NCBI GenBank assembly: GCA_947498025.1
Contig: CANMJR010000009.1
Coordinates: 1 to 64,000, forward strand
Direction: 5' to 3'
DNA length: 64,000 bases
From: Helicobacteraceae bacterium
Lineage (GTDB): Bacteria > Campylobacterota > Campylobacteria > Campylobacterales > Sulfurimonadaceae
A program made the translations under genes and the position numbers. Below the pieces are notes generated by a model. The model was not told the origin of the DNA. It saw only the letters and a list, made by a program, of their open reading frames with translations, and did not search any database. Within the stretch, counting starts at the first letter, position 1. Every line of letters starts with the position of its first letter. Positions 1 through 64,000 of this stretch are shown here, one piece after another.

Positions 1-124
1 CTAAACTGAAAACATTTCAAATCCTGACGCAAAAATATCGTAACCGCCGAAAATACTTTAATTTACGATTTAATTTGATATGTGGATTGGTAAATTTTGA
101 TCGTGGATTTGAGGTGCCCGTAAA

Positions 125-1060
125 ATGAGTTTTGCAAGAAGTCTAATGAATAATCAGTTTTTTTCAGCAAGTTTGGAATCTTTAAATGACATTCAAGAAG
201 CGAAAATTAAAATCAATGGTACTCAAATAGATGTTTTTGATATATTCTTAAAAAGTGCTACTTCCCATTCTGTTGATAATTCTTTTAAAGATATATTGGA
301 AAATTTTATAAAAGAAGCTAACAAATATGGTATATATTCTTTGAGCAAAAATTATGATAATGAACTTTTATGGGCATATTATTCTAATTCACATCAAGGT
401 TTTTGTATTGAATATGATTTAGATATTTTGAAGCAATGTCAACTTAATCAAGAGTTCTTTAATGATGTGGAGTATCACAAAGATATACCTATAATTGAAC
501 TTAATGATATATTTGAGCCAAAAGATTTAGTAAAAAAAATTTTAGCTACTAAAAGCATTGCATGGGAACACGAAGAAGAATTCAGAATTGTCACCGGAAC
601 CGTTGGTCTATATCATTTTTACAATAGATCAGTTAAATCAATTTATTTTGGATACAGAACACCGGAAAATACTACTAAACTTATTATGAGTACTCTTAGA
701 GGTAGAGGTGTTAAATATTACAAAATGCACCCTAAGCAAGATTTGTATGAGTTGGAGAAAATTGAAATAGAAGATGTTCATAAAGACTATTCAATCTATG
801 CAAATAAAAAAAATAAATTTATTCCTGAATTTGATAAAACAACAGAACCTTATAAAGATTTAATTTTGAAAGCAATAATTATAGTTGAGCAAGAGCTATT
901 ATGTGAAAAAGTTTTGGACGCTTATTTAAGTAGTTCAAAAGGTACAAAAGAAAATCCAGTATTCTATGTAACCTATGAAAATAAGATTAAAAATTTATTT
1001 ACTAGAAATTATTTTATTAGTAAAGAGGAAATTGAGGAAGTGTTTAAAAAAGAACTATAG
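125..1060 (+). CDS. DUF2971 domain protein
   Basis: Function unknown. The segment 'LWAYYSNSHQGFCIEYD' (about residues 82-98) and 'AWEHEEEFRIV' (about 146-156) are typical of the DUF2971 family, which often turns up in accessory and defence-type regions. The protein is 311 aa, soluble, with no signal peptide. An in-frame TGA at 110-112 means it cannot extend further upstream, and GAGG at 111-114 serves the ATG at 125. The N-terminus is slightly shorter than I expect for the family. The gene is very AT-rich: the line at 301-360 has 11 G/C in 60 by hand count, below the core genes here, which suggests horizontal origin. Confidence 0.7.
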   Translation: MSFARSLMNNQFFSASLESLNDIQEAKIKINGTQIDVFDIFLKSATSHSVDNSFKDILENFIKEANKYGIYSLSKNYDNELLWAYYSNSHQGFCIEYDLDILKQCQLNQEFFNDVEYHKDIPIIELNDIFEPKDLVKKILATKSIAWEHEEEFRIVTGTVGLYHFYNRSVKSIYFGYRTPENTTKLIMSTLRGRGVKYYKMHPKQDLYELEKIEIEDVHKDYSIYANKKNKFIPEFDKTTEPYKDLILKAIIIVEQELLCEKVLDAYLSSSKGTKENPVFYVTYENKIKNLFTRNYFISKEEIEEVFKKEL

Positions 1061-1211
1061 AATAAGAATAATACCCCTGTGAATGAATCTCCACTTTTGC
1101 TCGTTCCAAACTTGGGCATGTGAAAATCATCTCAAAACATGACAAACTGCAATACTTTTTAAATCAACTTCATTTTTGCGATACAGTAAAAAATATATCT
1201 GAGGAGCAAGT

Positions 1212-2039
1212 ATGAAAAGTAGTAAAATTTTAGTACAAAATACAGAAGTATCCGTGAAGCAACACAAACAAGTTGATTTTATATCTTTGACGGATATTGC
1301 AAGGTACAAAGACAGAGAGCGAAGTGATTATATTTTGCAAAACTGGATGCGAAATAGAGAAACGATTGAGTTTTTGGGATTATGGGAAAAGATTAATAAT
1401 GATAATTTTAATTCCATCGAATTCGATGGAATTAAAATGCAAGCAGGCATAAATAGTTTTATACTTACACCAAAAAGATGGATAGAAAAAACTTCTGCCA
1501 TAGGCATTATCTCAAAGGCTGGGAGATACGGTGGAACTTATGCTCATAGAGATATAGCGTTTGAGTTTGCTTCGTGGATAAGTGCAGAGTTTAAACTCTT
1601 CCTCATAAAAGAGTTTCAAAGACTCAAAGAAGATGAGATACAAAACAAATCACTTGAATGGGATTTGAGCAGAAGTTTGTCAAAAATAAACTATAGAATT
1701 CATACGGATGCAATTAAAGAGCATTTAGTTCCACATGCCATTGACAAACCAAAAGAGAGTTTGGTTTATGCAAATGAAGCAGATTTGTTGAATGTCGCTT
1801 TGTTTGGAGTCACTGCCAAAGAGTGGCGAGAAGCCAACAAAGATAAAGAAGGAAATGTCCGAGATTATGCGAGTGTAGAGCAACTTATAGTTCTTTCAAA
1901 TCTGGAGAGTATTAATGCAGAACTTTTAAAACAAGAATTACCGCAAAACGAAAGGCTTATAAGACTCAATCAAACGGCTATTTCGCAGATTAAGTCACTT
2001 ATTCATAATCCCACAGTTAAAAAGTTAAGCGGTAAATGA
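1212..2039 (+). CDS. KilA-N domain protein
   Basis: The first roughly 140 residues match the KilA-N domain of phage and mobile-element DNA-binding proteins: 'FISLTDIARYKD' near the start, then 'GRYGGTYAHRDIAFEFASW' followed by 'SAEFKLFLIKEFQRLKEDE'. The C-terminal part ('NVALFGVTAKEWREAN', 'YASVEQLIVLSNLESINAE') is the helical tail usual for the bacterial members. It probably binds DNA, but its role is unknown. AGGAG lies just upstream of the ATG. It sits beside a DUF2971 gene at the window edge, so both may belong to one accessory segment. A hairpin follows the stop codon. Confidence 0.8.
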   Translation: MKSSKILVQNTEVSVKQHKQVDFISLTDIARYKDRERSDYILQNWMRNRETIEFLGLWEKINNDNFNSIEFDGIKMQAGINSFILTPKRWIEKTSAIGIISKAGRYGGTYAHRDIAFEFASWISAEFKLFLIKEFQRLKEDEIQNKSLEWDLSRSLSKINYRIHTDAIKEHLVPHAIDKPKESLVYANEADLLNVALFGVTAKEWREANKDKEGNVRDYASVEQLIVLSNLESINAELLKQELPQNERLIRLNQTAISQIKSLIHNPTVKKLSGK

Positions 2040-2043
2040 TTTT

Positions 2044-2070
2044 CAGTTGTCGCAAAATTTTCGACAACTG
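2044..2070. terminator. Inverted repeat after the KilA-N gene
   Basis: CAGTTGTCG and CGACAACTG form a perfect 9-bp stem around a 9-nt AT-rich loop, starting 4 nt after the KilA-N stop. No clear T run follows on the + strand, so it may be a weak terminator or a protein-binding site. Confidence 0.4.
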
Positions 2071-2243
2071 CCTCAGATGGAAAATATACAGTGTTACATA
2101 TTACAATCTAGATGTAATAATCTCTGTTGAATATAGGGTTAAATCTCAAAAAGGTGTGAGGTAAAAAATCCCTCTTACGATAGTTTCAGCCTTTTTCGAT
2201 AAAATCGTTTTTCAAGAATTTATACTAAGAAATAAGGTATTTT

Positions 2244-2861
2244 ATGGAACAAACAAAATCGAGAGTGAATATTTACGGGCTTTTGTCCCGTGTCTTGCTT
2301 CAAGAGCTGGATGTAGAAGTTTTAAAAACTATAAAAGACGATGAAAATATTTTAGATTTTTTCCCAACTTTAAAGGGTTGGAAGGAATTTACAGAGGTTG
2401 AAGAGAGTAAGCTTTTGGATGAATATTTTAATCCTGACTTTGTAAATCTCTCTGTTTTACACCTCATTCCCTATGAAACTTTTTACACAAGAGAAGACCA
2501 GAAGATTGAGACAGGCGGAGCAAACCCTGTAACCGACATGTACAGTGCTTATGATTTTATGGTAGATTATGAAGCTTCTCGCACGGTCTCGGCTGATCAC
2601 ATCGGGGTAGAATTGGAGTTTATGCACCATCTTTGCGTGGCGGAGATGAAGGCTTTGCAAGAGGGTGACAAAGAGGCAATAAAAGAGCTTCAGGAGGTGC
2701 AGCGTGCGTTTTTAAATAAGCACCTTCTTCAGTGGGCGCCGATGTATTTGATTAGCATGAAGTTTGAAGCTAGAACACCTCTTTACTATGATGCTGCCGA
2801 TATGGCGTTGGAGTTTATTTTGAGCGATAATGAGTACTTGACAAAAGAGTTAAATTTATAA
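2244..2861 (+). CDS. TorD-family molybdoenzyme chaperone
   Basis: An all-helical protein of 205 aa, the usual size of TorD/DmsD cytoplasmic chaperones that bind Tat signal peptides and help insert the molybdopterin cofactor into oxidoreductases. The motif 'DHIGVELEFMHHLCVAEM' (about residues 118-135) is the family signature. The start ATG at 2244 follows AAGG. It opens a four-gene set, only 1 bp ahead of the Fe-S gene. In Campylobacterota such a chaperone next to Fe-S genes usually serves formate dehydrogenase, but no catalytic subunit is in this window, so the client is inferred. Confidence 0.85.
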   Translation: MEQTKSRVNIYGLLSRVLLQELDVEVLKTIKDDENILDFFPTLKGWKEFTEVEESKLLDEYFNPDFVNLSVLHLIPYETFYTREDQKIETGGANPVTDMYSAYDFMVDYEASRTVSADHIGVELEFMHHLCVAEMKALQEGDKEAIKELQEVQRAFLNKHLLQWAPMYLISMKFEARTPLYYDAADMALEFILSDNEYLTKELNL

Positions 2862-2862
2862 C

Positions 2863-3963
2863 ATGTCACTCATTCAGTTAAATGCAAGCAGATGTGTTCG
2901 TTCTTTAAGCAAAGATAGCGAGTGCAACAGATGTGAAGTTATCTGCCCGACCGGAGCGATAGTTGTTGGGAATAATCCGCTTCCTGCCATAAACTTCTCC
3001 TCATGTGTAGGTTGCGGTGCATGTGACGCTATTTGCCCAAATGAGGCACTTTTTCTTGATGACTTCAACTCTACAAACTTCTTTTTTGATTTTATAGAGG
3101 ATGAGCAAAATATTATCTCTTGCCGCAAAAATGTTCCATGTATTGCAGCTTTGGGGGTTGAATATCTTATCTCTTTGGCGGTGCTTAAAAAAGAGGTCGT
3201 TTTTGACATGGGGTATTGTGATACATGTGAGATTCAATCCACATGCAAAGCCCAAATACTCAAAAACCATGAAGAAGCATCGTATCTGCTTGAGGCTATG
3301 GAGAATGAGGCGCTAATCAGATTGGAAGATATCTGCTATGAAAGTGAAATAAAAGAGAGCAACAGAAGAGATTTTCTTCGCTCCATTAATCTTACAAGCA
3401 TAGTGAAAACGAAGCACAGTTTTGAGCAAGAGGTAAAAAAAGCTACGGATGAGCTGGTAGAACACACCCTCAAAAAAGCGGATATTGCACTGCTCAAACA
3501 AAAGAGAATTCCACACAAAAGAAAGCTTTTTTTTACGGCAATAAAGAGAGTTCAAAAGCCGTCTCAGTACCATGTGGTGGATGCAGCCGAAATCTCTTTT
3601 ACCTCACAAAAACTTATGGACAAAGAGAGTTGCACTGCATGTCAGATGTGCTACAGAGTCTGCCCGACGGGTGCGCTCAGCTCGGATGTGAAAAACTCTA
3701 AAATAGATTTTGACCCATTTTTGTGTATTAAATGCAATATCTGCCATGATGTGTGCGAGCCAAATGCGATAACGCTCTCGACCTCTTATAATATAAAAGA
3801 GTTTTTTGAGCCGGAGGTGCAGAACTTGATAACATTCAGTGTAAAAAGATGCAATGAGTGCAGTGTTGTTTTTAGCACAAACTCGGGCGAAAAACTCTGT
3901 TACAGATGTAAAGCAGAGGAAGAAGAGGCGAGAGAGCTTTGGGGAATACAAAATGATGAATAA
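2863..3963 (+). CDS. Multi-cluster 4Fe-4S ferredoxin-type protein
   Basis: A 366-aa cytoplasmic protein with four ferredoxin-type motifs: 'CNRCEVICP' (residues 21-29), 'CVGCGACDAICP' (48-59), 'CTACQMCYRVCP' (257-268) and 'CIKCNICHDVCEP' (288-300). An extra Cys group 'CDTCEIQSTC' lies near 119-128, and a C-terminal zinc-ribbon-like 'CNEC...CYRC' at 330-349. It probably carries several [4Fe-4S] clusters and moves electrons, or helps cofactor assembly, for the molybdoenzyme implied by the TorD neighbour. It follows torD by 1 bp and overlaps the next gene by 11 nt, consistent with one operon. The exact partner is unknown. Confidence 0.8.
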   Translation: MSLIQLNASRCVRSLSKDSECNRCEVICPTGAIVVGNNPLPAINFSSCVGCGACDAICPNEALFLDDFNSTNFFFDFIEDEQNIISCRKNVPCIAALGVEYLISLAVLKKEVVFDMGYCDTCEIQSTCKAQILKNHEEASYLLEAMENEALIRLEDICYESEIKESNRRDFLRSINLTSIVKTKHSFEQEVKKATDELVEHTLKKADIALLKQKRIPHKRKLFFTAIKRVQKPSQYHVVDAAEISFTSQKLMDKESCTACQMCYRVCPTGALSSDVKNSKIDFDPFLCIKCNICHDVCEPNAITLSTSYNIKEFFEPEVQNLITFSVKRCNECSVVFSTNSGEKLCYRCKAEEEEARELWGIQNDE

Positions 3964-4711
3964 CGCAAACGAAATTTCAAAACAAACTAAATTATTTGGT
4001 TTTATAGGCGAAAATGCAGGCGTGAGCAGATTGAGTGCGATAATAAACAAGATGTTCAAAGAGCATGGTGATGATGCCATGATGATTCCGATGAATATTC
4101 GTGAAGATGATTTTTACTTTACTCTCTCAAATATGAAAAAATCTCAACTCAGCGGTGCCGTGATTTCTAACGAATATGTGAGCAGCGTTGTTGAGATTCT
4201 CGACGAAGCTTCCTCTTTGGTAAAGCGAAGCGGCATGTGTGATATTGTCTTCAAAGAGGGCGAAAAACTCAGAGGCGATTTGTTTGGAATGCGGGTTTTG
4301 CTGGAGCACCTCAAAGATTTGAGAGCATCAAAAATAGCCCTCATCGGAACAACATCGCAGGCAAAAGCTTTTTCATTCTTGGCATGCGGATTTGAGGTGA
4401 GTTACTTTAGTGCAAATCTTGAAGAGCTTATGCAGTTTTGCGAGGAGGTTGAGATAAAAGATGGAGATTTGAACCGCTTAGCAAAGGGTTTAAATAGTGA
4501 TTTGTCGGGCTTTGATGCAGTTCTGGATTTCTCGAATATGAGCAGTTTAGAGAGCGTTGAAATATTGCCTCACTTTAACTTTGACATGAAAAACAATAAA
4601 GAGTACTCGCCGCTAAAATCAAGAGCGCACGAGCTTGGTGCCGAGTACACAAGCTATGACGATATGATAGAAAAATTTGCTCAAAAAGCGTATAAAACTA
4701 TAAAAGGATAA
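3953..4711 (+). CDS. Shikimate-dehydrogenase-like protein of the Fe-S/TorD operon
   Basis: The ORF track starts at 3854, but ATG-ATG at 3953 fits better: it lies after AGCTTTGGGG and overlaps the upstream gene by only 11 nt. The 252-aa product has the layout of shikimate dehydrogenase: 'LFGFIGENAGVSRLSAIINK' at the start, a 'GDLFGMRVLLEHL' segment where the NTDG motif would be, and 'KIALIGTTSQAKAFSFLA' where the NAD-binding strand would be. The catalytic Lys of 'NVTxPxK' is not seen (here 'SGAVISNEY'), so it is unlikely to be a shikimate dehydrogenase. A role with the oxidoreductase maturation genes is inferred from context only. Confidence 0.6.
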   Translation: MMNNANEISKQTKLFGFIGENAGVSRLSAIINKMFKEHGDDAMMIPMNIREDDFYFTLSNMKKSQLSGAVISNEYVSSVVEILDEASSLVKRSGMCDIVFKEGEKLRGDLFGMRVLLEHLKDLRASKIALIGTTSQAKAFSFLACGFEVSYFSANLEELMQFCEEVEIKDGDLNRLAKGLNSDLSGFDAVLDFSNMSSLESVEILPHFNFDMKNNKEYSPLKSRAHELGAEYTSYDDMIEKFAQKAYKTIKG

Positions 4712-4714
4712 GCA

Positions 4715-5215
4715 TTGAACACAGAAGATTTAAAAGATTTAAGAGTTGAGTTTGACAAGTTTGTAAATGAGGGGTGTACGCTGGATCCACAATCCGGTGC
4801 AACCCGAAATACGGCTGATAAAGAAGAGGAAGAGCCAGTTCCTCAGTTTGTAGATGCACTTACAACGATGCTTTTGGCACCGGCACATAGCGGAGTTTAT
4901 CTCTCAAGACTTGATATAAAAAGAGTTGCAGAGGCGATTGATGAGTCCATTCCTATTAAAGAGCGACTCAAAATGGTTCGCTCGCTTTTTAGACACACAA
5001 CCAAAAAAGAGTATTTAGAGAATGCTTTTAGTGAGATAAATAGACATATAAACGGGCGTGTTTTAATCTATCAAGAGCTGAGTGAAGCGTTTCCTGCGTC
5101 AAAAGTTATTTTTGATGAAAACATAAAAAAAGCAGAAAAAACCATGAGAATGTTGGAGCAGATAGTAGAAGATTTTGAAGAGATAGAACCGACAAGCGAC
5201 CCGTTAGCTATTTAA
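4715..5215 (+). CDS. Conserved-looking protein of unknown function
   Basis: I do not recognise this 166-aa protein. It starts with TTG at 4715, 3 bp after the previous stop, and so reads as the last gene of the TorD/Fe-S set. It is soluble, acidic at both ends ('EEEEPVP', 'EDFEEIEP'), probably helical, and has one Cys and no obvious metal site. Its stop codon shares the bases TTAA with the stop of the convergent gene. A role linked to formate dehydrogenase or another molybdoenzyme is a guess from position. Confidence 0.6.
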   Translation: MNTEDLKDLRVEFDKFVNEGCTLDPQSGATRNTADKEEEEPVPQFVDALTTMLLAPAHSGVYLSRLDIKRVAEAIDESIPIKERLKMVRSLFRHTTKKEYLENAFSEINRHINGRVLIYQELSEAFPASKVIFDENIKKAEKTMRMLEQIVEDFEEIEPTSDPLAI

Positions 5216-5406
5216 TTGCTTCGGGCTAAAGCCGCAAAATCAATCTCTTGAGATTTTTCTTGCGCTCTTTTTTTATCCTCTTCGTAATTACCGGAGCTGA
5301 AGGTATATTCGCTTTTGTTTAGAATACACCCTTTAATTCCAGGTAAACATGGCTTATTCAAAAGTTTACATTCGCCTTTAAAATCGTGCTGACATGTCCA
5401 GCCCAT
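5212..5406 (-). CDS. Small Cys-containing protein downstream of pgpA
   Basis: A 64-aa protein that I do not recognise. Four Cys in the first 27 residues ('CQHDFKGECKLLNKPC', then 'GC') could bind a metal, followed by a charged helical tail. It begins 1 bp after the pgpA stop on the same strand, so it is probably co-transcribed and translationally coupled. It converges tail to tail with the 166-aa gene, sharing the stop bases TTAA. Confidence 0.6.
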   Translation of the reverse strand: MGWTCQHDFKGECKLLNKPCLPGIKGCILNKSEYTFSSGNYEEDKKRAQEKSQEIDFAALARSN

Positions 5407-5407
5407 T

Positions 5408-5911
5408 TTACACTCCTTGAAGTGTTACAATTCCCTGCCAGAGCAGTGCACTCAAAATTCCTGCAACAAATCCGGCAATAACATCGTCGCCGACTACGCC
5501 TAAACCGCCCTTTGTCTCTCTGTCTATTCTACCGATAATAGATGGTTTTGTGATGTCGAAATATCTAAAAAGCAAAAATGATAAGAGTGATTGAATCAAA
5601 AATCCATTCTCCCACATGCCAAGAGCATTGAAGTTTATGGTTATTGCAGGTGCAACGCTCAGAGCAAACCACATGCCGGCTAACTCATCGATTACTATGC
5701 GTTTATCGTCATGGATTCCGCTTATTTTTTCATATTTATCGATAGCTTTAATCGCGATAACGGTGACAAGAAGCGAGGCTAAAAAAAGAGTTTGTGCATC
5801 AAAAGCGATGAGTATCCACATGCCAAGAAAAAGAGCGACAATACTCCCCACAGTTCCGGGAGCTTTCGGTGCAAGTCCGCTGTAGCCAAGTGTTATAAAA
5901 AACCAGTTCAT
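5408..5911 (-). CDS. pgpA: Phosphatidylglycerophosphatase A
   Basis: Removes the phosphate from phosphatidylglycerophosphate to give phosphatidylglycerol at the inner membrane. 'GYSGLAPKAPGTVGS' near the N-terminus, 'IVIDELAGMWFAL' in the middle and 'GGLGVVGDDVIAG' near the C-terminus are the conserved PgpA motifs, the last with the Asp pair expected for metal binding. There are four hydrophobic segments in 167 aa, the normal family size. From memory, in Campylobacter pgpA sits directly next to the sat-like gene; here about 4 kb of restriction and toxin genes lies between them. Confidence 0.93.
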   Translation of the reverse strand: MNWFFITLGYSGLAPKAPGTVGSIVALFLGMWILIAFDAQTLFLASLLVTVIAIKAIDKYEKISGIHDDKRIVIDELAGMWFALSVAPAITINFNALGMWENGFLIQSLLSFLLFRYFDITKPSIIGRIDRETKGGLGVVGDDVIAGFVAGILSALLWQGIVTLQGV

Positions 5912-5983
5912 TTATTTCCTTTACATGTTAAAAAATTGTAATTTTATCGTGCAAGTGTAGTCAAAGAGCGGTTAAATTCTACT

Positions 5984-6242
5984 TTAGTTCATATTTTCAA
6001 AAAAATCATTTACTTCACACTCTAAAATATAGGCTATTTGATACAGATGTTTCATATTGAAATGCTGTTTTTTGAGATACAACTCTGACTGAGAAACTAA
6101 TCCTACTGATTTATGTCCTATTACTTGAGAAAGTTGAAGTTGTGAGAGACCCTTCAACATCCTCTTTTTTTTTAACATTAGAACCAATAAGTTTATAAAA
6201 ATCATCTATCTGATTTTCATCAATATCTTCAATCGTTCTCAA
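5984..6242 (-). pseudogene. XRE-type controller (C) regulator, frameshifted at an A9 tract
   Basis: Two overlapping reading frames together make one complete HTH protein. Frame 1 from TTG at 6242 reads 'RTIEDIDENQIDDFYKLIGS' then 'NVKKK'. Frame 2 continues 'KKKRMLKGLSQLQLSQVIGH' to 'ILECEVNDFFENMN'. They meet at a run of nine A (6165-6173 as T on the + strand); with eight A the gene would encode about 85 aa, the size of restriction-modification controller proteins. It is divergent from the methyltransferase gene, with two palindromic boxes between. The ORF track shows only the 73-aa second half. It could be a pseudogene, a slippage-controlled gene or a sequencing error. Confidence 0.7.
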
Positions 6243-6250
6243 TTATTACC

Positions 6251-6262
6251 TAGTTATTACTA
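6251..6262. promoter_or_regulatory. Likely controller-protein box 1
   Basis: TAGTTATTACTA is a 12-bp near-palindrome just upstream of the HTH gene start, matching the box at 6301 except for one base. Two such boxes between a divergent small XRE regulator and a methyltransferase gene are the usual C-box arrangement. Confidence 0.6.
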
Positions 6263-6300
6263 TTTCTTAAATTTTATTAAGATACAATTTTTTCTTCAAC

Positions 6301-6312
6301 TAGTAATTACTA
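6301..6312. promoter_or_regulatory. Likely controller-protein box 2
   Basis: TAGTAATTACTA is a perfect 12-bp palindrome. It begins exactly 50 bp from the first base of box 1, about five helical turns, so dimers on both boxes would lie on the same face of the DNA. It lies between the controller and the methyltransferase. Confidence 0.65.
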
Positions 6313-6400
6313 TGCGACTAAGGAAATTCTTGATAAAAACTTTCGATAATAAAATTAACATGCATTGTTTCTATGACTTTCTAATACAAATGAGTAAGAA

Positions 6401-7467
6401 GTGAAAGAAAAAGTTTTGAAGCTGGGTGAATTATTTTGTGGACCAGGAGGAATTGCTCTTGTGCACAAAACGCTCAAATACGCGATGAAAAAACAAATAC
6501 GAAATACAGCATAAAACATGTTTGGGCAAGTGATTATCACCTAGAAACATGTCAAACTTATCAACACAATTTTAAAAATGTAAAAGTGATTTGCAAAGAC
6601 ATAAAAGAATTAGATATTGATTCTTTAGGTGAAATTGATGCTTTTGCTTATGGATTTCCTTGTAACGATTTTAGCATTGTCGGGGAATCCAAAGGTTTTG
6701 ATGGGGAATTTGGAGGGCTTTATAAATATGGTGTCAATGTAATCAATAGGTACAACCCTTATTTTTTTATAGCCGAAAATGTTGGCGGGCTAGCAAGTGC
6801 CAACGAGGGCAAAGCATTCAAAAATATCTTACGAGATTTAGGAAATGCTGGAGCAGAAGGTTATGAACTAACGGTTCATAAATATAAATTTGAAGAATAC
6901 GGGATACCACAAAAACGGCATCGAATAATTATTGTGGGTATTGCAAAATCATTAAAAAAGAAATTTCAAGTGCCTGCACCTACACATTTAGATAATTATG
7001 TGAGTGTAAAAGAAACTTTTGAGAAAAAACCAATTCCTCTTGATGCCTACAATCATGAATTTACTACACAATCAAAAACAGTTGTAGAAAGATTAAAATA
7101 CATACAACCGGGACAAAACATTTGGCAAACAGAACTTCCAGAACACTTGCAGTTGAATGTCAAGGGTGCCAAATTAAGTCAGATATACAAAAGACTTCAC
7201 CCTGATCAACCTTCTTATACTATTACTGGGAGTGGAGGTGGTGGGACACATGGTTATCACTACTCCGAATATAGAGCTTTAACAAATCGTGAACGCGCCA
7301 GAATACAAACATTTCCTGATGATTTTATTTTTGTAGGCAAAAAAGAAAGTGTTCGACGGCAAATTGGTATGGCAGTTTCGCCCGTGATGTCTAAAATTAT
7401 CTTTGAAGCAGTTTTAAAAACATTAGCGGATATTGATTACCCTTCCACTCAAGCAAGATATTCGTAA
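6401..7467 (+). pseudogene. C5 cytosine DNA methyltransferase, frameshifted in motif I
   Basis: Would transfer a methyl group from SAM to C5 of cytosine and protect the host from the adjacent endonuclease. The frame from GTG at 6401 reads 'LGELFCGPGGIAL' (motif I, SAM binding) and then runs off frame. The rest is in the frame of the ORF-track entry (TTG at 6436). Adding one G near 6460-6462 joins them as 'GGIALGAQNAQ', giving 355 aa. Motif IV 'FPCNDFS' (Cys about 88), motif VI 'ENV' (about 126) and motif VIII 'QKRHR' (about 171) are present, then a target-recognition region and 'RALTNRERARIQTFP'. As written the ORF lacks motif I and should be inactive. Confidence 0.8.
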
Positions 7468-7475
7468 GAGGTAAT

Positions 7476-9101
7476 ATGAACTATTTAGTTCCATTTGATG
7501 ATTATCATAGACGAGTTTGGATGTTTCAAAGAAACATCCGTAAAATTTATCCTTGGAAAATTGCTCAAATTTTATCAATGGTTCATATGCAGCTTGAAAA
7601 TGATGTATGGGGTGGAAATCAATCAGTTCAAAATTCGTTTACAAGTAATTTGGAGCGCTTTGGATTAAAGAGAGAAGGTGTTCAATATGACCCACACAGC
7701 GGAGGAGCCAGAACATATTTTTCTCAGCTGGAAAGTCTTGGTTTATTATTTACACGAGATGACGGCTCTACTTGGCTCACAATCGCTGGACAAGATTTAG
7801 TCGAAAGCAACTTTGCTCCTGCTGAGATATTAAGAACGCAACTTTTGAATTATCAATACCCAAGTATTTACAGTCAAGTTGCAAATGTAAAGATTCACCC
7901 TTCAATTAAAATTAAGCCGTTCTTATTTGTACTTGAATTGCTTTTAGACCCAGAAATTGGGTACTTGACAGATGAAGAAATAGTTATTCCCGTTGTTTAT
8001 GGTCATACTCATAGATGTTTTAATGTATGTAAGCAAAAAATACTTTTGTTGAGAGCAGGAAACGATTTACTCAGTATTATAGACAATCCCGAAGAAGATT
8101 TATTTACACCTCGAACACGAGGCAGAACATCAACAGCTGCACTTGTAGATTTTAAAAACATAGCAAATACCTGTAAAAATTTTTTAGAATCGTGCAGTTT
8201 AGTATTATCTGTGCAAGCCCAAAGCACACACTCCAAACAAATCATTATAAATGAAGGGGTTTTGCCAGAAATTAAAAAAGCACTTTTAAATAAATCTTCT
8301 TTTATCCTTGTGCATAATGCAGAGTCATTTCAAAGAAAATATGGTGCTTGGAACAGAAATAAAGACACGAGAACTCTTATACGCGGAAGCGGAACAAATA
8401 TATCAAGAGGTGAACCGATTATTCACGCATTGTTTGCAGAATATGCTGGAAACAACCTTGTAGTTGATATGCCTGAAGATTTTGTAATTCAAGCTGTTGG
8501 TTATGGATTTGATAGGCAGCTTGTATTAAAAACCATAGAGCCATATCTTGTGAATTCATTGTCACTTTTTGAGCAAAAGTTCATAGAGCTTTCAACGGGT
8601 GGTATTTCAACTGCAAATGCTTTTGAAAAAGCCGTCAAATTGCTTTTTGAAGAACGGCTTCATTACAAAGCGGCTCATACTGGGCAAAGATATCGTGTAG
8701 GAAAAACCGGTGGTTATTCAGATGTTTTTATTCAAGAAATAAGTGGTCGTTTTTGCGCAATTATTGATACTAAAGCTAGTCCTAGATATAACATATCATC
8801 TAGCGACTATCATACTATGAAAAACTCTTATATTCCTTCAGTTCAAGAATTAGAGGAGTATTCAAATGAAGGACTTGGATTTTGCGCATATATTGCAGGA
8901 GGCTTTGAACCAGCAATAGACAAACGAGTTCAAGCTCTCAGTAATGAATCGGGATACAATTTCGTAGCAATTAAAGCATATGATTTATTGAAGTTATGCC
9001 AGCAAGAAATTTTGCCATCTCAACAAGAAAAGTTAACTGATACTTTCCGACTGAACAAATTGTTAACTATTCATGACTTTGAAATGATACATAGGAGCTG
9101 A
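7476..9101 (+). CDS. AlwI/FokI-like type II restriction endonuclease
   Basis: A 541-aa protein starting 8 bp after the methyltransferase. The C-terminal domain carries a PD-(D/E)xK nuclease site: 'GGYSDVF' (about 411-417) and 'AIIDTKAS' (about 427-434), then 'RYNISSSDYHTMKNSYI'. That order and spacing resemble the FokI cleavage domain ('VIVDTKA' and a following Tyr-Asn segment). The N-terminal 200 residues look like the winged-helix DNA-recognition part of AlwI-family enzymes. It is probably a type IIS enzyme that cuts outside an asymmetric site; the site cannot be read from sequence. The ORF is intact, unlike its partner methyltransferase. Confidence 0.7.
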   Translation: MNYLVPFDDYHRRVWMFQRNIRKIYPWKIAQILSMVHMQLENDVWGGNQSVQNSFTSNLERFGLKREGVQYDPHSGGARTYFSQLESLGLLFTRDDGSTWLTIAGQDLVESNFAPAEILRTQLLNYQYPSIYSQVANVKIHPSIKIKPFLFVLELLLDPEIGYLTDEEIVIPVVYGHTHRCFNVCKQKILLLRAGNDLLSIIDNPEEDLFTPRTRGRTSTAALVDFKNIANTCKNFLESCSLVLSVQAQSTHSKQIIINEGVLPEIKKALLNKSSFILVHNAESFQRKYGAWNRNKDTRTLIRGSGTNISRGEPIIHALFAEYAGNNLVVDMPEDFVIQAVGYGFDRQLVLKTIEPYLVNSLSLFEQKFIELSTGGISTANAFEKAVKLLFEERLHYKAAHTGQRYRVGKTGGYSDVFIQEISGRFCAIIDTKASPRYNISSSDYHTMKNSYIPSVQELEEYSNEGLGFCAYIAGGFEPAIDKRVQALSNESGYNFVAIKAYDLLKLCQQEILPSQQEKLTDTFRLNKLLTIHDFEMIHRS

Positions 9102-9255
9102 AACAAAAGGAAATTGCGATGCCTTGCAATTAAAAGGAAGTGAAGATTTAAAAATCCAATATGCTAAAAAATATTTTGAATGTTTAAATGACGCAAGCAT
9201 CACTTATGATTGTGTCAAAGATTACGGGGAGTTGATGGATAAAGTTTTGAGATAA
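9097..9255 (+). pseudogene. 3' remnant of a type III restriction (res) gene
   Basis: The frame ending at TAA 9253-9255 has no start but reads 'ETKGNCDALQLKGSEDLKIQ' and then 'YAKKYFECLNDASITYDCVK'. This matches the extreme C-terminus of type III restriction subunits, where the ExK of 'ETKG' belongs to the nuclease site. The similarity begins at the end of the type II endonuclease gene, so the type II cassette seems to have replaced or cut into an older type III system. Confidence 0.6.
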
Positions 9256-9282
9256 AATATTTTTTTGACATAAACATTTCAT

Positions 9283-9312
9283 GTGACATATCATCATAAA
9301 TATGGTATGATA
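9283..9312 (+). promoter_or_regulatory. Promoter and palindromic operator of the toxin-antitoxin pair
   Basis: GTGACA (9283-9288) and TATGAT (9306-9311) are spaced by 17 bp, a good sigma-70 promoter. TATCAT (9289-9294) and ATGATA (9307-9312) form an imperfect palindrome over the spacer and -10 box, placed as expected for antitoxin autorepression. An upstream TTGACA (9265-9270) could act as an alternative -35. Confidence 0.5.
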
Positions 9313-9341
9313 AAAGTATGATTTTTAGTACGAGGTGTTAG

Positions 9342-9590
9342 ATGATGGTCAGAAAAACAGTTGCTTTGAATGATGAACTTTTTAGAACTCTTGAATTCAG
9401 TGAACTTACAAAACAATATAACTCATTTTCAGAGTTGGTTTCAAATGCTCTTTTGCTGTTAATAGAAAAACAAAAAAAAGAGAAATACAAAAAAGCAATG
9501 ATAGAAGCTTCTCAAGATGAGCTCTACAAACAAGATATTTACGAAATAGAAAATGATTTTAAATACTCAGATTTAGAACTTATTAAATGA
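9342..9590 (+). CDS. Antitoxin of a MazEF-like pair
   Basis: An 82-aa protein starting 'VRKTVALNDELFRTLEFSEL', a short beta strand followed by helices as in ribbon-helix-helix antitoxins, with a charged C-terminal tail ('KYSDLELIK') of the type that binds the toxin. GAGG precedes ATG-ATG at 9342/9345. Its TGA overlaps the toxin ATG as ATGA, the usual coupling in toxin-antitoxin operons. It probably represses its own promoter through the palindrome at 9289-9312. The antitoxin is intact although the toxin gene is broken. Confidence 0.7.
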   Translation: MMVRKTVALNDELFRTLEFSELTKQYNSFSELVSNALLLLIEKQKKEKYKKAMIEASQDELYKQDIYEIENDFKYSDLELIK

Positions 9591-9923
9591 ATCAGTTTGA
9601 TATTTATTTAGCAGATTTGAACCCTATACAAGGGAAGAGAGCAGTCTGGAACAAGACCTGTGTTAATCATCTCTAACAACTATGAAAATTTATTAGATAT
9701 TGTAACTATCATTCCGATAACATCACTTAAAGATGGAAGAAAAATTTATCCAAATGAGTTACTTTTACAAGATGAGCTAGAAAAACCATCTCTATTATTG
9801 TGTCAACAAATTCGTACTATCTCAAAAAATAGACTCATAAAAAAATTAACTTCATTAAACGACATAAACAAGCAAAAACATCTACTGCAAGTACTATGTT
9901 TGAGATTTGAAACAATAGATTAG
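9587..9923 (+). pseudogene. MazF-like mRNA interferase toxin, frameshifted
   Basis: Starts 'MNQFDIYLADLNPIQG', the classic MazF N-terminus, but one extra base near 9634-9639 throws the frame, so it stops after 'NKTCVNHL'. Removing one base restores 'EQSGTRPVLIISNNY' and joins the ORF-track entry at 9660-9923, giving about 111 aa, the normal length. MazF toxins cleave mRNA; here the catalytic N-terminal strand region is separated from the rest, so the toxin should be inactive unless the indel is a sequencing error. Confidence 0.75.
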
Positions 9924-9937
9924 AGTTTTTGCATTTC

Positions 9938-11128
9938 CTATGTCAGTGATGTAGTTTGATAGAGTTTCATCAACTCTTGGTAAAAATCTTTTTCTGTATG
10001 TGTTTCTATTAGCCCCTCTACAGGCAAAAGGTCGTAGTAGAGTCTGTCCAAATTTTTAAATCTGTTTGGAAATAGTTTGGAGAGTAAAAAGGCTGAAATC
10101 TCTTTTCTCATGAGCACTGCAGGCGGCAAAAGCCCCATCTCTAACAGCTCTAAAATAGAGTCTGAATGGTAAGAGATTTGGTGGTGCTGCCCATGCGGAC
10201 AGGTGTTTTTGCTAACAAGGGTCGTGCACTGATTGCAGTAAACATACTCGCTTGCAACCTGTATATCTATCTCTATTCCAACGACTTTGTCTATGATAGA
10301 TTTGTTTGAGTTGCAATCATAAAACATCCCAAGCCCTGCATGATTCCTGCCGATTGTCAGTCTGTCACAGCCATAATTCTTTGCAACAATCGCATCAATA
10401 ATTATCTCGTTATAACCTGCAAAAACATAGCTGTTTATAAGTGGAACTACAACAACACGATTTTTTGGCAGAAAATTTGATATAAAAAAGTCAAGAGATT
10501 CTTTTCTAATTTCATAATCTAAATTTCCACTGTTGTATGGCTTTAATAAAAATATTACGAGCAGGTCTGTAGTGTCTAAAGTTTGTCTAATAAGACGTTC
10601 GTGTGCGCGGTGAAGAGGGTTTGCAGCCATGAAGAGTGAACTTGTATGTTTTGCATTAATCAAAGTTTTAAACTCATCAATTATCTTTTTATTTTCATTT
10701 GAAGCTCTATTTAGCAGGGTATATTCACCGCTAATTGCATAGGAACCAATTCTTTTAGTAGTCGCGATTACACCCGGATGCGTCTCATCATGCGTACCAT
10801 ATATATGTTTGGTTCTATCTTTGGCATTTATTTTAAACACTTCATCAACAATTAGTGAGGCATAAGGAATTTTTTCACAAAGAATGGTTATCTCTTCGCC
10901 TTTTTTCAGTGATTTCAGTACCTCTTCATTCATAGCTCCCGAAGGTGCTAATATAAAAGGAAATGGAAAAGTTTTCCCGTTTATCAAACCTGTTCTTAAA
11001 ACCTCTTGGCTCTCTTTTTCTCCCATCAGCCCAGTCGCGGGGTACAAAAGCCCATCTTTTACCAGTTCGAGTGCCGAAGCCGCCTCTTTATCTATTAAGA
11101 GTGTTTTATTTTTTCTTGATGATGTCAT
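9938..11128 (-). CDS. ATP-sulfurylase-like protein with degenerate active site
   Basis: A 396-aa protein with the two-part layout of sulfate adenylyltransferase: an N-terminal PUA-like domain, then the nucleotidyltransferase domain. 'NPLHRAHE' keeps the HxGH-type His pair and the Zn site 'YCNQC...CPH' is present. Other signature residues are changed: the usual QTRNP is 'MAANP', GRDHAG is 'GRNHAG', MRYAGP is 'YVFAGY', and the SGT..R near the end is 'HSDSIL'. Sulfate binding is therefore doubtful; it may use another substrate or act as a regulator. It overlaps the HP1021-like gene by 23 nt. As I recall, an equivalent gene is annotated as possible sulfate adenylyltransferase in C. jejuni (Cj1609). 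Confidence 0.75.
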   Translation of the reverse strand: MTSSRKNKTLLIDKEAASALELVKDGLLYPATGLMGEKESQEVLRTGLINGKTFPFPFILAPSGAMNEEVLKSLKKGEEITILCEKIPYASLIVDEVFKINAKDRTKHIYGTHDETHPGVIATTKRIGSYAISGEYTLLNRASNENKKIIDEFKTLINAKHTSSLFMAANPLHRAHERLIRQTLDTTDLLVIFLLKPYNSGNLDYEIRKESLDFFISNFLPKNRVVVVPLINSYVFAGYNEIIIDAIVAKNYGCDRLTIGRNHAGLGMFYDCNSNKSIIDKVVGIEIDIQVASEYVYCNQCTTLVSKNTCPHGQHHQISYHSDSILELLEMGLLPPAVLMRKEISAFLLSKLFPNRFKNLDRLYYDLLPVEGLIETHTEKDFYQELMKLYQTTSLT

Positions 11129-11993
11129 ATTTTTTTCGTTTTTCCCATAAACTTTTTCTGCTTATTCCTAGTTTTTTAGAGAGCTCTGTGTCCGGAAATT
11201 TGTGTTGATAATTTAAGATTACAAATTTTACATAATCCTCTATCGGAAGAATTTCTCCCTGATCAAATATGTTGTTCTCGCTCTTTATCTCTAAAAGTTT
11301 ATACTCAACATCATCAATTTTATCAGTGCTTGCAATAATTGCCTGTTTATCGGCAATCAAGTCACAAAAAGGTTTTCTGTTCGCTTTTTTTAGAACTTGA
11401 AAGTCTATGATATAGATTATGCAATTTTGAGACATTGCGTCTATTTTTGCCATGGCTTTTGGGTCGTTGAGTGTTACAAATTGTATAGGAAGATTCATTT
11501 TAGCGGCATATTCAAAAGCAAAAGCATCCGAATACTTTTGAAAACTCGACGAGATAAATACAGGAAGCTCTATCTCCTCATGTTTAAACTCATTACTGAT
11601 TGAAGAGAAACTGTGTGTTAAATAGCTCTCATACGCCTCATTTCTTTTTTTTACCTTCTCGTAATCTTGATAATGGTCTATTTTTCTGATTAACTCTTCT
11701 ATCATAAAGGGCTTGAGAATATAATCTTTTGCACCTGCACTGAGTGGTTTTGAAACAGTGTCGTTGCTGATATAAGAAACCATTAAAATAACGATTGACT
11801 TTTTAAATGTCTCTATAACAGGATTAAAATCTTGTCCGTTTATATTTGTAGAGAGTAAAACCACATCATAATTTGTACTTTTTATCGCATCTTTTGTGGA
11901 TGTACACAATTCACATGTGTGACCTTGTTCGCCTAGTTTAGTTGCAATGCTTTGCGCTAAATAAACTTCATTTTCTATAATAAGTATTTTCAA
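11106..11993 (-). CDS. HP1021/Cj1608-type atypical response regulator
   Basis: A 295-aa protein with an N-terminal receiver domain (about 1-115), a middle domain, and a C-terminal helix-turn-helix ('LSKKLGISRKSLWEKRKKYD'). The phosphoacceptor Asp is replaced: 'YDVVLLSTN' has Ser at position 48, as reported for H. pylori HP1021, an orphan regulator of replication initiation and redox genes. Its position next to ispDF matches HP1020/HP1021 and Cj1607/Cj1608. It starts inside the ispDF stop region (4-nt overlap) and runs 23 nt into the sat-like gene, so the three are probably one operon. It likely works without phosphorylation. Confidence 0.85.
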   Translation of the reverse strand: MKILIIENEVYLAQSIATKLGEQGHTCELCTSTKDAIKSTNYDVVLLSTNINGQDFNPVIETFKKSIVILMVSYISNDTVSKPLSAGAKDYILKPFMIEELIRKIDHYQDYEKVKKRNEAYESYLTHSFSSISNEFKHEEIELPVFISSSFQKYSDAFAFEYAAKMNLPIQFVTLNDPKAMAKIDAMSQNCIIYIIDFQVLKKANRKPFCDLIADKQAIIASTDKIDDVEYKLLEIKSENNIFDQGEILPIEDYVKFVILNYQHKFPDTELSKKLGISRKSLWEKRKKYDIIKKK

Positions 11994-13111
11994 ATTAGTG
12001 TCCAGTCAAAATATTTTAAATTTGCATTTGCAATTACGCAAACACCTTCACTTCTGCCTATAAAACCTAGCTTCTCGGTTGTTGTGGCCTTTATGTTCAC
12101 TCTGCTCGCATCTATATTTAAAATATTAGCAAGCGTTTTCCTCATTTGTGGTTTATACAAGCTCAATTTTGGTGTCTGTGCAGCGATGGTTAAATCTATA
12201 TTTACTATTACAAAGCCAAGGTTGTAGATATTAGTAACAACTTTTGTTAAGAGCTTTTTTGAATCTATCCCCTTGTATATGTCGTCACTGTCTGGAAATA
12301 TCATGCCTATATCGCCCATTCCGGCAGCTCCCAAAAGTGCATCTATGAGTGCATGGATAGCCACGTCGCCATCGCTGTGCGCTTTAAAACCAAACTCTGA
12401 TTCAATCTTCACTCCGCAGAGGAACATTGCACCTTTGTCATCAAAAGCATGTACATCCATACCGGTTCCGCTAAGCGTATCGGAGGATGGTTTATTTAAA
12501 CATGTGAGTAGATTTAAATCTTTTATAGTGGTGATTTTATGTGCGTCATTTTCACCCAAAATGAACTCTCTGCTCCCTCCATAGGCAACTATTGCACTGC
12601 TCTCGTCTGTAAATTCTTCGTCACTCATAAGAGCATTTTTTAGGATTTGTGTGCGAGAGAGTTGGGGAGTTTGTACTCTTTTTACCTTCTCTCTGTCAAT
12701 GGTCGCATTTTCGTAAACAACGGTATCGTTTACTTTTAGATAGGGCACAACTGAGTCGCTGCTGCCCATTTTGTCAATGATTGAGCGAATGAGTTTTTCA
12801 CTCACACAGGAACGGGCAATGTCGCTTACAAGAACAAACTCGGTATTTGCCTCGGCAAGGGCATTTTTGAGTGACTCTTGTCTTGTTTTTGCGCCGCATA
12901 CAAAGGTGTAGTCACTGTAATTTTTCATAAATTCTAAGTCATCAGGGGAGGAGGTTATGACGATTTTATTGAAAAGTTTTGTTTTTTCGAGTCTATCTGC
13001 TACAAATTGCCATAGAGGTTTATGTCCTATTCTGAGCCACTGTTTCTTAACATCGAGTTCAAAACGAGTAGAACTGCCGGCAGCCAGTAAAATAAGTGTA
13101 ATATCAGACAA
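11990..13111 (-). CDS. ispDF: Bifunctional IspD/IspF
   Basis: Makes two steps of the non-mevalonate isoprenoid pathway in one protein: CTP-dependent cytidylyl transfer to MEP, and cyclisation to MEcPP. The N-terminal IspD half begins 'ITLILLAAGSSTRFELDVKK' with 'RVQTPQ' later. The IspF half starts near residue 215 with 'GMDVHAFD' and has 'HSDGDVAIHALIDALLGA', the metal-binding and active-site region. The 373-aa fusion is typical of Campylobacterota. It is the first gene of the ispDF-regulator-sat operon. Confidence 0.95.
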   Translation of the reverse strand: MSDITLILLAAGSSTRFELDVKKQWLRIGHKPLWQFVADRLEKTKLFNKIVITSSPDDLEFMKNYSDYTFVCGAKTRQESLKNALAEANTEFVLVSDIARSCVSEKLIRSIIDKMGSSDSVVPYLKVNDTVVYENATIDREKVKRVQTPQLSRTQILKNALMSDEEFTDESSAIVAYGGSREFILGENDAHKITTIKDLNLLTCLNKPSSDTLSGTGMDVHAFDDKGAMFLCGVKIESEFGFKAHSDGDVAIHALIDALLGAAGMGDIGMIFPDSDDIYKGIDSKKLLTKVVTNIYNLGFVIVNIDLTIAAQTPKLSLYKPQMRKTLANILNIDASRVNIKATTTEKLGFIGRSEGVCVIANANLKYFDWTLI

Positions 13112-13345
13112 TAAAACTCCTATTTATTAAAGTGTTACGAAATTATACACATCCAAAGCTTTTTTTTATCTTGAACGGGTCAACAATTTTTGAATAATTT
13201 CAACTTAATTGGCTAAAATGTCCTTCACAATTTACTTAATCAAACTTTAATTTTTTTTAATCATATTTTGAACGTATAAAATATTTTTAAAAAATATGTA
13301 TAAGTACAACCGAGTTTTATTTAGACTGAAATTTAGGAGAAATGA

Positions 13346-14760
<1,415 letters not shown>

Positions 14761-14814
14761 TCCATCTAAAATAATAAAAATGGGTAAAATAAACTTAAAA
14801 ATTTCATTTAATTA

Positions 14815-14967
14815 ATATAAGACAATTTTTGTCTTATTTAATTATGATAAAGTCTCAAAACTAAAATATTTCTGACTCGAAGAGTCAGCTTTAGTGGTCT
14901 TAGCGACCTTAGCGTAGCAAAAGGAACAAGTTCCTTTTGCGTATATTAAGATGAAGGTTTCCTTCAT
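14815..14967 (+). other. Row of short hairpins between thiC and mrp
   Basis: The non-coding gap contains successive perfect inverted repeats: AAGACA/TGTCTT near 14820, CTGACTC/GAGTCAG (14872-14878 and 14882-14888), GGTC/GACC (14896-14908), GCAAAAGGAAC/GTTCCTTTTGC (14917-14927 and 14930-14940) and ATGAAGG/CCTTCAT (14951-14957 and 14961-14967). The last is followed by TTTTATTTTAT, a terminator-like end 40 nt before mrp. It could be an attenuator leader, a small RNA or a run of extragenic hairpins. Confidence 0.5.
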
Positions 14968-15004
14968 TTTATTTTATGAAAGAAAATTAAATTAAGGAAT
15001 AGTA

Positions 15005-16219
15005 ATGATGACAGAAGAAATTGTAAAATCAGCACTCTCTAAAGTTTTATATCCTGGATTTACTAAGGATATAGTAACTTTTGGATTTGTAAATAATATA
15101 GTTATTAGTGGAAGTGATGTAAGTTTCATTGTTGAGATAACTTCATCGGCTCCGGAGGTTGCACAGCAGATTAAAGATGATGCTATGAGCGAACTCAAAT
15201 CAGTCGGTGCAGGAAATGTTACTTGTACGGTAAAAGCTCCTCTTATACCGAGAGAAAGTTCATCTCGCGGTAAAAACATTGCTCCGCAAGTTAAAAACTT
15301 CTTGATGGTAAGTTCAGGCAAAGGCGGAGTCGGTAAATCAACAACTTCTGTAAATATCGCTATCGCTCTTGCTGCTCAAGGCAAAAAAGTGGGACTTCTT
15401 GACGCTGATATTTATGGTCCAAATATTCCGCGTATGATGGGCATAGCAGATATTAAACCGGAGGTGAACGGAAATAAAGTTCTCCCTATAAAAGCGTATG
15501 GAATTGAAGTGATGTCTATGGGTTCACTTATGGAACCGGGGCAGTCGCTCATCTGGCGTGGAGCTATGATTATGAAAGCAATCGAGCAGTTTTTGCGCGA
15601 TATTTTATGGTCGGAGCTTGATGTATTGGTTATCGATATGCCTCCGGGAACAGGGGATGCACAACTTACTCTAGCGCAAAGTGTACCGGTTACGGCAGGT
15701 TTGACGGTTACTACGCCTCAGGGTGTTTCACTTGATGACTCTCGTCGTTCACTCGATATGTTTAGAAAACTGAACATTCCTATTGCGGGAATAATTGAGA
15801 ACATGAGCGGATTTATCGCACCGGATACGGGCGTTGAATATGACATTTTTGGAAAAGGTACAACGCAACCGATGGCGGATGAGTTTGAGACTAAAATCAT
15901 TGCAGAGATTCCAATTGAGCCAAGTATAAGAGTGGGTGGAGATGATGGGAAACCTATTACTTTTGTTTCTCCAAGTTCTGAGACTGCAAAAAGATACATG
16001 AAAGCTGCTGAGTCTATCTGGGCTACGATTGAAGATATAAATGCAAAAGGCGGGGTTGATAATCAAGCTGTGCAGCCTACAACACCTCCAGGGGTAAGTG
16101 CATGTTCAACTTCTTCAGCTCCTAAATCAAAACATGAACATGGCTCGGGTGCATGTTCGACTTCTGCTGCTCCTAAACCAAAACATGAACACGGCTCGGA
16201 CGGATGCGGCTGTCACTAA
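15005..16219 (+). CDS. mrp: Mrp/NBP35-family Fe-S carrier P-loop ATPase
   Basis: A 404-aa ATPase that probably carries or delivers Fe-S clusters in the cytoplasm. It has an N-terminal MIP18/DUF59 domain (about 1-80), then the deviant Walker A 'GKGGVGKST' (105-113) and 'DMPPGTGDAQLTL'. The CxxC pair expected after 'IIENMSGF' is missing ('FIAPDTG'). Instead the C-terminus has a duplicated Cys/His segment, 'ACSTSSAPKSKHEHGS' then 'ACSTSAAPKPKHEHGS', ending 'DGCGCH', which may bind metal. The start ATG at 15005 follows AAGGA. Confidence 0.92.
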   Translation: MMTEEIVKSALSKVLYPGFTKDIVTFGFVNNIVISGSDVSFIVEITSSAPEVAQQIKDDAMSELKSVGAGNVTCTVKAPLIPRESSSRGKNIAPQVKNFLMVSSGKGGVGKSTTSVNIAIALAAQGKKVGLLDADIYGPNIPRMMGIADIKPEVNGNKVLPIKAYGIEVMSMGSLMEPGQSLIWRGAMIMKAIEQFLRDILWSELDVLVIDMPPGTGDAQLTLAQSVPVTAGLTVTTPQGVSLDDSRRSLDMFRKLNIPIAGIIENMSGFIAPDTGVEYDIFGKGTTQPMADEFETKIIAEIPIEPSIRVGGDDGKPITFVSPSSETAKRYMKAAESIWATIEDINAKGGVDNQAVQPTTPPGVSACSTSSAPKSKHEHGSGACSTSAAPKPKHEHGSDGCGCH

Positions 16220-16223
16220 ATAA

Positions 16224-16415
16224 GTAAAACCCCTTGTAATTCTCGAAAAACAAAGTTTTACTAAAGAAACATTTTCGCTTTGCGAAAAGTGCTTCGCTTG
16301 TTTTCGTAGCTTCAGGGGGGGGGTGTAGGGACTTTAGCAACAGCCACTAAAATGGACTTGTTCTGTGCTTTTATATGGCACAGAACACACGTGTTCGTTT
16401 TAGTGCGTAACATCA
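16224..16415 (+). repeat. Dispersed structured repeat, copy A
   Basis: A 192-nt non-coding element between the convergent mrp and HD-GYP genes, sharing most of its sequence with copies B (22793) and C (34348). It begins GTAAAAC and ends GTGCGTAACATCA. Conserved parts: 'TTGTAATTCTCGAAAAAC', 'ACTAAAGAAACATTTTCGCT', 'TTGTTTTCGTAGC', a G-run, and a closing stem CACTAAAA/TTTTAGTG. TTTTCGC/GCGAAAA forms a 7-bp hairpin. This copy has a nine-G run (16315-16323) and a private inserted hairpin TTCTGTGC/GCACAGAA. Confidence 0.8.
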
Positions 16416-16439
16416 GTAAGTAAGTGATTGCAAAAAAAT

Positions 16440-17837
16440 CTAGTCTTTAAACCTGTCTTTTATCTCTAAAAACTGATCCAAATTAGCTAAAAACAGCTCA
16501 ACAAGAGTTGGGTCAAATTGCTTGCCTTTTTCTTCTTGAAAGAAATTGAGAATCTTATCCAACTCCCAAGCCTTTTTGTAACATCTGTTAGATCCTAGTG
16601 CATCAAATACATCGCAAATGGCAGTTATCCTTCCATAAATATGAGTCTCATCACCTTTTAATCCCCGTGGGTATCCGGTTCCATCCCATTTTTCGTGATG
16701 CTGATATGCAATAATTGCCGAAGTTTTAAGAATCTCTCTGCTAGAGATATTTAACATCTCGTAGCCCAGAATTGAATGTCTTTTCATAACCTCGAACTCA
16801 TCAAAAGAGAGTTTTGTTGGTTTATTGAGTATAGAATCAGGAATAGCTACTTTTCCTATATCATGCATAGGACTGGAGAGCTTTAGAAGTTCTGCTTCTT
16901 CTTGCGCCATGCCGGAGAGAGTAGCTAAAATGTAAGAATACTCAGCAACTCTTTTTACATGAAAACCTGTCTCTTTGCTTCTTGTCTCAGCTATAGAACC
17001 CATTGTGAGAACGACTTCTTTTTGTGTATCTACTATATCTTTTACTGCCATTGAGAGCTGTTTCTGCAAATCATCTTTGTAAAGTTCAAGCTCTGTTATG
17101 TCATGTCTAATTCCCAAATATTCCATAATTTCGTTATTTGTGTCGAGCAGCGGCATTATAAGAACATCGGCAATATATTCAGAACCATCTTTTGCCATGT
17201 TCTTTACTTTTCCTTTCCACTGCTTTTTTGCTTCTATTGTTTCCCACATCTCTTTATATAAACTTGGAGAAGTATCAGGGTGTCTTACTATATTGTGAGG
17301 TTTGCCGATAAGTTCGTCCCGTGTATATTTTGATGTTCTGCAAAATTCCTCGTTGACATAAGTGATTTTCCCCTCTTTGTCAGTTTTGGATACAATTGTA
17401 CTTGTATCAATTGCATGTTTGTATTGAACTAATAGTCGATTTGAGAGAGCTAACTCTCTTTTTTGATTCACTAAGTTTATACTATCTTGTAAAACTTGAT
17501 TGAATTTTTTTGGTTTTATAGGTTTTTCTACAAAAAAACTTATTCTAAGTTCAATTGCTCGTATCAGATCCTCTTTGCTATCAAGTCCCGTAACCATCAT
17601 AAATATCTGTTTAGGATTCATTTTTTTTATTTTTTCTATAAGTTCAAACCCATTCATAATAGGCATTACCATGTCCGTAATAACTATATCATACTTATCG
17701 TTTTCGTAGAGTGCAAATGCTTCTTTGCCATTTTGCGCATATGTCACACTCAAATCATCTCTCTTTTTAAATAAAATTTTGACAAATTCTACGATTGATT
17801 TTTCATCTTCAACATATAATATTTTTATATCATTCAT
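16440..17837 (-). CDS. Receiver-PAS-HD-GYP cyclic-di-GMP phosphodiesterase-type regulator
   Basis: A 465-aa output protein of the phosphorelay. The receiver (about 1-120) has phosphoacceptor 'IVITDMVMP' and 'FVEKPIKP'. A PAS domain (about 130-255) is followed by an HD-GYP domain (about 280-465) with 'HDIGKVAIPD' and 'HHEKWDGTGYPRGLKG', which normally degrades cyclic di-GMP. The track starts at 17882, but ATG 17837 is better: GGAG lies 8 nt upstream and the previous gene stops 1 bp before it. It is the last gene of the HPt, hybrid kinase, SpoIIE set and probably ties that signal to motility or attachment. Confidence 0.9.
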   Translation of the reverse strand: MNDIKILYVEDEKSIVEFVKILFKKRDDLSVTYAQNGKEAFALYENDKYDIVITDMVMPIMNGFELIEKIKKMNPKQIFMMVTGLDSKEDLIRAIELRISFFVEKPIKPKKFNQVLQDSINLVNQKRELALSNRLLVQYKHAIDTSTIVSKTDKEGKITYVNEEFCRTSKYTRDELIGKPHNIVRHPDTSPSLYKEMWETIEAKKQWKGKVKNMAKDGSEYIADVLIMPLLDTNNEIMEYLGIRHDITELELYKDDLQKQLSMAVKDIVDTQKEVVLTMGSIAETRSKETGFHVKRVAEYSYILATLSGMAQEEAELLKLSSPMHDIGKVAIPDSILNKPTKLSFDEFEVMKRHSILGYEMLNISSREILKTSAIIAYQHHEKWDGTGYPRGLKGDETHIYGRITAICDVFDALGSNRCYKKAWELDKILNFFQEEKGKQFDPTLVELFLANLDQFLEIKDRFKD

Positions 17838-17838
17838 T

Positions 17839-18975
17839 TTATTCTCCTCTTTGTATATAAAGAAGTGTGACATCATCTTCAATTTTTGAGCTTATGAGTG
17901 CATCCAAAAAGCCACTTATAAGAGAAGGTCTTTCGATAAGGGATTCTGGAGTCATTTGGATTACTTCACTGCTTTCATACTCAACTAAACCATCGCTATA
18001 GAGAGCCAGTGATTCCCAATCTTCTACATCTATTGTCTTTATAGTCGGAGTAGTTGAAAAGTTCATAAAAGGTAGATTGTTTACCTTTATTCTTTTGATA
18101 TTGTTTGCAGTTTTAATTAAAAAAGGATACATGCCTCCCGAAGCATAAGAGAGGCTCTTAGCATCCGGACTTATCATAATCATAGTATAGGAGAGTTGCT
18201 CTATCTCACCTAGAAAACTTTTTATAGCCGGAAAAAGCAGATCTATTAACTCTTGCAAATCTTTAACCTTGTGTATAAGAGTGTTGATAGTTGATGAGAT
18301 AGAAAAAACTGTTAAAGCGGGAGAGATACCATGCCCTTGTCCATCTATAAGATATATAAATTTTGAGCCGTCTTTGCGTTTATAAAGTGAGTAATAATCA
18401 CCGCTTAAAATGTCATGCGGAATATAAAGTATTTTAGCTTCTTCTTCATTCATATCATTTACTATACCTATTTCAAGCTTCTCTTTGGCAACCTGCTGTT
18501 GTCCCACGTCATAAGCGTGTAGCTTATTAATAGTTGTATAGGATTCTTGAAGCTCCTGTTTCTTTGCTAAAAACTGTATGTAAAGAGTTAAAAGTGAATT
18601 TACTCTAATAATAAGTTCTGTCGAATCAAAAGGTTTTGATATGAAATCACTACTTCCGGATTGCAAAATTTTTACTTTGTCATCTTTATTGTCTAAAGAA
18701 CTTATCATAATAATAGGTATTTTTTTAGTAATTGGGTTTTCTCTTAATATTTTTATAGCCTCAAAGCCATCCATAACAGGCATGATGGCATCCATCAAAA
18801 TGATATGCGGCAGCTCTTTTATAGCAATATCCACTCCCTCTTTACCGTTAGAAGCCTCAAAGAATTGGTATTTGCCTGCCTTTTTTAGTGAGAGTTTGAC
18901 TATAAGCCTGTTCTCTTTTACATCATCAACTATCAGTATCTTAGCGCTCAAACCATTTAGTAAATGCTCAAGCAT
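17839..18975 (-). CDS. Receiver plus SpoIIE-type Ser/Thr phosphatase
   Basis: A 378-aa protein: receiver domain (about 10-130) with 'IILMDAIMP' and 'FISKPFD', a coiled linker, then a PPM/SpoIIE phosphatase domain (about 185-378) with 'DILSGDYYSL', 'LIDGQGHG', 'ALYSDGLVE' and 'DDVTLLY', the metal-binding Asp motifs. Such RsbU-like proteins dephosphorylate an anti-sigma-factor antagonist when the receiver is phosphorylated; no such partner is in this window. It starts 1 bp after the hybrid kinase stop and ends 1 bp before the HD-GYP start, so the three are tightly coupled. Confidence 0.88.
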   Translation of the reverse strand: MLEHLLNGLSAKILIVDDVKENRLIVKLSLKKAGKYQFFEASNGKEGVDIAIKELPHIILMDAIMPVMDGFEAIKILRENPITKKIPIIMISSLDNKDDKVKILQSGSSDFISKPFDSTELIIRVNSLLTLYIQFLAKKQELQESYTTINKLHAYDVGQQQVAKEKLEIGIVNDMNEEEAKILYIPHDILSGDYYSLYKRKDGSKFIYLIDGQGHGISPALTVFSISSTINTLIHKVKDLQELIDLLFPAIKSFLGEIEQLSYTMIMISPDAKSLSYASGGMYPFLIKTANNIKRIKVNNLPFMNFSTTPTIKTIDVEDWESLALYSDGLVEYESSEVIQMTPESLIERPSLISGFLDALISSKIEDDVTLLYIQRGE

Positions 18976-18976
18976 A

Positions 18977-21328
18977 TTACATCTCTTCTTTTAATTCTTG
19001 TATATTTAAAAAGTTTTCTAAAATTTCGGTCAATCTTTTTTTATCAATCGGTTTTGTTAAGTACTCATCCATTCCGGCTTCAAGAAATTTTTCTCTATCA
19101 CCCTTTAAAGCGTTCGCTGTCAGGGCTATAATTGGAGTGTGTTTTAAGTTTTGTTCCTTCTCAAGTAATCGTATTAGCTTTGTGGCTTCTATACCATTGA
19201 GGTTTGGCATATTCTCATCCATTAAGATAGCATCATATTCATTTATTTTAAATGCCTCTACTGCCTCTAATCCATCATTTGCTATATCAAACTTCAGTGT
19301 TAGTTTTTTCAGTATTACTTTCATAAACATCTGGTTTGCTTTGTTATCTTCTACGAGAAGAATCTTTTTATCTTCAAATGTTATATCTTTGAAATTCTCG
19401 TTTGTACTGAAAAGTTTTTTGCCTATTGTTATTGGAATAGAGAAGTAAAATTCACTTCCGACTCCAACTTCACTTTTAACTTTCAGTTCACCACCTAAAA
19501 GTTTTACCAGTTCACTGCTAATTGAGAGACCCAATCCTGTTCCACCAAACTCTCTTGTTGTTGAGCTATCTTCTTGAGAAAATGATTCAAAAATATGAGA
19601 TAGTTTATCTTGCGCTATTCCTTTACCTTCATCTTTTACAGAGATATTTAACAGATTGTCTCTATAGTTAATATCAACTATGATATTTTTGCCCTCTTTG
19701 CTAAATTTTATTGCATTACTCAATAGGTTAGAGATAATTTGTTTCACTCTTAGCGGATCCGTATTTATGACTTGTGGCATATTTTCATCACAAACAAGCG
19801 ATAAATTAATATTATTTTGTGAGCACTTTGCACTAAAGAGATAAGTTATAACTTCAAATTCCGCTTTTGTATTAAAATCTATTTTATCAATATTAAGTTT
19901 GCCGCTCTCTATTTTTGAAAAATCTAAAATATCTTCTATAATTTTTAGTAAACTTTTACTTGAGCTAGAGATGATTTCTACATACTTTAAAGATTTTCTT
20001 CCTCTACTCTCCTCTTTTAATAAATCTACAAAGCCAAGTACCGCGTTTAACGGTGTTCTTATCTCGTGAGACATATTTGCTAAGAATTCTGCTTTTGCCT
20101 TCACTGATTGCAGAGCTTTTTGATTTGCTTCTAAGAGCTCTTCATTTTGTTTGTGATTTATTTTGTCTTTTTCATTTAAACTTTTAACCATGCTGTTTAA
20201 TGTTTTCGCAATCGCGCCAAATTCATTTTCGCCATTTATTCTGATAGGTTTGAATAGTTCAATAGAGCCATCTGAGAGAGTTAATATGGCTTTTGATATT
20301 TTTCGTAAAGAATTATTTATATTCGTTGCTATAATTACGGCAACAAGAAATGTAACAATTAAAAGAGACAATCCGATGCTTATAAATTTAGTTATCTCCT
20401 GGTTTAGCAATTCTGCTCTATTTGCAGTGTTTTTTATCATATGTTTTGAAAAATAATCTTCTATCTCTTTTAGATTATCTATTTTTTTTGTCATTAGCTC
20501 AAACCAAAAAATTCCTTCTATGTGGAAATCTTTCGTTTTGGAGCTATCTAAAAGCATGGATTCAATTTCTTTTAGTTCCTTTATAACATTATTATCCAAT
20601 GCTTTGTAGTAGAATTGTTTTAAATCATCATCCGACAATTTAAAAAAACGCTCTAAATAAAAATTTTGAAAGTATATAAGATTAGCTACTTTTAACCTCT
20701 CTTCTTCAGTTATAAAATCTTTAATAAAAATAGATGCAGCTTCTGCTCTTAAAATACCTGCGTACTCTTTGGCATATAAAAAATTACTATATGCCAAAGC
20801 ATCTTGTATATCAAGAGACTCCTTTGAATATTTAAAGTTTTGATATACAGAGTCTAAAAGTGTTGTAATAGCATTTGAGTAGTAGTCGATGAGCTCTTTC
20901 TTGGAAATGTCAGAATTAAATAATTTGTCTCTAATCTTCAATAATTCATTGTGAATCAAATGCAATCTTTTTATATCATTGGAGATTTTTTCACCATAAG
21001 AACTTTTATGATATTCATTGAAAATTTGTATGAGTTCATCATATTTTGAATCTGTTAGTTTTTTTTGTTGTTCCAACTTATCGGCAAAAACAGTACGATT
21101 GTCGCCACTGTTGCTGCTAATTATGCTACTTCCTAAACCTCTCTCTCTTTGAAGTTCATGCACTAAATTAGAAATTTTTATGCCTATGAGAGTAGTCTGT
21201 TTTAAACGTATAGCATTATTACGTACTTTATACTTGTCAGTAAGAATTACAAATGAAAGATAACTAATCATTATTGATGGTATCAGAAGTAGTAGAAGTA
21301 ATTTTGTTTTAATTTTTATTTTATTCAT
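18977..21328 (-). CDS. Hybrid histidine kinase with NIT (nitrate/nitrite) sensor
   Basis: A 783-aa inner-membrane kinase. A TM segment (about 8-28), a periplasmic NIT-type sensor ('LVHELQRERGLGSSIISS' near 56-73, typical of nitrate/nitrite-sensing domains), a second TM (about 310-335), HAMP, then HisKA with 'LANMSHEIRTPLNAVLGFVD' near 415, HATPase ('DEGKGI', 'GGTGLGLSIS'), and a C-terminal receiver with 'AILMDENMPN'. It probably senses nitrate or nitrite and passes phosphate through its receiver to the HPt protein encoded just upstream and on to the two response regulators downstream. Confidence 0.9.
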   Translation of the reverse strand: MNKIKIKTKLLLLLLIPSIMISYLSFVILTDKYKVRNNAIRLKQTTLIGIKISNLVHELQRERGLGSSIISSNSGDNRTVFADKLEQQKKLTDSKYDELIQIFNEYHKSSYGEKISNDIKRLHLIHNELLKIRDKLFNSDISKKELIDYYSNAITTLLDSVYQNFKYSKESLDIQDALAYSNFLYAKEYAGILRAEAASIFIKDFITEEERLKVANLIYFQNFYLERFFKLSDDDLKQFYYKALDNNVIKELKEIESMLLDSSKTKDFHIEGIFWFELMTKKIDNLKEIEDYFSKHMIKNTANRAELLNQEITKFISIGLSLLIVTFLVAVIIATNINNSLRKISKAILTLSDGSIELFKPIRINGENEFGAIAKTLNSMVKSLNEKDKINHKQNEELLEANQKALQSVKAKAEFLANMSHEIRTPLNAVLGFVDLLKEESRGRKSLKYVEIISSSSKSLLKIIEDILDFSKIESGKLNIDKIDFNTKAEFEVITYLFSAKCSQNNINLSLVCDENMPQVINTDPLRVKQIISNLLSNAIKFSKEGKNIIVDINYRDNLLNISVKDEGKGIAQDKLSHIFESFSQEDSSTTREFGGTGLGLSISSELVKLLGGELKVKSEVGVGSEFYFSIPITIGKKLFSTNENFKDITFEDKKILLVEDNKANQMFMKVILKKLTLKFDIANDGLEAVEAFKINEYDAILMDENMPNLNGIEATKLIRLLEKEQNLKHTPIIALTANALKGDREKFLEAGMDEYLTKPIDKKRLTEILENFLNIQELKEEM

Positions 21329-21363
21329 AACTATTATTGGTTCTTTTCAACCATGGCTTAACT

Positions 21364-21693
21364 TTAAAATTCATTTTTTATTATAATATTCTCAATAGAT
21401 TTTTTCAAATTTTCAAATTTTTGAACATAGTTAACCGCCTTCTTCTCCCTTGCACTATATTCTATCTCTTTTGCCAAATTTGAAATTTCCGTAAGAGTTA
21501 AGTTTGCTGCACTACCCTTTATGGCATGTGCAGATCTAAAAATGAGTTCCAAATCATCTTTGTCAATCGCCTCTTTTAAAGCTGACAAAGAGTCTTTAGT
21601 ACTTTCTAAAAAAACCTCTAATAACATCTCAATGTCTTCTAAATCAAATTCAAGTTCATCCGCTATTTTTTGCAAATCTATGTTGTAATTCAT
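21364..21693 (-). CDS. Histidine phosphotransfer (HPt) protein
   Basis: A 109-aa all-helical protein with 'AHAIKGSAANL' (about 53-63), the HPt motif with the phosphorylated His. It is the first gene of the phosphorelay, 35 bp ahead of the hybrid kinase that lacks its own HPt domain. It would shuttle phosphate from the kinase receiver to the SpoIIE- and HD-GYP-type regulators. Confidence 0.88.
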   Translation of the reverse strand: MNYNIDLQKIADELEFDLEDIEMLLEVFLESTKDSLSALKEAIDKDDLELIFRSAHAIKGSAANLTLTEISNLAKEIEYSAREKKAVNYVQKFENLKKSIENIIIKNEF

Positions 21694-21803
21694 ATTTATT
21701 CCTGTATTGGCATAATTTTATCTTATTTATTAATTGAATCTATTGATTAAAATCATTTGCCGACTGAAACTAGTTTTCTTGCATATTAGTGAAAGGTTGC
21801 GGG

Positions 21804-22736
21804 CTATTTTTGGCGTTTTCTTTTTATGTTGCTAAGGGGAACTAAGAATTCAAGATTTCCTACTACTTTTTTTACTATTTTCTCTTCATTGATAAGTTTT
21901 TTTAGCCGTTTTTTACTCGCATCATCAAAAAGCAGATTGATGTCATCCATTGTAAGCGGTCTTTTATCCAGCGTATTGAGTATCTCTTCGTTTTCATAGT
22001 GCGAGTTGTTTGGTTCTGCGTGGATTCTTGACGCTATATGTATCGGCAAAGTGTTGTCAAACATCAATGAGATGTCATGCAGCTCTTTGTAACTTATTCC
22101 CATTACAGGATATGCAGGAGGTCTGTCTATTGTGCCTAAATCGACTCTTGTGCATTGAATGTTCAGTAAAACCTCATTGAGCTTTTGTACCTCTTCTTTT
22201 GTATCGTTTAATCCATGAACAAAAAGTATCTCTATAAAAAGTTTGCCTTTATAAATTTTGCTAAACTCCTCTACTTTTTGAACAATATTTTCAATCTTAA
22301 TGCTTTCATGCGGTCTGTCTATTTTTTTAAAAATATCGCTGCTGATGGCATCCAGTGAGAGTTTTACTTGGTCAAGTTTTAGAAGAGTTACAAAAATATT
22401 TTCATTCACCAGTGAAGCACTGTTTGTCAATATGAGGGTCTCTGTATGATTTTTGATTTTGTCTATCTCGTCTATGAGTTCGCCCAGTTGAGGGTAGAGC
22501 GTCGGCTCTCCGTTGGCTGTGAGCGTGATAACATCTATTTTTTCATTGAGATGGGTTTTAAGTTCATCTATTATTGTTTGAACGCTTACGACATTTGTCT
22601 GTTTATCTACTGTTGCCATGGGTGCAAGTTCGCAGTAGAGACAATCAAAGTTACACTGTTTTAGAGCAGGGGAGAGGTCGATGCCAAGCGATGTGCCAAA
22701 GCGGCGTGAGTTAATTGGTCCGAAAATTGTATTCAT
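21804..22736 (-). CDS. Radical SAM protein (COG0731 type)
   Basis: A 310-aa protein with the radical-SAM cluster motif 'CNFDCLYCEL' near residue 29 and 'TLTANGEPTLYP' and 'LTNSASL' as in COG0731 Fe-S oxidoreductases. The reaction is unknown; some relatives modify tRNA. The track starts at 22787, but that extension lies in the tail fragment of the intergenic repeat. ATG at 22736 ('MNTIFGPINSRRFGTSLGID') begins at the conserved part and has GGAA upstream. It sits downstream of hemE with the repeat between. Confidence 0.85.
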   Translation of the reverse strand: MNTIFGPINSRRFGTSLGIDLSPALKQCNFDCLYCELAPMATVDKQTNVVSVQTIIDELKTHLNEKIDVITLTANGEPTLYPQLGELIDEIDKIKNHTETLILTNSASLVNENIFVTLLKLDQVKLSLDAISSDIFKKIDRPHESIKIENIVQKVEEFSKIYKGKLFIEILFVHGLNDTKEEVQKLNEVLLNIQCTRVDLGTIDRPPAYPVMGISYKELHDISLMFDNTLPIHIASRIHAEPNNSHYENEEILNTLDKRPLTMDDINLLFDDASKKRLKKLINEEKIVKKVVGNLEFLVPLSNIKRKRQK

Positions 22737-22759
22737 ATTTATTTCCACTTGGCAAGAGT

Positions 22760-22786
22760 ACTTGTTCGTTTTGGTGCGTAACATCA
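22760..22786 (+). repeat. Tail fragment of the dispersed repeat
   Basis: ACTTGTTCGTTTTGGTGCGT followed by AACATCA matches the 3' end of copy A almost exactly. It stands only 6 nt before full copy B, so the locus holds a partial and a full element in tandem, as if one inserted or duplicated at the end of another. Confidence 0.65.
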
Positions 22787-22792
22787 AAGTTT

Positions 22793-22987
22793 GTAAAACA
22801 CTTTGGAATTCTCGAAAAACAAAGTTTTACTAAAGAAACATTTTCGCTTTGCGAAAAGCGCTTCACTTGTTTTCGTAGCTTTAGGGGGTTATAGGAACAG
22901 ATGTCCCTGCCACCAAAACGGACTTCTAAAGAAACATCGCTTTCGCGAGCGATTCTCTTGTTTTGTCCGTTTTGGTGTGTAACATCA
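22793..22987 (+). repeat. Dispersed structured repeat, copy B
   Basis: A 195-nt copy in the gap between hemE and the radical SAM gene (both - strand). It has the shared start GTAAAACAC, the TTTTCGC/GCGAAAA hairpin and a strong closing stem CACCAAAACGGAC/GTCCGTTTTGGTG. Inside that stem sits a second module 'CTAAAGAAACATCGCT...CTCTTGTTTT' that resembles the first module of the same copy. Its last bases AACATCA supply the hemE stop codon (TGA read on the - strand). Confidence 0.8.
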
Positions 22988-24016
22988 TGTTTTACTTACT
23001 CTGTGACACTCGTTTATAAAGTGTTTTGCATTTTCAACCGGCACATCAGGAAGTATTCCATGCCCTAGGTTAAATATGTGTCTTTTTCCTTGCATAATCC
23101 CTTGCAGAGCTTCTACACATTTTGTAGTCTCCTCTTTTGAATACAACCTACATGGCTCCATGTTCCCTTGAAGTACATATTTATCGCCTAATTTCTCTTT
23201 TGCAAATGCCATAGGCGTTGACCAATCCACTCCGAAGACATCAAAATTTCCATACACTTTGTCTAAGAATGCAGGAACTCCTTTTGGAAACATGATAATA
23301 GGAATATGTGGAAACTTCTCTTTTAGATACTCAGCTATCTCAACCATATATTTCCAAGAAAATTCATCATATTTTGAAGGCTCAATTGCCGCTGCCCAAG
23401 AGTCAAAAATTTGAACAACATCTATTCCGGCTTCAATCTGCTTTTGCATGTAAAACTTTACAACCTCTGTCACCTTCGCTAAAATTTTATGTAAAAGTTC
23501 AGGATTTGAGTACATCATTTTTTTACAAATATTGTAAGTTTTTGTACCTTCTCCCTCTATCATGTAGGTAGCAAGAGTCCATGGTGCACCTGTAAAGCCG
23601 ATGAGTGCTTTATCTTCTGCTAACTCTTTTTTTATAAGTTTGATTGTGTCGTAAACATATGTCAGTTTATTAGCAGCTTCTTCACCGCCTATGAGTCTAT
23701 CAATATCTGTTTCAGTTTTAATCGGGTCATTAAACTTAGGACCTTCTCCGGCTACAAACTCTAAGTCCATTCCCATCTCATCCGGAATAACTAAAATATC
23801 ACTAAAGAGTATTGCTGCATCCACACCGATTATGTTCACGGGCTGAAGTGTTACTTCACAGGCTAGTTTAGGGTTATGGCACAGATTTAAAAAGTTGCCC
23901 GCTTGAGAGCGAACTTCCATATACTCAGGAAGGTATCTTCCGGCTTGTCGCATCATCCACACAGGAGTGTATGGAGTCTCTTTACCAAAACATGCATCTA
24001 CAAATATTTTACTCAT
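22985..24016 (-). CDS. hemE: Uroporphyrinogen decarboxylase
   Basis: Decarboxylates uroporphyrinogen III to coproporphyrinogen III in haem synthesis. '[15 protein letters not shown]' near residue 18 is the active-site signature, with '[17 protein letters not shown]' and '[10 protein letters not shown]' also conserved. At 343 aa it is a normal length. The stop codon TGA lies within the end of repeat copy B. Confidence 0.96.
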
Positions 24017-24056
24017 TTTAATCCTTAAATTTTGTATATTTTTTTACGGTTGATAC

Positions 24057-24575
24057 TTAGTGCGCTTTTCCAACTTTACTTAAAAAGTAGAGACCAACAG
24101 AAATAGCAGCTATAGAGAGTGCAAGATAAAACAAATCTAAGGCATTATCGTATGCAGTATGTCCAACTTTTTGAAAAAATCCAACAACCAAAACCATAAC
24201 AATAACTTTAGAAATTTTATCTTTTAATTGGTCTAATGAATGAATAGCCAGGAGTTGATTCTCCTCTCCGTTTTCATCTCGTGCAACATCTATGTCAGAG
24301 ATAAAAAGCTCATAAAGACCAAACGAGAAAATAACCATAACAACACCGATAAGGTACAAATCAACCGCACCGATTATTCCACCGATAACCACCTCATGAA
24401 AATTTTCAGGATGGGCATGTGTTAGATAGGAGTTTAGTACATATGTAACTGTATCGTAGATGTCAAAACTAGCAACAACAAATAAAACTACAGCACCTAC
24501 AAGACCAAAAACCACGGCAAGAATTATTACAAATCTTGAACTCCATAAAGTGTTTTCAAATACTTTTTCAATCAT
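24057..24575 (-). CDS. YqhA/UPF0114-family membrane protein
   Basis: A 172-aa protein starting 'MIEKVFENTLWSSRFVIILA', typical of the UPF0114 (YqhA) family, with four predicted membrane segments (about 16-38, 66-88, 118-136, 142-164). Function unknown. It lies 3 bp after asd on the same strand and may be co-transcribed with it. Confidence 0.85.
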   Translation of the reverse strand: MIEKVFENTLWSSRFVIILAVVFGLVGAVVLFVVASFDIYDTVTYVLNSYLTHAHPENFHEVVIGGIIGAVDLYLIGVVMVIFSFGLYELFISDIDVARDENGEENQLLAIHSLDQLKDKISKVIVMVLVVGFFQKVGHTAYDNALDLFYLALSIAAISVGLYFLSKVGKAH

Positions 24576-24578
24576 AGA

Positions 24579-25610
24579 TTATTTTTCTCCTTCCATCTCA
24601 ACCCATTTTTGAGCGATACGAACAGCATTTGTCGCTGCACCTACTCTCAGATTATCGGCAACCACAAACATGTGAATCATGTTTTTTCTAAAGGTATCAT
24701 TTCTAATGCGACCAACAAAAGTTTCATTTTTATCTACACTGCTTATTGGCATCGGATAGATTGATTCGAATGGTTTATCTAAAATTACTATGTTTGGAGC
24801 AAGGCTAAGTATCTCTCTCACTTTATCAGCTTCGACATCACAGCCGAAAGTAAGCGTGAGTGCCTCTGCATGCCCTCTTAGAGTAGGAACACGAACGCAT
24901 GTAGCACTTAGTTCTATATTTTTGTGCATAATTTTAGTTGTCTCATTTACCATTTTCATCTCTTCTTTTGTGTATCCATTATCCGTAAACAGATCTATTT
25001 GAGGAATAACATTGAGAGCTATTTGGTGTTTAAAAGATTTATGCTCTGATTGGTCTAGCTTAAATGTAAAAAAGTCCTGCATCTGTCTTACAAGCTCTTC
25101 CATGGCAGTCTTTCCTGCTCCAGAAGTAGCCTGATAGGTGCTTACATCTACTCTTTTTAAATCATAAGCTTCATCTAGGGGCTTAAGTGCTTGAACCATC
25201 TGAATAGTCGAGCAGTTTGGATTTGCAATAATTCCTGTGTCTCTCCATTTTGCAATATCCTCAGGATTTACCTCTGGAACAACCAATGGTATATTCGCAT
25301 CCATTCTATAGTGAGAAGTGTTGTCGATAACAACAGCACCGGCTTTTACTGCATGTGGAGCAAACTCTGCACTAACACTTCCTCCGGCACTAAAGAGGGC
25401 AATCTCTACCTCTTCTTTTTCAAATACATCTGCCGTCAGTTCTATGATAGGAATTTCTCTACCGTTAAACTCCACTTTTTTGCCAAGGCTTCTTGAACTT
25501 GCAAGCGGAATTAGCTTGTTGATAGGAAAATTCACCTCTGCCAAAATCGTTAATATCTCCTCTCCAACTGCTCCATTTGCTCCAACTACCGCTACATTAT
25601 ATTTTTTCAT
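24579..25610 (-). CDS. asd: Aspartate-semialdehyde dehydrogenase
   Basis: Reduces aspartyl phosphate to aspartate semialdehyde for lysine/DAP, threonine and methionine synthesis. 'VVGANGAVGEEIL' binds NADP, 'NPNCSTIQMVQAL' holds the catalytic Cys, 'ATSGAGKTAMEEL' and 'GRIRND' are conserved. 343 aa, normal length. Followed on the same strand by the YqhA-type gene and preceded by flgR; the asd-flgR-flgQ-flgP-gyrA order is the one I know from Campylobacter. Confidence 0.96.
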   Translation of the reverse strand: MKKYNVAVVGANGAVGEEILTILAEVNFPINKLIPLASSRSLGKKVEFNGREIPIIELTADVFEKEEVEIALFSAGGSVSAEFAPHAVKAGAVVIDNTSHYRMDANIPLVVPEVNPEDIAKWRDTGIIANPNCSTIQMVQALKPLDEAYDLKRVDVSTYQATSGAGKTAMEELVRQMQDFFTFKLDQSEHKSFKHQIALNVIPQIDLFTDNGYTKEEMKMVNETTKIMHKNIELSATCVRVPTLRGHAEALTLTFGCDVEADKVREILSLAPNIVILDKPFESIYPMPISSVDKNETFVGRIRNDTFRKNMIHMFVVADNLRVGAATNAVRIAQKWVEMEGEK

Positions 25611-25618
25611 TTTTACTC

Positions 25619-26914
25619 CTAAAGTTCATATTGTTCAATTTTTTTAACTAAATTTTCTCTGCTTAAACCTAAAATTTCAGACGCCTTTATAATATTGCCA
25701 TTTTCTGAAAGGAGCACCTCTTTTATAAGCTCTCTCTCCATACTCTTGATATCTTTAGACTCTTTAAAGCCGCGAGACTCTAAAAACAGCTCCTCTGAAG
25801 TTATTTCATCAGTTTCACTTAAAATAACTGCTCTCTCAACAACAGAGATAAGTTCTCTGATGTTTCCCGGCCAGTTATATGCTAAAAGCTGCTCTGTCGC
25901 CTCTCTTGAAAATGTTTTTAGAGAAAAACTGTACTTTTGACAATTTTGTTGCAGAATTTTATCCGCAATTTGCAAAATTTCATCTTTCCTCTCTTTTAAA
26001 GGCGGAATATTTAAAGGAATTGTGTTTAATCTATAGTATAAATCTTCTCTGAATGAGCCATTTTTTATCTTTTGGGTTAAATTTGCATTTGTTGCAGATA
26101 TAACTCTAATGTCTATTTTGATACCTTTTGATGAGCCAAGTCTTCTTATCTCTTTTTCTTGCAGTGCACGAAGAATTTTCGCTTGAACACTGTATGGCAT
26201 CTCCCCAATCTCATCTAAAAAAAGGGTTCCGCCATTCGCAAGTTCAAACTGTCCTATTTTTGCCTCACTGGCATCTGTAAAAGCACCTTTTTCAAATCCA
26301 AATAGCTCGCTCTCTATCAAGTTCTCAGGAATAGCAGCCATATTTATCGCTATAAAAGGTTTTTTTGCTCTTGGTGAGTTGTGATGAATATAGTTTGCAA
26401 ATATCTCTTTGCCGACTCCGCTCTCTCCAAGAAGTAAAACACTTGCATCAGTCTTAGCGGCTTTTCCGGCTATATTTAAAAGAGATGTAAGCACCTGCGA
26501 AGCACCAAAAAATCCGTCTGAAGAGTTTTTTTCAACAGTTTTAAAAGAGACTCTTTTATTTGCCTTTTGAACTTCATTTTCTCTTTTGATTGCACGAACC
26601 AGAGTGTCTATATCAAAAGGTTTAAGTAAAAAATCTTTTACGCCCAAGTGGATTGATTCTATGGCTCTTTGAAGAGTTGCATTTCCAGTCATAATTATTA
26701 CTTCAAAGCGACCATTCAAAGTTTTAATAAACTCTATTCCATCCATTCCAGGCATATTTATATCTGTAACTATAAGATTAAAACTATCATCAAGAGCTTT
26801 GAGAGCGTCTTTTGCGTTTTTAAAAGTTTGAATTTCAAACTCAGGAAAATCGCTCATGGCAATCTCAAGTGATTTTCTCATATTGATATCATCTTCAACT
26901 ATTGCAATTTTCAC
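25619..26914 (-). CDS. flgR: Sigma-54-dependent flagellar response regulator FlgR
   Basis: A 431-aa NtrC-type activator for class II flagellar genes: receiver (phosphoacceptor 'LIVTDINMPG'), AAA+ domain with Walker A 'GESGVGKE' near 170, and a C-terminal Fis-type HTH ('GNIIKASEILGLSRENLVKK'). The sigma-54 contact loop usually GAFTGA reads 'GAFTDA'. The gene symbol rests mainly on synteny with Campylobacter flgR. As I recall, the H. pylori protein lacks the DNA-binding domain, while this one keeps it. 8 bp upstream of asd. Confidence 0.88.
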   Translation of the reverse strand: MKIAIVEDDINMRKSLEIAMSDFPEFEIQTFKNAKDALKALDDSFNLIVTDINMPGMDGIEFIKTLNGRFEVIIMTGNATLQRAIESIHLGVKDFLLKPFDIDTLVRAIKRENEVQKANKRVSFKTVEKNSSDGFFGASQVLTSLLNIAGKAAKTDASVLLLGESGVGKEIFANYIHHNSPRAKKPFIAINMAAIPENLIESELFGFEKGAFTDASEAKIGQFELANGGTLFLDEIGEMPYSVQAKILRALQEKEIRRLGSSKGIKIDIRVISATNANLTQKIKNGSFREDLYYRLNTIPLNIPPLKERKDEILQIADKILQQNCQKYSFSLKTFSREATEQLLAYNWPGNIRELISVVERAVILSETDEITSEELFLESRGFKESKDIKSMERELIKEVLLSENGNIIKASEILGLSRENLVKKIEQYEL

Positions 26915-26923
26915 TAAAAACCC

Positions 26924-27334
26924 TTATTTTAATGGAGTGATTCTAGCAAAATTATCATTAAAATCGACTTTGAAGCATGTTGTTTTTAGTGTTAATATTG
27001 TTGTGGATTTGTATTGTGCATTTATTGTTACATCGCTATGTTTTACATGCATACCAAGTTTGTGAATGTAGTCAATAAACTCATCAGAATTTTCAGTGAT
27101 AATTTTTTTCAAATCGCTGCTGCTGTTGGTTTCTAATTCTATGGCTGTTTGCGGAATTCCGTCACATCTTTTCATAGCTTTTGCGACGAAAAGAGCTTCG
27201 TTGTAAAGAATAGCATCTTTGACAACATAACGATAAGAGATGAGATACTCACCTGCATTTAGTGCAAGTGAGCTAAAGAGAATTATTGAGCAAATTGAGA
27301 ATGAAATACTATTATTTCCATTTCTACTTCGCAT
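26924..27334 (-). CDS. flgQ: FlgQ-like exported protein
   Basis: A 136-aa protein with a signal peptide ('MRSRNGNNSISFSICSIILF', cleavage probably after 'LALNA'). Little sequence signature beyond that; the name comes from its place between flgP and flgR, as in Campylobacter, where FlgP and FlgQ are outer-membrane-linked proteins needed for motility. It starts 52 nt inside the end of flgP in another frame; the ORF has no other good start and the signal peptide begins right there, so the overlap looks real. Confidence 0.72.
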   Translation of the reverse strand: MRSRNGNNSISFSICSIILFSSLALNAGEYLISYRYVVKDAILYNEALFVAKAMKRCDGIPQTAIELETNSSSDLKKIITENSDEFIDYIHKLGMHVKHSDVTINAQYKSTTILTLKTTCFKVDFNDNFARITPLK

Positions 27335-27801
27335 AAACCATCTTTAAAAGTCGTTTCAATAACATTTGCATTTTTAATCATAGTATCTACTGTAGTACGA
27401 ATAGTCGATCGCTTGACCATCATATTTTTGATTAAGTCATCTCCCTCAACACGAACCCCTTTAACTTTCTCAGCAATTAATCTATATCCATCTGCAATTG
27501 CTGCTCTTTTTGCCATTGCATAAGCCTGTGCCGGAGAAACTGTATTTACAGGTGCAACTCCTTGACCTAAAACGGTAATAACAATCTTGTTCTCTTTAGT
27601 TAAGAGTGGTTCATTAGAGGAATCAGTGAGCGAGGAAATCTCATTATTGCCGGTAGCTCCATTCACTGTTGATTTATTTATTTCAACAGGAGCGGGAACA
27701 CCACTCTCTTTAGAGGATGATTCTTTAGCAAACATAGAACAACCTGTAAACATTGTAGTTATAAGTGCTACAAAGATACTAGACGATATTACTCTCTTCA
27801 T
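27283..27801 (-). CDS. flgP: FlgP lipoprotein
   Basis: A 172-aa lipoprotein: signal peptide with lipobox 'MFTGC' (Cys 21), a Ser/Glu-rich linker, then an LPP20-type domain ('AYAMAKRAAIADGYRLIAEK' near 90-109). In Campylobacter FlgP forms the basal disk around the flagellar motor. It overlaps flgQ by 52 nt and lies 42 bp after gyrA in the conserved gyrA-flgP-flgQ-flgR-asd block. Confidence 0.88.
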   Translation of the reverse strand: MKRVISSSIFVALITTMFTGCSMFAKESSSKESGVPAPVEINKSTVNGATGNNEISSLTDSSNEPLLTKENKIVITVLGQGVAPVNTVSPAQAYAMAKRAAIADGYRLIAEKVKGVRVEGDDLIKNMMVKRSTIRTTVDTMIKNANVIETTFKDGLCEVEMEIIVFHSQFAQ

Positions 27802-27843
27802 TTCTTTATCCTAATATGATTTATAGAAAGATTTAAGCAACTT

Positions 27844-30327
27844 CTATTCCAAGTCTAGCGTTGGATATTCACTCTCTTCAAGTTCATCCTCATCTTCCTC
27901 ATTTTTAGGACAACGGGAGATGCTTGAGACATCATCACCTTTCACGATATAAACACCACTTGTATTTCTGCTTGATTTTGAGATAGTTTGCATGTCAACT
28001 CGTATCATTTTTCCTGCATTTGTGAGTGCCATCATGTCCATTGACTCATCCACCATCAGACAGCCGACTACATGTTTTCCGGTTTTGTTGGTCATTTTCA
28101 TGGCAATTACACCCGAACCGCCACGGTTAGTAAGGCGATATTCTCCGGCATCCGTTCGTTTCCCGATACCTTTTTCACTTACTATTAGAATTTCCTGCTC
28201 ATCACTTGCAATAATGTTTGCATCAACAACTTCATCGTGTTCATGTTTAAACTTAATACCTCTCACCCCGCGAGTGCTTCGACCTTGATCACGAGTTTTT
28301 TCTATGTCAAACTTAATACACTGCGCTAGTTTAGTAACAATAAACAGATATTTAATGCTCTGGTCTGCAATTCTTGCCGTGATTAATGCATCATCATCGT
28401 CAAGAATAATAGCTCGAACACCATTACTTCTGATGTTTGAAAACTCATTTAAGTTTGTTCTTTTCACGACACCTTTTTGAGTGAAGAATACCAATGATTT
28501 TTCATCGCTAAAGTCTGTTGTCGGGATAATAGAGCGAATTTTTTCATCTGCAACAAGGTTGAGAAGATTGACAACGGCTTTGCCCTTAGCAATTCTGCTT
28601 CCCTCTGGAATACGATACACTTTTAACCAGTGCAACTGACCTCTATCGGTTACAAACAGAAGGGTGTCATGCGTATTACATGTAAAGAATCTTTCAATAA
28701 AATCATCTTCATAGGTAGTAACAGCAATTTTGCCTTTGCCGCCTCTTTTTTGTTTTTCATAAGCAACAAGCGGTACTCTTTTAATATATCCACGGTGCGT
28801 GATAGTTACAACCATCGGCTCATTAGGGATTAAATCTTCGATGTCAATGTCATCATAGTCATCTTCTATCTCTGTTCTTCTCTCGTCTGTATAAGTTGCA
28901 AGTATCTCATCAAACTCTTCGCTGATAATGCCATGTAAAATCTCTTCACTTCTAAGAATTGATTCTAAATACTCTATAAGAGTAAGAAGTTCACGAAGTT
29001 CATTCTCAATTTTTTCTCTCTCAAGTCCTGTGAGGCGTCCTAAACGCATATCCACAATGCTTTGTGCTTGGATAGGGGTAAAATCAAATTCGCTAACAAG
29101 ATTATCTCTTGCTTCATCTATACTTTTACTTGCTTTAATAGTTTTAATAATTTGGTCAATAATATCAAGAGCTTTTTTTAGCCCCTCTAAAATGTGAGCT
29201 CTCGCTTTTGCTTTTTCTAAATCAAAAATAGTACGACGGATAATGACCGTTTTACGGTGGTTTATAAAGTGTTTTAAGATAGTAATAATGCCAAAAATTC
29301 TAGGTTCTTGGTTTAATATAGAGAGCATGATAATACCAAAAGTGGTCTGCATGCTTGTCTGCTTAAAAAGATTATTTAGAACGATTTCGCTCATCGCATC
29401 TTTTTTAAGTTCAATAACAGCACGAATTCCGTCACGGTCAGATTCATCGCGAATTTCAGAAATACCCTCTATCATTTTATCTTTTACTAGATTTGCAATA
29501 TTTTCAATAAGGCGAGCTTTGTTTACTTGGTAAGGAAGTTCATCAATAACGATAACATCTCTGTTTCCTTTTTTTTCAATATGAATTTTTGCACGAACTT
29601 TTATGCGACCGCGACCGGTCTCATAGGCATCCATAATTCCTTTTTTTCCAAATATAATTCCTCCTGTCGGAAAATCCGGTGCTTTGATATGATCCATCAA
29701 CTCAATCAGAGAGATATTTGGATTTGCAAGAAGTGCTTTTAATCCGAGCATAATTTCTTTTGGATTATGGGGAGGAATATTTGTAGCCATACCGACAGCA
29801 ATACCGGAAGAACCGTTGATTAAAAGGTTTGGAACACGAGTAGGCATAACATCAGGCTCTTTCGTAGTGCCGTCATAGTTTTCTATCATGTTTACAGTGT
29901 TTTTATCTAAATCTTTTAAAAGTTCACCTGCATATTTTGTCATACGCGCTTCGGTATATCTCATCGCCGCCGCACTGTCGCCATCCACCGAACCGAAGTT
30001 TCCTTGACCGTCAACAAGCTGCATACGCATGGAAAAGTGTTGTGCCATACGAACGAGTGCGTCATAAACCGCAGTATCTCCATGTGGGTGGTACTGACCG
30101 ATAACATCCCCGACTATACGGGCTGATTTTTTATATTTTGCACCGTAAGAAAGATTGAGTTTATCCATCGCATAGAGTATTCTTCTGTGAACGGGTTTTA
30201 AACCATCTCTAACATCCGGTAGAGCACGACCTACAATTACACTCATAGAATAATCTAGGTAGCTATTTTGAAGAGTCTCTTCAATGTTTATAGTTTGTAT
30301 CTCGTTATTGTCTAGCAAATTGCTCAT
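27844..30327 (-). CDS. gyrA: DNA gyrase subunit A
   Basis: Introduces negative supercoils with GyrB. '[20 protein letters not shown]' near the start, catalytic Tyr in '[10 protein letters not shown]', and C-terminal beta-propeller repeats ('QKRGGKGKI' is the GyrA box). In the quinolone region '[12 protein letters not shown]' the E. coli Ser83 position is Thr and Asp87 is kept, so no obvious resistance change. The track starts at GTG 30336; ATG at 30327 with AGGTG upstream is the better start. 827 aa. Confidence 0.97.
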
Positions 30328-30505
30328 GTAAAACACCTGATTTATTGAAATAAAAATTGTTTTTATGGTATCTTAATATCCCTTAAGGTTCTTATAAATA
30401 TTACTAAATGTATAATAACTCTATTGAGATGAGAAAAAGAGGAAGAATTTCATGGTTGATTAAAAATTAATCAGTTATTTGTATTAATACACCTCATTAT
30501 GTTTG

Positions 30506-30511
30506 TATAAT
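30506..30511 (+). promoter_or_regulatory. Possible -10 box of the first ammonium transporter gene
   Basis: TATAAT preceded by TTTG, about 26 nt upstream of the start codon. No convincing -35, which is usual for Campylobacterota sigma-70 promoters. An inverted repeat (TGATTA/TTAATCA near 30457-30473) lies upstream and could be an operator. Confidence 0.4.
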
Positions 30512-30536
30512 TTTGACACTTTAAAATAAAGGATAG

Positions 30537-31802
30537 ATGATGAAAAAATACTTTCTTGCTTTATTAGCACTGCCGTCACTGGTATTTGCTGATGATGTAG
30601 TAAGCGTAATAAATGGTGGAAACACTGCATGGATACTGGTTGCTACGGCTTTGGTAATGTTGATGACTCCCGCGGGTCTTGCACTTTTTTATGGCGGGCT
30701 TACACGTTCTAAAAATGTTATTAATACAATAAGCATGAGTTTAGGTGCTTTTGCTGTCGGTAGTTTGGTATGGGTTTTGGTTGGTTACTCTATTGCTTTT
30801 GGTGATGGTGATTTAATTGGTACCGGTAAAGTACTTCTCTCCGGAATAGGTTCAGAAACTATAAAAGGCACTATTCCTGAGTTGCTGTTTGTGGCGTTTC
30901 AAGGAACATTCGCAGCAATCGCCGTGGCAATTGCAAGTGGCTCAATGATAGAGAGAGTGAAGTTCTCTACATTTATTATTTTCGTTGCTTTATGGGTAGT
31001 TGCTGTTTACGCACCTGTAGCACACTGGGCATGGGGCGGTGGTACAACACTAAACTTCGGTGAGATGGATTTTGCAGGCGGTACGGTTGTTCACGTCAAT
31101 GCGGGTGTTGCGGGTTTTGTAGTTGCGATGATTTTAGGCAGAAGAAAAGATTATGGACGCGTTGCGATTAAGCCTTTTTCACCTGTTTTAGTGGCCTTAG
31201 GTGCTGCACTTTTATGGTTTGGATGGTTTGGTTTTAATGCTGGTAGTGAGCTAGCTGCTGACGGCATTGCTGCATCTGCATTCTTAGTTACTAATGTTGC
31301 CGCTGCTGTTGGTGTTATCGGCTGGATAGCTGTTGAGTGGTTAGTGTATAAAAAAGCTACTTTGGTTGGCGGAGCTTCCGGTGCTGTTGCCGGTCTAGTA
31401 GCAATTACTCCTGCTGCAGGTTTTGCCGGTGTTGAAGGTGCGATTATACTTGGTCTTGTAGGTGGCATGTTAGGTTTTATCGGTGTTGCAAAACTTAAGC
31501 AGATGTTTAAAGTTGATGATTCACTTGATGCATTTTGGGTTCATGGTTTAGTGGGTATTTGGGGTTCGATAGCAACTGCAATCTTTGTAGCCGGATATGC
31601 TACACCTAAAGATTACGATATGATTGCTCAGTTAGTAAAACAGATTCAGGCAGTTGGTTTAACTGTAGTTTACAGTGCTATTGCAACGGCAGTAGTTTTT
31701 TACATAGCGTCTGCACTTACAGGCGGTGGAAGAGTGGATGATGAGACTGAATCAAAAGGTCTTGATGAAACTGTTCACGGTGAGAAAGCACTAAATCTAT
31801 AA
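30537..31802 (+). CDS. amtB: Ammonium transporter (Amt 1)
   Basis: A 421-aa protein with a signal peptide ('KKYFLALLALPSLVFADD') and about eleven TM helices. 'DFAGGTVVHVNAGVAGF' holds the conserved Asp and first pore His, and 'FWVHGLVGIWGSI' the second pore His. It moves ammonium/ammonia into the cytoplasm. ATG at 30537 or 30540 after AAGGA. The PII gene follows in the same direction 63 bp later, the normal amtB-glnK pairing, so the transporter is likely closed by PII when nitrogen is plentiful. Confidence 0.95.
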   Translation: MMKKYFLALLALPSLVFADDVVSVINGGNTAWILVATALVMLMTPAGLALFYGGLTRSKNVINTISMSLGAFAVGSLVWVLVGYSIAFGDGDLIGTGKVLLSGIGSETIKGTIPELLFVAFQGTFAAIAVAIASGSMIERVKFSTFIIFVALWVVAVYAPVAHWAWGGGTTLNFGEMDFAGGTVVHVNAGVAGFVVAMILGRRKDYGRVAIKPFSPVLVALGAALLWFGWFGFNAGSELAADGIAASAFLVTNVAAAVGVIGWIAVEWLVYKKATLVGGASGAVAGLVAITPAAGFAGVEGAIILGLVGGMLGFIGVAKLKQMFKVDDSLDAFWVHGLVGIWGSIATAIFVAGYATPKDYDMIAQLVKQIQAVGLTVVYSAIATAVVFYIASALTGGGRVDDETESKGLDETVHGEKALNL

Positions 31803-31850
31803 TGCTGCAATTGATTTAAACTATGAATGTGGTTACAATTTTAAAATTAA

Positions 31851-32204
<354 letters not shown>

Positions 32205-32215
32205 TTATTAGCCAT

Positions 32216-32248
32216 AATATTTCTATATGCTTTGCATGTAGAAATATT
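32216..32248 (+). terminator. Strong hairpin after the PII gene
   Basis: AATATTTCTA pairs perfectly with TAGAAATATT, extended by a T-G wobble and ATGC/GCAT around a TTT loop, about 15 bp in all. It starts 12 nt after the PII stop. No T run follows, so termination may be partial or it may stabilise the upstream mRNA. Confidence 0.55.
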
Positions 32249-32347
32249 AAACTCTCTTAACTGCTTAAAATTTAATCAACACTCAAACAAAAAATCTCTT
32301 TTTCTTAGATAAAATCAACGCCTTAATTTTAAAGAATGGTGATTCAA

Positions 32348-33523
32348 ATGCTAGAAGCTGATTTTAAATATATAATAGATACTTTCTTCGCACTTTTCTC
32401 GATGGTGCTGATAATTTTCATGGTTCCCGGTTTCGCGATGCTCGAAGCAGGGCTTGTCCGCACAAAAAATGTTTCGTCCGTGCTTACTATTAATGTAATG
32501 ATTTATGCTGTTGCCTCTTTGGCATTTTTGCTTATTGGCTATACCATAGCGTTCGGAAGCTGGGAAAATTCCAACATGAGCATTTGGGCTGCATTTTTGT
32601 TTCAGATGGCATTTGTCGGTAAAACTATAAATATCATGAGTGGTGGTGTGAGCGAAAGGGTTCGCATTATTCCATTGGCAATTTTTGCAATTATAATGGG
32701 TGCATTTATCTATCCGGCTGTTGTAAATATCAGTTGGGGTGTTGACATTCTAAAAGATACTTTTTTAGATATTACTATGCATGATTTAGCCGGTTCAACT
32801 GTTATCCACTCGACCGGAGGCTGGGCGCTGCTTGCAGCAATTCTTATCATAGGTCCTCGTAAAGGTCGTTATGTGCAAGGGGGCATTCGAGTTATTCCTG
32901 CTTCAAATATTCCTCTCGTTGTTCTTGGTGCATTTTTGCTCTGGATAGGGTGGTTTGGATTTAATGGCGGAAGTGTCGGTTCAATATCAACCATAGAAAA
33001 TGCAAATACGGTTGCAAAAACAATTATGAACACAAATACGGCGGGGCTTGCAGGTGCAATTATCGCCGGAGTTATTATGTATGTCAGATACAAACTTTTT
33101 GATATAACCATGATACTCAACGGTGCATTGGGCGGGCTTGTTGCAGTCACGGCAGGTCCGGATTTATTTAACATGTATGTGCCTATTTTAGTGGGTGCAA
33201 TCGGTGGGGCTCTAGTTGTTTTTGCGGTACCTGTTTTTGATAAGTTTAAGCTTGACGATCCGGTTGGAGCTCTCTCTGTTCACTTGGTGAATGGAATCTG
33301 GGGAACTTTGGCAGTAGGTATTTTTGTAGAGAATGTCTCATTTTTGGAGCAGTTAAAAGGTGTAGTCGTGGTTGCAGTTTTTGCATTCAGTGTATCTTTT
33401 ATAATTATATACAGCATCAATAAATTTTCTAAATTCAGAGCTACGGATGATGAACAACAAGAAGGCATGGATGTAAACGAGTGCGGAGTAGAAGCGTACC
33501 CTGAATTCAAAAGAGCTATTTAA
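32348..33523 (+). CDS. Ammonium transporter (Amt 2)
   Basis: A second, divergent Amt/Mep family transporter, 391 aa from ATG 32348, which has GGTGA 5 nt upstream; the track start at 32336 is the alternative. It has about eleven TM helices but no signal peptide. 'MHDLAGSTVIHSTGGWALLA' and 'LSVHLVNGIWGTLAVGIF' carry the Asp and the two pore His residues. It is not a close copy of Amt 1. It shares the PII gene upstream and is followed by a terminator. Confidence 0.92.
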   Translation: MLEADFKYIIDTFFALFSMVLIIFMVPGFAMLEAGLVRTKNVSSVLTINVMIYAVASLAFLLIGYTIAFGSWENSNMSIWAAFLFQMAFVGKTINIMSGGVSERVRIIPLAIFAIIMGAFIYPAVVNISWGVDILKDTFLDITMHDLAGSTVIHSTGGWALLAAILIIGPRKGRYVQGGIRVIPASNIPLVVLGAFLLWIGWFGFNGGSVGSISTIENANTVAKTIMNTNTAGLAGAIIAGVIMYVRYKLFDITMILNGALGGLVAVTAGPDLFNMYVPILVGAIGGALVVFAVPVFDKFKLDDPVGALSVHLVNGIWGTLAVGIFVENVSFLEQLKGVVVVAVFAFSVSFIIIYSINKFSKFRATDDEQQEGMDVNECGVEAYPEFKRAI

Positions 33524-33539
33524 ACTCTTGATTCATTAT

Positions 33540-33575
33540 GGCATGTGGAAAATAAAGTTCCACATGCCTCACTTT
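33540..33575 (+). terminator. Intrinsic terminator after amt 2
   Basis: GGCATGTGGAA and TTCCACATGCC make an 11-bp stem (33540-33550 with 33558-33568) around AATAAAG, followed by TCACTTTT. Confidence 0.75.
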
Positions 33576-33614
33576 TAACAAAAATATAAAAAACATTGCG
33601 ATACTATCTTTTTT

Positions 33615-34304
33615 ATGATTAGACACTCAAGCTCCTTTATTATCTCTCTAGTTTTTCATACTGCTCTTTTTTTACTGCTCTTTTTTTCTCTAAAAAATGT
33701 TATTCAAGAGAGTAAAAAGGAAGAAGTAGTTTGTATAAAGTTATGTAATGTGGTTTATGAAGAAAAAATTGAACAAAAGCCCAGTCCAGAGACAGTTCCA
33801 CATGTCGAGCCTGGAATAACTCCGCAAAAAATAGAAAAAAAAGTAACTCCAAAAGCCAAAGTTGCACCAAAGAGAGAAGAAACAATAAAAACAGTTCCGG
33901 TAGCACAAGAGATGCCAAAAGAGACAATAAAAGAGAAAACTGTTACTCAAGAGCTTAAAACCACAGAGCAGACTCCAGCCCCATCTTCAGAAAAATCAAA
34001 AGAGCAAATAACAAAGAAAGTAGAGCAAGATTATTTACAAGAGCATCTGTTAAAGATTGTAACATTACTGCAAGAAAATCTCTACTATCCTCGTTCAGCC
34101 AGAGAAAGGGGAGTTGAGGGTGAGGTAGTTGTAAAATTTATGATAACAGAGACGGGAGATGTATCAGGGGTAGAAGTTCTCTCTTCAAAGAGTGAAATGC
34201 TCTCAAATGCAGCGATTAAAACCATAGAAAATCTCTCAGGCAGTTTCCCAAAACCAAAAGAAAAGTTACATTTGCAACTACCGATAAGTTATAGCTTGAA
34301 ATAG
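33615..34304 (+). CDS. TonB-family energy transducer
   Basis: A 229-aa protein with one N-terminal membrane anchor ('SSFIISLVFHTALFLLLFFS'), a long Pro/Lys/Glu-rich linker (about 45-135) and a C-terminal TonB domain ('YYPRSARERGVEGEVVVKF', 'SGVEVLSSKSEMLSNAAIKT'). It would transmit energy to outer-membrane receptors, but no exbB, exbD or receptor gene is adjacent. Repeat copy C follows it. Confidence 0.85.
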   Translation: MIRHSSSFIISLVFHTALFLLLFFSLKNVIQESKKEEVVCIKLCNVVYEEKIEQKPSPETVPHVEPGITPQKIEKKVTPKAKVAPKREETIKTVPVAQEMPKETIKEKTVTQELKTTEQTPAPSSEKSKEQITKKVEQDYLQEHLLKIVTLLQENLYYPRSARERGVEGEVVVKFMITETGDVSGVEVLSSKSEMLSNAAIKTIENLSGSFPKPKEKLHLQLPISYSLK

Positions 34305-34347
34305 TTTGCGCGAATAACTGACCTTATTCACTTTTGTAAAAAAGAGC

Positions 34348-34504
34348 GTAAAACACCTTGTAATTCTCGAAAAACAAAGTTTTTACTAAAGAAACATTTT
34401 CGCTATGCGAAAAGCGATTCTCTTGTTTTCGTAGCTTTAGGGGGTAGTAGGGACATCTGTCTCTGCCATCTAAACGGACAAGTTCGTTTAAATGTGTAAC
34501 ATCA
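34348..34504 (+). repeat. Dispersed structured repeat, copy C
   Basis: A 157-nt copy between the TonB-like gene and the K+ channel gene. It has the shared start GTAAAACACC, the central 'ACTAAAGAAACATTTTCGCT', the GGGGG run, a small hairpin AGGGACA/TGTCTCT and a closing stem CATCTAAACG/CGTTTAAATG, ending GTGTAACATCA. Compared with copy B it lacks the inner second module, and several stem bases changed in pairs. Confidence 0.8.
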
Positions 34505-34540
34505 GTGAATAAATTGAAAAAAAATGATAGTACTTGTTTT

Positions 34541-35578
34541 ATGAACAATGACAAATTAAAACAGAGTTTACGAAACTTCGCATATGCTTTTGGTGGACTA
34601 GTAACCGTATTTGCGTTTGCGACTATCGGCTACTACATTCTCGGTAACGGCAACGCCTCATGGCTTGACAGTCTGTTTATGACTGTCATCACTATCGCCG
34701 GAATCGGCTACGGTGAGATTACCGAAGGCGCCAACACCCCGCATGGGCGTACATTTACTATCATCGTCACCATATTCGGTATTGTGGCTATGACTTATAT
34801 CGTGACCAATGTTACCGCCTTTTTGGTCGAAGGACATCTCAACAACTTTCTCAGAAGGAAACATATGCAAAAAAGAATAGAAGAGCTAAAAGAGCACTAC
34901 ATTGTCTGCGGTGTAGACGGAGTCGGCAACCACATCTTAAACGAACTGGCAACCACAAAACGAGAAGCTCTCATGGTGGATATCAGCCCAGAGCAACTAG
35001 ATCGAGCTGTCAAAATTTATGGTATGCCACACCTAGAAGGTGACGCGACCGATGAAGCCGTGTTGCGCCAGGCTGCTATAAATAAAGCGATAGGGCTTTT
35101 TGTCGCTACAGGTGACGATAATGTCAATCTGGTCATAGTGCTAACCGCCCGTCAGCTAGCTCCAAATATCCGCATAGTCTGTTGTATCCACAATGCTAAA
35201 AATATGGACAAAGCTCGAAATGCCGGCGCCAACTCCGTGGTCTCGCCTACATTTATCGGCGGACTGAGAATGGCTAGTGAAATGGTGCGCCCGACCGTAG
35301 TTACCTTCCTAGACATCATGCTAAGAGATAAACAAAAGAACCTTCGTATAGAAGAGATGGAGATACCAAAAGAACTAGCCGGCAAAAGCGTATCGGCGTT
35401 AGAGCTAAAAACTCATCCTCACACGCTCCTAATGTCCATAAAGCATGAAAGCGACTGGGTTTACAATCCGGCGGACGGCTACAAGCTAAGTGAAGGCGAT
35501 GTGCTTGTCTTTATGACTACGCCCGGAGCCAGAACTGAGATAGAGAAACTTCTAAACGAAGTGGCCAGCAGAGGCTAA
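34541..35578 (+). CDS. Potassium channel with RCK/TrkA-N domain
   Basis: A 345-aa two-TM K+ channel. TM1 about 12-34, a pore region 'TIAGIGYGEI' as selectivity filter, TM2 about 80-105, then a cytoplasmic RCK domain ('HYIVCGVDGVGNHILNEL', 'EGDATDEAVLRQAAI') and a C-terminal TrkA-C part. The track starts at GTG 34505, directly at the repeat end; ATG 34541 is the likelier start. Base composition differs from its neighbours: two 60-base lines (34681 and 35221) each count 35 G/C, far above the core genes here, suggesting recent transfer. Confidence 0.88.
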   Translation: MNNDKLKQSLRNFAYAFGGLVTVFAFATIGYYILGNGNASWLDSLFMTVITIAGIGYGEITEGANTPHGRTFTIIVTIFGIVAMTYIVTNVTAFLVEGHLNNFLRRKHMQKRIEELKEHYIVCGVDGVGNHILNELATTKREALMVDISPEQLDRAVKIYGMPHLEGDATDEAVLRQAAINKAIGLFVATGDDNVNLVIVLTARQLAPNIRIVCCIHNAKNMDKARNAGANSVVSPTFIGGLRMASEMVRPTVVTFLDIMLRDKQKNLRIEEMEIPKELAGKSVSALELKTHPHTLLMSIKHESDWVYNPADGYKLSEGDVLVFMTTPGARTEIEKLLNEVASRG

Positions 35579-35579
35579 G

Positions 35580-35879
35580 ATGAAAATTATAGGCAATGCA
35601 TATGTGGTTATCGGATTGATACTTGCCGTCTTTGTCGGTATTTTGATAAATGTTTACATTTCAACACAAAAATATAGCGAAAACAAATCTCAAGAGGAAA
35701 ACGCAACAGCCGTAGCATTTATTGCAGGAAAAACACTAAACTGCGTAAGCGGCGGGAGCGAAGAGGATATATCCATAACAAAAGGTTGGGAGTATCGCGA
35801 TAGCGACGGTAATGTAAGATTTAAAAAAGATAGTGCCGTCTTTTTGCCGAGTCAATGCAAGGAAATAGTGATAAAATGA
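35580..35879 (+). CDS. Small membrane-anchored protein
   Basis: A 99-aa protein I do not recognise. It has one N-terminal TM segment ('IGNAYVVIGLILAVFVGILI') and a small outside domain with two Cys ('LNCVSGG', 'PSQCKE') that might form a disulfide. It starts 1 bp after the K+ channel stop, so it is co-transcribed and probably came with that gene. Confidence 0.6.
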   Translation: MKIIGNAYVVIGLILAVFVGILINVYISTQKYSENKSQEENATAVAFIAGKTLNCVSGGSEEDISITKGWEYRDSDGNVRFKKDSAVFLPSQCKEIVIK

Positions 35880-36022
35880 AGGTTTTTAAATACTAAGAGT
35901 CCACCGCACAATATAATTCAATCTAAAGAGAATCCAAGAAAATATTCAAAAATTTTAACTTAGAGTATTAAGTATAAAGGATTTGTTAAAGTGGCTTAAC
36001 GCCTATAAAATGGTGGTTTAGT

Positions 36023-36097
36023 TGGTGACCCCAAGGAGAATTGAACTCCTGTAACATGGATGAAAACCATGGATCCTGACCGCTAGACGATGGGGCC
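36023..36097 (-). tRNA. tRNA-Glu (TTC)
   Basis: On the - strand a full cloverleaf: acceptor GGCCCCA with TGGGGTC, D-arm 'GTCTAGCGGTCAGGA', anticodon stem CATGG/CCATG with loop TTTTCAT (anticodon TTC), T-arm 'AGGAGTTCAATTCTCCT', and encoded CCA. Confidence 0.95.
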
Positions 36098-36111
36098 AAC
36101 TATTTGTAAAA

Positions 36112-36187
36112 TGGTGTCCTGTGATGGATTCGAACCATCGGCCACATCATTAAAAGTGACGTGCTCTACCAGCTGAGCTAACAAGAC
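36112..36187 (-). tRNA. tRNA-Lys (TTT)
   Basis: On the - strand: acceptor GTCTTGT with ACAGGAC, D-arm 'AGCTCAGCTGGTAGAGC', anticodon stem CGTCA/TGATG with loop CTTTTAA (anticodon TTT), T-arm 'GATGGTTCGAATCCATC', and encoded CCA. It lies 14 bp from tRNA-Glu, probably one transcript. Confidence 0.95.
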
Positions 36188-36315
36188 TTGAACAAGCATT
36201 TCTGTTTGTGGACGCGAATTATAGACAAATAGTTTTTATATGTCAAGAATTAGGACTGAAATTTCAAAACTTTTTGTATTTTGCCTTAAAAGCTTACAAA
36301 ACCGCAAGAACTCTA

Positions 36316-36666
36316 TTAAAGTTTCACTCCTATTTTATTCAAAGCCAATATCATCACATAATACGCCAGAATCGTCATAAGAGCTGATGCTCCTAGACTG
36401 AGATAAAAATTTATTCCTTTTTTTAGCAGAATTGGTAATGTAACAAATAGTGCCAAAGAGGGAATGACAAGCCAAAAAATGGATGTTGAGAGTTGTGATA
36501 TCTTTTCAATATCTTTTGTTTCTACATATATCCATATCATCGCAATAATTGAGATGAGTGGCAATGATGCGAGAATAGCACCAATGAATGAGCTTCACTT
36601 GGATATCTCTGCAATTGCTACGATAATGAATGCAGATAAAAACACTTTTAGAATGAAATACATCAT
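36316..36666 (-). pseudogene. DUF3147-type membrane protein with in-frame TGA
   Basis: Read through from ATG 36666 (AAGGA upstream) this is a complete DUF3147-like protein: 'FILKVFLSAFIIVAIAEISK', stop, 'SSFIGAILASLPLISIIAMI', then 'FWLVIPSLALFVTLPILLKK', with four TM segments and about 116 residues. Codon 36595-36597 is TGA where Arg (CGA) would be expected between 'ISK' and 'SSF', a one-base change. The ORF track shows only the downstream 82 aa. Selenocysteine is unlikely: the protein is not a redox enzyme and I see no obvious SECIS. Confidence 0.7.
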
Positions 36667-36721
36667 GTTTTTCCTTCGTTTATTAAGAATATCGGTCATA
36701 TTAAATATGACCGATAGCTTT

Positions 36722-37087
36722 TTACTTTCCGTTATAGTTTGCACCCGTAATTGTGCCATACAAGTCAACAAAGATAAAGAGTGACTGTTTGTCAGAATCT
36801 TTTATATTCAAGTTCTGGAATTTAACTACCCATTCCAAAGTATTATTGAAATTTTGCTTCTTTGCATTTATATAGGTACTGTTTTTCCAGCTAGAATCAA
36901 CTTTTTGATTTTTAACTAACACTTCTACTATGTACTTTTGTGATACTTCTATTATCCGCTCTTCTACTAGTATCTCTTTTGGAACATTGTGGCTATGTCC
37001 ACCGCTACTTGCACCGCCATGAGCAAATCCAGCCACTCCAAAGCAGAAAATTCCTGCAACTACTATATTTTTAATCTTATTTTTCAT
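36722..37087 (-). CDS. Periplasmic DUF6488-like protein
   Basis: A 121-aa exported protein: signal peptide ending 'GVAGFAHG', then a Gly/His segment 'GGASSGGHSHN' and a small domain ending 'SLFIFVDLYGTITGANYNGK', which resembles the DUF6488 family. The His-rich N-terminus and neighbours (HupE/UreJ and a second His-rich protein) point to metal handling in the periplasm. 12 bp downstream of hupE on the same strand. Confidence 0.65.
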   Translation of the reverse strand: MKNKIKNIVVAGIFCFGVAGFAHGGASSGGHSHNVPKEILVEERIIEVSQKYIVEVLVKNQKVDSSWKNSTYINAKKQNFNNTLEWVVKFQNLNIKDSDKQSLFIFVDLYGTITGANYNGK

Positions 37088-37099
37088 ACTTTTTTCCTT

Positions 37100-37879
37100 T
37101 TATAATTTATCATGTTCACTTTTAAGTGACTGATTATTTGTTCCTTGCATATCTTGGTGAATATGAAAGTGCTCATCCGCGTTAAATCCAAACTCTTCTT
37201 GATTCGCATTGTGTAAATAGCCGTGTAATTGCATCAGCAAAAGCATAAATCCGGCAAACATCAAAGCATGATTTGCCACTTTACTTAATCGTCCAAAAGA
37301 TTTTGTTTTTCGCCAAATATTGAGTAAAACTAACATCATTGCTAAGGCAAGAATTTGTCCTATTTCTACTCCAAGATTAAAAGAGAGAATTCGTAGCAAC
37401 ATATCACTATTTTGTTCACCAAGAGGAAGTTTTTGTAAACGAGTAGAGAGACCAAATCCATGAATGAGTCCAAAAATGAGAACCATCCATAAAAGTGGAG
37501 GTGCTTTCATCTCTAAATAATTTTGAAATCCTTTGTTGTTATCAAAAGCCTTGTAAACGACACTTATGGCAATCACTGCATCGACTAACCAATAATTGGC
37601 AGTGATGCCCATAAAAGTTGCAAAAATAAGCGTAATAGAGTGTCCAATTGTAAAAATTGTAACAAATTTAACAATATCATTGAAAGATGTTAAAAAAAAG
37701 ATAACACCAAATAGAAATAGGAGATGGTCATACCCGGTGAGCATATGAGAAGCTCCAAGCCATATATATTGAAAGTTTCCACCTTCAATCATTGCCTGCA
37801 TATCTGCACTTGAAATACCGTGAGCATACCCGCTGGTCGCTACAATAAACAAGGAAATTATTAAAAATATTTTATTCAT
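37100..37879 (-). CDS. HupE/UreJ-family membrane protein
   Basis: A 259-aa protein with signal peptide, about seven TM segments and the HupE/UreJ-type motif 'GASHMLTGYDHLLFLFGV' (about 42-59), plus 'IHGFGLSTRLQ' and a His-rich C-terminal tail ('DEHFHIHQDMQG'). Relatives are thought to move nickel, cobalt or other divalent metals. It lies between two His-rich exported proteins. No hydrogenase or urease gene is adjacent. Confidence 0.8.
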   Translation of the reverse strand: MNKIFLIISLFIVATSGYAHGISSADMQAMIEGGNFQYIWLGASHMLTGYDHLLFLFGVIFFLTSFNDIVKFVTIFTIGHSITLIFATFMGITANYWLVDAVIAISVVYKAFDNNKGFQNYLEMKAPPLLWMVLIFGLIHGFGLSTRLQKLPLGEQNSDMLLRILSFNLGVEIGQILALAMMLVLLNIWRKTKSFGRLSKVANHALMFAGFMLLLMQLHGYLHNANQEEFGFNADEHFHIHQDMQGTNNQSLKSEHDKL

Positions 37880-37929
37880 AAATATCCTGTGTGTAAAAAA
37901 TAATGGTATTGAACAAAGTAAGAGAAAAG

Positions 37930-38253
37930 TTATGCGATGATAGGAGGTCTAAATAAATCCTGAGTTATATTGCTTGAGATATATAAGTTAACATCAACAA
38001 TGTCATTAGTATTTAAAGTGGGAGTGAACATGTTGTCTTGTATTAAAAAAAGAAGTGAATCAATTAAAATATTGGATGTTTTTACAAAATGTATATGGCT
38101 ATGTGCGTGTGTGTCATTCTCATGCTCATGATGATGGGTATGAGAATATGTTTGCACATAACCACATGACCCATCATTTTCATTTTCTATAGAGTAGAAT
38201 TTTCCGAACAATAAGCTTGGAAGAATTAAAATCAAAAGTAACCGCTTAATCAT
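37930..38253 (-). CDS. Small His-rich exported protein
   Basis: A 107-aa protein with a signal peptide ('IKRLLLILILPSLLFG') and a striking metal-binding run 'SHTHHHEHENDTHAHSHIHF' (about 37-56). Unknown family. First gene of the HupE set; probably a periplasmic metal buffer. Confidence 0.6.
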   Translation of the reverse strand: MIKRLLLILILPSLLFGKFYSIENENDGSCGYVQTYSHTHHHEHENDTHAHSHIHFVKTSNILIDSLLFLIQDNMFTPTLNTNDIVDVNLYISSNITQDLFRPPIIA

Positions 38254-38438
38254 GAGAAATTATACCTTTAAGTCGCCTAAAAATATCTCTTGTTATTTTT
38301 TTAGAATATTATCGTCTAAAATTTTCATCTTAGTTTTTTGTCTTTAAGTGAAAAACTTTTTAATATTCAAAAACATCAATATACCTCACTTGTATGATAT
38401 TGCATGAAAAACTTACAATTTTAGTTAAAATATCACGC

Positions 38439-39362
38439 ATGAATTACTACGCTTTTGAATACCCTTTTTTACTTTTATTGCTTATTCCCATAATTATTTG
38501 TCTTTATAAGTGTAAAGAATTTATGAAACCGAAATTTTTCGTGCATCTGCATTTTTTGCGTGCTAAAAAGAGTTTTTTGAAGTTAGATTGGATTGTTAAA
38601 ATAATTATATTTACACTTCTTGCTATTGCCCTCGCTTCGCCTGTTGTGATTGACAAATTGAATCAGAATGACAGACATGGCAAAGATATAGTGTTGGCAA
38701 TTGATGCGAGCGGTTCTATGAACTCATCGGGATTTGATTTTGAAAATGAGATGAGCAAAGAGCAGAGGCTTTCGCGGTTTGAAATCACAAAAATTATTGC
38801 CTCGGAGTTTATACAAAATCGTGTAAGTGACAATCTAGGCGTAGTTCTGTATGGAGATTTTGCTTTTATCGCCTCTCCTATCACCTATGAAAAAGAGATT
38901 GTAAACGAGATGCTCGGCTATCTTACGCAAGGCATGGCAGGGCAAAATACGGCTATCGGCGAAGCAATTGCCATGAGTGTGAGAGCCTTTAAATTTTCAA
39001 AGGCTAAAACAAAAATCGTCATACTTTTGACCGACGGTGAGCATAACAGCGGAGAAATCTCTCCGAAAGATGCAACGATTTTGGCAAAAAATGAGAATAT
39101 CAAAATCTACACTATTGCCATGGGAAACAAAGGCGAAGCGGATGAAGCACTCCTTCAAACCATTGCGCAGGAAAGTGGAGGTGAATTTTTTAGTGCAACA
39201 AACGCAAAAGAGCTGCAAGAAGTCTATAACAAAATCGATGCACTGGAATCTTCAAACATCAAAAGCAAAGAGTTTATACAACAAAAATTTTATTATCAGG
39301 CAGTTTTACTCCTCGCATGTGGATTTCTGCTCTTTTTACTTTTTAGAGAGGCGAGAAGATGA
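38439..39362 (+). CDS. batA: BatA-type VWA protein, set 1
   Basis: A 307-aa inner-membrane protein with two N-terminal TM segments, a VWA domain with MIDAS 'AIDASGSMNSSG' (about 83-94) and a C-terminal TM. The track starts at 38394; ATG 38439 ('MNYYAFEYPFLLLLLIP') begins at the family N-terminus. Bat proteins are linked to aerotolerance or envelope stress in other bacteria; the exact job is unknown. Its stop overlaps the batB start. This set lacks its own MoxR and DUF58 genes and may use those of set 2. Confidence 0.85.
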   Translation: MNYYAFEYPFLLLLLIPIIICLYKCKEFMKPKFFVHLHFLRAKKSFLKLDWIVKIIIFTLLAIALASPVVIDKLNQNDRHGKDIVLAIDASGSMNSSGFDFENEMSKEQRLSRFEITKIIASEFIQNRVSDNLGVVLYGDFAFIASPITYEKEIVNEMLGYLTQGMAGQNTAIGEAIAMSVRAFKFSKAKTKIVILLTDGEHNSGEISPKDATILAKNENIKIYTIAMGNKGEADEALLQTIAQESGGEFFSATNAKELQEVYNKIDALESSNIKSKEFIQQKFYYQAVLLLACGFLLFLLFREARR

Positions 39363-40873
39363 ACCTTTTAAATACTGAATATTTCTGGCTTTTACTCCTT
39401 CTCGCACCCCTCTTTATCAAAAAAAATTTTAGGGAGATGAGTTTTGTCTCTTATGGATATATTTTTACCTTTTTATTTATTGTTTTGGCACTTACCCGCC
39501 CGGTAATTGAGCAAGAGCCAATCAAAAGTGAACAGGTGCTGAGTGATGTGATAATTGCCGTGGATTTGTCCTACTCCATGCATGCAACAGATATTTTGCC
39601 CTCGCGGCTAGAAAAGGCAAAAGAGATAGTACAAACCCTTGTAAAAGTCCAAACAGAGAGTAGATTTGGAGTTGTCGGATTTACAACAAATGCCATAGTT
39701 TTATCACCGCTCACAGAAGATAGTGAACTTTTGCTTCATCTATTTAACTCACTCGAGCAAAAATTGGTCATCACAAAGGGAAGCAGTGTTTTACCTGCCA
39801 TAGAGCTGTCTCGCAAAATGTCAAAATCAAAACATCCGAGTGTGGTTATTTTGAGTGACGGAGCGGATGAGCCGAGTTATGAAAAAGAGGCGAGGCTCGC
39901 AAAAGAGAGCGGTTTAATCGTTAATGTTTTTATAATTGCCACGGAGATGGGCGGAACATTGACTCTTGAAAATGGGGAGTTGCTCAAAGATGAAAAGGGA
40001 AATATCGTAGTCTCAAGGGCAAACAGTGCTCTTTCAGTTGTGGCAACAACAAGCGGCGGCGTTTTTACCGAGAGTCTTGATGTGCTCTTGGAAGCGTTAG
40101 AGGAGCAAAAAAACAGAGAGTTTAAAACCCGGACTTCCATTATGAAAAACCTAGAACTCTTTTATTACTTCGTAGTTTTGGCAATCCTTACATTTTTGGT
40201 AACAACCACCACTCTCAAACGCTTTATACTCGCTTTTTTACTTCTTTTTGGAGTGCATTTAAGTGCTTCTCCCTACGAGCAGATACATGAAAATATCGCA
40301 AAGAGTGCCTATGAAAAAAAGGATTATAAAAGAGCGATAGAACATTATCAAAAGATTGACAAAAGCAGAGCCTACTTTAATCTGGCATGTGCATATTATA
40401 AAGAGGGTGAATATGAGAAGGCATTGACAAATTTTGCAAGGGTGAAATCAAACGATGCGAAGTTTAAGTCGGAGCTATTCTATAACATGGCAAACACGCT
40501 TGTAAGGCTCAAAGAGTTCAAAAAAGCGAGAGAGGCGTATTTGAAATCGCTTACACTTTTTTACTCAAAAGAGGCAGATGAGAATCTGCAATATATCAAA
40601 GATGTTGCAGAAGAAAAAACGATGAGTACAGGGCAGCAAAAAACAAAAAACAATTCTGAAATTGCAAAACAAGAAGAGTCTTCACAAAAGAAAAAAGAGG
40701 GCGGCGGTTCCAACATGGAAGTGAGTGCAAATGCAAGCAGCGGGGCAAGTGATGCGGAGAAAAAAGCAAAAAATGAGGGTATGCTCAACCTCAATGGCGG
40801 CAAAGCAAAACTAAGCTCAAAACAGTATGAGCTCATCAACAAAAGAGGGACAAATGAACAAAAACCTTGGTAA
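39359..40873 (+). CDS. batB: BatB-type VWA plus TPR protein, set 1
   Basis: A 504-aa protein: TM segments at 9-20 and 28-46, VWA with 'IAVDLSYSMHATD' (about 66-78), TMs near 265 and 285, then TPR repeats ('YKRAIEHYQKI', 'YEKALTNFARV', 'FKKAREAYLKS') and a low-complexity Lys/Glu/Ser tail. This is BatB fused to BatC. The last codons, '...NEQKPW', overlap the start of batD in another frame, the same junction as in set 2. Confidence 0.85.
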   Translation: MNLLNTEYFWLLLLLAPLFIKKNFREMSFVSYGYIFTFLFIVLALTRPVIEQEPIKSEQVLSDVIIAVDLSYSMHATDILPSRLEKAKEIVQTLVKVQTESRFGVVGFTTNAIVLSPLTEDSELLLHLFNSLEQKLVITKGSSVLPAIELSRKMSKSKHPSVVILSDGADEPSYEKEARLAKESGLIVNVFIIATEMGGTLTLENGELLKDEKGNIVVSRANSALSVVATTSGGVFTESLDVLLEALEEQKNREFKTRTSIMKNLELFYYFVVLAILTFLVTTTTLKRFILAFLLLFGVHLSASPYEQIHENIAKSAYEKKDYKRAIEHYQKIDKSRAYFNLACAYYKEGEYEKALTNFARVKSNDAKFKSELFYNMANTLVRLKEFKKAREAYLKSLTLFYSKEADENLQYIKDVAEEKTMSTGQQKTKNNSEIAKQEESSQKKKEGGGSNMEVSANASSGASDAEKKAKNEGMLNLNGGKAKLSSKQYELINKRGTNEQKPW

Positions 40874-41966
40874 ATTTTTTTTACTATTTTTAGCACTCTG
40901 GCATGTGGAGATTTTTGCATCAACTTATGTTTGGCATGTTGAGGCTGATAAAAAAACAGCATTTGTAAACGAAGCGATTTATTTAAAATATAGCTGCGAA
41001 TTTAGCGACAGAGCGGAGCTCTACTCCATAGATTTTAATCCGGTAGCGGAGAATGAAGAATATAGTTTGAAACTTTTAAGTCAAACAACAAAAATTGAAG
41101 ATGGCAGAAAAATAGTTTTATATGAGTTTGTGGTATTTGCAAAAAGAGCCGGTGAAGTGAAGTTTGACTTTGACATGGCGATGAAAAAAAGCAATCGTGA
41201 TTCAATAGAAAATATGATTATAGGCAGGGATAATATACAGGTAGAGCAGTTTTCAACAACTCTTGTACATCAAGAGAGTATAGCTGTTGAGGTAAAAGAG
41301 ATTCTTACTGATTTGTTCGGCTCGTTAGACATGCAGATAAAAAAAGATGAGCCCAAAGTAAAAGCATATGAGCCTTTGCACATGGAGATAACTCTCAAAG
41401 GGATAGGAAATTTTGAAGCACTAAAGCCCTATGAATTTAGCATTGTGGGAGTGAAAGTATTTTCAGAAATACCGATAGAAAATGTGACACTAACAAAAGA
41501 TGGACTGAGCGGTGAGTGGAGCCAAAAGTTTGCTTTTGTCGGTGATAAAGATTTTGAAATACCTGCTTTTTCGTTTAAATATTTTGATAAAGATGAGCAG
41601 AAAATCAGAGAGATTCATTTTGAAGCAATAAAAGTGGAGGTAAGTAAAGCCTTTTCAAAAGAGGAGCTTATTGAAGCAGACGAGAATGAGAAAAGTTTTT
41701 TAAAGTTAGAGCATCTCTATTACTTTTTAACCTTTATAGCGGGCTTTTTAGCCTCTAAAATCAAAATAAAAAAATCAGTCACACAGACCAAAGAGGAGAT
41801 TTTTTTAAATAAAATACAAAATGCAAAATCACTCGAAGAGCTCTGCATGCTGCTAGCGCTCAAAGACTCTAAAAAATATAGTGATATTATTTTAAAAATA
41901 GAGACAAAAGAGATACCTTCTCTTAAAAGAGCGAAAGAGGCTTCAAGTTTGTTAATGCAGAATTAA
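40854..41966 (+). CDS. batD: BatD-like protein, set 1
   Basis: A 370-aa protein with a signal peptide ('NLGKFFLLFLALWHVEIFA'), beta-rich Ig-like domains and a C-terminal TM. 'QKFAFVGDKDFEIPAFSFKY' matches the conserved BatD stretch 'QKMAFVSDEDFTIPPFELKY' of set 2. The track start 40827 lies inside batB; ATG 40854 gives the signal peptide at once. About 100 residues shorter than the set 2 copy. Confidence 0.75.
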   Translation: MNKNLGKFFLLFLALWHVEIFASTYVWHVEADKKTAFVNEAIYLKYSCEFSDRAELYSIDFNPVAENEEYSLKLLSQTTKIEDGRKIVLYEFVVFAKRAGEVKFDFDMAMKKSNRDSIENMIIGRDNIQVEQFSTTLVHQESIAVEVKEILTDLFGSLDMQIKKDEPKVKAYEPLHMEITLKGIGNFEALKPYEFSIVGVKVFSEIPIENVTLTKDGLSGEWSQKFAFVGDKDFEIPAFSFKYFDKDEQKIREIHFEAIKVEVSKAFSKEELIEADENEKSFLKLEHLYYFLTFIAGFLASKIKIKKSVTQTKEEIFLNKIQNAKSLEELCMLLALKDSKKYSDIILKIETKEIPSLKRAKEASSLLMQN

Positions 41967-42009
41967 CTCCATTTTAACTAGAATAGTTAAAATATTTGTA
42001 GGAATTAAA

Positions 42010-43014
42010 ATGTATAAATCTCTCTTTTTGTTTTCGTCGTTGGCGGCTGTGGTTATGATGAGCGGTTGTGCGCAAAGAATCAGTGTGAAAGCCCTTATTC
42101 CCGCAGAGATAGATAGAGCGACAAGCACAAAAAAAATCGCAATAACAGAGTTTAAAAACGATTTCGTAGGTCTTAGCTCAAAGATAGAGGCAAATCTTGC
42201 AAATCAAAGAATTGATAATCAAACTTTTTTTACATTAGTAAGCAGAAGCGATATTGATAAGGTTATAAGAGAGCAAAAAATTCAAAATAGCGGTTTGGTA
42301 GAGCCAAAAGATGCGGTTGAGGTGGGCAATCTTATAGGTGCACAGGCGATTATCTCCGGAGATGTCGGACAGGTTACTTCAAGCGACTCCTTCTATTATG
42401 AAAGCCGTTCCAAATGTGCTGATAAAAAATGCAGTGAGCTGGTTTACTACAATGTAGGCTGCAACATGCGGGTTGTCGGTCTCTCAGCCCAAATACGGAT
42501 GATTGACATAGCAAAGGGTGATATTATTTATGCCGATACAATGGCAAAAACAGCCGAATTTAGGCATTGCATCGATGATTATAGAGCTATTCCCTCAACG
42601 GAGATAGCAGCACAAAGTTTGGCAAATGATATTTCTCAAACTTTTTCATACAAACTCACACCGCATTATCGCTATTTTGATGTTGTTTTGCTTGAAGATG
42701 CAGATTTAGATTATAACAAGGCTCAGGAAAAACTTTTGGAGAGTTCTTTGGAGTATATTAAACAAAATAGATATGACAAAGCCGAAAAACTGCTTATGGA
42801 GTTGATAGATGCAACCGACAGAAAGAGTTTAGTGGCTTTTTACAATCTCGGAGTGGTCAAAGAGGCACAGGGTGAGTTCATAAAAGCCCAGGAGTATTAT
42901 AAAATGGCTGATGCTTTGATGGTTGAGCCGATAGAAGAGGTAAGTACTGCCTACAATAGAATTGGTTTGATGATAACAAATCAAGTCAAATCACAAGAGC
43001 AGATGTCAAGGTAG
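42010..43014 (+). CDS. CsgG-like outer-membrane lipoprotein with TPR tail
   Basis: A 334-aa lipoprotein (lipobox 'MMSGC', Cys 20). Residues about 40-215 resemble CsgG-type proteins ('KIAITEFKNDF', 'LVSRSDIDKVIREQKIQNSG', 'AVEVGNLIGAQAIISGDVG'). The C-terminal part has two TPR-like units ('YDKAEKLLMELI', 'FIKAQEYYKMADAL'). AGGA precedes ATG. It sits between the two Bat sets with an LPP20-type lipoprotein; a role in envelope assembly is inferred. Confidence 0.75.
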   Translation: MYKSLFLFSSLAAVVMMSGCAQRISVKALIPAEIDRATSTKKIAITEFKNDFVGLSSKIEANLANQRIDNQTFFTLVSRSDIDKVIREQKIQNSGLVEPKDAVEVGNLIGAQAIISGDVGQVTSSDSFYYESRSKCADKKCSELVYYNVGCNMRVVGLSAQIRMIDIAKGDIIYADTMAKTAEFRHCIDDYRAIPSTEIAAQSLANDISQTFSYKLTPHYRYFDVVLLEDADLDYNKAQEKLLESSLEYIKQNRYDKAEKLLMELIDATDRKSLVAFYNLGVVKEAQGEFIKAQEYYKMADALMVEPIEEVSTAYNRIGLMITNQVKSQEQMSR

Positions 43015-43018
43015 TTTG

Positions 43019-44005
43019 ATGAGATATTTTATAACTCTTTTGAGTGCACTGCTATTTTTATCGGCATGTGCGAGTCAAAAGCAATCTGTAGTAGCAAGCA
43101 AAAAAGAGTTGCCCCTGTGGTACAAAAATCCTACAAAAACAAGCGTATTTGTTATGTACGCGACAGGGGAGGGAGAGAGCAAGGAGGAGGCAGTGGCGGT
43201 CGCACTCAGTGCCATGGCTTCCACTCTGAGCGTCTCAATCTCATCACAGTTTAAAACAAAAAGTATTGTCCAAGAGGGCGATATTGAGAGTTCCCAAACA
43301 ACAAGTACCAATGAAGTCAAGAGTGATGTTAAAAAGATTCGCATCAGTAACTATGAAGTGGTTGAGAGTGAAGAAATCGGATTTAGAAAGTTCGTAGTGC
43401 TGGTGAAATCCGAGAAGAGAAAACTTTTTGAGAGTCTTAAAAAAGAGCTAGAACAAAAATTTAGCCTTGCTAAAACGGGGGTGACTTCAAATGTCCTCAA
43501 AGAACTGGGCAGTTATAAAGAGCAAATAAATTCATTGCAAGATGTCCCAAACATGCTCACGGTTATGAGTGTGCTGGACGAGAATTTTGACGGCTCAAAA
43601 TATATAAAAAAAGTAAAAGAGATAGATGAAAAGTATGAGAAGCTGCTCAATTCCATAACCTTTAGCATTGAAAGTGACAGTGAATCACAAAACCTCAAGG
43701 CACCCATTCAAAAGGGGCTGAGTGCGAAAAAACTGACCATAAAAGAGAGTGGCGGGAAAAACCATTTTAAAATTTATATTGTTTCAAAGACGGAACAAGC
43801 CTTATCCTACGGCTTCAGCTTGGCGAGATGCGCAATAAATATAAGCACAAAAGATTACAGCGGTGCGATTATAGGAAGTAACAAGCTAAATATCACAGGA
43901 CAATCAACGCAGGGCTACAATATAGCCAAAGAGAACGTCGCAATCAAGCTGAGTGAGATGGTTAAAAAAGAGGGGATAGAGAAAATTTTAGGACTTGAAA
44001 TATAG
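43019..44005 (+). CDS. LPP20-type lipoprotein
   Basis: A 328-aa lipoprotein: 'MRYFITLLSALLFLSACAS' has lipobox LSAC. The N-terminal domain 'MYATGEGESKEEAVAVALSA' onwards is LPP20-like, the family that also includes FlgP. Helical middle, then a second beta domain. The track starts with TTG 43016; ATG 43019 is the likely start. Pairs with the CsgG-like gene 4 bp upstream. Confidence 0.75.
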   Translation: MRYFITLLSALLFLSACASQKQSVVASKKELPLWYKNPTKTSVFVMYATGEGESKEEAVAVALSAMASTLSVSISSQFKTKSIVQEGDIESSQTTSTNEVKSDVKKIRISNYEVVESEEIGFRKFVVLVKSEKRKLFESLKKELEQKFSLAKTGVTSNVLKELGSYKEQINSLQDVPNMLTVMSVLDENFDGSKYIKKVKEIDEKYEKLLNSITFSIESDSESQNLKAPIQKGLSAKKLTIKESGGKNHFKIYIVSKTEQALSYGFSLARCAINISTKDYSGAIIGSNKLNITGQSTQGYNIAKENVAIKLSEMVKKEGIEKILGLEI

Positions 44006-44096
44006 CTAAAATAAAAATTTCTGCAACCTTATATTTATCAACCATTAACCCCCTCTTTGCTATACTTTTTCACTTTAAAAACAAGGTACTATTTAT

Positions 44097-45044
44097 ATGA
44101 TTTCTAAAATTCAAGAGATAAAAAAAGAGGTTGCGAAGGTGGTTGTGGGGCAGGAGAAGATGATTGATTCTCTTTTGATTGCGCTTTTGTGTGAGGGGCA
44201 TATTTTAATTGAGGGTGTTCCGGGGCTTGCAAAAACTACGACTGTAAATGCGTTGGCAAAATCATTGGGGTTAAACTTTAAGCGGGCTCAATTTACTCCA
44301 GATTTGCTTCCATCGGACATTTTGGGTGCAGAGATTTATGACCCGCAAAATAACAGCTTCAAAATCAAAAAAGGTCCAATCTTTACAAACCTGCTTTTGG
44401 CGGATGAGATTAACCGCTCTCCGGCAAAAGTTCAGTCGGCTCTGCTTGAAGTTATGCAGGAAAAACAGGTAACTTTAGGCGATACAACCTTTAAACTTGA
44501 CCTTCCCTTTTTTGTTATGGCAACGCAGAATCCAGTGGAGCAAGAGGGCGTTTACCAGCTTCCTGAGGCGCAGCTTGACCGTTTTATGCTCAAACTTTTA
44601 GTTGATTACAACACAAAATCAGAGGAGCTTGAAATTGCAAGACGCATCTCAAGCGGTAATTTTGAAGAGATACATACAGTCTTGTCTCATGAAGAGTTGA
44701 TAGAGTTAAAAAAAGCTATCAAAGCCGTGCATGTGGACAGCGAGGTTGAGGAGTACATGATAGAGCTTGTAAACGCAACCAGAAATCCGAGTGATTACGG
44801 GCTTGAGAGGCTCAAAAACTTTATACAGTTTGGTGCATCTCCGCGTGTGAGCATCGACATGTTTAAAGCGGTAAAAGCGATGGCATTTTTGCGAGGAAAA
44901 GATTTTGTAACGCCTGTGGATGTGGCGTTTATCGCAAAAGAGCTTATGCGTCACCGTATCGTTTTGAGTTATGAGGCTGAAGCTGAGGGCATCACAACGG
45001 ATGAGATTATTCAAGCTGTTTTAGAGGCCGTGCAGATACCGTAA
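44097..45044 (+). CDS. moxR: MoxR-family AAA+ ATPase
   Basis: A 315-aa chaperone-like ATPase. Walker A 'EGVPGLAKTTTVNALA' (about 40-55), Walker B 'LLADEINRSPAKVQSALLE', sensor 'ATQNPVEQEGVYQLPEAQLD'. MoxR works with VWA proteins to mature or activate enzymes. First gene of Bat set 2; its stop overlaps the DUF58 start by one base. Confidence 0.94.
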   Translation: MISKIQEIKKEVAKVVVGQEKMIDSLLIALLCEGHILIEGVPGLAKTTTVNALAKSLGLNFKRAQFTPDLLPSDILGAEIYDPQNNSFKIKKGPIFTNLLLADEINRSPAKVQSALLEVMQEKQVTLGDTTFKLDLPFFVMATQNPVEQEGVYQLPEAQLDRFMLKLLVDYNTKSEELEIARRISSGNFEEIHTVLSHEELIELKKAIKAVHVDSEVEEYMIELVNATRNPSDYGLERLKNFIQFGASPRVSIDMFKAVKAMAFLRGKDFVTPVDVAFIAKELMRHRIVLSYEAEAEGITTDEIIQAVLEAVQIP

Positions 45045-45874
45045 TGAGTAAATTACAAAGAATATTAGTTCGTGCAAGACGGCAAGTCTTTAGTGAAATG
45101 GTCGGTAATAACCCCTCTATTTTTCAGGGGGAGGGGTATGATTTTATAGAGCTTCGTGAGTATATGCCCGGAGATGATATCAGACACATAGACTGGAATA
45201 TCACTGCAAAAATGCAGAAGCCCTACATTAAAATCTTTCGTGAAGAGAGAGAGTTGAATGTGGTAGTTGCGAGTGTACTCAACGGAAGCGTGCATTTTGG
45301 TTCTAAGAAATTCAAGCAGGATGTGATTGCTGAAATAAACGCACTCCTTGGTTTTTCAACTCTAAAAAACGGCGATTTGTTAAGCTCCTATATTTTTACG
45401 GATACTATGATTTCTCACTTAAAACCGAGTAAAAAGATACATCAAGTGCAAAAGAGCGTGAGTGAGATTTTAGACTTTTATGCACTGAACCAAAAAGTTG
45501 ACTTCAAAGTTCTGGCGGACACACTCTATAAAAGATTAAAAAGAAAATCTCTTATCATAGTAGTAGGAGATTTTTTTGAGATTCCGGACTTTAAGCTTCT
45601 GGCTAAAAAGCATGAAGTTGTAGCTGTAATAGTGAGAGATTTATTGGAGGAGAAACCTCTTGTTATGGGCTTTTCATCTTTAGTTGACCCCGAGAGCGGA
45701 GCAGTTTTGGAGGGTGACTTTAACGCTTCCAGCGTTGAAGCGTATGCCAAAAAAGTAACAATGCATGACCATAAACTCTATGACACTTTTAGAAAACAGC
45801 AAATTAGATTTACAAAAATATACACACACTCCGTTGCAGCAGTAGAGCTACGCAGACTTTTTGAGGGTAGATAA
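45044..45874 (+). CDS. DUF58 protein of Bat set 2
   Basis: A 276-aa protein with the DUF58 motif 'GEGYDFIELREYMPGDDIRH' followed by 'IDWNITAKMQKPYIK'. Standard second gene after moxR. Overlaps by one base with both neighbours (TAATG). Function unknown; a VWA-like fold is expected in the C-terminal part. Confidence 0.9.
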   Translation: MSKLQRILVRARRQVFSEMVGNNPSIFQGEGYDFIELREYMPGDDIRHIDWNITAKMQKPYIKIFREERELNVVVASVLNGSVHFGSKKFKQDVIAEINALLGFSTLKNGDLLSSYIFTDTMISHLKPSKKIHQVQKSVSEILDFYALNQKVDFKVLADTLYKRLKRKSLIIVVGDFFEIPDFKLLAKKHEVVAVIVRDLLEEKPLVMGFSSLVDPESGAVLEGDFNASSVEAYAKKVTMHDHKLYDTFRKQQIRFTKIYTHSVAAVELRRLFEGR

Positions 45875-46272
45875 TGCAAAGTTACGACATTCCGTTACAT
45901 GATATAAAACCGATAGTTGATGTGCATGAGTATTCTCTCTACTATTTTTTAGGAGTGGCTGGTGCTGCGATACTTTTGGCAGGCGGAATTCTCTATCTCA
46001 TATATTTATGGCTTAAAAAAAGAAAGAGATTCAACATAAGAAAAGAGCATAAAAGGGTTTTAAACTCATTAGCTTTTATCGACGCAAAAAGGACGGCATA
46101 TGCTATTACTCACTATGGCGCAACGTTCAAAAATGATACACCTCGACATGGGGAGATGTATAAAAATTTAACAGATAGACTCGAAGCCTACAAATATAAA
46201 AAAGAGGTGGACGGTTTAGACAAAGAGACTTTGGGCTACTTTGAACTCTATAAAGAGATGTGCGATGTTTGA
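45874..46272 (+). CDS. DUF4381-like single-TM protein of Bat set 2
   Basis: A 132-aa protein: short N-terminus 'YDIPLHDIKPIVDVHEYSLY', one TM (about 26-50), and a basic cytoplasmic tail. Place between DUF58 and batA is that of DUF4381 genes in other Bat/Mox operons. It overlaps batA by 8 nt. Confidence 0.7.
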   Translation: MQSYDIPLHDIKPIVDVHEYSLYYFLGVAGAAILLAGGILYLIYLWLKKRKRFNIRKEHKRVLNSLAFIDAKRTAYAITHYGATFKNDTPRHGEMYKNLTDRLEAYKYKKEVDGLDKETLGYFELYKEMCDV

Positions 46273-47194
46273 CGGGCTCTACTTTGAGTTGCCGAAACTC
46301 TCTTTTATAATTTTTGTTTTTATCGGGTGTGCGACAATATGTAAAATGCGATTGCCCTCAATCTACTTCCCGCATGCACAGCAGTTTATGAACAATTCGG
46401 TATCTACATCTAAACTCCTTTTTTTTCTCAAATGGCTTGGAATTAGTATGATGATTCTGGCACTCATGTCTCCCGTAAAAGATGAACCTTATGAGATAGA
46501 GCCAAAAAATGGGTACGAGATAGCTCTTATACTGGATGCTTCAGAGTCGATGACGGAGAGGGGGTTTGACAGCGCAAACGAGAACTTAAACAGATTTGAT
46601 GTTGTGAAAAATATTGTGAGCGATTTTATTGCTAAAAGAAAGAGCGACAACATGGGTTTGGTGGTTTTTGGAGCCTACTCATTTATAGCTTCGCCGCTCA
46701 CCTATGATGAGAATATTTTAAGCCGCATAGTCTCTCAGCTGAGAATAGGAATGGCAGGGAGATTTACGGCACTTTACGAGGCGTTGGCGCAGGGTGTAAA
46801 TTTACTAAAAACAAGTGAATCCAAGAGCAAAATCGCGATACTTTTAACAGACGGTTATAGCACAGCGGGAGCGGATAGAGTTCCTCTTGAAGTAGCACTC
46901 GGCATGGCAAAAAAAGAGGGAATTAAAGTCTATCCGATTGGCATTGGCAGGTCAAATGAATACAACAAAAATGTTTTGGAAAATATTGCCAAAGAGACCG
47001 GCGGAGTAGCTTTTGGAGCTTCGAGTGCAAATGAGCTAAAAGAGGTTTATTCCAAAATTGATGAACTTGAAAAGTCGGAGATTAAGAGCGAGTCGTTTAC
47101 ATATTTGAAATATTACTTTGCCTATCCGCTCTTCGTGGCATTGCTATCGCTCATGCTTTATGTCTATCTGAGAAATAAGAGGGGGCATGCATGA
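46265..47194 (+). CDS. batA: BatA-type VWA protein, set 2
   Basis: A 309-aa paralogue of the set 1 BatA: TMs near the N-terminus, VWA MIDAS 'LILDASESMTERGFD' and 'FGAYSFIASPLTYDENI', which parallels 'YGDFAFIASPITYEKEI' in set 1, and a C-terminal TM. Track start TTG 46241; ATG 46265 is preferred. ATGA overlap with batB. Confidence 0.85.
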   Translation: MFDGLYFELPKLSFIIFVFIGCATICKMRLPSIYFPHAQQFMNNSVSTSKLLFFLKWLGISMMILALMSPVKDEPYEIEPKNGYEIALILDASESMTERGFDSANENLNRFDVVKNIVSDFIAKRKSDNMGLVVFGAYSFIASPLTYDENILSRIVSQLRIGMAGRFTALYEALAQGVNLLKTSESKSKIAILLTDGYSTAGADRVPLEVALGMAKKEGIKVYPIGIGRSNEYNKNVLENIAKETGGVAFGASSANELKEVYSKIDELEKSEIKSESFTYLKYYFAYPLFVALLSLMLYVYLRNKRGHA

Positions 47195-49089
47195 GTTTTT
47201 TACATCCGGAATTTTTGTATTACATGTTGCCTCCGCTTTTTATATTGTTTGGACTTTTACTTACCCAAAAAGAGGCACAGCTCCACTTTTTTAGTGATGA
47301 GGTGCTCAGCAGACTCCGTGTGAGTGCAAACATTTTAACGCTTAAAGCTAGAAACGCACTCTTTTTTTTAATGGGTTTTTTCATGATAGTTGCCCTTGCG
47401 CATCCCGTTATAAATGAGGGTGAAGTGGAGGTCAAAGCAAAAAGTGCAGACATCATGATAGCTTTGGATATTTCAGACTCAATGCTCGCAGAAGATGTTT
47501 ATCCCAACCGTCTGAAACTAGCAAAGCAGAAGGCGATGGAGCTGCTGAAAATTGCTCCCAACGAGAGAATCGGAGTGATAGCATTTGCGAAAAACTCCTA
47601 CCTTGTTTCGCCTCTTAGTTTTGACCATAGTGCGGTTGGATTTTTGCTCCGTCAGTTGGATACTAACTCCATCACAGAGAAGGGAACAGACTTTTTATCC
47701 ATGCTTGAAGTTGTAAATAGTTCTGTAAATAAAGAGGGTAAAAAATATCTTCTGATTCTCAGTGACGGCGGAGATGAGAGCGATTTTTCTAAAGAGATTG
47801 CCTATGCAAAAGAGAAAAATATTGTTATTTTTGTTCTGGGAATAGGGACAAATACAGGCGCACCGATAAAACTGGAAGATGGAACTTTTATAAAACATAA
47901 GGGTGAAATCATAGTCTCAAAACTCAATGAAAATATCTCCTCTCTTGCAACAAAGAGCGGCGGAGTTTATGTGCAGAGTGTAAAATCAGATGACGATATA
48001 AAAACTATGTTGCGAGAGATAGAGAGTCTGAGTGAGAAAAAAGAGCTAAAAAGTGAAAAAGTTCAAAGATTTATACCTCTTTTTTACTATCCGCTTGGGA
48101 TGGCTTTGTTTTTATTTTTAATAGCTACAAGTTCCATGAGTAAACGACAAACCGTAAGTGTGCCATCCGCTTTTATACTTTTTGCACTTCTGTTTACAAC
48201 TCCCCATGCCGAGGCAGGTCTGCTTGATTTTATGGAACTTCGAGATGCTAAAAAAGCGTATGAGAACAAAGAGTATGAGAAGGCTTCAAAACTTTATGAA
48301 AAACATGCAGAGAGCTCTATGAACGGTGAGAGTTACTTTAATGCAGGAAATGCCCTCTACAAGCAAGAGAAATATGATGAAGCAATAAAATCATATGAAA
48401 AAGCTGCATTGCCTGATGAAAAGCAAAGAGCGAAGAATCTCTCAAATATCGGAAACAGTTATGTAAAACAGGCAAAAGAGGAGAGTTTACAAAAGGCACT
48501 GAAATCTTACGAAGCGTCTTTGAAACTACATGAAGATAATGAGACAAGAGAAAATTTAGAAGCGGTGCAAAAAGCTATAGAGAAACAGAAGCAAGACAAA
48601 GAAGAGAAAAAAGAGGATAAGTCAGAAGAAAAAAAAGAGGGTAAAAACCAAAAAGAGGGTGATAATAAAGATTCTAAGAAGCAAGAAGATAAAGATTCAA
48701 GAGAGAAGAATTCAGAGAAAAAAAACAGCTCAGACAAGAAAGAGGAGAAGTCAGATAAAGAGCAGGATAGCTCAAAAAATGATAAGTCGGAAGATAATGA
48801 AAAAAAATCTGATGATATGAAACCTCAAAAAGAGGATGAGAAAAATAGGAAAGAAGATAGTAATCAGACAAAAGAGGAACAGCAAAAACAGAGTCAAGAT
48901 AAGAATCAAAAAAAAGAGGATAATAACTCTTCGAGCGAGGCACAATCCTCTCAAAATAACGAGAATAAAATGAGCGATGCAGAGGAACAAAAGTGGCTCG
49001 AACAGCTCAATTTACAACAAAATACCTACATGTATAAGTTAAATAACGAAAAATCGAAGATGGAGAATTCTAATGAAAAACCTTGGTAA
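47191..49089 (+). CDS. batB: BatB-type VWA plus TPR protein with charged tail, set 2
   Basis: A 632-aa protein: TMs near 10-25 and 55-70, VWA with 'ALDISDSMLAEDVYPNR' (about 91-107), two TMs near 295-330, TPR units ('YEKASKLYEKHAES', 'YDEAIKSYEKAA', 'LQKALKSYEASLKL'), then about 130 residues of almost only Lys, Glu, Asp, Ser, Asn and Gln (about 470-600), probably disordered. It ends '...SNEKPW', overlapping batD in another frame. Confidence 0.85.
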   Translation: MSFLHPEFLYYMLPPLFILFGLLLTQKEAQLHFFSDEVLSRLRVSANILTLKARNALFFLMGFFMIVALAHPVINEGEVEVKAKSADIMIALDISDSMLAEDVYPNRLKLAKQKAMELLKIAPNERIGVIAFAKNSYLVSPLSFDHSAVGFLLRQLDTNSITEKGTDFLSMLEVVNSSVNKEGKKYLLILSDGGDESDFSKEIAYAKEKNIVIFVLGIGTNTGAPIKLEDGTFIKHKGEIIVSKLNENISSLATKSGGVYVQSVKSDDDIKTMLREIESLSEKKELKSEKVQRFIPLFYYPLGMALFLFLIATSSMSKRQTVSVPSAFILFALLFTTPHAEAGLLDFMELRDAKKAYENKEYEKASKLYEKHAESSMNGESYFNAGNALYKQEKYDEAIKSYEKAALPDEKQRAKNLSNIGNSYVKQAKEESLQKALKSYEASLKLHEDNETRENLEAVQKAIEKQKQDKEEKKEDKSEEKKEGKNQKEGDNKDSKKQEDKDSREKNSEKKNSSDKKEEKSDKEQDSSKNDKSEDNEKKSDDMKPQKEDEKNRKEDSNQTKEEQQKQSQDKNQKKEDNNSSSEAQSSQNNENKMSDAEEQKWLEQLNLQQNTYMYKLNNEKSKMENSNEKPW

Positions 49090-50491
49090 AACAGCTCTGC
49101 TTCTGCTCTTTGCTGCGCATGCGCTTTTTGGCGGAGTTACTGCAACAGTTGATTCTAAAAGTGTGGAACTAGGAGATGCAGTTACGCTGAACCTTGATAT
49201 AACCGGCGATAATGCAACGCGTCCCAATATAAATTCGTTGTGTGGAAGCAACATTATCTCTACAAACACTTCGACGAGCATACAGGGTGTCAATGGAGTT
49301 TACAAAAAAAGCATTATTTTGAGTTATAAATTTTTGCCACAAAAAAGCTGTGAGATTGAAGCTATAAATATTGAAATAGATGACAAAACAGAGACAACAG
49401 AGCCTATCAAAATTGAAGTAAAACCGGTTGATAAAGCTAAAGATTCAGATTTTGCTCTGAGCTTAGAGAGTAATAAAAAAGAGATGTTTGTGGGAGAGCC
49501 TTTTGATTTAACACTGCTCTTTAAACAAAAACGAAATACAGAAGCGGTTGATAGTAAATTTTCGCCACCGGACTTACAAGGCTTTTGGGTAAAGAGTGAG
49601 TCAAAGCCCATAAGAGTGGAGGAAGGAGAGTACATTATTACAAAAGTAATCTATACCATGGCACCTCAAAGAGAGGGGAATTTGAAAATATCCGGTGCTC
49701 AAATGAGCGTTGCCTCAAGGTCTAATTCACGCGATAATTGGGGCTCATGGATACCTGCGATTAAGTGGAAAAGCTACTTTTCAAATGAAGTGGAATTGGA
49801 TGTAAAACCTCTTCCCTCTGGAGTGAATTTAGTGGGAAATTTCAGCATATCTGCAACTGTTGACAAAGAAGAGATAAACGCTAATGAAGCCGTAAATGTA
49901 ACTGTTGAAGTGCAGGGTGATGGGAACTTAGAGGATATAAAAACATTTAAGCCTTCCATAGAAAAAGTGAGTGTTTTTGATGAAAAGATAGCAATAGAGA
50001 ACTCAAAATTATCTCAAAAAATGGCTTTTGTATCGGATGAAGATTTTACGATTCCGCCCTTTGAGCTGAAATATTTTGACACTGCTACAAAAGAGATTCA
50101 GAGCATCTCAACCAAAGAGATACATGTCAGAGTTAAAAATGCAAAACCTAAAGAGGAGCTCTTGATTAAGCGAGATGAGAGTGCAAAAGCTGTTCAAGCG
50201 GAGAGTTTTGCAAATGGAATAAGTACATATTGGATTGTTTTAGGATTTATTTTTGGTATGGCATGCGGAGTTTTATTAGCCCTCTTTAAACCATGGAAAT
50301 TCATAGGCAAAAATAGAAGCAGCTCTCTAAAAGAGCCAAGACATCTGCTGGTGAAATTGATGCCTCATAAGCATGATGCAGAGGTTCAAAATTTGATAGA
50401 GATATTAGAAAAAAATATCTACTCAAATGCAAACATAAAAATAGATAAAAAGGGTTTGAAAGAGATATTGAAGAGATATGAAATAGTTTAA
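49073..50491 (+). CDS. batD: BatD oxygen-tolerance protein, set 2
   Basis: A 472-aa protein with a signal peptide ('KNLGKTALLLLFAAHALFGG'), several Ig-like beta domains in the periplasm, one TM near 385-405 and a cytoplasmic tail. 'VGEPFDLTLLFKQ' and 'QKMAFVSDEDFTIPPFELKY' are BatD-type. It starts 17 nt inside batB. Last gene of set 2, followed by a bidirectional terminator. Confidence 0.85.
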   Translation: MKNLGKTALLLLFAAHALFGGVTATVDSKSVELGDAVTLNLDITGDNATRPNINSLCGSNIISTNTSTSIQGVNGVYKKSIILSYKFLPQKSCEIEAINIEIDDKTETTEPIKIEVKPVDKAKDSDFALSLESNKKEMFVGEPFDLTLLFKQKRNTEAVDSKFSPPDLQGFWVKSESKPIRVEEGEYIITKVIYTMAPQREGNLKISGAQMSVASRSNSRDNWGSWIPAIKWKSYFSNEVELDVKPLPSGVNLVGNFSISATVDKEEINANEAVNVTVEVQGDGNLEDIKTFKPSIEKVSVFDEKIAIENSKLSQKMAFVSDEDFTIPPFELKYFDTATKEIQSISTKEIHVRVKNAKPKEELLIKRDESAKAVQAESFANGISTYWIVLGFIFGMACGVLLALFKPWKFIGKNRSSSLKEPRHLLVKLMPHKHDAEVQNLIEILEKNIYSNANIKIDKKGLKEILKRYEIV

Positions 50492-50492
50492 T

Positions 50493-50520
50493 AGAGTTCT
50501 TACAAAACTGCGAGAACTCT
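50493..50520. terminator. Bidirectional terminator between batD and tyrA
   Basis: AGAGTTCT (50493-50500) and AGAACTCT (50513-50520) form a perfect 8-bp stem between two convergent genes, overlapping the tyrA stop. Half of it, CTTACAAAAC.GC.AGAACTCTA, recurs at 36293-36315. Confidence 0.6.
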
Positions 50521-51352
50521 AATCCTCTAAAATATCATGTAGCTTATTTCCGTTTTCCAGCTCTTTGCGAACTTTGTCCCACTCGTCGTCTATGATACTC
50601 TGCTTTAGGTTTGTAAGCTCTTTTTCAAAGAGCTCAATCGCTTCTATTATGTTGGATTTATTTTGTCTAAAAATATCTTCCCACATGTTTGGAGAACTTT
50701 TCGCAAGGCGGCTCATTGAGCGAAAACCTCCGGCAGCAAGCAGCAAAATGTTCTCTTTTTTCTCCTGCTTCATAACGGTATTTGCAAGTGAATAGGAGAT
50801 GGCGTGGGGCATGTGTGAGATAAATGCTGCATGGCGGTCATGCTGTTTTGCCGACATAAAATATTTTTTCATCTCAAGTGAACTGAAAATAGTTTTTGCA
50901 ACCTCTCTTTGAATTGCACCGCTGTTTTCCAGGTCGCACAAAACTACAACTTTATCAGTGTAGAGATTCTCAATCGCGGCATAGGGACCAAAATTTTCTG
51001 TTCCCGTCATCGGGTGGGCAGCTACGAAATTTTTTCGTATTGACTGCGGAACAGACTCTATGATAATCTCTTTAGTGCTTCCTAAATCTATAATTGTGGT
51101 ACTCTCTTTCACATCAGTTAAATTTTTTAGAGTTGCAATTATTCCATTTACAGGAATCGCAAGAAAAATAACATCACACTCTTTTACTTCTTCAAATGGA
51201 ACAACTCTATCAACTAAACCGAGTTTTAAAGCATCTCTTTGGTGCTGTTCATTATGGTCGCTTCCAACGATGCTCTTAATAAAAGTTAATTTTTTTAGAC
51301 TAAGCGCTAGTGAGCCACCCATAAGTCCAAGTCCTACAATTGCTATATTCAT
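50519..51352 (-). CDS. tyrA: Prephenate dehydrogenase
   Basis: Oxidative decarboxylation of prephenate to 4-hydroxyphenylpyruvate for tyrosine synthesis. 'IAIVGLGLMGGSLALSLKKL' is the NAD-binding N-terminus; 'AAHPMTGTENFGPYAA' and 'HAAFISHMPHAISYSLANTV' hold the catalytic His motifs. 277 aa without a chorismate mutase or ACT domain. Confidence 0.93.
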   Translation of the reverse strand: MNIAIVGLGLMGGSLALSLKKLTFIKSIVGSDHNEQHQRDALKLGLVDRVVPFEEVKECDVIFLAIPVNGIIATLKNLTDVKESTTIIDLGSTKEIIIESVPQSIRKNFVAAHPMTGTENFGPYAAIENLYTDKVVVLCDLENSGAIQREVAKTIFSSLEMKKYFMSAKQHDRHAAFISHMPHAISYSLANTVMKQEKKENILLLAAGGFRSMSRLAKSSPNMWEDIFRQNKSNIIEAIELFEKELTNLKQSIIDDEWDKVRKELENGNKLHDILED

Positions 51353-51661
51353 ATTCTATCTCTCTATTTATTTAGTGAATTTGTATTATTAATAAATACT
51401 CAAGGTCAGTATTCTAGCATCTTATGCTGTCAACCCACTGAAAATACCATAGAGTGTTTTCATAAAATAGGCAAGATGTAATAAAAAATCTAACTCTCTT
51501 TTGCAGGATTTGATTTGCTTTGAGATGATTTTTTTTAAATTTTATAGATGTTTCCAATGTATTACAAAAAGATGATATGCTGTTATAAAATAATTTTGAT
51601 TGATTTATATATCTATGGAAATTTCACTTATTCAAAGATGTATAAAAGAAAAGGGTGAGAG
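51353..51661. other. 309-base gap between tyrA and the diguanylate cyclase gene
   Basis: Divergent promoter region, AT-rich, with no ORF worth reporting, no tRNA and no strong hairpin. It should hold the promoters of both flanking genes, but I cannot place them with confidence. Confidence 0.5.
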
Positions 51662-53590
51662 ATGAAAAGATATACACAAAGTAAAGAATCGTATCAAAAG
51701 CTCTTAAAAGCTCCCTATCAGCTTATTGGAGTCATGACTTTTATAGTTGTTCTTATTACTACTATTTCTATTTATCGTCTCTATAATATCGGATTTGAAC
51801 AGCAAAAGAAGCGTCTCACAGAAGCGGTGCAGAGTCAGGCGGTTATGATTAATAGTATAGTAGAACATGCAATACATGACCATATAAATTCAAAGATTGA
51901 CATAGAAGAAGAAGTTTTAGAAGGTCTCATGAATGCTCACAAGCAATTTGTAGGATTTGGTGAGACGGGTGAATATACACTTGCCAAATTAAATGAAGGC
52001 AAAATTCATTTTTTACTGCGTCATCGTCACACAGAAGTTGATACTATGGAAGATGTCTCTGTAGAACATTCACAATTGGCAGAACCGATGCGAAGAGCGC
52101 TTAATGGTGAAATAGGAGCTTTCATTGGCACAGACTATCGCGGTGCAACAGTTCTTGCGGCATATACACCTATAAAGAGGCTAGGTTGGGGAATCGTTGC
52201 TAAAATTGATATCTCAGAGATTAGAGCTCCATACATAGAAGAAACACTCTATGGCATAGTTGGTGCAGTTTTCATTATATTGTTCGGCTCTATGGTGATT
52301 GTTCGTTTTATTCATCCGCTTATACAAGAGATTGACAATGCAAGAGAATACAATCGGATGCTTTTTAATGAATCTCCCATAGGACTTGCCTTTACAGATT
52401 TTGAAGGTCATATGGTCGATGTAAACTCGGCACTTTTAAAGTTGACCGGCTACACAGAAGATGAGTTTTTGAATTTAAGTTACTGGGATATTACTCCACA
52501 AAAATATGAACACCAAGAAGAGGAACAGTTACACAAACTTCTGCTTGAAAAATGTTACGGTCCTTATGAAAAAGAGTATATTCATAAAGATGGACATTTA
52601 ATAAATGTAAGGCTCTCAGGATGTTTGATTGAGCAAGGCGGAAGAATTTATATCTCGTCAAGCATTGAAGATATTACTGAATATGTACACAATATTAGAG
52701 CTTTAAAAGAAGCAGCTCTTGTGTTTGAAAACACACATGAAGGAATCTTGATAACAGATGAGAATGTTAAAGTCGTTAGGATTAACTCTCCTTTTACGAA
52801 GATTACAGGATATACATTTGATGAAGTTGTTGGACTCAATCCTAACTTTTTACAATCCGGTGCACATGATGAAGCGTTTTACAAAAATATATGGGATATC
52901 ATCCAAAAAAATGGTTCATGGTACGGAGAGTTAAACGACAGAAGAAAAAATGGAGAATATTTTGCTACTATGCAAAGTATTACAGCAATAAAAGATGAAA
53001 ATAATAAAATCAGCGGTTATGTGTCTGTATTTTCCGATATTAGTGAGCGTAAAACGTATGAATTTAAATTACTGCATCTTGCAAGTCATGATGCACTTAC
53101 ATCTTTGCCAAATAGAACACATTTTCATGATAATCTGAGAAATGCTATTCAGAATGCAAAACGAAATAAATATAAAATTGCTGTACTCTTTTTGGATCTC
53201 AATGATTTTAAAAAGGTCAATGATACGTTAGGTCATGAAGTCGGTGATGCACTTTTAAAAGAAGTGTCGAGTCGTTTAAAAGAGTCTTTGAGAGGAGCAG
53301 ATACCGTTGCAAGACTCGGAGGAGATGAATTTGCAATTGTGCTACATGAAATAAAAAGCGTTGATAATGCAGTTGAAGTAGCTCAAAAAATCATTCAAAA
53401 AGTAAGTGAACCTTTTAAAGTAGGAGAAACAATTTTAATACCTTCAATAAGTATAGGGATTAGCATCTATCCCGAGCATAGCGATGATGGAGATAAACTT
53501 TTAAAATTTGCCGATAAAGCAATGTATGTAGCAAAACAGAGAAAAAATGGAACATGCGAACTTTTTGATTTGAATAAAAATTATGAGTGA
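51662..53590 (+). CDS. Membrane PAS-PAS-GGDEF diguanylate cyclase
   Basis: A 642-aa protein. TM1 about 19-40, a periplasmic sensor, TM2 about 198-220, PAS 1 (about 230-340, 'FNESPIGLAFTDFEGHMVDV'), PAS 2 (about 350-465, 'NTHEGILITDENVKVVRIN') and a C-terminal GGDEF domain. 'RLGGDEFAIVL' is an intact active site, and 'RGAD' five residues upstream is the inhibitory RxxD site, so it probably makes cyclic di-GMP with product inhibition. No EAL domain. Stands alone. Confidence 0.92.
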   Translation: MKRYTQSKESYQKLLKAPYQLIGVMTFIVVLITTISIYRLYNIGFEQQKKRLTEAVQSQAVMINSIVEHAIHDHINSKIDIEEEVLEGLMNAHKQFVGFGETGEYTLAKLNEGKIHFLLRHRHTEVDTMEDVSVEHSQLAEPMRRALNGEIGAFIGTDYRGATVLAAYTPIKRLGWGIVAKIDISEIRAPYIEETLYGIVGAVFIILFGSMVIVRFIHPLIQEIDNAREYNRMLFNESPIGLAFTDFEGHMVDVNSALLKLTGYTEDEFLNLSYWDITPQKYEHQEEEQLHKLLLEKCYGPYEKEYIHKDGHLINVRLSGCLIEQGGRIYISSSIEDITEYVHNIRALKEAALVFENTHEGILITDENVKVVRINSPFTKITGYTFDEVVGLNPNFLQSGAHDEAFYKNIWDIIQKNGSWYGELNDRRKNGEYFATMQSITAIKDENNKISGYVSVFSDISERKTYEFKLLHLASHDALTSLPNRTHFHDNLRNAIQNAKRNKYKIAVLFLDLNDFKKVNDTLGHEVGDALLKEVSSRLKESLRGADTVARLGGDEFAIVLHEIKSVDNAVEVAQKIIQKVSEPFKVGETILIPSISIGISIYPEHSDDGDKLLKFADKAMYVAKQRKNGTCELFDLNKNYE

Positions 53591-53779
53591 TTTTTTTGCA
53601 TCGTTTTTTCATCGTTTTTTTTCAATGAGATTTCAAGGATGCATAGCAAACATTGCTTATATGGATGCTACTTTCTGTTATTATCTGAAATAGAAATCCA
53701 GAAATTCCCGCATCGTCTTACTTAATTTTAACCTCTTAAAAGGTAGAATCACCTCTTATTTTACAACAAATGGATTTTA

Positions 53780-56014
53780 ATGAAAATTTTTCTGGCTTCA
53801 ATTTTAACACTACTGAGTATCAACGCTTTTGCTTTTACCGTAAAGTCTATCAAATATGAGGGGATGATTCACATGTCAGAGCCTGTTGCACTGAGAATGC
53901 TCGATTTTGAGGTGGGACAAGATGTGGATGAAAAAACGATTGATGAAGCTATTAAAAAGTACTTTAAACAGGGTTACTTTACCGATATTTGGGTTGAAAA
54001 TGAAAATGGGGATGTGACATTCAAGTTTAAAGAAAAGCCTGTTATTTCACTGATTGAACTTAAGGGTTGGAAAGAGAGCGATGAGGAGATTAAAAAGTCG
54101 GTTATCCAGATTAAAAAAGGCTCTTTATACAATCAGCAAAAATTAGAAGCTGCAAAAAAAAGAATTATAGAAGCAATAAATAAAGATGGCAAGATAGATA
54201 GTGTTGTTGAAGTAGAAGAAGAGCACCTTGATAACGGGAGTATCAAAGTTACTTTCATTGTGAATGAGGGTGAGAAAATTGTTATTCAAAAGTTAGAATA
54301 TAGCGGTGTAGTAGGACTTGACAGCAGTGAATTTGATAGTGTTATCGCAAACAAAGAGCATGAATTTATGGGTTGGTTATGGGGAAGAAATGATGGTAAG
54401 ATGAGTCTTGCAGATTTAGAGTATGACCCCCTTAGAATTCGTGACTATTATATGCAGTTTGGTTATTTGGATTCAAAAATAAGTACTCCATTTGCCAGAG
54501 CAAATTTTGACCACTATAAAGCCGACATGAGTTATCAAGTGGAAGAGGGTGCAGTATATACAATAAATAGTGTCTCAGTTAGTCAAACTAAAAGTGTTAT
54601 AGAAGAAGAGAAGATAAAAGAGGTTATCAGTTTGGAAAAAGGAAAAGTATTTAATATTAAGACTTTTCGTGAAGATGCAGATAAAATCAAAACCCTTATA
54701 GCAGATTTAAGCTACGCCTATGTTCAGGTAATGTCTGATTTAAAAAAGAACAAAGATAATACTGTTGATGTGGTTTTTAAAATTGTTCCTGGTGATAAGG
54801 TGAAAATCAGAGACGTAATTGTCTCCGGAAACACAAGAACGCTTGATAGAATTGTGAGACGAGAGCTCTACCTTGGACCAGGGGACATGTACTCTTTAAC
54901 AGATTTGAAAGATTCAAGAAATTCACTTGGGCGACTTGGCTACTTTGACAGTAATACTATTGAAGAGAAAAGAGTTGACAATCAAACTATGGATTTGATA
55001 GTAAAAGTAAAAGAGGCACCGACAGGAAATATACAAGTCGGTGGAGGATATGGAAGCTACGGCGGTCTTTTAGTTAGCCTTGGTGTGAATGATTCAAATG
55101 TATGGGGTTCAGGGATAAATGTCGGCGTTCGGGCAGAAAAATCGGAGCTGACTCAAAACGCCTCTTTTAATATCTCAAACCCACGATTGAACGATAGCGA
55201 TTTTAGCGGTAATTTTGCTGTTACTAAATCAATGTATGAATATATTGCCTATAGCGTAGATACTGATGGACTTTTAGCAGGTATAGGACATAAATTTTCA
55301 AGACATGTTACAGGCTATCTTGGATATGGTTACTCACAAAACAGATATTATAATATCAGTGAAACTAATGTTCTCTACACTCCTGCATACATAACAAGAT
55401 ATTTTGAAAGTTATTCAAAAGGTTCAGTTACTACAAGTCTTAGTTTTGATAATACGGATGACTACTATCTTCCTCGCGAAGGTTTTACACTAAGTCAAAG
55501 TTTTGAAAGAGCCGGTGTCGGGGGAGATGCAGATTTTCTTAAAAGCAGAACGACATTCGGAAAGTATAACGGCTTAGAAAGCTATATTGGATTTGATGCT
55601 ATATTGAGATATAAAGCTAGATACAATGCAGTTTTAAATCCAATAAATTTGCCTATCAATGAGAAGGTGTTTATGGGTGGACTAGGGAGCGTGAGAGGGT
55701 ATCAATCATACTCTATTTCCCCAGTGGATACTACAAATAGTTCATTAAGAACAGGTGGCAAACAAACTTTTTCAAACAATCTAGAACTTAGCTTACCGCT
55801 TGTTCCTAAGGCTAAAATGCGTATGGTAGCCTTTGCTGATTGGGGATTTATAGGTGAAGATTCGTTAGAAGAGTATTCTCGTGGCGGTTACGGTATGGGT
55901 CTTGAGTGGTTTTCACCTGTGGGACCTATTCAGTTAATGTTTGCAAATCCACTTAATGAGCATGTTGGTGACAGAACTGCTCAGTTTGAATTCACTATGG
56001 GACAGAGATTTTAA
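53780..56014 (+). CDS. bamA: Outer-membrane assembly factor BamA
   Basis: A 744-aa protein with a signal peptide ('MKIFLASILTLLSINAFA'), five POTRA domains (about 20-345; 'TVKSIKYEGMIHMSEPVALR', 'KVKIRDVIVSGNTRTLDRIV') and a C-terminal 16-strand barrel with 'GGLGSVRGYQ' (the VRGF-type lid-lock motif) and a final aromatic 'QFEFTMGQRF'. It inserts beta-barrel proteins. Its stop overlaps that of the convergent ppx gene. Confidence 0.95.
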   Translation: MKIFLASILTLLSINAFAFTVKSIKYEGMIHMSEPVALRMLDFEVGQDVDEKTIDEAIKKYFKQGYFTDIWVENENGDVTFKFKEKPVISLIELKGWKESDEEIKKSVIQIKKGSLYNQQKLEAAKKRIIEAINKDGKIDSVVEVEEEHLDNGSIKVTFIVNEGEKIVIQKLEYSGVVGLDSSEFDSVIANKEHEFMGWLWGRNDGKMSLADLEYDPLRIRDYYMQFGYLDSKISTPFARANFDHYKADMSYQVEEGAVYTINSVSVSQTKSVIEEEKIKEVISLEKGKVFNIKTFREDADKIKTLIADLSYAYVQVMSDLKKNKDNTVDVVFKIVPGDKVKIRDVIVSGNTRTLDRIVRRELYLGPGDMYSLTDLKDSRNSLGRLGYFDSNTIEEKRVDNQTMDLIVKVKEAPTGNIQVGGGYGSYGGLLVSLGVNDSNVWGSGINVGVRAEKSELTQNASFNISNPRLNDSDFSGNFAVTKSMYEYIAYSVDTDGLLAGIGHKFSRHVTGYLGYGYSQNRYYNISETNVLYTPAYITRYFESYSKGSVTTSLSFDNTDDYYLPREGFTLSQSFERAGVGGDADFLKSRTTFGKYNGLESYIGFDAILRYKARYNAVLNPINLPINEKVFMGGLGSVRGYQSYSISPVDTTNSSLRTGGKQTFSNNLELSLPLVPKAKMRMVAFADWGFIGEDSLEEYSRGGYGMGLEWFSPVGPIQLMFANPLNEHVGDRTAQFEFTMGQRF

Positions 56015-57471
56015 AATTCTACTTTAAAATTTTTTAGTTCTATTAGTTTTTTTACAGCTTCTTTACTTAGGTAGAGGCTGTTTGAAGATTCTACTTTTAA
56101 AACACCATCTTCAAATTTTAAGTCAAAATCGATGTTTCTTGGTCTATGGCTAAGGAGTGCAACACTTAGCGAAATAAGGTAGCTAAGCGACTCTACGGTA
56201 TTTAAATCCGGAAGCAAATCTTTATACTTTTGCATATGATCATTCGTAGGAAGTTTGTTTTTTGCAAATCTTGCTAAAGTGGAAATAAGCTGAATCTGTT
56301 TGTGTGTAAAGCCATACTCTAATGCACCTTGCAAGAGGTAATAACTATGTTTATTTTGAGAGTAGAAGTGTATGCTATTGCCTGTCTGATAAAGTTTTGC
56401 TGCAATCGCTAAATCGCTTTTGTATCGTATATCTATCTTTAAATAAGAGTGTGTTAAATCGAAAAGTTTTTTGCTGAGCAAGTTGAGTTGATTCGCAAAA
56501 GCTCTATCCTTGATATGGAAGTCGAGTAGGTGTCTCACAGAAGTGTTGAAGTTATGCGGAAATTTATCTTTGGAATTCCTGAGTAAATCACTTAAATAAA
56601 CACCCTCTCTCACACCCACACCGCTTGTAATAAGTTTTTTTATTGAGAGTTTTTTTAACACCCTGCTTAGTATTAAAGCACCGGGCTTAATGATGTCAAA
56701 TCTATCCTCTTTAATATTTAATTTTCTTAGTTTTGACTCATCAGCATCTAAAATTTCAGATATAAAATCTTTAAAATCCGATACTTTACATTCGAAGGCA
56801 TGGAGTTTATTTAGGGGATAATTGCTATTTATCATAATAGCACTTGATATTGCTCTAAATGTGCCACCAATCCCCACAAGTGTAGATGCATCCAATTTGT
56901 CTAGGGCGGTCAGCTTTGAGTCTATATAACTTACAGCTTCTTTTATACTGTTTTTGTCAAAAAATAGCTCTTTTAGCCTTACTGTTCCGAGTTCAAGCGA
57001 GATAGTATTACTAACACTATTTTTATCTATAAGTGTGAATTCTGTAGAACCGCCGCCTATATCAATGCTTATTGCATTTTTTTGTTCAGGAAGTAGATTC
57101 GCACATGCAATTCCGCCATAATATGCTTCCTTCTCTCCATCAATGATTTTAATATTGAGTTTGAGCTCTTTTTTTACTTTCTCAAGAAACTCATTTTTAT
57201 TGGGTGCATCACGAAGAGCTGATGTTGCTACACATAACACTTTTCTTGCTTGGAAGGAGTTTATAATTGATTGAAAATCAGCAAGGGCTTCAAAAGTCCT
57301 CTGCATTGGAGTTTTTTGGAGGTTGCCTCCATTTTGGTAAGCATTTTCAGATAACCTTACCTTACTTTTGGCTTCGTGAAGCAGATAAAATGCAAAGCGA
57401 GAAGTTCGCTCATAAATAACCATTCTAACAGAGTTGGAACCTATGTCAATTACTGCTACTCTCTTTGCCAA
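56011..57471 (-). CDS. ppx: Ppx/GppA phosphatase
   Basis: A 486-aa exopolyphosphatase/guanosine pentaphosphatase-type enzyme of the sugar-kinase/actin fold: 'VAVIDIGSNSVRMVIYE' and 'AISIDIGGGSTEFTLID' are the two phosphate motifs, with 'GVGVREGVYLSDLL' and a C-terminal HD-like region. Whether polyphosphate or (p)ppGpp is the main substrate cannot be told. 4 bp after fdxB; the ppx-fdxB-cosR-folB-plsY order is as I recall for Campylobacter (Cj0353c-Cj0357c). Confidence 0.92.
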   Translation of the reverse strand: MAKRVAVIDIGSNSVRMVIYERTSRFAFYLLHEAKSKVRLSENAYQNGGNLQKTPMQRTFEALADFQSIINSFQARKVLCVATSALRDAPNKNEFLEKVKKELKLNIKIIDGEKEAYYGGIACANLLPEQKNAISIDIGGGSTEFTLIDKNSVSNTISLELGTVRLKELFFDKNSIKEAVSYIDSKLTALDKLDASTLVGIGGTFRAISSAIMINSNYPLNKLHAFECKVSDFKDFISEILDADESKLRKLNIKEDRFDIIKPGALILSRVLKKLSIKKLITSGVGVREGVYLSDLLRNSKDKFPHNFNTSVRHLLDFHIKDRAFANQLNLLSKKLFDLTHSYLKIDIRYKSDLAIAAKLYQTGNSIHFYSQNKHSYYLLQGALEYGFTHKQIQLISTLARFAKNKLPTNDHMQKYKDLLPDLNTVESLSYLISLSVALLSHRPRNIDFDLKFEDGVLKVESSNSLYLSKEAVKKLIELKNFKVEF

Positions 57472-57475
57472 ATTC

Positions 57476-57727
57476 CTATTCTTCTCTTAATATATTTTTA
57501 TATTTGTGCTGAAGTTCAGCAATAGATTCAACATTGTCTTTGTCGGGGATTATACAATCAACAGGACAAACCGATATGCATGCCGGCTCATCATAAACAC
57601 TTACGCATTCAGTACAACGATCCGGATCTATAAAATAGATTGGATCACCCTCTTCAATCGCTGTTGTCGGGCATTCTTCTCGACATGCATCACACGCTAT
57701 ACACTCATCATTTATCAGTAGAGCCAT
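57476..57727 (-). CDS. fdxB: 2[4Fe-4S] ferredoxin
   Basis: An 83-aa ferredoxin. Cluster motif 1 'CIACDACREECP', motif 2 'CTECVSVYDEPACISVCPVD' with a 6-residue insertion between the second and third Cys, the YfhL-type (Alvin) arrangement that gives low-potential clusters. Upstream of ppx in the same direction. Confidence 0.92.
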   Translation of the reverse strand: MALLINDECIACDACREECPTTAIEEGDPIYFIDPDRCTECVSVYDEPACISVCPVDCIIPDKDNVESIAELQHKYKNILREE

Positions 57728-57835
57728 TATAAAACCTTATGTTTAATACTTCATTTTTGAAGATTAATTTATCTAATATATATATGCCCGATTTATATCA
57801 AAATATAGCTTCATAAATTTTTAAATAAGCCAAAT

Positions 57836-59137
57836 TTAGTTATTTCTTGGCAGTATGCATGAAAGTTTTGAATTGAGTTGGAGAGAGGCAATCGTTCCGT
57901 CTATACCATCTTTTCTATTTTCTACTTTTATTTTTGCACCTAGGGCATCGGCTGCACTTTTTGCCAGAAATAGACCCAACCCGACACCGGATTTATTCCC
58001 TTGTCTTTTAAATGGAGCAAATAAATCGACACTGTCATCTATTCCGCATCCCTCATCAATTACTTCAATCAGCAGACCTACATTGTCTTGTGAACTCTTT
58101 AGTGTTACACTTCTATCTTGTGGTGTGAATTTTAGAGCGTTTTGTAAAAAATTTTGGATAATCTGATTTAATAGACTTACTTGAAGTGTAGCCATAAATC
58201 CATTTGGTTCAAAAATTATATTTAGCGTTTTTCCCTCATTTTCAGCTAAAAGTTTAAAATCATTCGCTTTTTGTTTAAGCACCTCTATAACATCAACTGT
58301 TGTTGGTTTATCAAGCTGAGCCCCTTCCTGTCTGCCTATATTAAGAATATTTGATACAATTATATTCATCTCATCTATTGTTTTATTTGTAACCATGAGA
58401 GCTTCTATATACTCCTCAGGAGTTCTTCTTTTGAGGAGGGTAACTTGATTTTTTAGTTTGATTATTGCTAGAGGTGTCTTTAATTCATGCGCCGTTCCTA
58501 TAAAGAGTTCTTTCTGATATTTTACAAAGTTTTGAATTCTTGCTATGAGATGATTTATGGTAACTCCAAGTGGCTCAAACTCATCGGGCAGCTCTTTAAC
58601 TTTTATCTGTTTAATGAGGTGTTCATTCATATTTGAGAGCCTAGAACTTAATATTTTAAGTGGTGAAACCAACATTTTTGAAAGCATGACAGCATATATA
58701 ATTACTAGCACAAAGCCAATAATATTTATAAAAAATATGTAGTGCAAAATCTTGTCTAAAAGTACTTTTGTCGGAGTAATCTCTTTGGTTATTTTTAAAT
58801 AGCTTAGGTTGTCTAAATTAAATGGATAGATAAGTGTTAAAAATACCTGTTTATCTATGCTGTTTTCATATAAATCAACATCTACATGTGACTTTTTAAG
58901 ATAAATAATCTCTATATTTAGAGCAAGGTAAAAGTCAGGAGAGGAAGAATCTATCTGCATTATAGACTTATTATTAGCAATATTTTTTGCATACTGGATT
59001 AACTCATGTCGTTTTTCATCATAAATAGATTTTTCGATGTAAAAATATAAAAATGAAGAAAATATAAGTATTAACAAAGCAGATGCAAAAATAAGTTGGA
59101 TGAGAAAGTTTCTTCTGATACTTCTTTTGGAAAACAT
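57836..59137 (-). CDS. Membrane histidine kinase next to the CosR-type regulator
   Basis: A 433-aa kinase: TM1 about 12-33, a small periplasmic sensor (about 34-130), TM2 about 135-155, HAMP, HisKA 'GTAHELKTPLAIIKLKNQ' near 217, and HATPase with 'QIIQNFLQNALKFTP', 'DEGCGIDDS' and 'GVGLGLFLAKSA'. It lies 105 bp downstream of the regulator gene and is very likely its partner. In C. jejuni and H. pylori the matching regulators are orphans, so the kinase appears to have been lost there. Confidence 0.88.
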   Translation of the reverse strand: MFSKRSIRRNFLIQLIFASALLILIFSSFLYFYIEKSIYDEKRHELIQYAKNIANNKSIMQIDSSSPDFYLALNIEIIYLKKSHVDVDLYENSIDKQVFLTLIYPFNLDNLSYLKITKEITPTKVLLDKILHYIFFINIIGFVLVIIYAVMLSKMLVSPLKILSSRLSNMNEHLIKQIKVKELPDEFEPLGVTINHLIARIQNFVKYQKELFIGTAHELKTPLAIIKLKNQVTLLKRRTPEEYIEALMVTNKTIDEMNIIVSNILNIGRQEGAQLDKPTTVDVIEVLKQKANDFKLLAENEGKTLNIIFEPNGFMATLQVSLLNQIIQNFLQNALKFTPQDRSVTLKSSQDNVGLLIEVIDEGCGIDDSVDLFAPFKRQGNKSGVGLGLFLAKSAADALGAKIKVENRKDGIDGTIASLQLNSKLSCILPRNN

Positions 59138-59210
59138 ATTTTCGCCTTAGGAATAATTATTGCAATTATAACTGAGTAAATTTAAAAATAAAAAAAGTTT
59201 TGAATTTTTT

Positions 59211-59227
59211 CAGCCCAAAGGGGGCTG
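59211..59227. terminator. Hairpin downstream of the CosR-type gene
   Basis: CAGCCC and GGGCTG pair around AAAGG between the regulator and the kinase genes. On the - strand it is followed by A rather than T, so it is weak as a terminator; it may lower kinase expression relative to the regulator. Confidence 0.4.
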
Positions 59228-59242
59228 AGAGAAGAGGGTGTA

Positions 59243-59917
59243 TTAATTAATTTCTTTTGGAAAACAAAAACGGTAACCACGACGACGAACAGTTTCAATA
59301 GTTGTAATACCTAGCGGCTTGTCCATTTTTTGTCTTATTTGGTTAATCGCTACTTCAATTACATTTGGAGTCACAAGTTCCGGTTCTTCCCAAATAGCAT
59401 CAAGCAGTTGCTCTTTTGAAACAATCTGATCACGGTGACGAGCTAGGTGAGTTAAAACTTCAAAAGGTTTTCCTTTGAGTTCAATCTCTTGCTCTTTGTA
59501 TGTGATTTTTTCTTCTTCCGGATTAATAATTAAATCTTCAATTTCTATAATATTGCTACCGCCAAAACGAAGACGAGCCTCAATACGAGCAATAAGAACA
59601 TCAAAATCAAAAGGTTTACGGATATAGTCGTCTGCACCGCTTCTTAGTGCTTCAATTTCACTTTCGTTGTCATCTCTTGCAGATAAAACAACTACAACAG
59701 TCTTAGGAGTTTTAGATTTAATATCACCAATGATATCAACAGAGTTTCCATCCGGAAGCATCCAATCCATTAGAACTAAATCATAATTACGAATGTCTAA
59801 GTAGTACTCACCGTCTTTAAGAGTCTCTACTACATCGCTTTGGTAACCAAATTCCTTTAATCCCTCTGCGAGCATCTTATTTAATGTAACTTCGTCTTCT
59901 ATAATCAAAATGCGCAT
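59243..59917 (-). CDS. cosR: CosR/HsrA-type OmpR-family response regulator
   Basis: A 224-aa regulator: receiver (1-115) and winged-helix domain. The C-terminal half, with 'ELKGKPFEVLTHLARHRDQI' and 'NVIEVAINQIRQKMDKPLGI', is close to what I recall of C. jejuni CosR, an essential oxidative-stress regulator, and H. pylori HsrA. Unlike those atypical proteins this receiver keeps the phosphoacceptor: 'YDLVLMDWMLPDG' has Asp 51, with 'IRKPFD' also normal. Gene order (folB and plsY upstream, fdxB and ppx downstream) supports the name. Probably phosphorylated by the adjacent kinase. Confidence 0.88.
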   Translation of the reverse strand: MRILIIEDEVTLNKMLAEGLKEFGYQSDVVETLKDGEYYLDIRNYDLVLMDWMLPDGNSVDIIGDIKSKTPKTVVVVLSARDDNESEIEALRSGADDYIRKPFDFDVLIARIEARLRFGGSNIIEIEDLIINPEEEKITYKEQEIELKGKPFEVLTHLARHRDQIVSKEQLLDAIWEEPELVTPNVIEVAINQIRQKMDKPLGITTIETVRRRGYRFCFPKEIN

Positions 59918-60024
59918 TAATGTTTTCCTATATGTGAATATTTTGGCGAAAGTGTATCATAATTTTAGGTTAGTTTAAAGTTTTTTTCAATTTTCTTTAA
60001 TAAAAGTTTTATTTACAATTAAGA

Positions 60025-60351
60025 TTAGAGAGTAAAAAGAGTGCTGACGCTTACTTTGGCATCTGCTAAGATAGAGGGTTTTGTGATTTTTAGGTTTATT
60101 TTTTGAATTGTTAAAAATTTGTTCACTAATTTTGAGATTAAATCATTTAACGCATCTTCAATCAAATAATATTGGTTTACTATTACCTCATTTTTTATAA
60201 TTTCTACAATCTCGGCATAATTTATAAATTCATTTTTTTTAAACTCATAATCTATAGTTAGGTTAACTACGACATCTTGGGGAGTTGCCCTTTCAAAGTC
60301 TAAAATTCCAATAATACACTGAAATTTCAAATCTTCTATATGTATAGTCAT
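60025..60351 (-). CDS. folB: Dihydroneopterin aldolase
   Basis: A 108-aa protein. 'TIHIEDLKFQCIIGILDFER' at the start and 'YYLIEDALNDLISKL' in the middle fit FolB, which makes 6-hydroxymethyl-dihydropterin in folate synthesis. Its start overlaps the plsY stop by one base, the same pairing as in Campylobacter. Confidence 0.85.
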   Translation of the reverse strand: MTIHIEDLKFQCIIGILDFERATPQDVVVNLTIDYEFKKNEFINYAEIVEIIKNEVIVNQYYLIEDALNDLISKLVNKFLTIQKINLKITKPSILADAKVSVSTLFTL

Positions 60352-60965
60352 CAGACAACTCGTTTTTCTTCACCCTTGATTACGCGAATAATATTTGGTA
60401 TGTGTTTGTAAAAGAGTATAAATCCTATAAATAGAGCAGGTGCATGCGCCATTTGGGGGTGAATAATAAAAGTAGAAATCATCAAAGCCAGAACTCCCGT
60501 TAAAGAGGAGATAGAAGAAATTCTGATAGTTTTAGCAGATACTCCCCAAACAACGAGAGCAATTGCGGTTTCCAGCGGTAGCATAAACATCATAACACCC
60601 ATTCCGGTCGCAACACCTTTTCCACCCTCAAATCCAAGGTATGGACTAAAACAGTGTCCAATAACCGCTAAAACAGCAATTCCCCAAAGTGTTGCTTCAC
60701 TAAGTCCCACAAAATAGGCAACCGCTAAAACTAAAGCACCTTTAACAGCATCCAATGCCAAGGTGGCAATTCCAAGTTTTTTTGCTAAAGCAGGGTTTGT
60801 TTCTTTAACAACTCTAAGTACATTTGTAGCCCCAATACTTCCAGAACCGTTAGACTTAATATCTACTCCGGCAAACTTTTTTGCAAGCAATAGACCAAAA
60901 GGAATCCCGCCTACAAGATATGCCGCTATAAAAAACTGAACATTAGTGTTAAATAAAAAATCCAT
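60351..60965 (-). CDS. plsY: Glycerol-3-phosphate acyltransferase PlsY
   Basis: A 204-aa membrane enzyme that transfers acyl groups from acyl phosphate to glycerol 3-phosphate, the first step of phospholipid synthesis. 'SNGSGSIGATNVLRV' and 'GHCFSPYLGFEGGKGVATGM' are its signature loops. About five to six TM segments. First gene of the plsY-folB-cosR run. Confidence 0.95.
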   Translation of the reverse strand: MDFLFNTNVQFFIAAYLVGGIPFGLLLAKKFAGVDIKSNGSGSIGATNVLRVVKETNPALAKKLGIATLALDAVKGALVLAVAYFVGLSEATLWGIAVLAVIGHCFSPYLGFEGGKGVATGMGVMMFMLPLETAIALVVWGVSAKTIRISSISSLTGVLALMISTFIIHPQMAHAPALFIGFILFYKHIPNIIRVIKGEEKRVV

Positions 60966-61083
60966 GAAATACCTTAAATATGTAATTACGACATTCTACT
61001 TTAAGTATATTTATAAGCATATAAAAATAGAGTTGTTTTTGAATTTTGATATAATAACGCACTTTTAACTAGAGGATATTTTA

Positions 61084-62082
61084 TTGCACTACACAAATGA
61101 AGAGTTAAAACAGAAAATTGTTGAATTGAAGAACAAGTTAAGCGTAACCGTTGTTGCACACTTTTATCAGAGAGATGAAGTTTTTGAGATGGGTGATATA
61201 ACCGGTGATTCTCTTGAACTTGCCATGCGAACGCGTGATGACGATGCGGAATTTGTTGTGTTCTGCGGTGTTGGATTTATGGGGCAGAGTGTAAAAGTGC
61301 TCTCTCCAAATAAAAGAGTGGTTATGCCAAAGCTTGCATGCTGCGCTATGGCTAGGATGATTGACTCAATTTACTACGATGAATCCGTGAAATTTTTGGA
61401 AGAAAACGGCATAAGTAGAGATAATATTTTACCGATTACTTATATCAACTCAAACGCAGACGTGAAGGCAAAAGTGGGCGAAATGGGCGGGATGGTCTGC
61501 ACGAGTTCCAATGCCAAAAAAATCATTACGACTGCCCTTGGCGAGGGCAAAAAAATCCTTTTTGTTCCCGACAGATGTCTGGGTCAAAATATCGCAAATC
61601 AGATGGGTTTGAAATCTATGGTTATCGGACATGGAGGTGACCCGAAAGAGGCGGATATTATCTGTTATGACGGTTTTTGCTCTGTGCATCAGCTCTTCAG
61701 TGTGGATGATATTAACTTTTACCGCAAAAAATATCCCGGAATTTTGATAGCAACGCATCCTGAGTGTGATCCTGCCGTTTGTGATGCATCTGATTTCGTA
61801 GGTTCTACTTCACAACTTATTAAATTTATTAAAGAGTTGCCGGAGGAGCAAAAAGTGGCGGTTGGAACAGAGTTTAACATGGTAAACCGTTTAAGACCTA
61901 AAAATACTTTTGTACTCTCCTCCACAAAACCGGAGTGTCCTACCATGAACGAGACAACGCTTGAAGATTTGTATTTAACACTCAAAGCGATTGAAGACGG
62001 TGCGCCGATAAACGAGATAGAGATAGATGAGAGCACACAAAAATGGGCAAAAATCGCATTAGAGAGAATGTTGGCGCTATGA
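61084..62082 (+). CDS. nadA: Quinolinate synthase
   Basis: A [4Fe-4S] enzyme that condenses iminoaspartate and dihydroxyacetone phosphate to quinolinate for NAD. 'VTVVAHFYQRDEVFEMGDIT' near the N-terminus, 'GVGFMGQSVKVLSPNK', and the cluster Cys in 'KLACCAMARM', 'GMVCTSSNA' and 'HPECDPAVC'. 332 aa. The start is TTG at 61084 with GAGG upstream. ATGA overlap with nadC. Confidence 0.95.
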   Translation: MHYTNEELKQKIVELKNKLSVTVVAHFYQRDEVFEMGDITGDSLELAMRTRDDDAEFVVFCGVGFMGQSVKVLSPNKRVVMPKLACCAMARMIDSIYYDESVKFLEENGISRDNILPITYINSNADVKAKVGEMGGMVCTSSNAKKIITTALGEGKKILFVPDRCLGQNIANQMGLKSMVIGHGGDPKEADIICYDGFCSVHQLFSVDDINFYRKKYPGILIATHPECDPAVCDASDFVGSTSQLIKFIKELPEEQKVAVGTEFNMVNRLRPKNTFVLSSTKPECPTMNETTLEDLYLTLKAIEDGAPINEIEIDESTQKWAKIALERMLAL

Positions 62083-62894
62083 TAGAAGAGTTTGTAAAAG
62101 CAACGCTTGCCGAGGATGTCGGGCGCGGAGATTTGTACGCTTTGGTTGAGCCAAGCATTGAAGCGAGTGCAAAAATTGTTGCAAAAAGTGATGGCGTAGT
62201 AGCCGGTGAAAAATATATTAATGTTTTGGCAAAACTTGAGGGTTTTGATATAGTTTGGGGAAAGAGAGACTCCGAAACGTTTGTAAAAGGTGACATTTTA
62301 GCGACTTTAAAAGGGGATTCTCACACTCTTTTAAAGATTGAGAGAACACTTTTAAACATGCTTTTACATGCAAGTTCAATTGCTACTTTAACGAGAAAAT
62401 ATGTAGAGATTGCAGAGCCTTACGGAGTGAAACTTTTAGACACCAGAAAAACAAGACCGATGCTCAGAGTGTTTGAAAAGTATGCCACAAGAACTGGAGG
62501 TGCAGTGAACCATCGCATGGGGCTTGATGATGCTTTGATGATAAAAGATACGCATCTTAAAACTATAAAAGATTTAAAAAGCTACATAGAAAAAGCAAGA
62601 AAGCAGATTCCATTCACTGCGAAAATAGAGGTTGAAGCCGAAACATTTGAGGTTGCAAAAGAGGCGATGTCTGCAGGAAGCGATATTGTGATGTGTGATA
62701 ACATGACTCCCGAGCAGATAAGTGAAATAGTTGCCTACAGAGATGAGAATTTTCCGCATGTACTCTTAGAAGCAAGTGGAAATATTTCGCTAGAGACTAT
62801 TGAAACCTATGCAAAAACAAAAGTGGATGCAATAAGCACCGGTTCATTGATTCACCAAGCAAACTGGATAGATTTGTCTATGAAAATTGATTAA
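62079..62894 (+). CDS. nadC: Nicotinate-nucleotide pyrophosphorylase
   Basis: Converts quinolinate and PRPP to nicotinate mononucleotide. 'LAEDVGRGDLYALVEPS' at the start, 'LLDTRKTRPMLRVFEKYATR' and 'GGAVNHRMGLDDALMIKDTH' are conserved active-site segments. The track starts at 62043 inside nadA; ATG 62079 forms the usual ATGA overlap and gives 271 aa, a normal length. Confidence 0.95.
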   Translation: MIEEFVKATLAEDVGRGDLYALVEPSIEASAKIVAKSDGVVAGEKYINVLAKLEGFDIVWGKRDSETFVKGDILATLKGDSHTLLKIERTLLNMLLHASSIATLTRKYVEIAEPYGVKLLDTRKTRPMLRVFEKYATRTGGAVNHRMGLDDALMIKDTHLKTIKDLKSYIEKARKQIPFTAKIEVEAETFEVAKEAMSAGSDIVMCDNMTPEQISEIVAYRDENFPHVLLEASGNISLETIETYAKTKVDAISTGSLIHQANWIDLSMKID

Positions 62895-62921
62895 TATTAC
62901 ATGTTGAGAAAGTAGTAATCA

Positions 62922-63974
62922 ATGGCTGATGACGCAGAAAAGACTGAGGAACCCACCGATAAGAAGATATCCGATGCCAGGGAAGAGGGGAACGTCCCTA
63001 AATCTCAGGATGCTGCCGGAGTGGTTACTCTTTTTGTAGCGATTATTGCACTTTTAATGCTTTTCCCGTATATGTCACAACATATGATTCTCCTTTTTAA
63101 ATATTATTTTTCACTTATCGGCACACCTCTCGATAAGCTTTTTATGATTGATATTGCTATTGTTACCATACGAGAAACCCTTTTGATGGTTCTTCCTTTG
63201 GCTCTTGCCGTTGCCGTTGCAGGCATAGCCGCTGCTCTTGCACAATTTGGATTTTTATTTACTACAAAAGCTATTATGCCGGATTTTAAAAAGATTAATC
63301 CACTAAGCGGAATCGCCAATCTCTTCTCAATGAAAAAGGCTTTTGAAGGTGTGAAGATAACTTTTAAATCATTTATAACGCTAGGTGTTGGATTTGTCTA
63401 TTTCTTCTATTTTATCTTAGAACTTCCCACTGTTGCAATGTTTGGGCTTGCCGACCAGCTGGGCTGGCTTAAAGATAAAATGCTAATTATCGCTTTTGTG
63501 ATGCTTTTTATTATTTTTATCTTTGCTATTATAGATGTTATTATAGTGAGAAAACAGTACTTTGATGGGCTCAAAATGAGTAAACAAGAGATAAAAGATG
63601 AGATGAAAAATATGGATGGAGATCCGCTGATTAAATCAAAAATCCGTCAAATTCAGATGCAGGCTGCAAGAAAAAGAATGATGGCAGAAGTTCCACATGC
63701 CGATGTGGTTATAACAAATCCAACACACTACGCTGTCGCTATAAAGTATGATGAGGAGAAAACCAGAGCACCTGTTGTCGTTGCTAAAGGTATGGATCAC
63801 ATTGCACAACAGATAAAAAAAATAGCAAGAGAAAACAATGTAACAATAGTTCAAAATCCGCCACTTGCAAGAAGTTTATATAATGAAGTTGACCTTGATA
63901 AGCCAATCCCAGAGTCACTGTTTGCAGCCGTGGCAGAGGTTCTCGCCTATGTTTATAAAATGAATAGAAAATAA
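62922..63974 (+). CDS. flhB: Flagellar export switch protein FlhB
   Basis: A 350-aa component of the flagellar type III export gate. N-terminus 'AEKTEEPTDKKISDAREEGN', four TM segments (about 28-48, 88-110, 145-165, 185-210), and the self-cleavage motif NPTH in 'ADVVITNPTHYAVAIKY' of the cytoplasmic domain. Follows nadC by 27 bp, in the same direction. Confidence 0.96.
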   Translation: MADDAEKTEEPTDKKISDAREEGNVPKSQDAAGVVTLFVAIIALLMLFPYMSQHMILLFKYYFSLIGTPLDKLFMIDIAIVTIRETLLMVLPLALAVAVAGIAAALAQFGFLFTTKAIMPDFKKINPLSGIANLFSMKKAFEGVKITFKSFITLGVGFVYFFYFILELPTVAMFGLADQLGWLKDKMLIIAFVMLFIIFIFAIIDVIIVRKQYFDGLKMSKQEIKDEMKNMDGDPLIKSKIRQIQMQAARKRMMAEVPHADVVITNPTHYAVAIKYDEEKTRAPVVVAKGMDHIAQQIKKIARENNVTIVQNPPLARSLYNEVDLDKPIPESLFAAVAEVLAYVYKMNRK

Positions 63975-64000
63975 AAAACATGTATAATTTCAGTCATGAA

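Follow-up and report, generated by a model that had tools for sequence, protein, structure and literature searches.

The window analysed here is a stretch of 64,000 nucleotides from Helicobacteraceae bacterium (assembly GCA_947498025.1, contig CANMJR010000009.1, positions 1 to 64,000). On its minus strand, an open reading frame at 9938..11128, as located in the initial annotation, starts with an ATG at 11128, terminates with a stop codon ending at 9938 and encodes a protein of 396 amino acids. This protein belongs to an ATP-sulfurylase-like family of the Campylobacterota for which we use the name SATL. According to Pfam and AlphaFold, the product of 9938..11128 consists of a PUA-like domain, a HUP nucleotidyltransferase-fold domain, a Zn domain and a C-terminal extension. 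Matches to PF01747 (ATP-sulfurylase, E=7e-52) and PF14306 (PUA_2, E=4.5e-20) were obtained. When scored with the two NCBIfam Sat models, the protein reached 204.3 bits (cut-off 387) and 153.8 bits (cut-off 322.95) and missed both cut-offs. Three true Campylobacterota Sats, used as controls, reached 385-422 bits with the first model and 278-328 bits with the second, so that some of the controls also fell narrowly below the cut-offs.

The AlphaFold model (mean pLDDT 83.8) predicts an ATP-sulfurylase fold, with values of about 64-65 across residues 261-280, the region of the GRDHAG loop, and below 50 for the last 7 residues. The closest PDB folds found by Foldseek were 8a8d and 1v47 (TM 0.79-0.84 by target length), the Zn-type Sats of Methanothermococcus thermolithotrophicus and Thermus thermophilus, respectively. 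SATL resembles these enzymes in its predicted fold, in its Zn ligand pattern and in the HxxH motif but, at 25-27% identity, differs from them by altered QTRN, MRYAGP, GRDHAG and SGTxxR motifs, by an additional C-terminal tail of 45 amino acids and by having no sulfate-activation neighbours.

Alignment with the solved Sats bore out the four motif changes described in the initial annotation. The QTRNPxHRAHE motif is degenerate and reads FMAANPLHRAHE (F-MAANP-LHRAHE, residues 166-177; 10598..10633, minus strand), MRYAGP has become YVFAGY (residues 234-239; 10412..10429, minus strand), GRDHAG is present as GRNHAG (residues 260-265; 10334..10351, minus strand) and SGTxxR is lost, HSDSIL standing in its place (residues 321-326; 10151..10168, minus strand). 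One detail has to be corrected: in GRNHAG the Arg (R261) is kept and the Asp alone is changed. The nucleotide-binding HxxH motif is retained as HRAH, and so are the Zn-finger residues C298-x2-C301-x8-C310-P-H312, as had been noticed before. The latter form part of a putative Zn site, C298-x2-C301-x8-C310-P-H312-G-x-H315-H316-[HQ]317 (10178..10237, minus strand). The extension of about 45 amino acids (9941..10075, minus strand) ends with FY..LM.LYQTTSLT and is not found in true Sat when the sequences are aligned.

Genomic context of the gene

The SATL gene follows two genes on the same strand: that of IspDF, the first of a conserved operon (11990..13111, minus strand; Pfam YgbB E=2.4e-59, IspD E=3.3e-32), and that of a CemR/HP1021-type atypical response regulator (11106..11993, minus strand; Pfam Response_reg E=7e-10). 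The pgpA gene, which is normally directly downstream of SATL, is found at 5408..5911 on the minus strand (Pfam PgpA E=2.3e-36). This order, ispDF-cemR(HP1021)-SATL-pgpA, is kept in nearly all Campylobacterota families sampled.

In the window, about 4 kb are inserted exactly between SATL and pgpA (5912-9935). The insert carries a C5-cytosine methylase gene, a gene for a 541-aa partner, a small possible antitoxin gene and a PemK/MazF-like toxin gene. The 541-aa protein gave no match with Pfam; by its position it may be restriction-endonuclease-like. In the nearest relative (L082, 94% DNA identity over SATL-cemR), SATL and pgpA lie about 5 nt apart.

The end of cemR overlaps the start of SATL by 23 nt in the window (11106-11128). 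The SATL ATG is placed in this same way, with 23 nt of overlap, in 150 of 169 loci, a good number of which are closely related, and in 47 of the 62 independent clusters where cemR is the neighbouring gene; such conservation suggests translational coupling. The overlap with a regulator gene claimed by the initial annotation was thus confirmed, while the description of that regulator as essential-type is too strong, as cemR has been deleted viably in C. jejuni and A. butzleri (PMC11334517). As an atypical orphan regulator, CemR controls energy metabolism; the way in which it perceives its signal has yet to be resolved (PMC11334517, PMC12632262).

CemR was found in 12 of the 13 SATL-less genomes examined, so that SATL is no general requirement for CemR. 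The exception, G007 (f6 g12), is without a full-length CemR homologue, which could be due to an incomplete assembly or to joint loss. In two Sulfurospirillum-like genomes (L046, L047), SATL lies outside the cemR operon, flanked by a small lipoprotein-like gene on one side and by a divergently oriented queH on the other.

Evolutionary-rate covariation gave partial r values for SATL of 0.19 with CemR, 0.22 with IspDF and about 0 with PgpA. As CemR is not singled out against IspDF, covariation was rejected as proof of a SATL-CemR pairing. The idea that SATL supplies redox cysteines absent from CemR was also abandoned: 162 of 171 CemR sequences have C27, and cysteine counts are not cleanly tied to the presence of SATL. 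A fusion of the two genes was discarded as well, as the extra length of the L187 and L193 frames is due to N-terminal low-complexity extensions. With neither rate covariation nor cysteine counts in its favour, the link to CemR is carried by operon order and by the overlap.

Distribution and constraint in the SATL family

PF01747 was found in 239 of the 298 Campylobacterota genomes sampled, nearly always as a single SATL-type copy; SATL itself is present in about 238 of them, and a profile search agrees. A true Sat occurs alone in G122 and together with SATL in G120, G162, G216 and G280, and G249 has a second, weak PF01747 match. These true Sats belong to the same Pfam family as SATL but keep all motifs intact and form a separate clade, the two groups being split in the tree by one branch of about 2.8 changes per site with a support of 100. 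The QTR triplet is absent from 58 of 58 distinct aligned SATL members and present in 7 of 7 true Sats. The motif changes, which the initial annotation had allowed might be unique to this strain, are therefore class-wide.

Distances between SATL sequences correlate with those of Mrp (r 0.88) and IspDF (r 0.84), as expected for vertical descent. SATL is missing from the Helicobacter-like and Sulfurospirillum-like lineages, except that the two Sulfurospirillum-like genomes mentioned above do carry it. Its apparent confinement to the Campylobacterota is based on the best 80 of 520 contig matches and on a plasmid search. No relative was found in the viral contigs searched, and plasmid records contained one SATL only, from Sulfurovum, the remaining matches being Sat-like with at most about 31% identity; a viral or plasmid origin was rejected on these grounds. 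The record concerned (L226, NZ_CP087125.1, 395 kb, labelled plasmid) bears the Sulfurovum mangrovi ispDF, cemR, SATL and pgpA genes at its end, so that it could be a chromid or part of a chromosome.

Conservation was ranked over 67 SATL clusters formed at 75% identity, ranks being given out of the 396 positions. Twelve residues are invariant in 67/67 clusters, namely C298, C301, C310, P311, H312, H315, E177, P335, P336, R341, S345 and Y383, and conservation in the family is strongest at the putative Zn site. The dimer interface of Zn-type Sats is made by domain III, in which their Zn site lies (PMC10322725). The C-terminal tail is also constrained (F382 in 66/67 and Q391 in 59/67 clusters, besides the invariant Y383).

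Sulfate is neutralised by R421 and R522 in human PAPSS1, which also requires H425 and H428 (PMC11697783). The SATL position equivalent to R421, A169 (the Arg of QTRN), shows fair conservation, yet of an Ala, found in 55/67 clusters, Arg being present in at most one. The other positions of the old motifs vary: M167 (the Gln of QTRN) ranks 215 and A168 (the Thr) 365; R261 (the Arg of GRDHAG) ranks 250, with Gln in 35/67 clusters and Arg in 10/67; and L326 (the Arg of SGTxxR) ranks 283, with Arg in 4/67 clusters only. Across the family, the equivalent of GRDHAG is mostly GQNHxG and is unrecognisable in several f2 genomes. The HIGH region is well kept, with H176 in 65/67 clusters (rank 22), E177 in all of them, R174 in 63/67, R181 in 64/67 and P171 in 65/67. 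The first residue of HxxH is His in 55 clusters, Asn in 7 and Thr in 5, and the second His is found in 65/67; in L060, a genus-level member, HxxH is replaced by TxxQ.

At five loci (L187, L191, L192, L193 and L194), the PUA-like N-terminus is eroded, shortened, or preceded or replaced by long low-complexity sequence, the Zn domain and the tail being intact. Interrupted copies of SATL, with stops in frame or with a broken frame, occur at L188, L189, L190 and L195 (G049, G124 and G262; a weak remnant in G207), which suggests either that some lineages lost the gene recently or that the assemblies contain errors.

Sulfate activation in Campylobacterota genomes

CysD and APS reductase (TIGR02055, E<=1e-20) were searched in the same 298 genomes and found in 84 and 49 of them, respectively, and CysD was encoded in all 49 genomes with APS reductase. 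Among the roughly 238 SATL genomes, APS reductase was present in 31 of 66 with CysD against 0 of about 172 without it (Fisher p ~1e-20, shared ancestry not being corrected for). From these counts, SATL is never the sole sulfurylase feeding an APS reductase, and a role as stand-in sulfurylase where CysDN is absent was rejected. In the source genome of the window, contig C44 carries the genes for CysD and CysN, and C50 a CysH-like frame that fell short in the strict APS-reductase search. No APS kinase adjoins SATL, whereas the true Sat, by sequence inspection, adjoins an APS-kinase-like gene at both loci read (G122 and G162), with a CysQ-like gene also in L063.

Several published gene inventories bear on these proteins. 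A 2015 review of Sulfurimonas listed four species that have a Sat-type ATPS but no AprBA, and assigned this ATPS to assimilation (PMC4584964); a lone 'conspicuous' sat was reported for the Zeitz epsilonproteobacterium (PMC4674564), both Sat and CysDN for S. hydrogeniphila (PMC7952632), and in Nautilia an 'Aps', described as 'sulfate adenylyltransferase', was assigned to energy metabolism (PMC10092268). Plausibly, all these entries are misannotated SATL. In the open-licence literature, no paper recognising SATL as a non-sulfurylase was found.

In Campylobacter jejuni, Cj1609, annotated as sulfate adenyltransferase, lies downstream of ispDF (Cj1607) and of Cj1608/CemR (PMC4435418, PMC10077673). 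From the gene order and the class-wide occurrence of the family, Cj1609 is the probable counterpart of SATL. All four Campylobacter species studied by TraDIS have it in their core genome, but it is essential in C. jejuni and C. coli only; polarity on pgpA is not discussed in that paper (PMC10077673).

Because SATL forms a separate clade, because CysD accompanies every APS reductase and because the source genome has both CysD and CysN, we consider it very unlikely, as far as sequences can tell, that SATL is an ATP sulfurylase. That it is nevertheless a genuine divergent one, in keeping with its annotation and with the view taken for Sulfurimonas (PMC4584964), is highly improbable: the fold and overall similarity, the retained HxxH and the R261 of the window copy would fit, but the residues of the sulfate site are changed and variable, no SATL is the only sulfurylase upstream of an APS reductase, and the neighbouring APS kinase of true Campylobacterota Sat is lacking. 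The initial annotation had suspected that the name Sat is misapplied, and this name is probably wrong; RefSeq gives it, as 'sulfate adenylyltransferase', to the Sulfurovum protein mentioned above.

Possible functions of SATL

We propose that the SATL family descended from a Zn-type ATP sulfurylase and has lost the sulfurylase activity. The Zn domain, which is the dimer-interface domain in Thermus and Methanothermococcus Sat, would, jointly with the tail, keep a dimer together, contact a partner or do both, and the old nucleotide pocket would either bind a phosphate-containing ligand without turnover or be vestigial. Since SATL is probably co-translated with CemR, its most likely job would be to tune or stabilise CemR, or to inform it of the state of a ligand or metal. 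An analogy, and no more, is offered by NadR-type proteins, where a regulator is coupled to an NMN adenylyltransferase domain: a HUP nucleotidyltransferase fold is used in regulation there too, but SATL shares with them neither the fusion nor a common sequence family.

At the sequence level, this proposal agrees with the loss of the sulfate and PPi residues, with the Zn domain being the most constrained region, with the new conserved tail, with class-wide vertical inheritance and with the coupling to cemR. Taken as a whole, an ex-sulfurylase without sulfurylase activity, put to new use as a dimeric Zn-site partner or sensor made together with CemR, has, in our judgement, about an even chance of being right. 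Between the different nucleotidyltransferase and the sensor protein that the initial annotation had considered, the drifting phosphate-binding motifs tip the balance somewhat toward a non-catalytic SATL, which we hold to be rather probable. That SATL acts with CemR is a more tentative claim, rated somewhat below even. The CemR found without SATL in 12 of 13 genomes and the SATL found outside the operon in two Sulfurospirillum-like genomes both count against it.

The near-invariance of P171, R174, H176, E177 and R181 goes beyond the needs of a pure scaffold. It counts against the explanation that we prefer and is compatible with a ligand-binding or altered-substrate role. For this reason, the main rival is an active nucleotidyltransferase that uses a new, non-sulfate acceptor through the retained HxxH pocket and is possibly essential in some species, which we regard as rather unlikely. 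Besides these HIGH-region residues, the Asn or Thr at the first His position could speak for it, resembling the TxGH motif of other HUP enzymes. A weak Pfam match of SATL to citrate lyase ligase, below the cut-off, and the TraDIS essentiality of Cj1609 (PMC10077673) point the same way. Against such an enzyme, the Arg of SxTxxR and the GRDH segment, which hold phosphate in relatives, drift freely, HxxH is absent in L060, and the gene is missing in Helicobacter-like and Sulfurospirillum-like lineages and broken in G049, G124 and G262.

The operon order conserved throughout the class and a rate covariation with IspDF as high as with CemR would equally suit a structural or regulatory helper of IspDF and PgpA, acting in isoprenoid and phospholipid supply and not on CemR. 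However, no sequence feature of SATL points to lipids, the partial covariation with PgpA is about 0 and the insertion cuts pgpA off from SATL in the window; we find this helper improbable.

To return to the preferred reading of SATL as a partner of CemR, its most specific form is that SATL is an unrecognised signal-input partner, which senses a nucleotide or phosphate ligand, or Zn or redox state at CxxC...CPHGxHHH, and passes this state to CemR. We see this form as unlikely; if true, SATL would be the input of an atypical response regulator that occurs throughout the Campylobacterota and for which no kinase is known. More generally, genome papers have listed under sulfate activation a gene that is carried by most of a bacterial class and that probably has no part in this process. 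As the probable counterpart Cj1609 is essential in C. jejuni and C. coli (PMC10077673), the real function of SATL bears on the physiology of these pathogens, and with the coupling of SATL to CemR, how CemR perceives its signal becomes directly testable.
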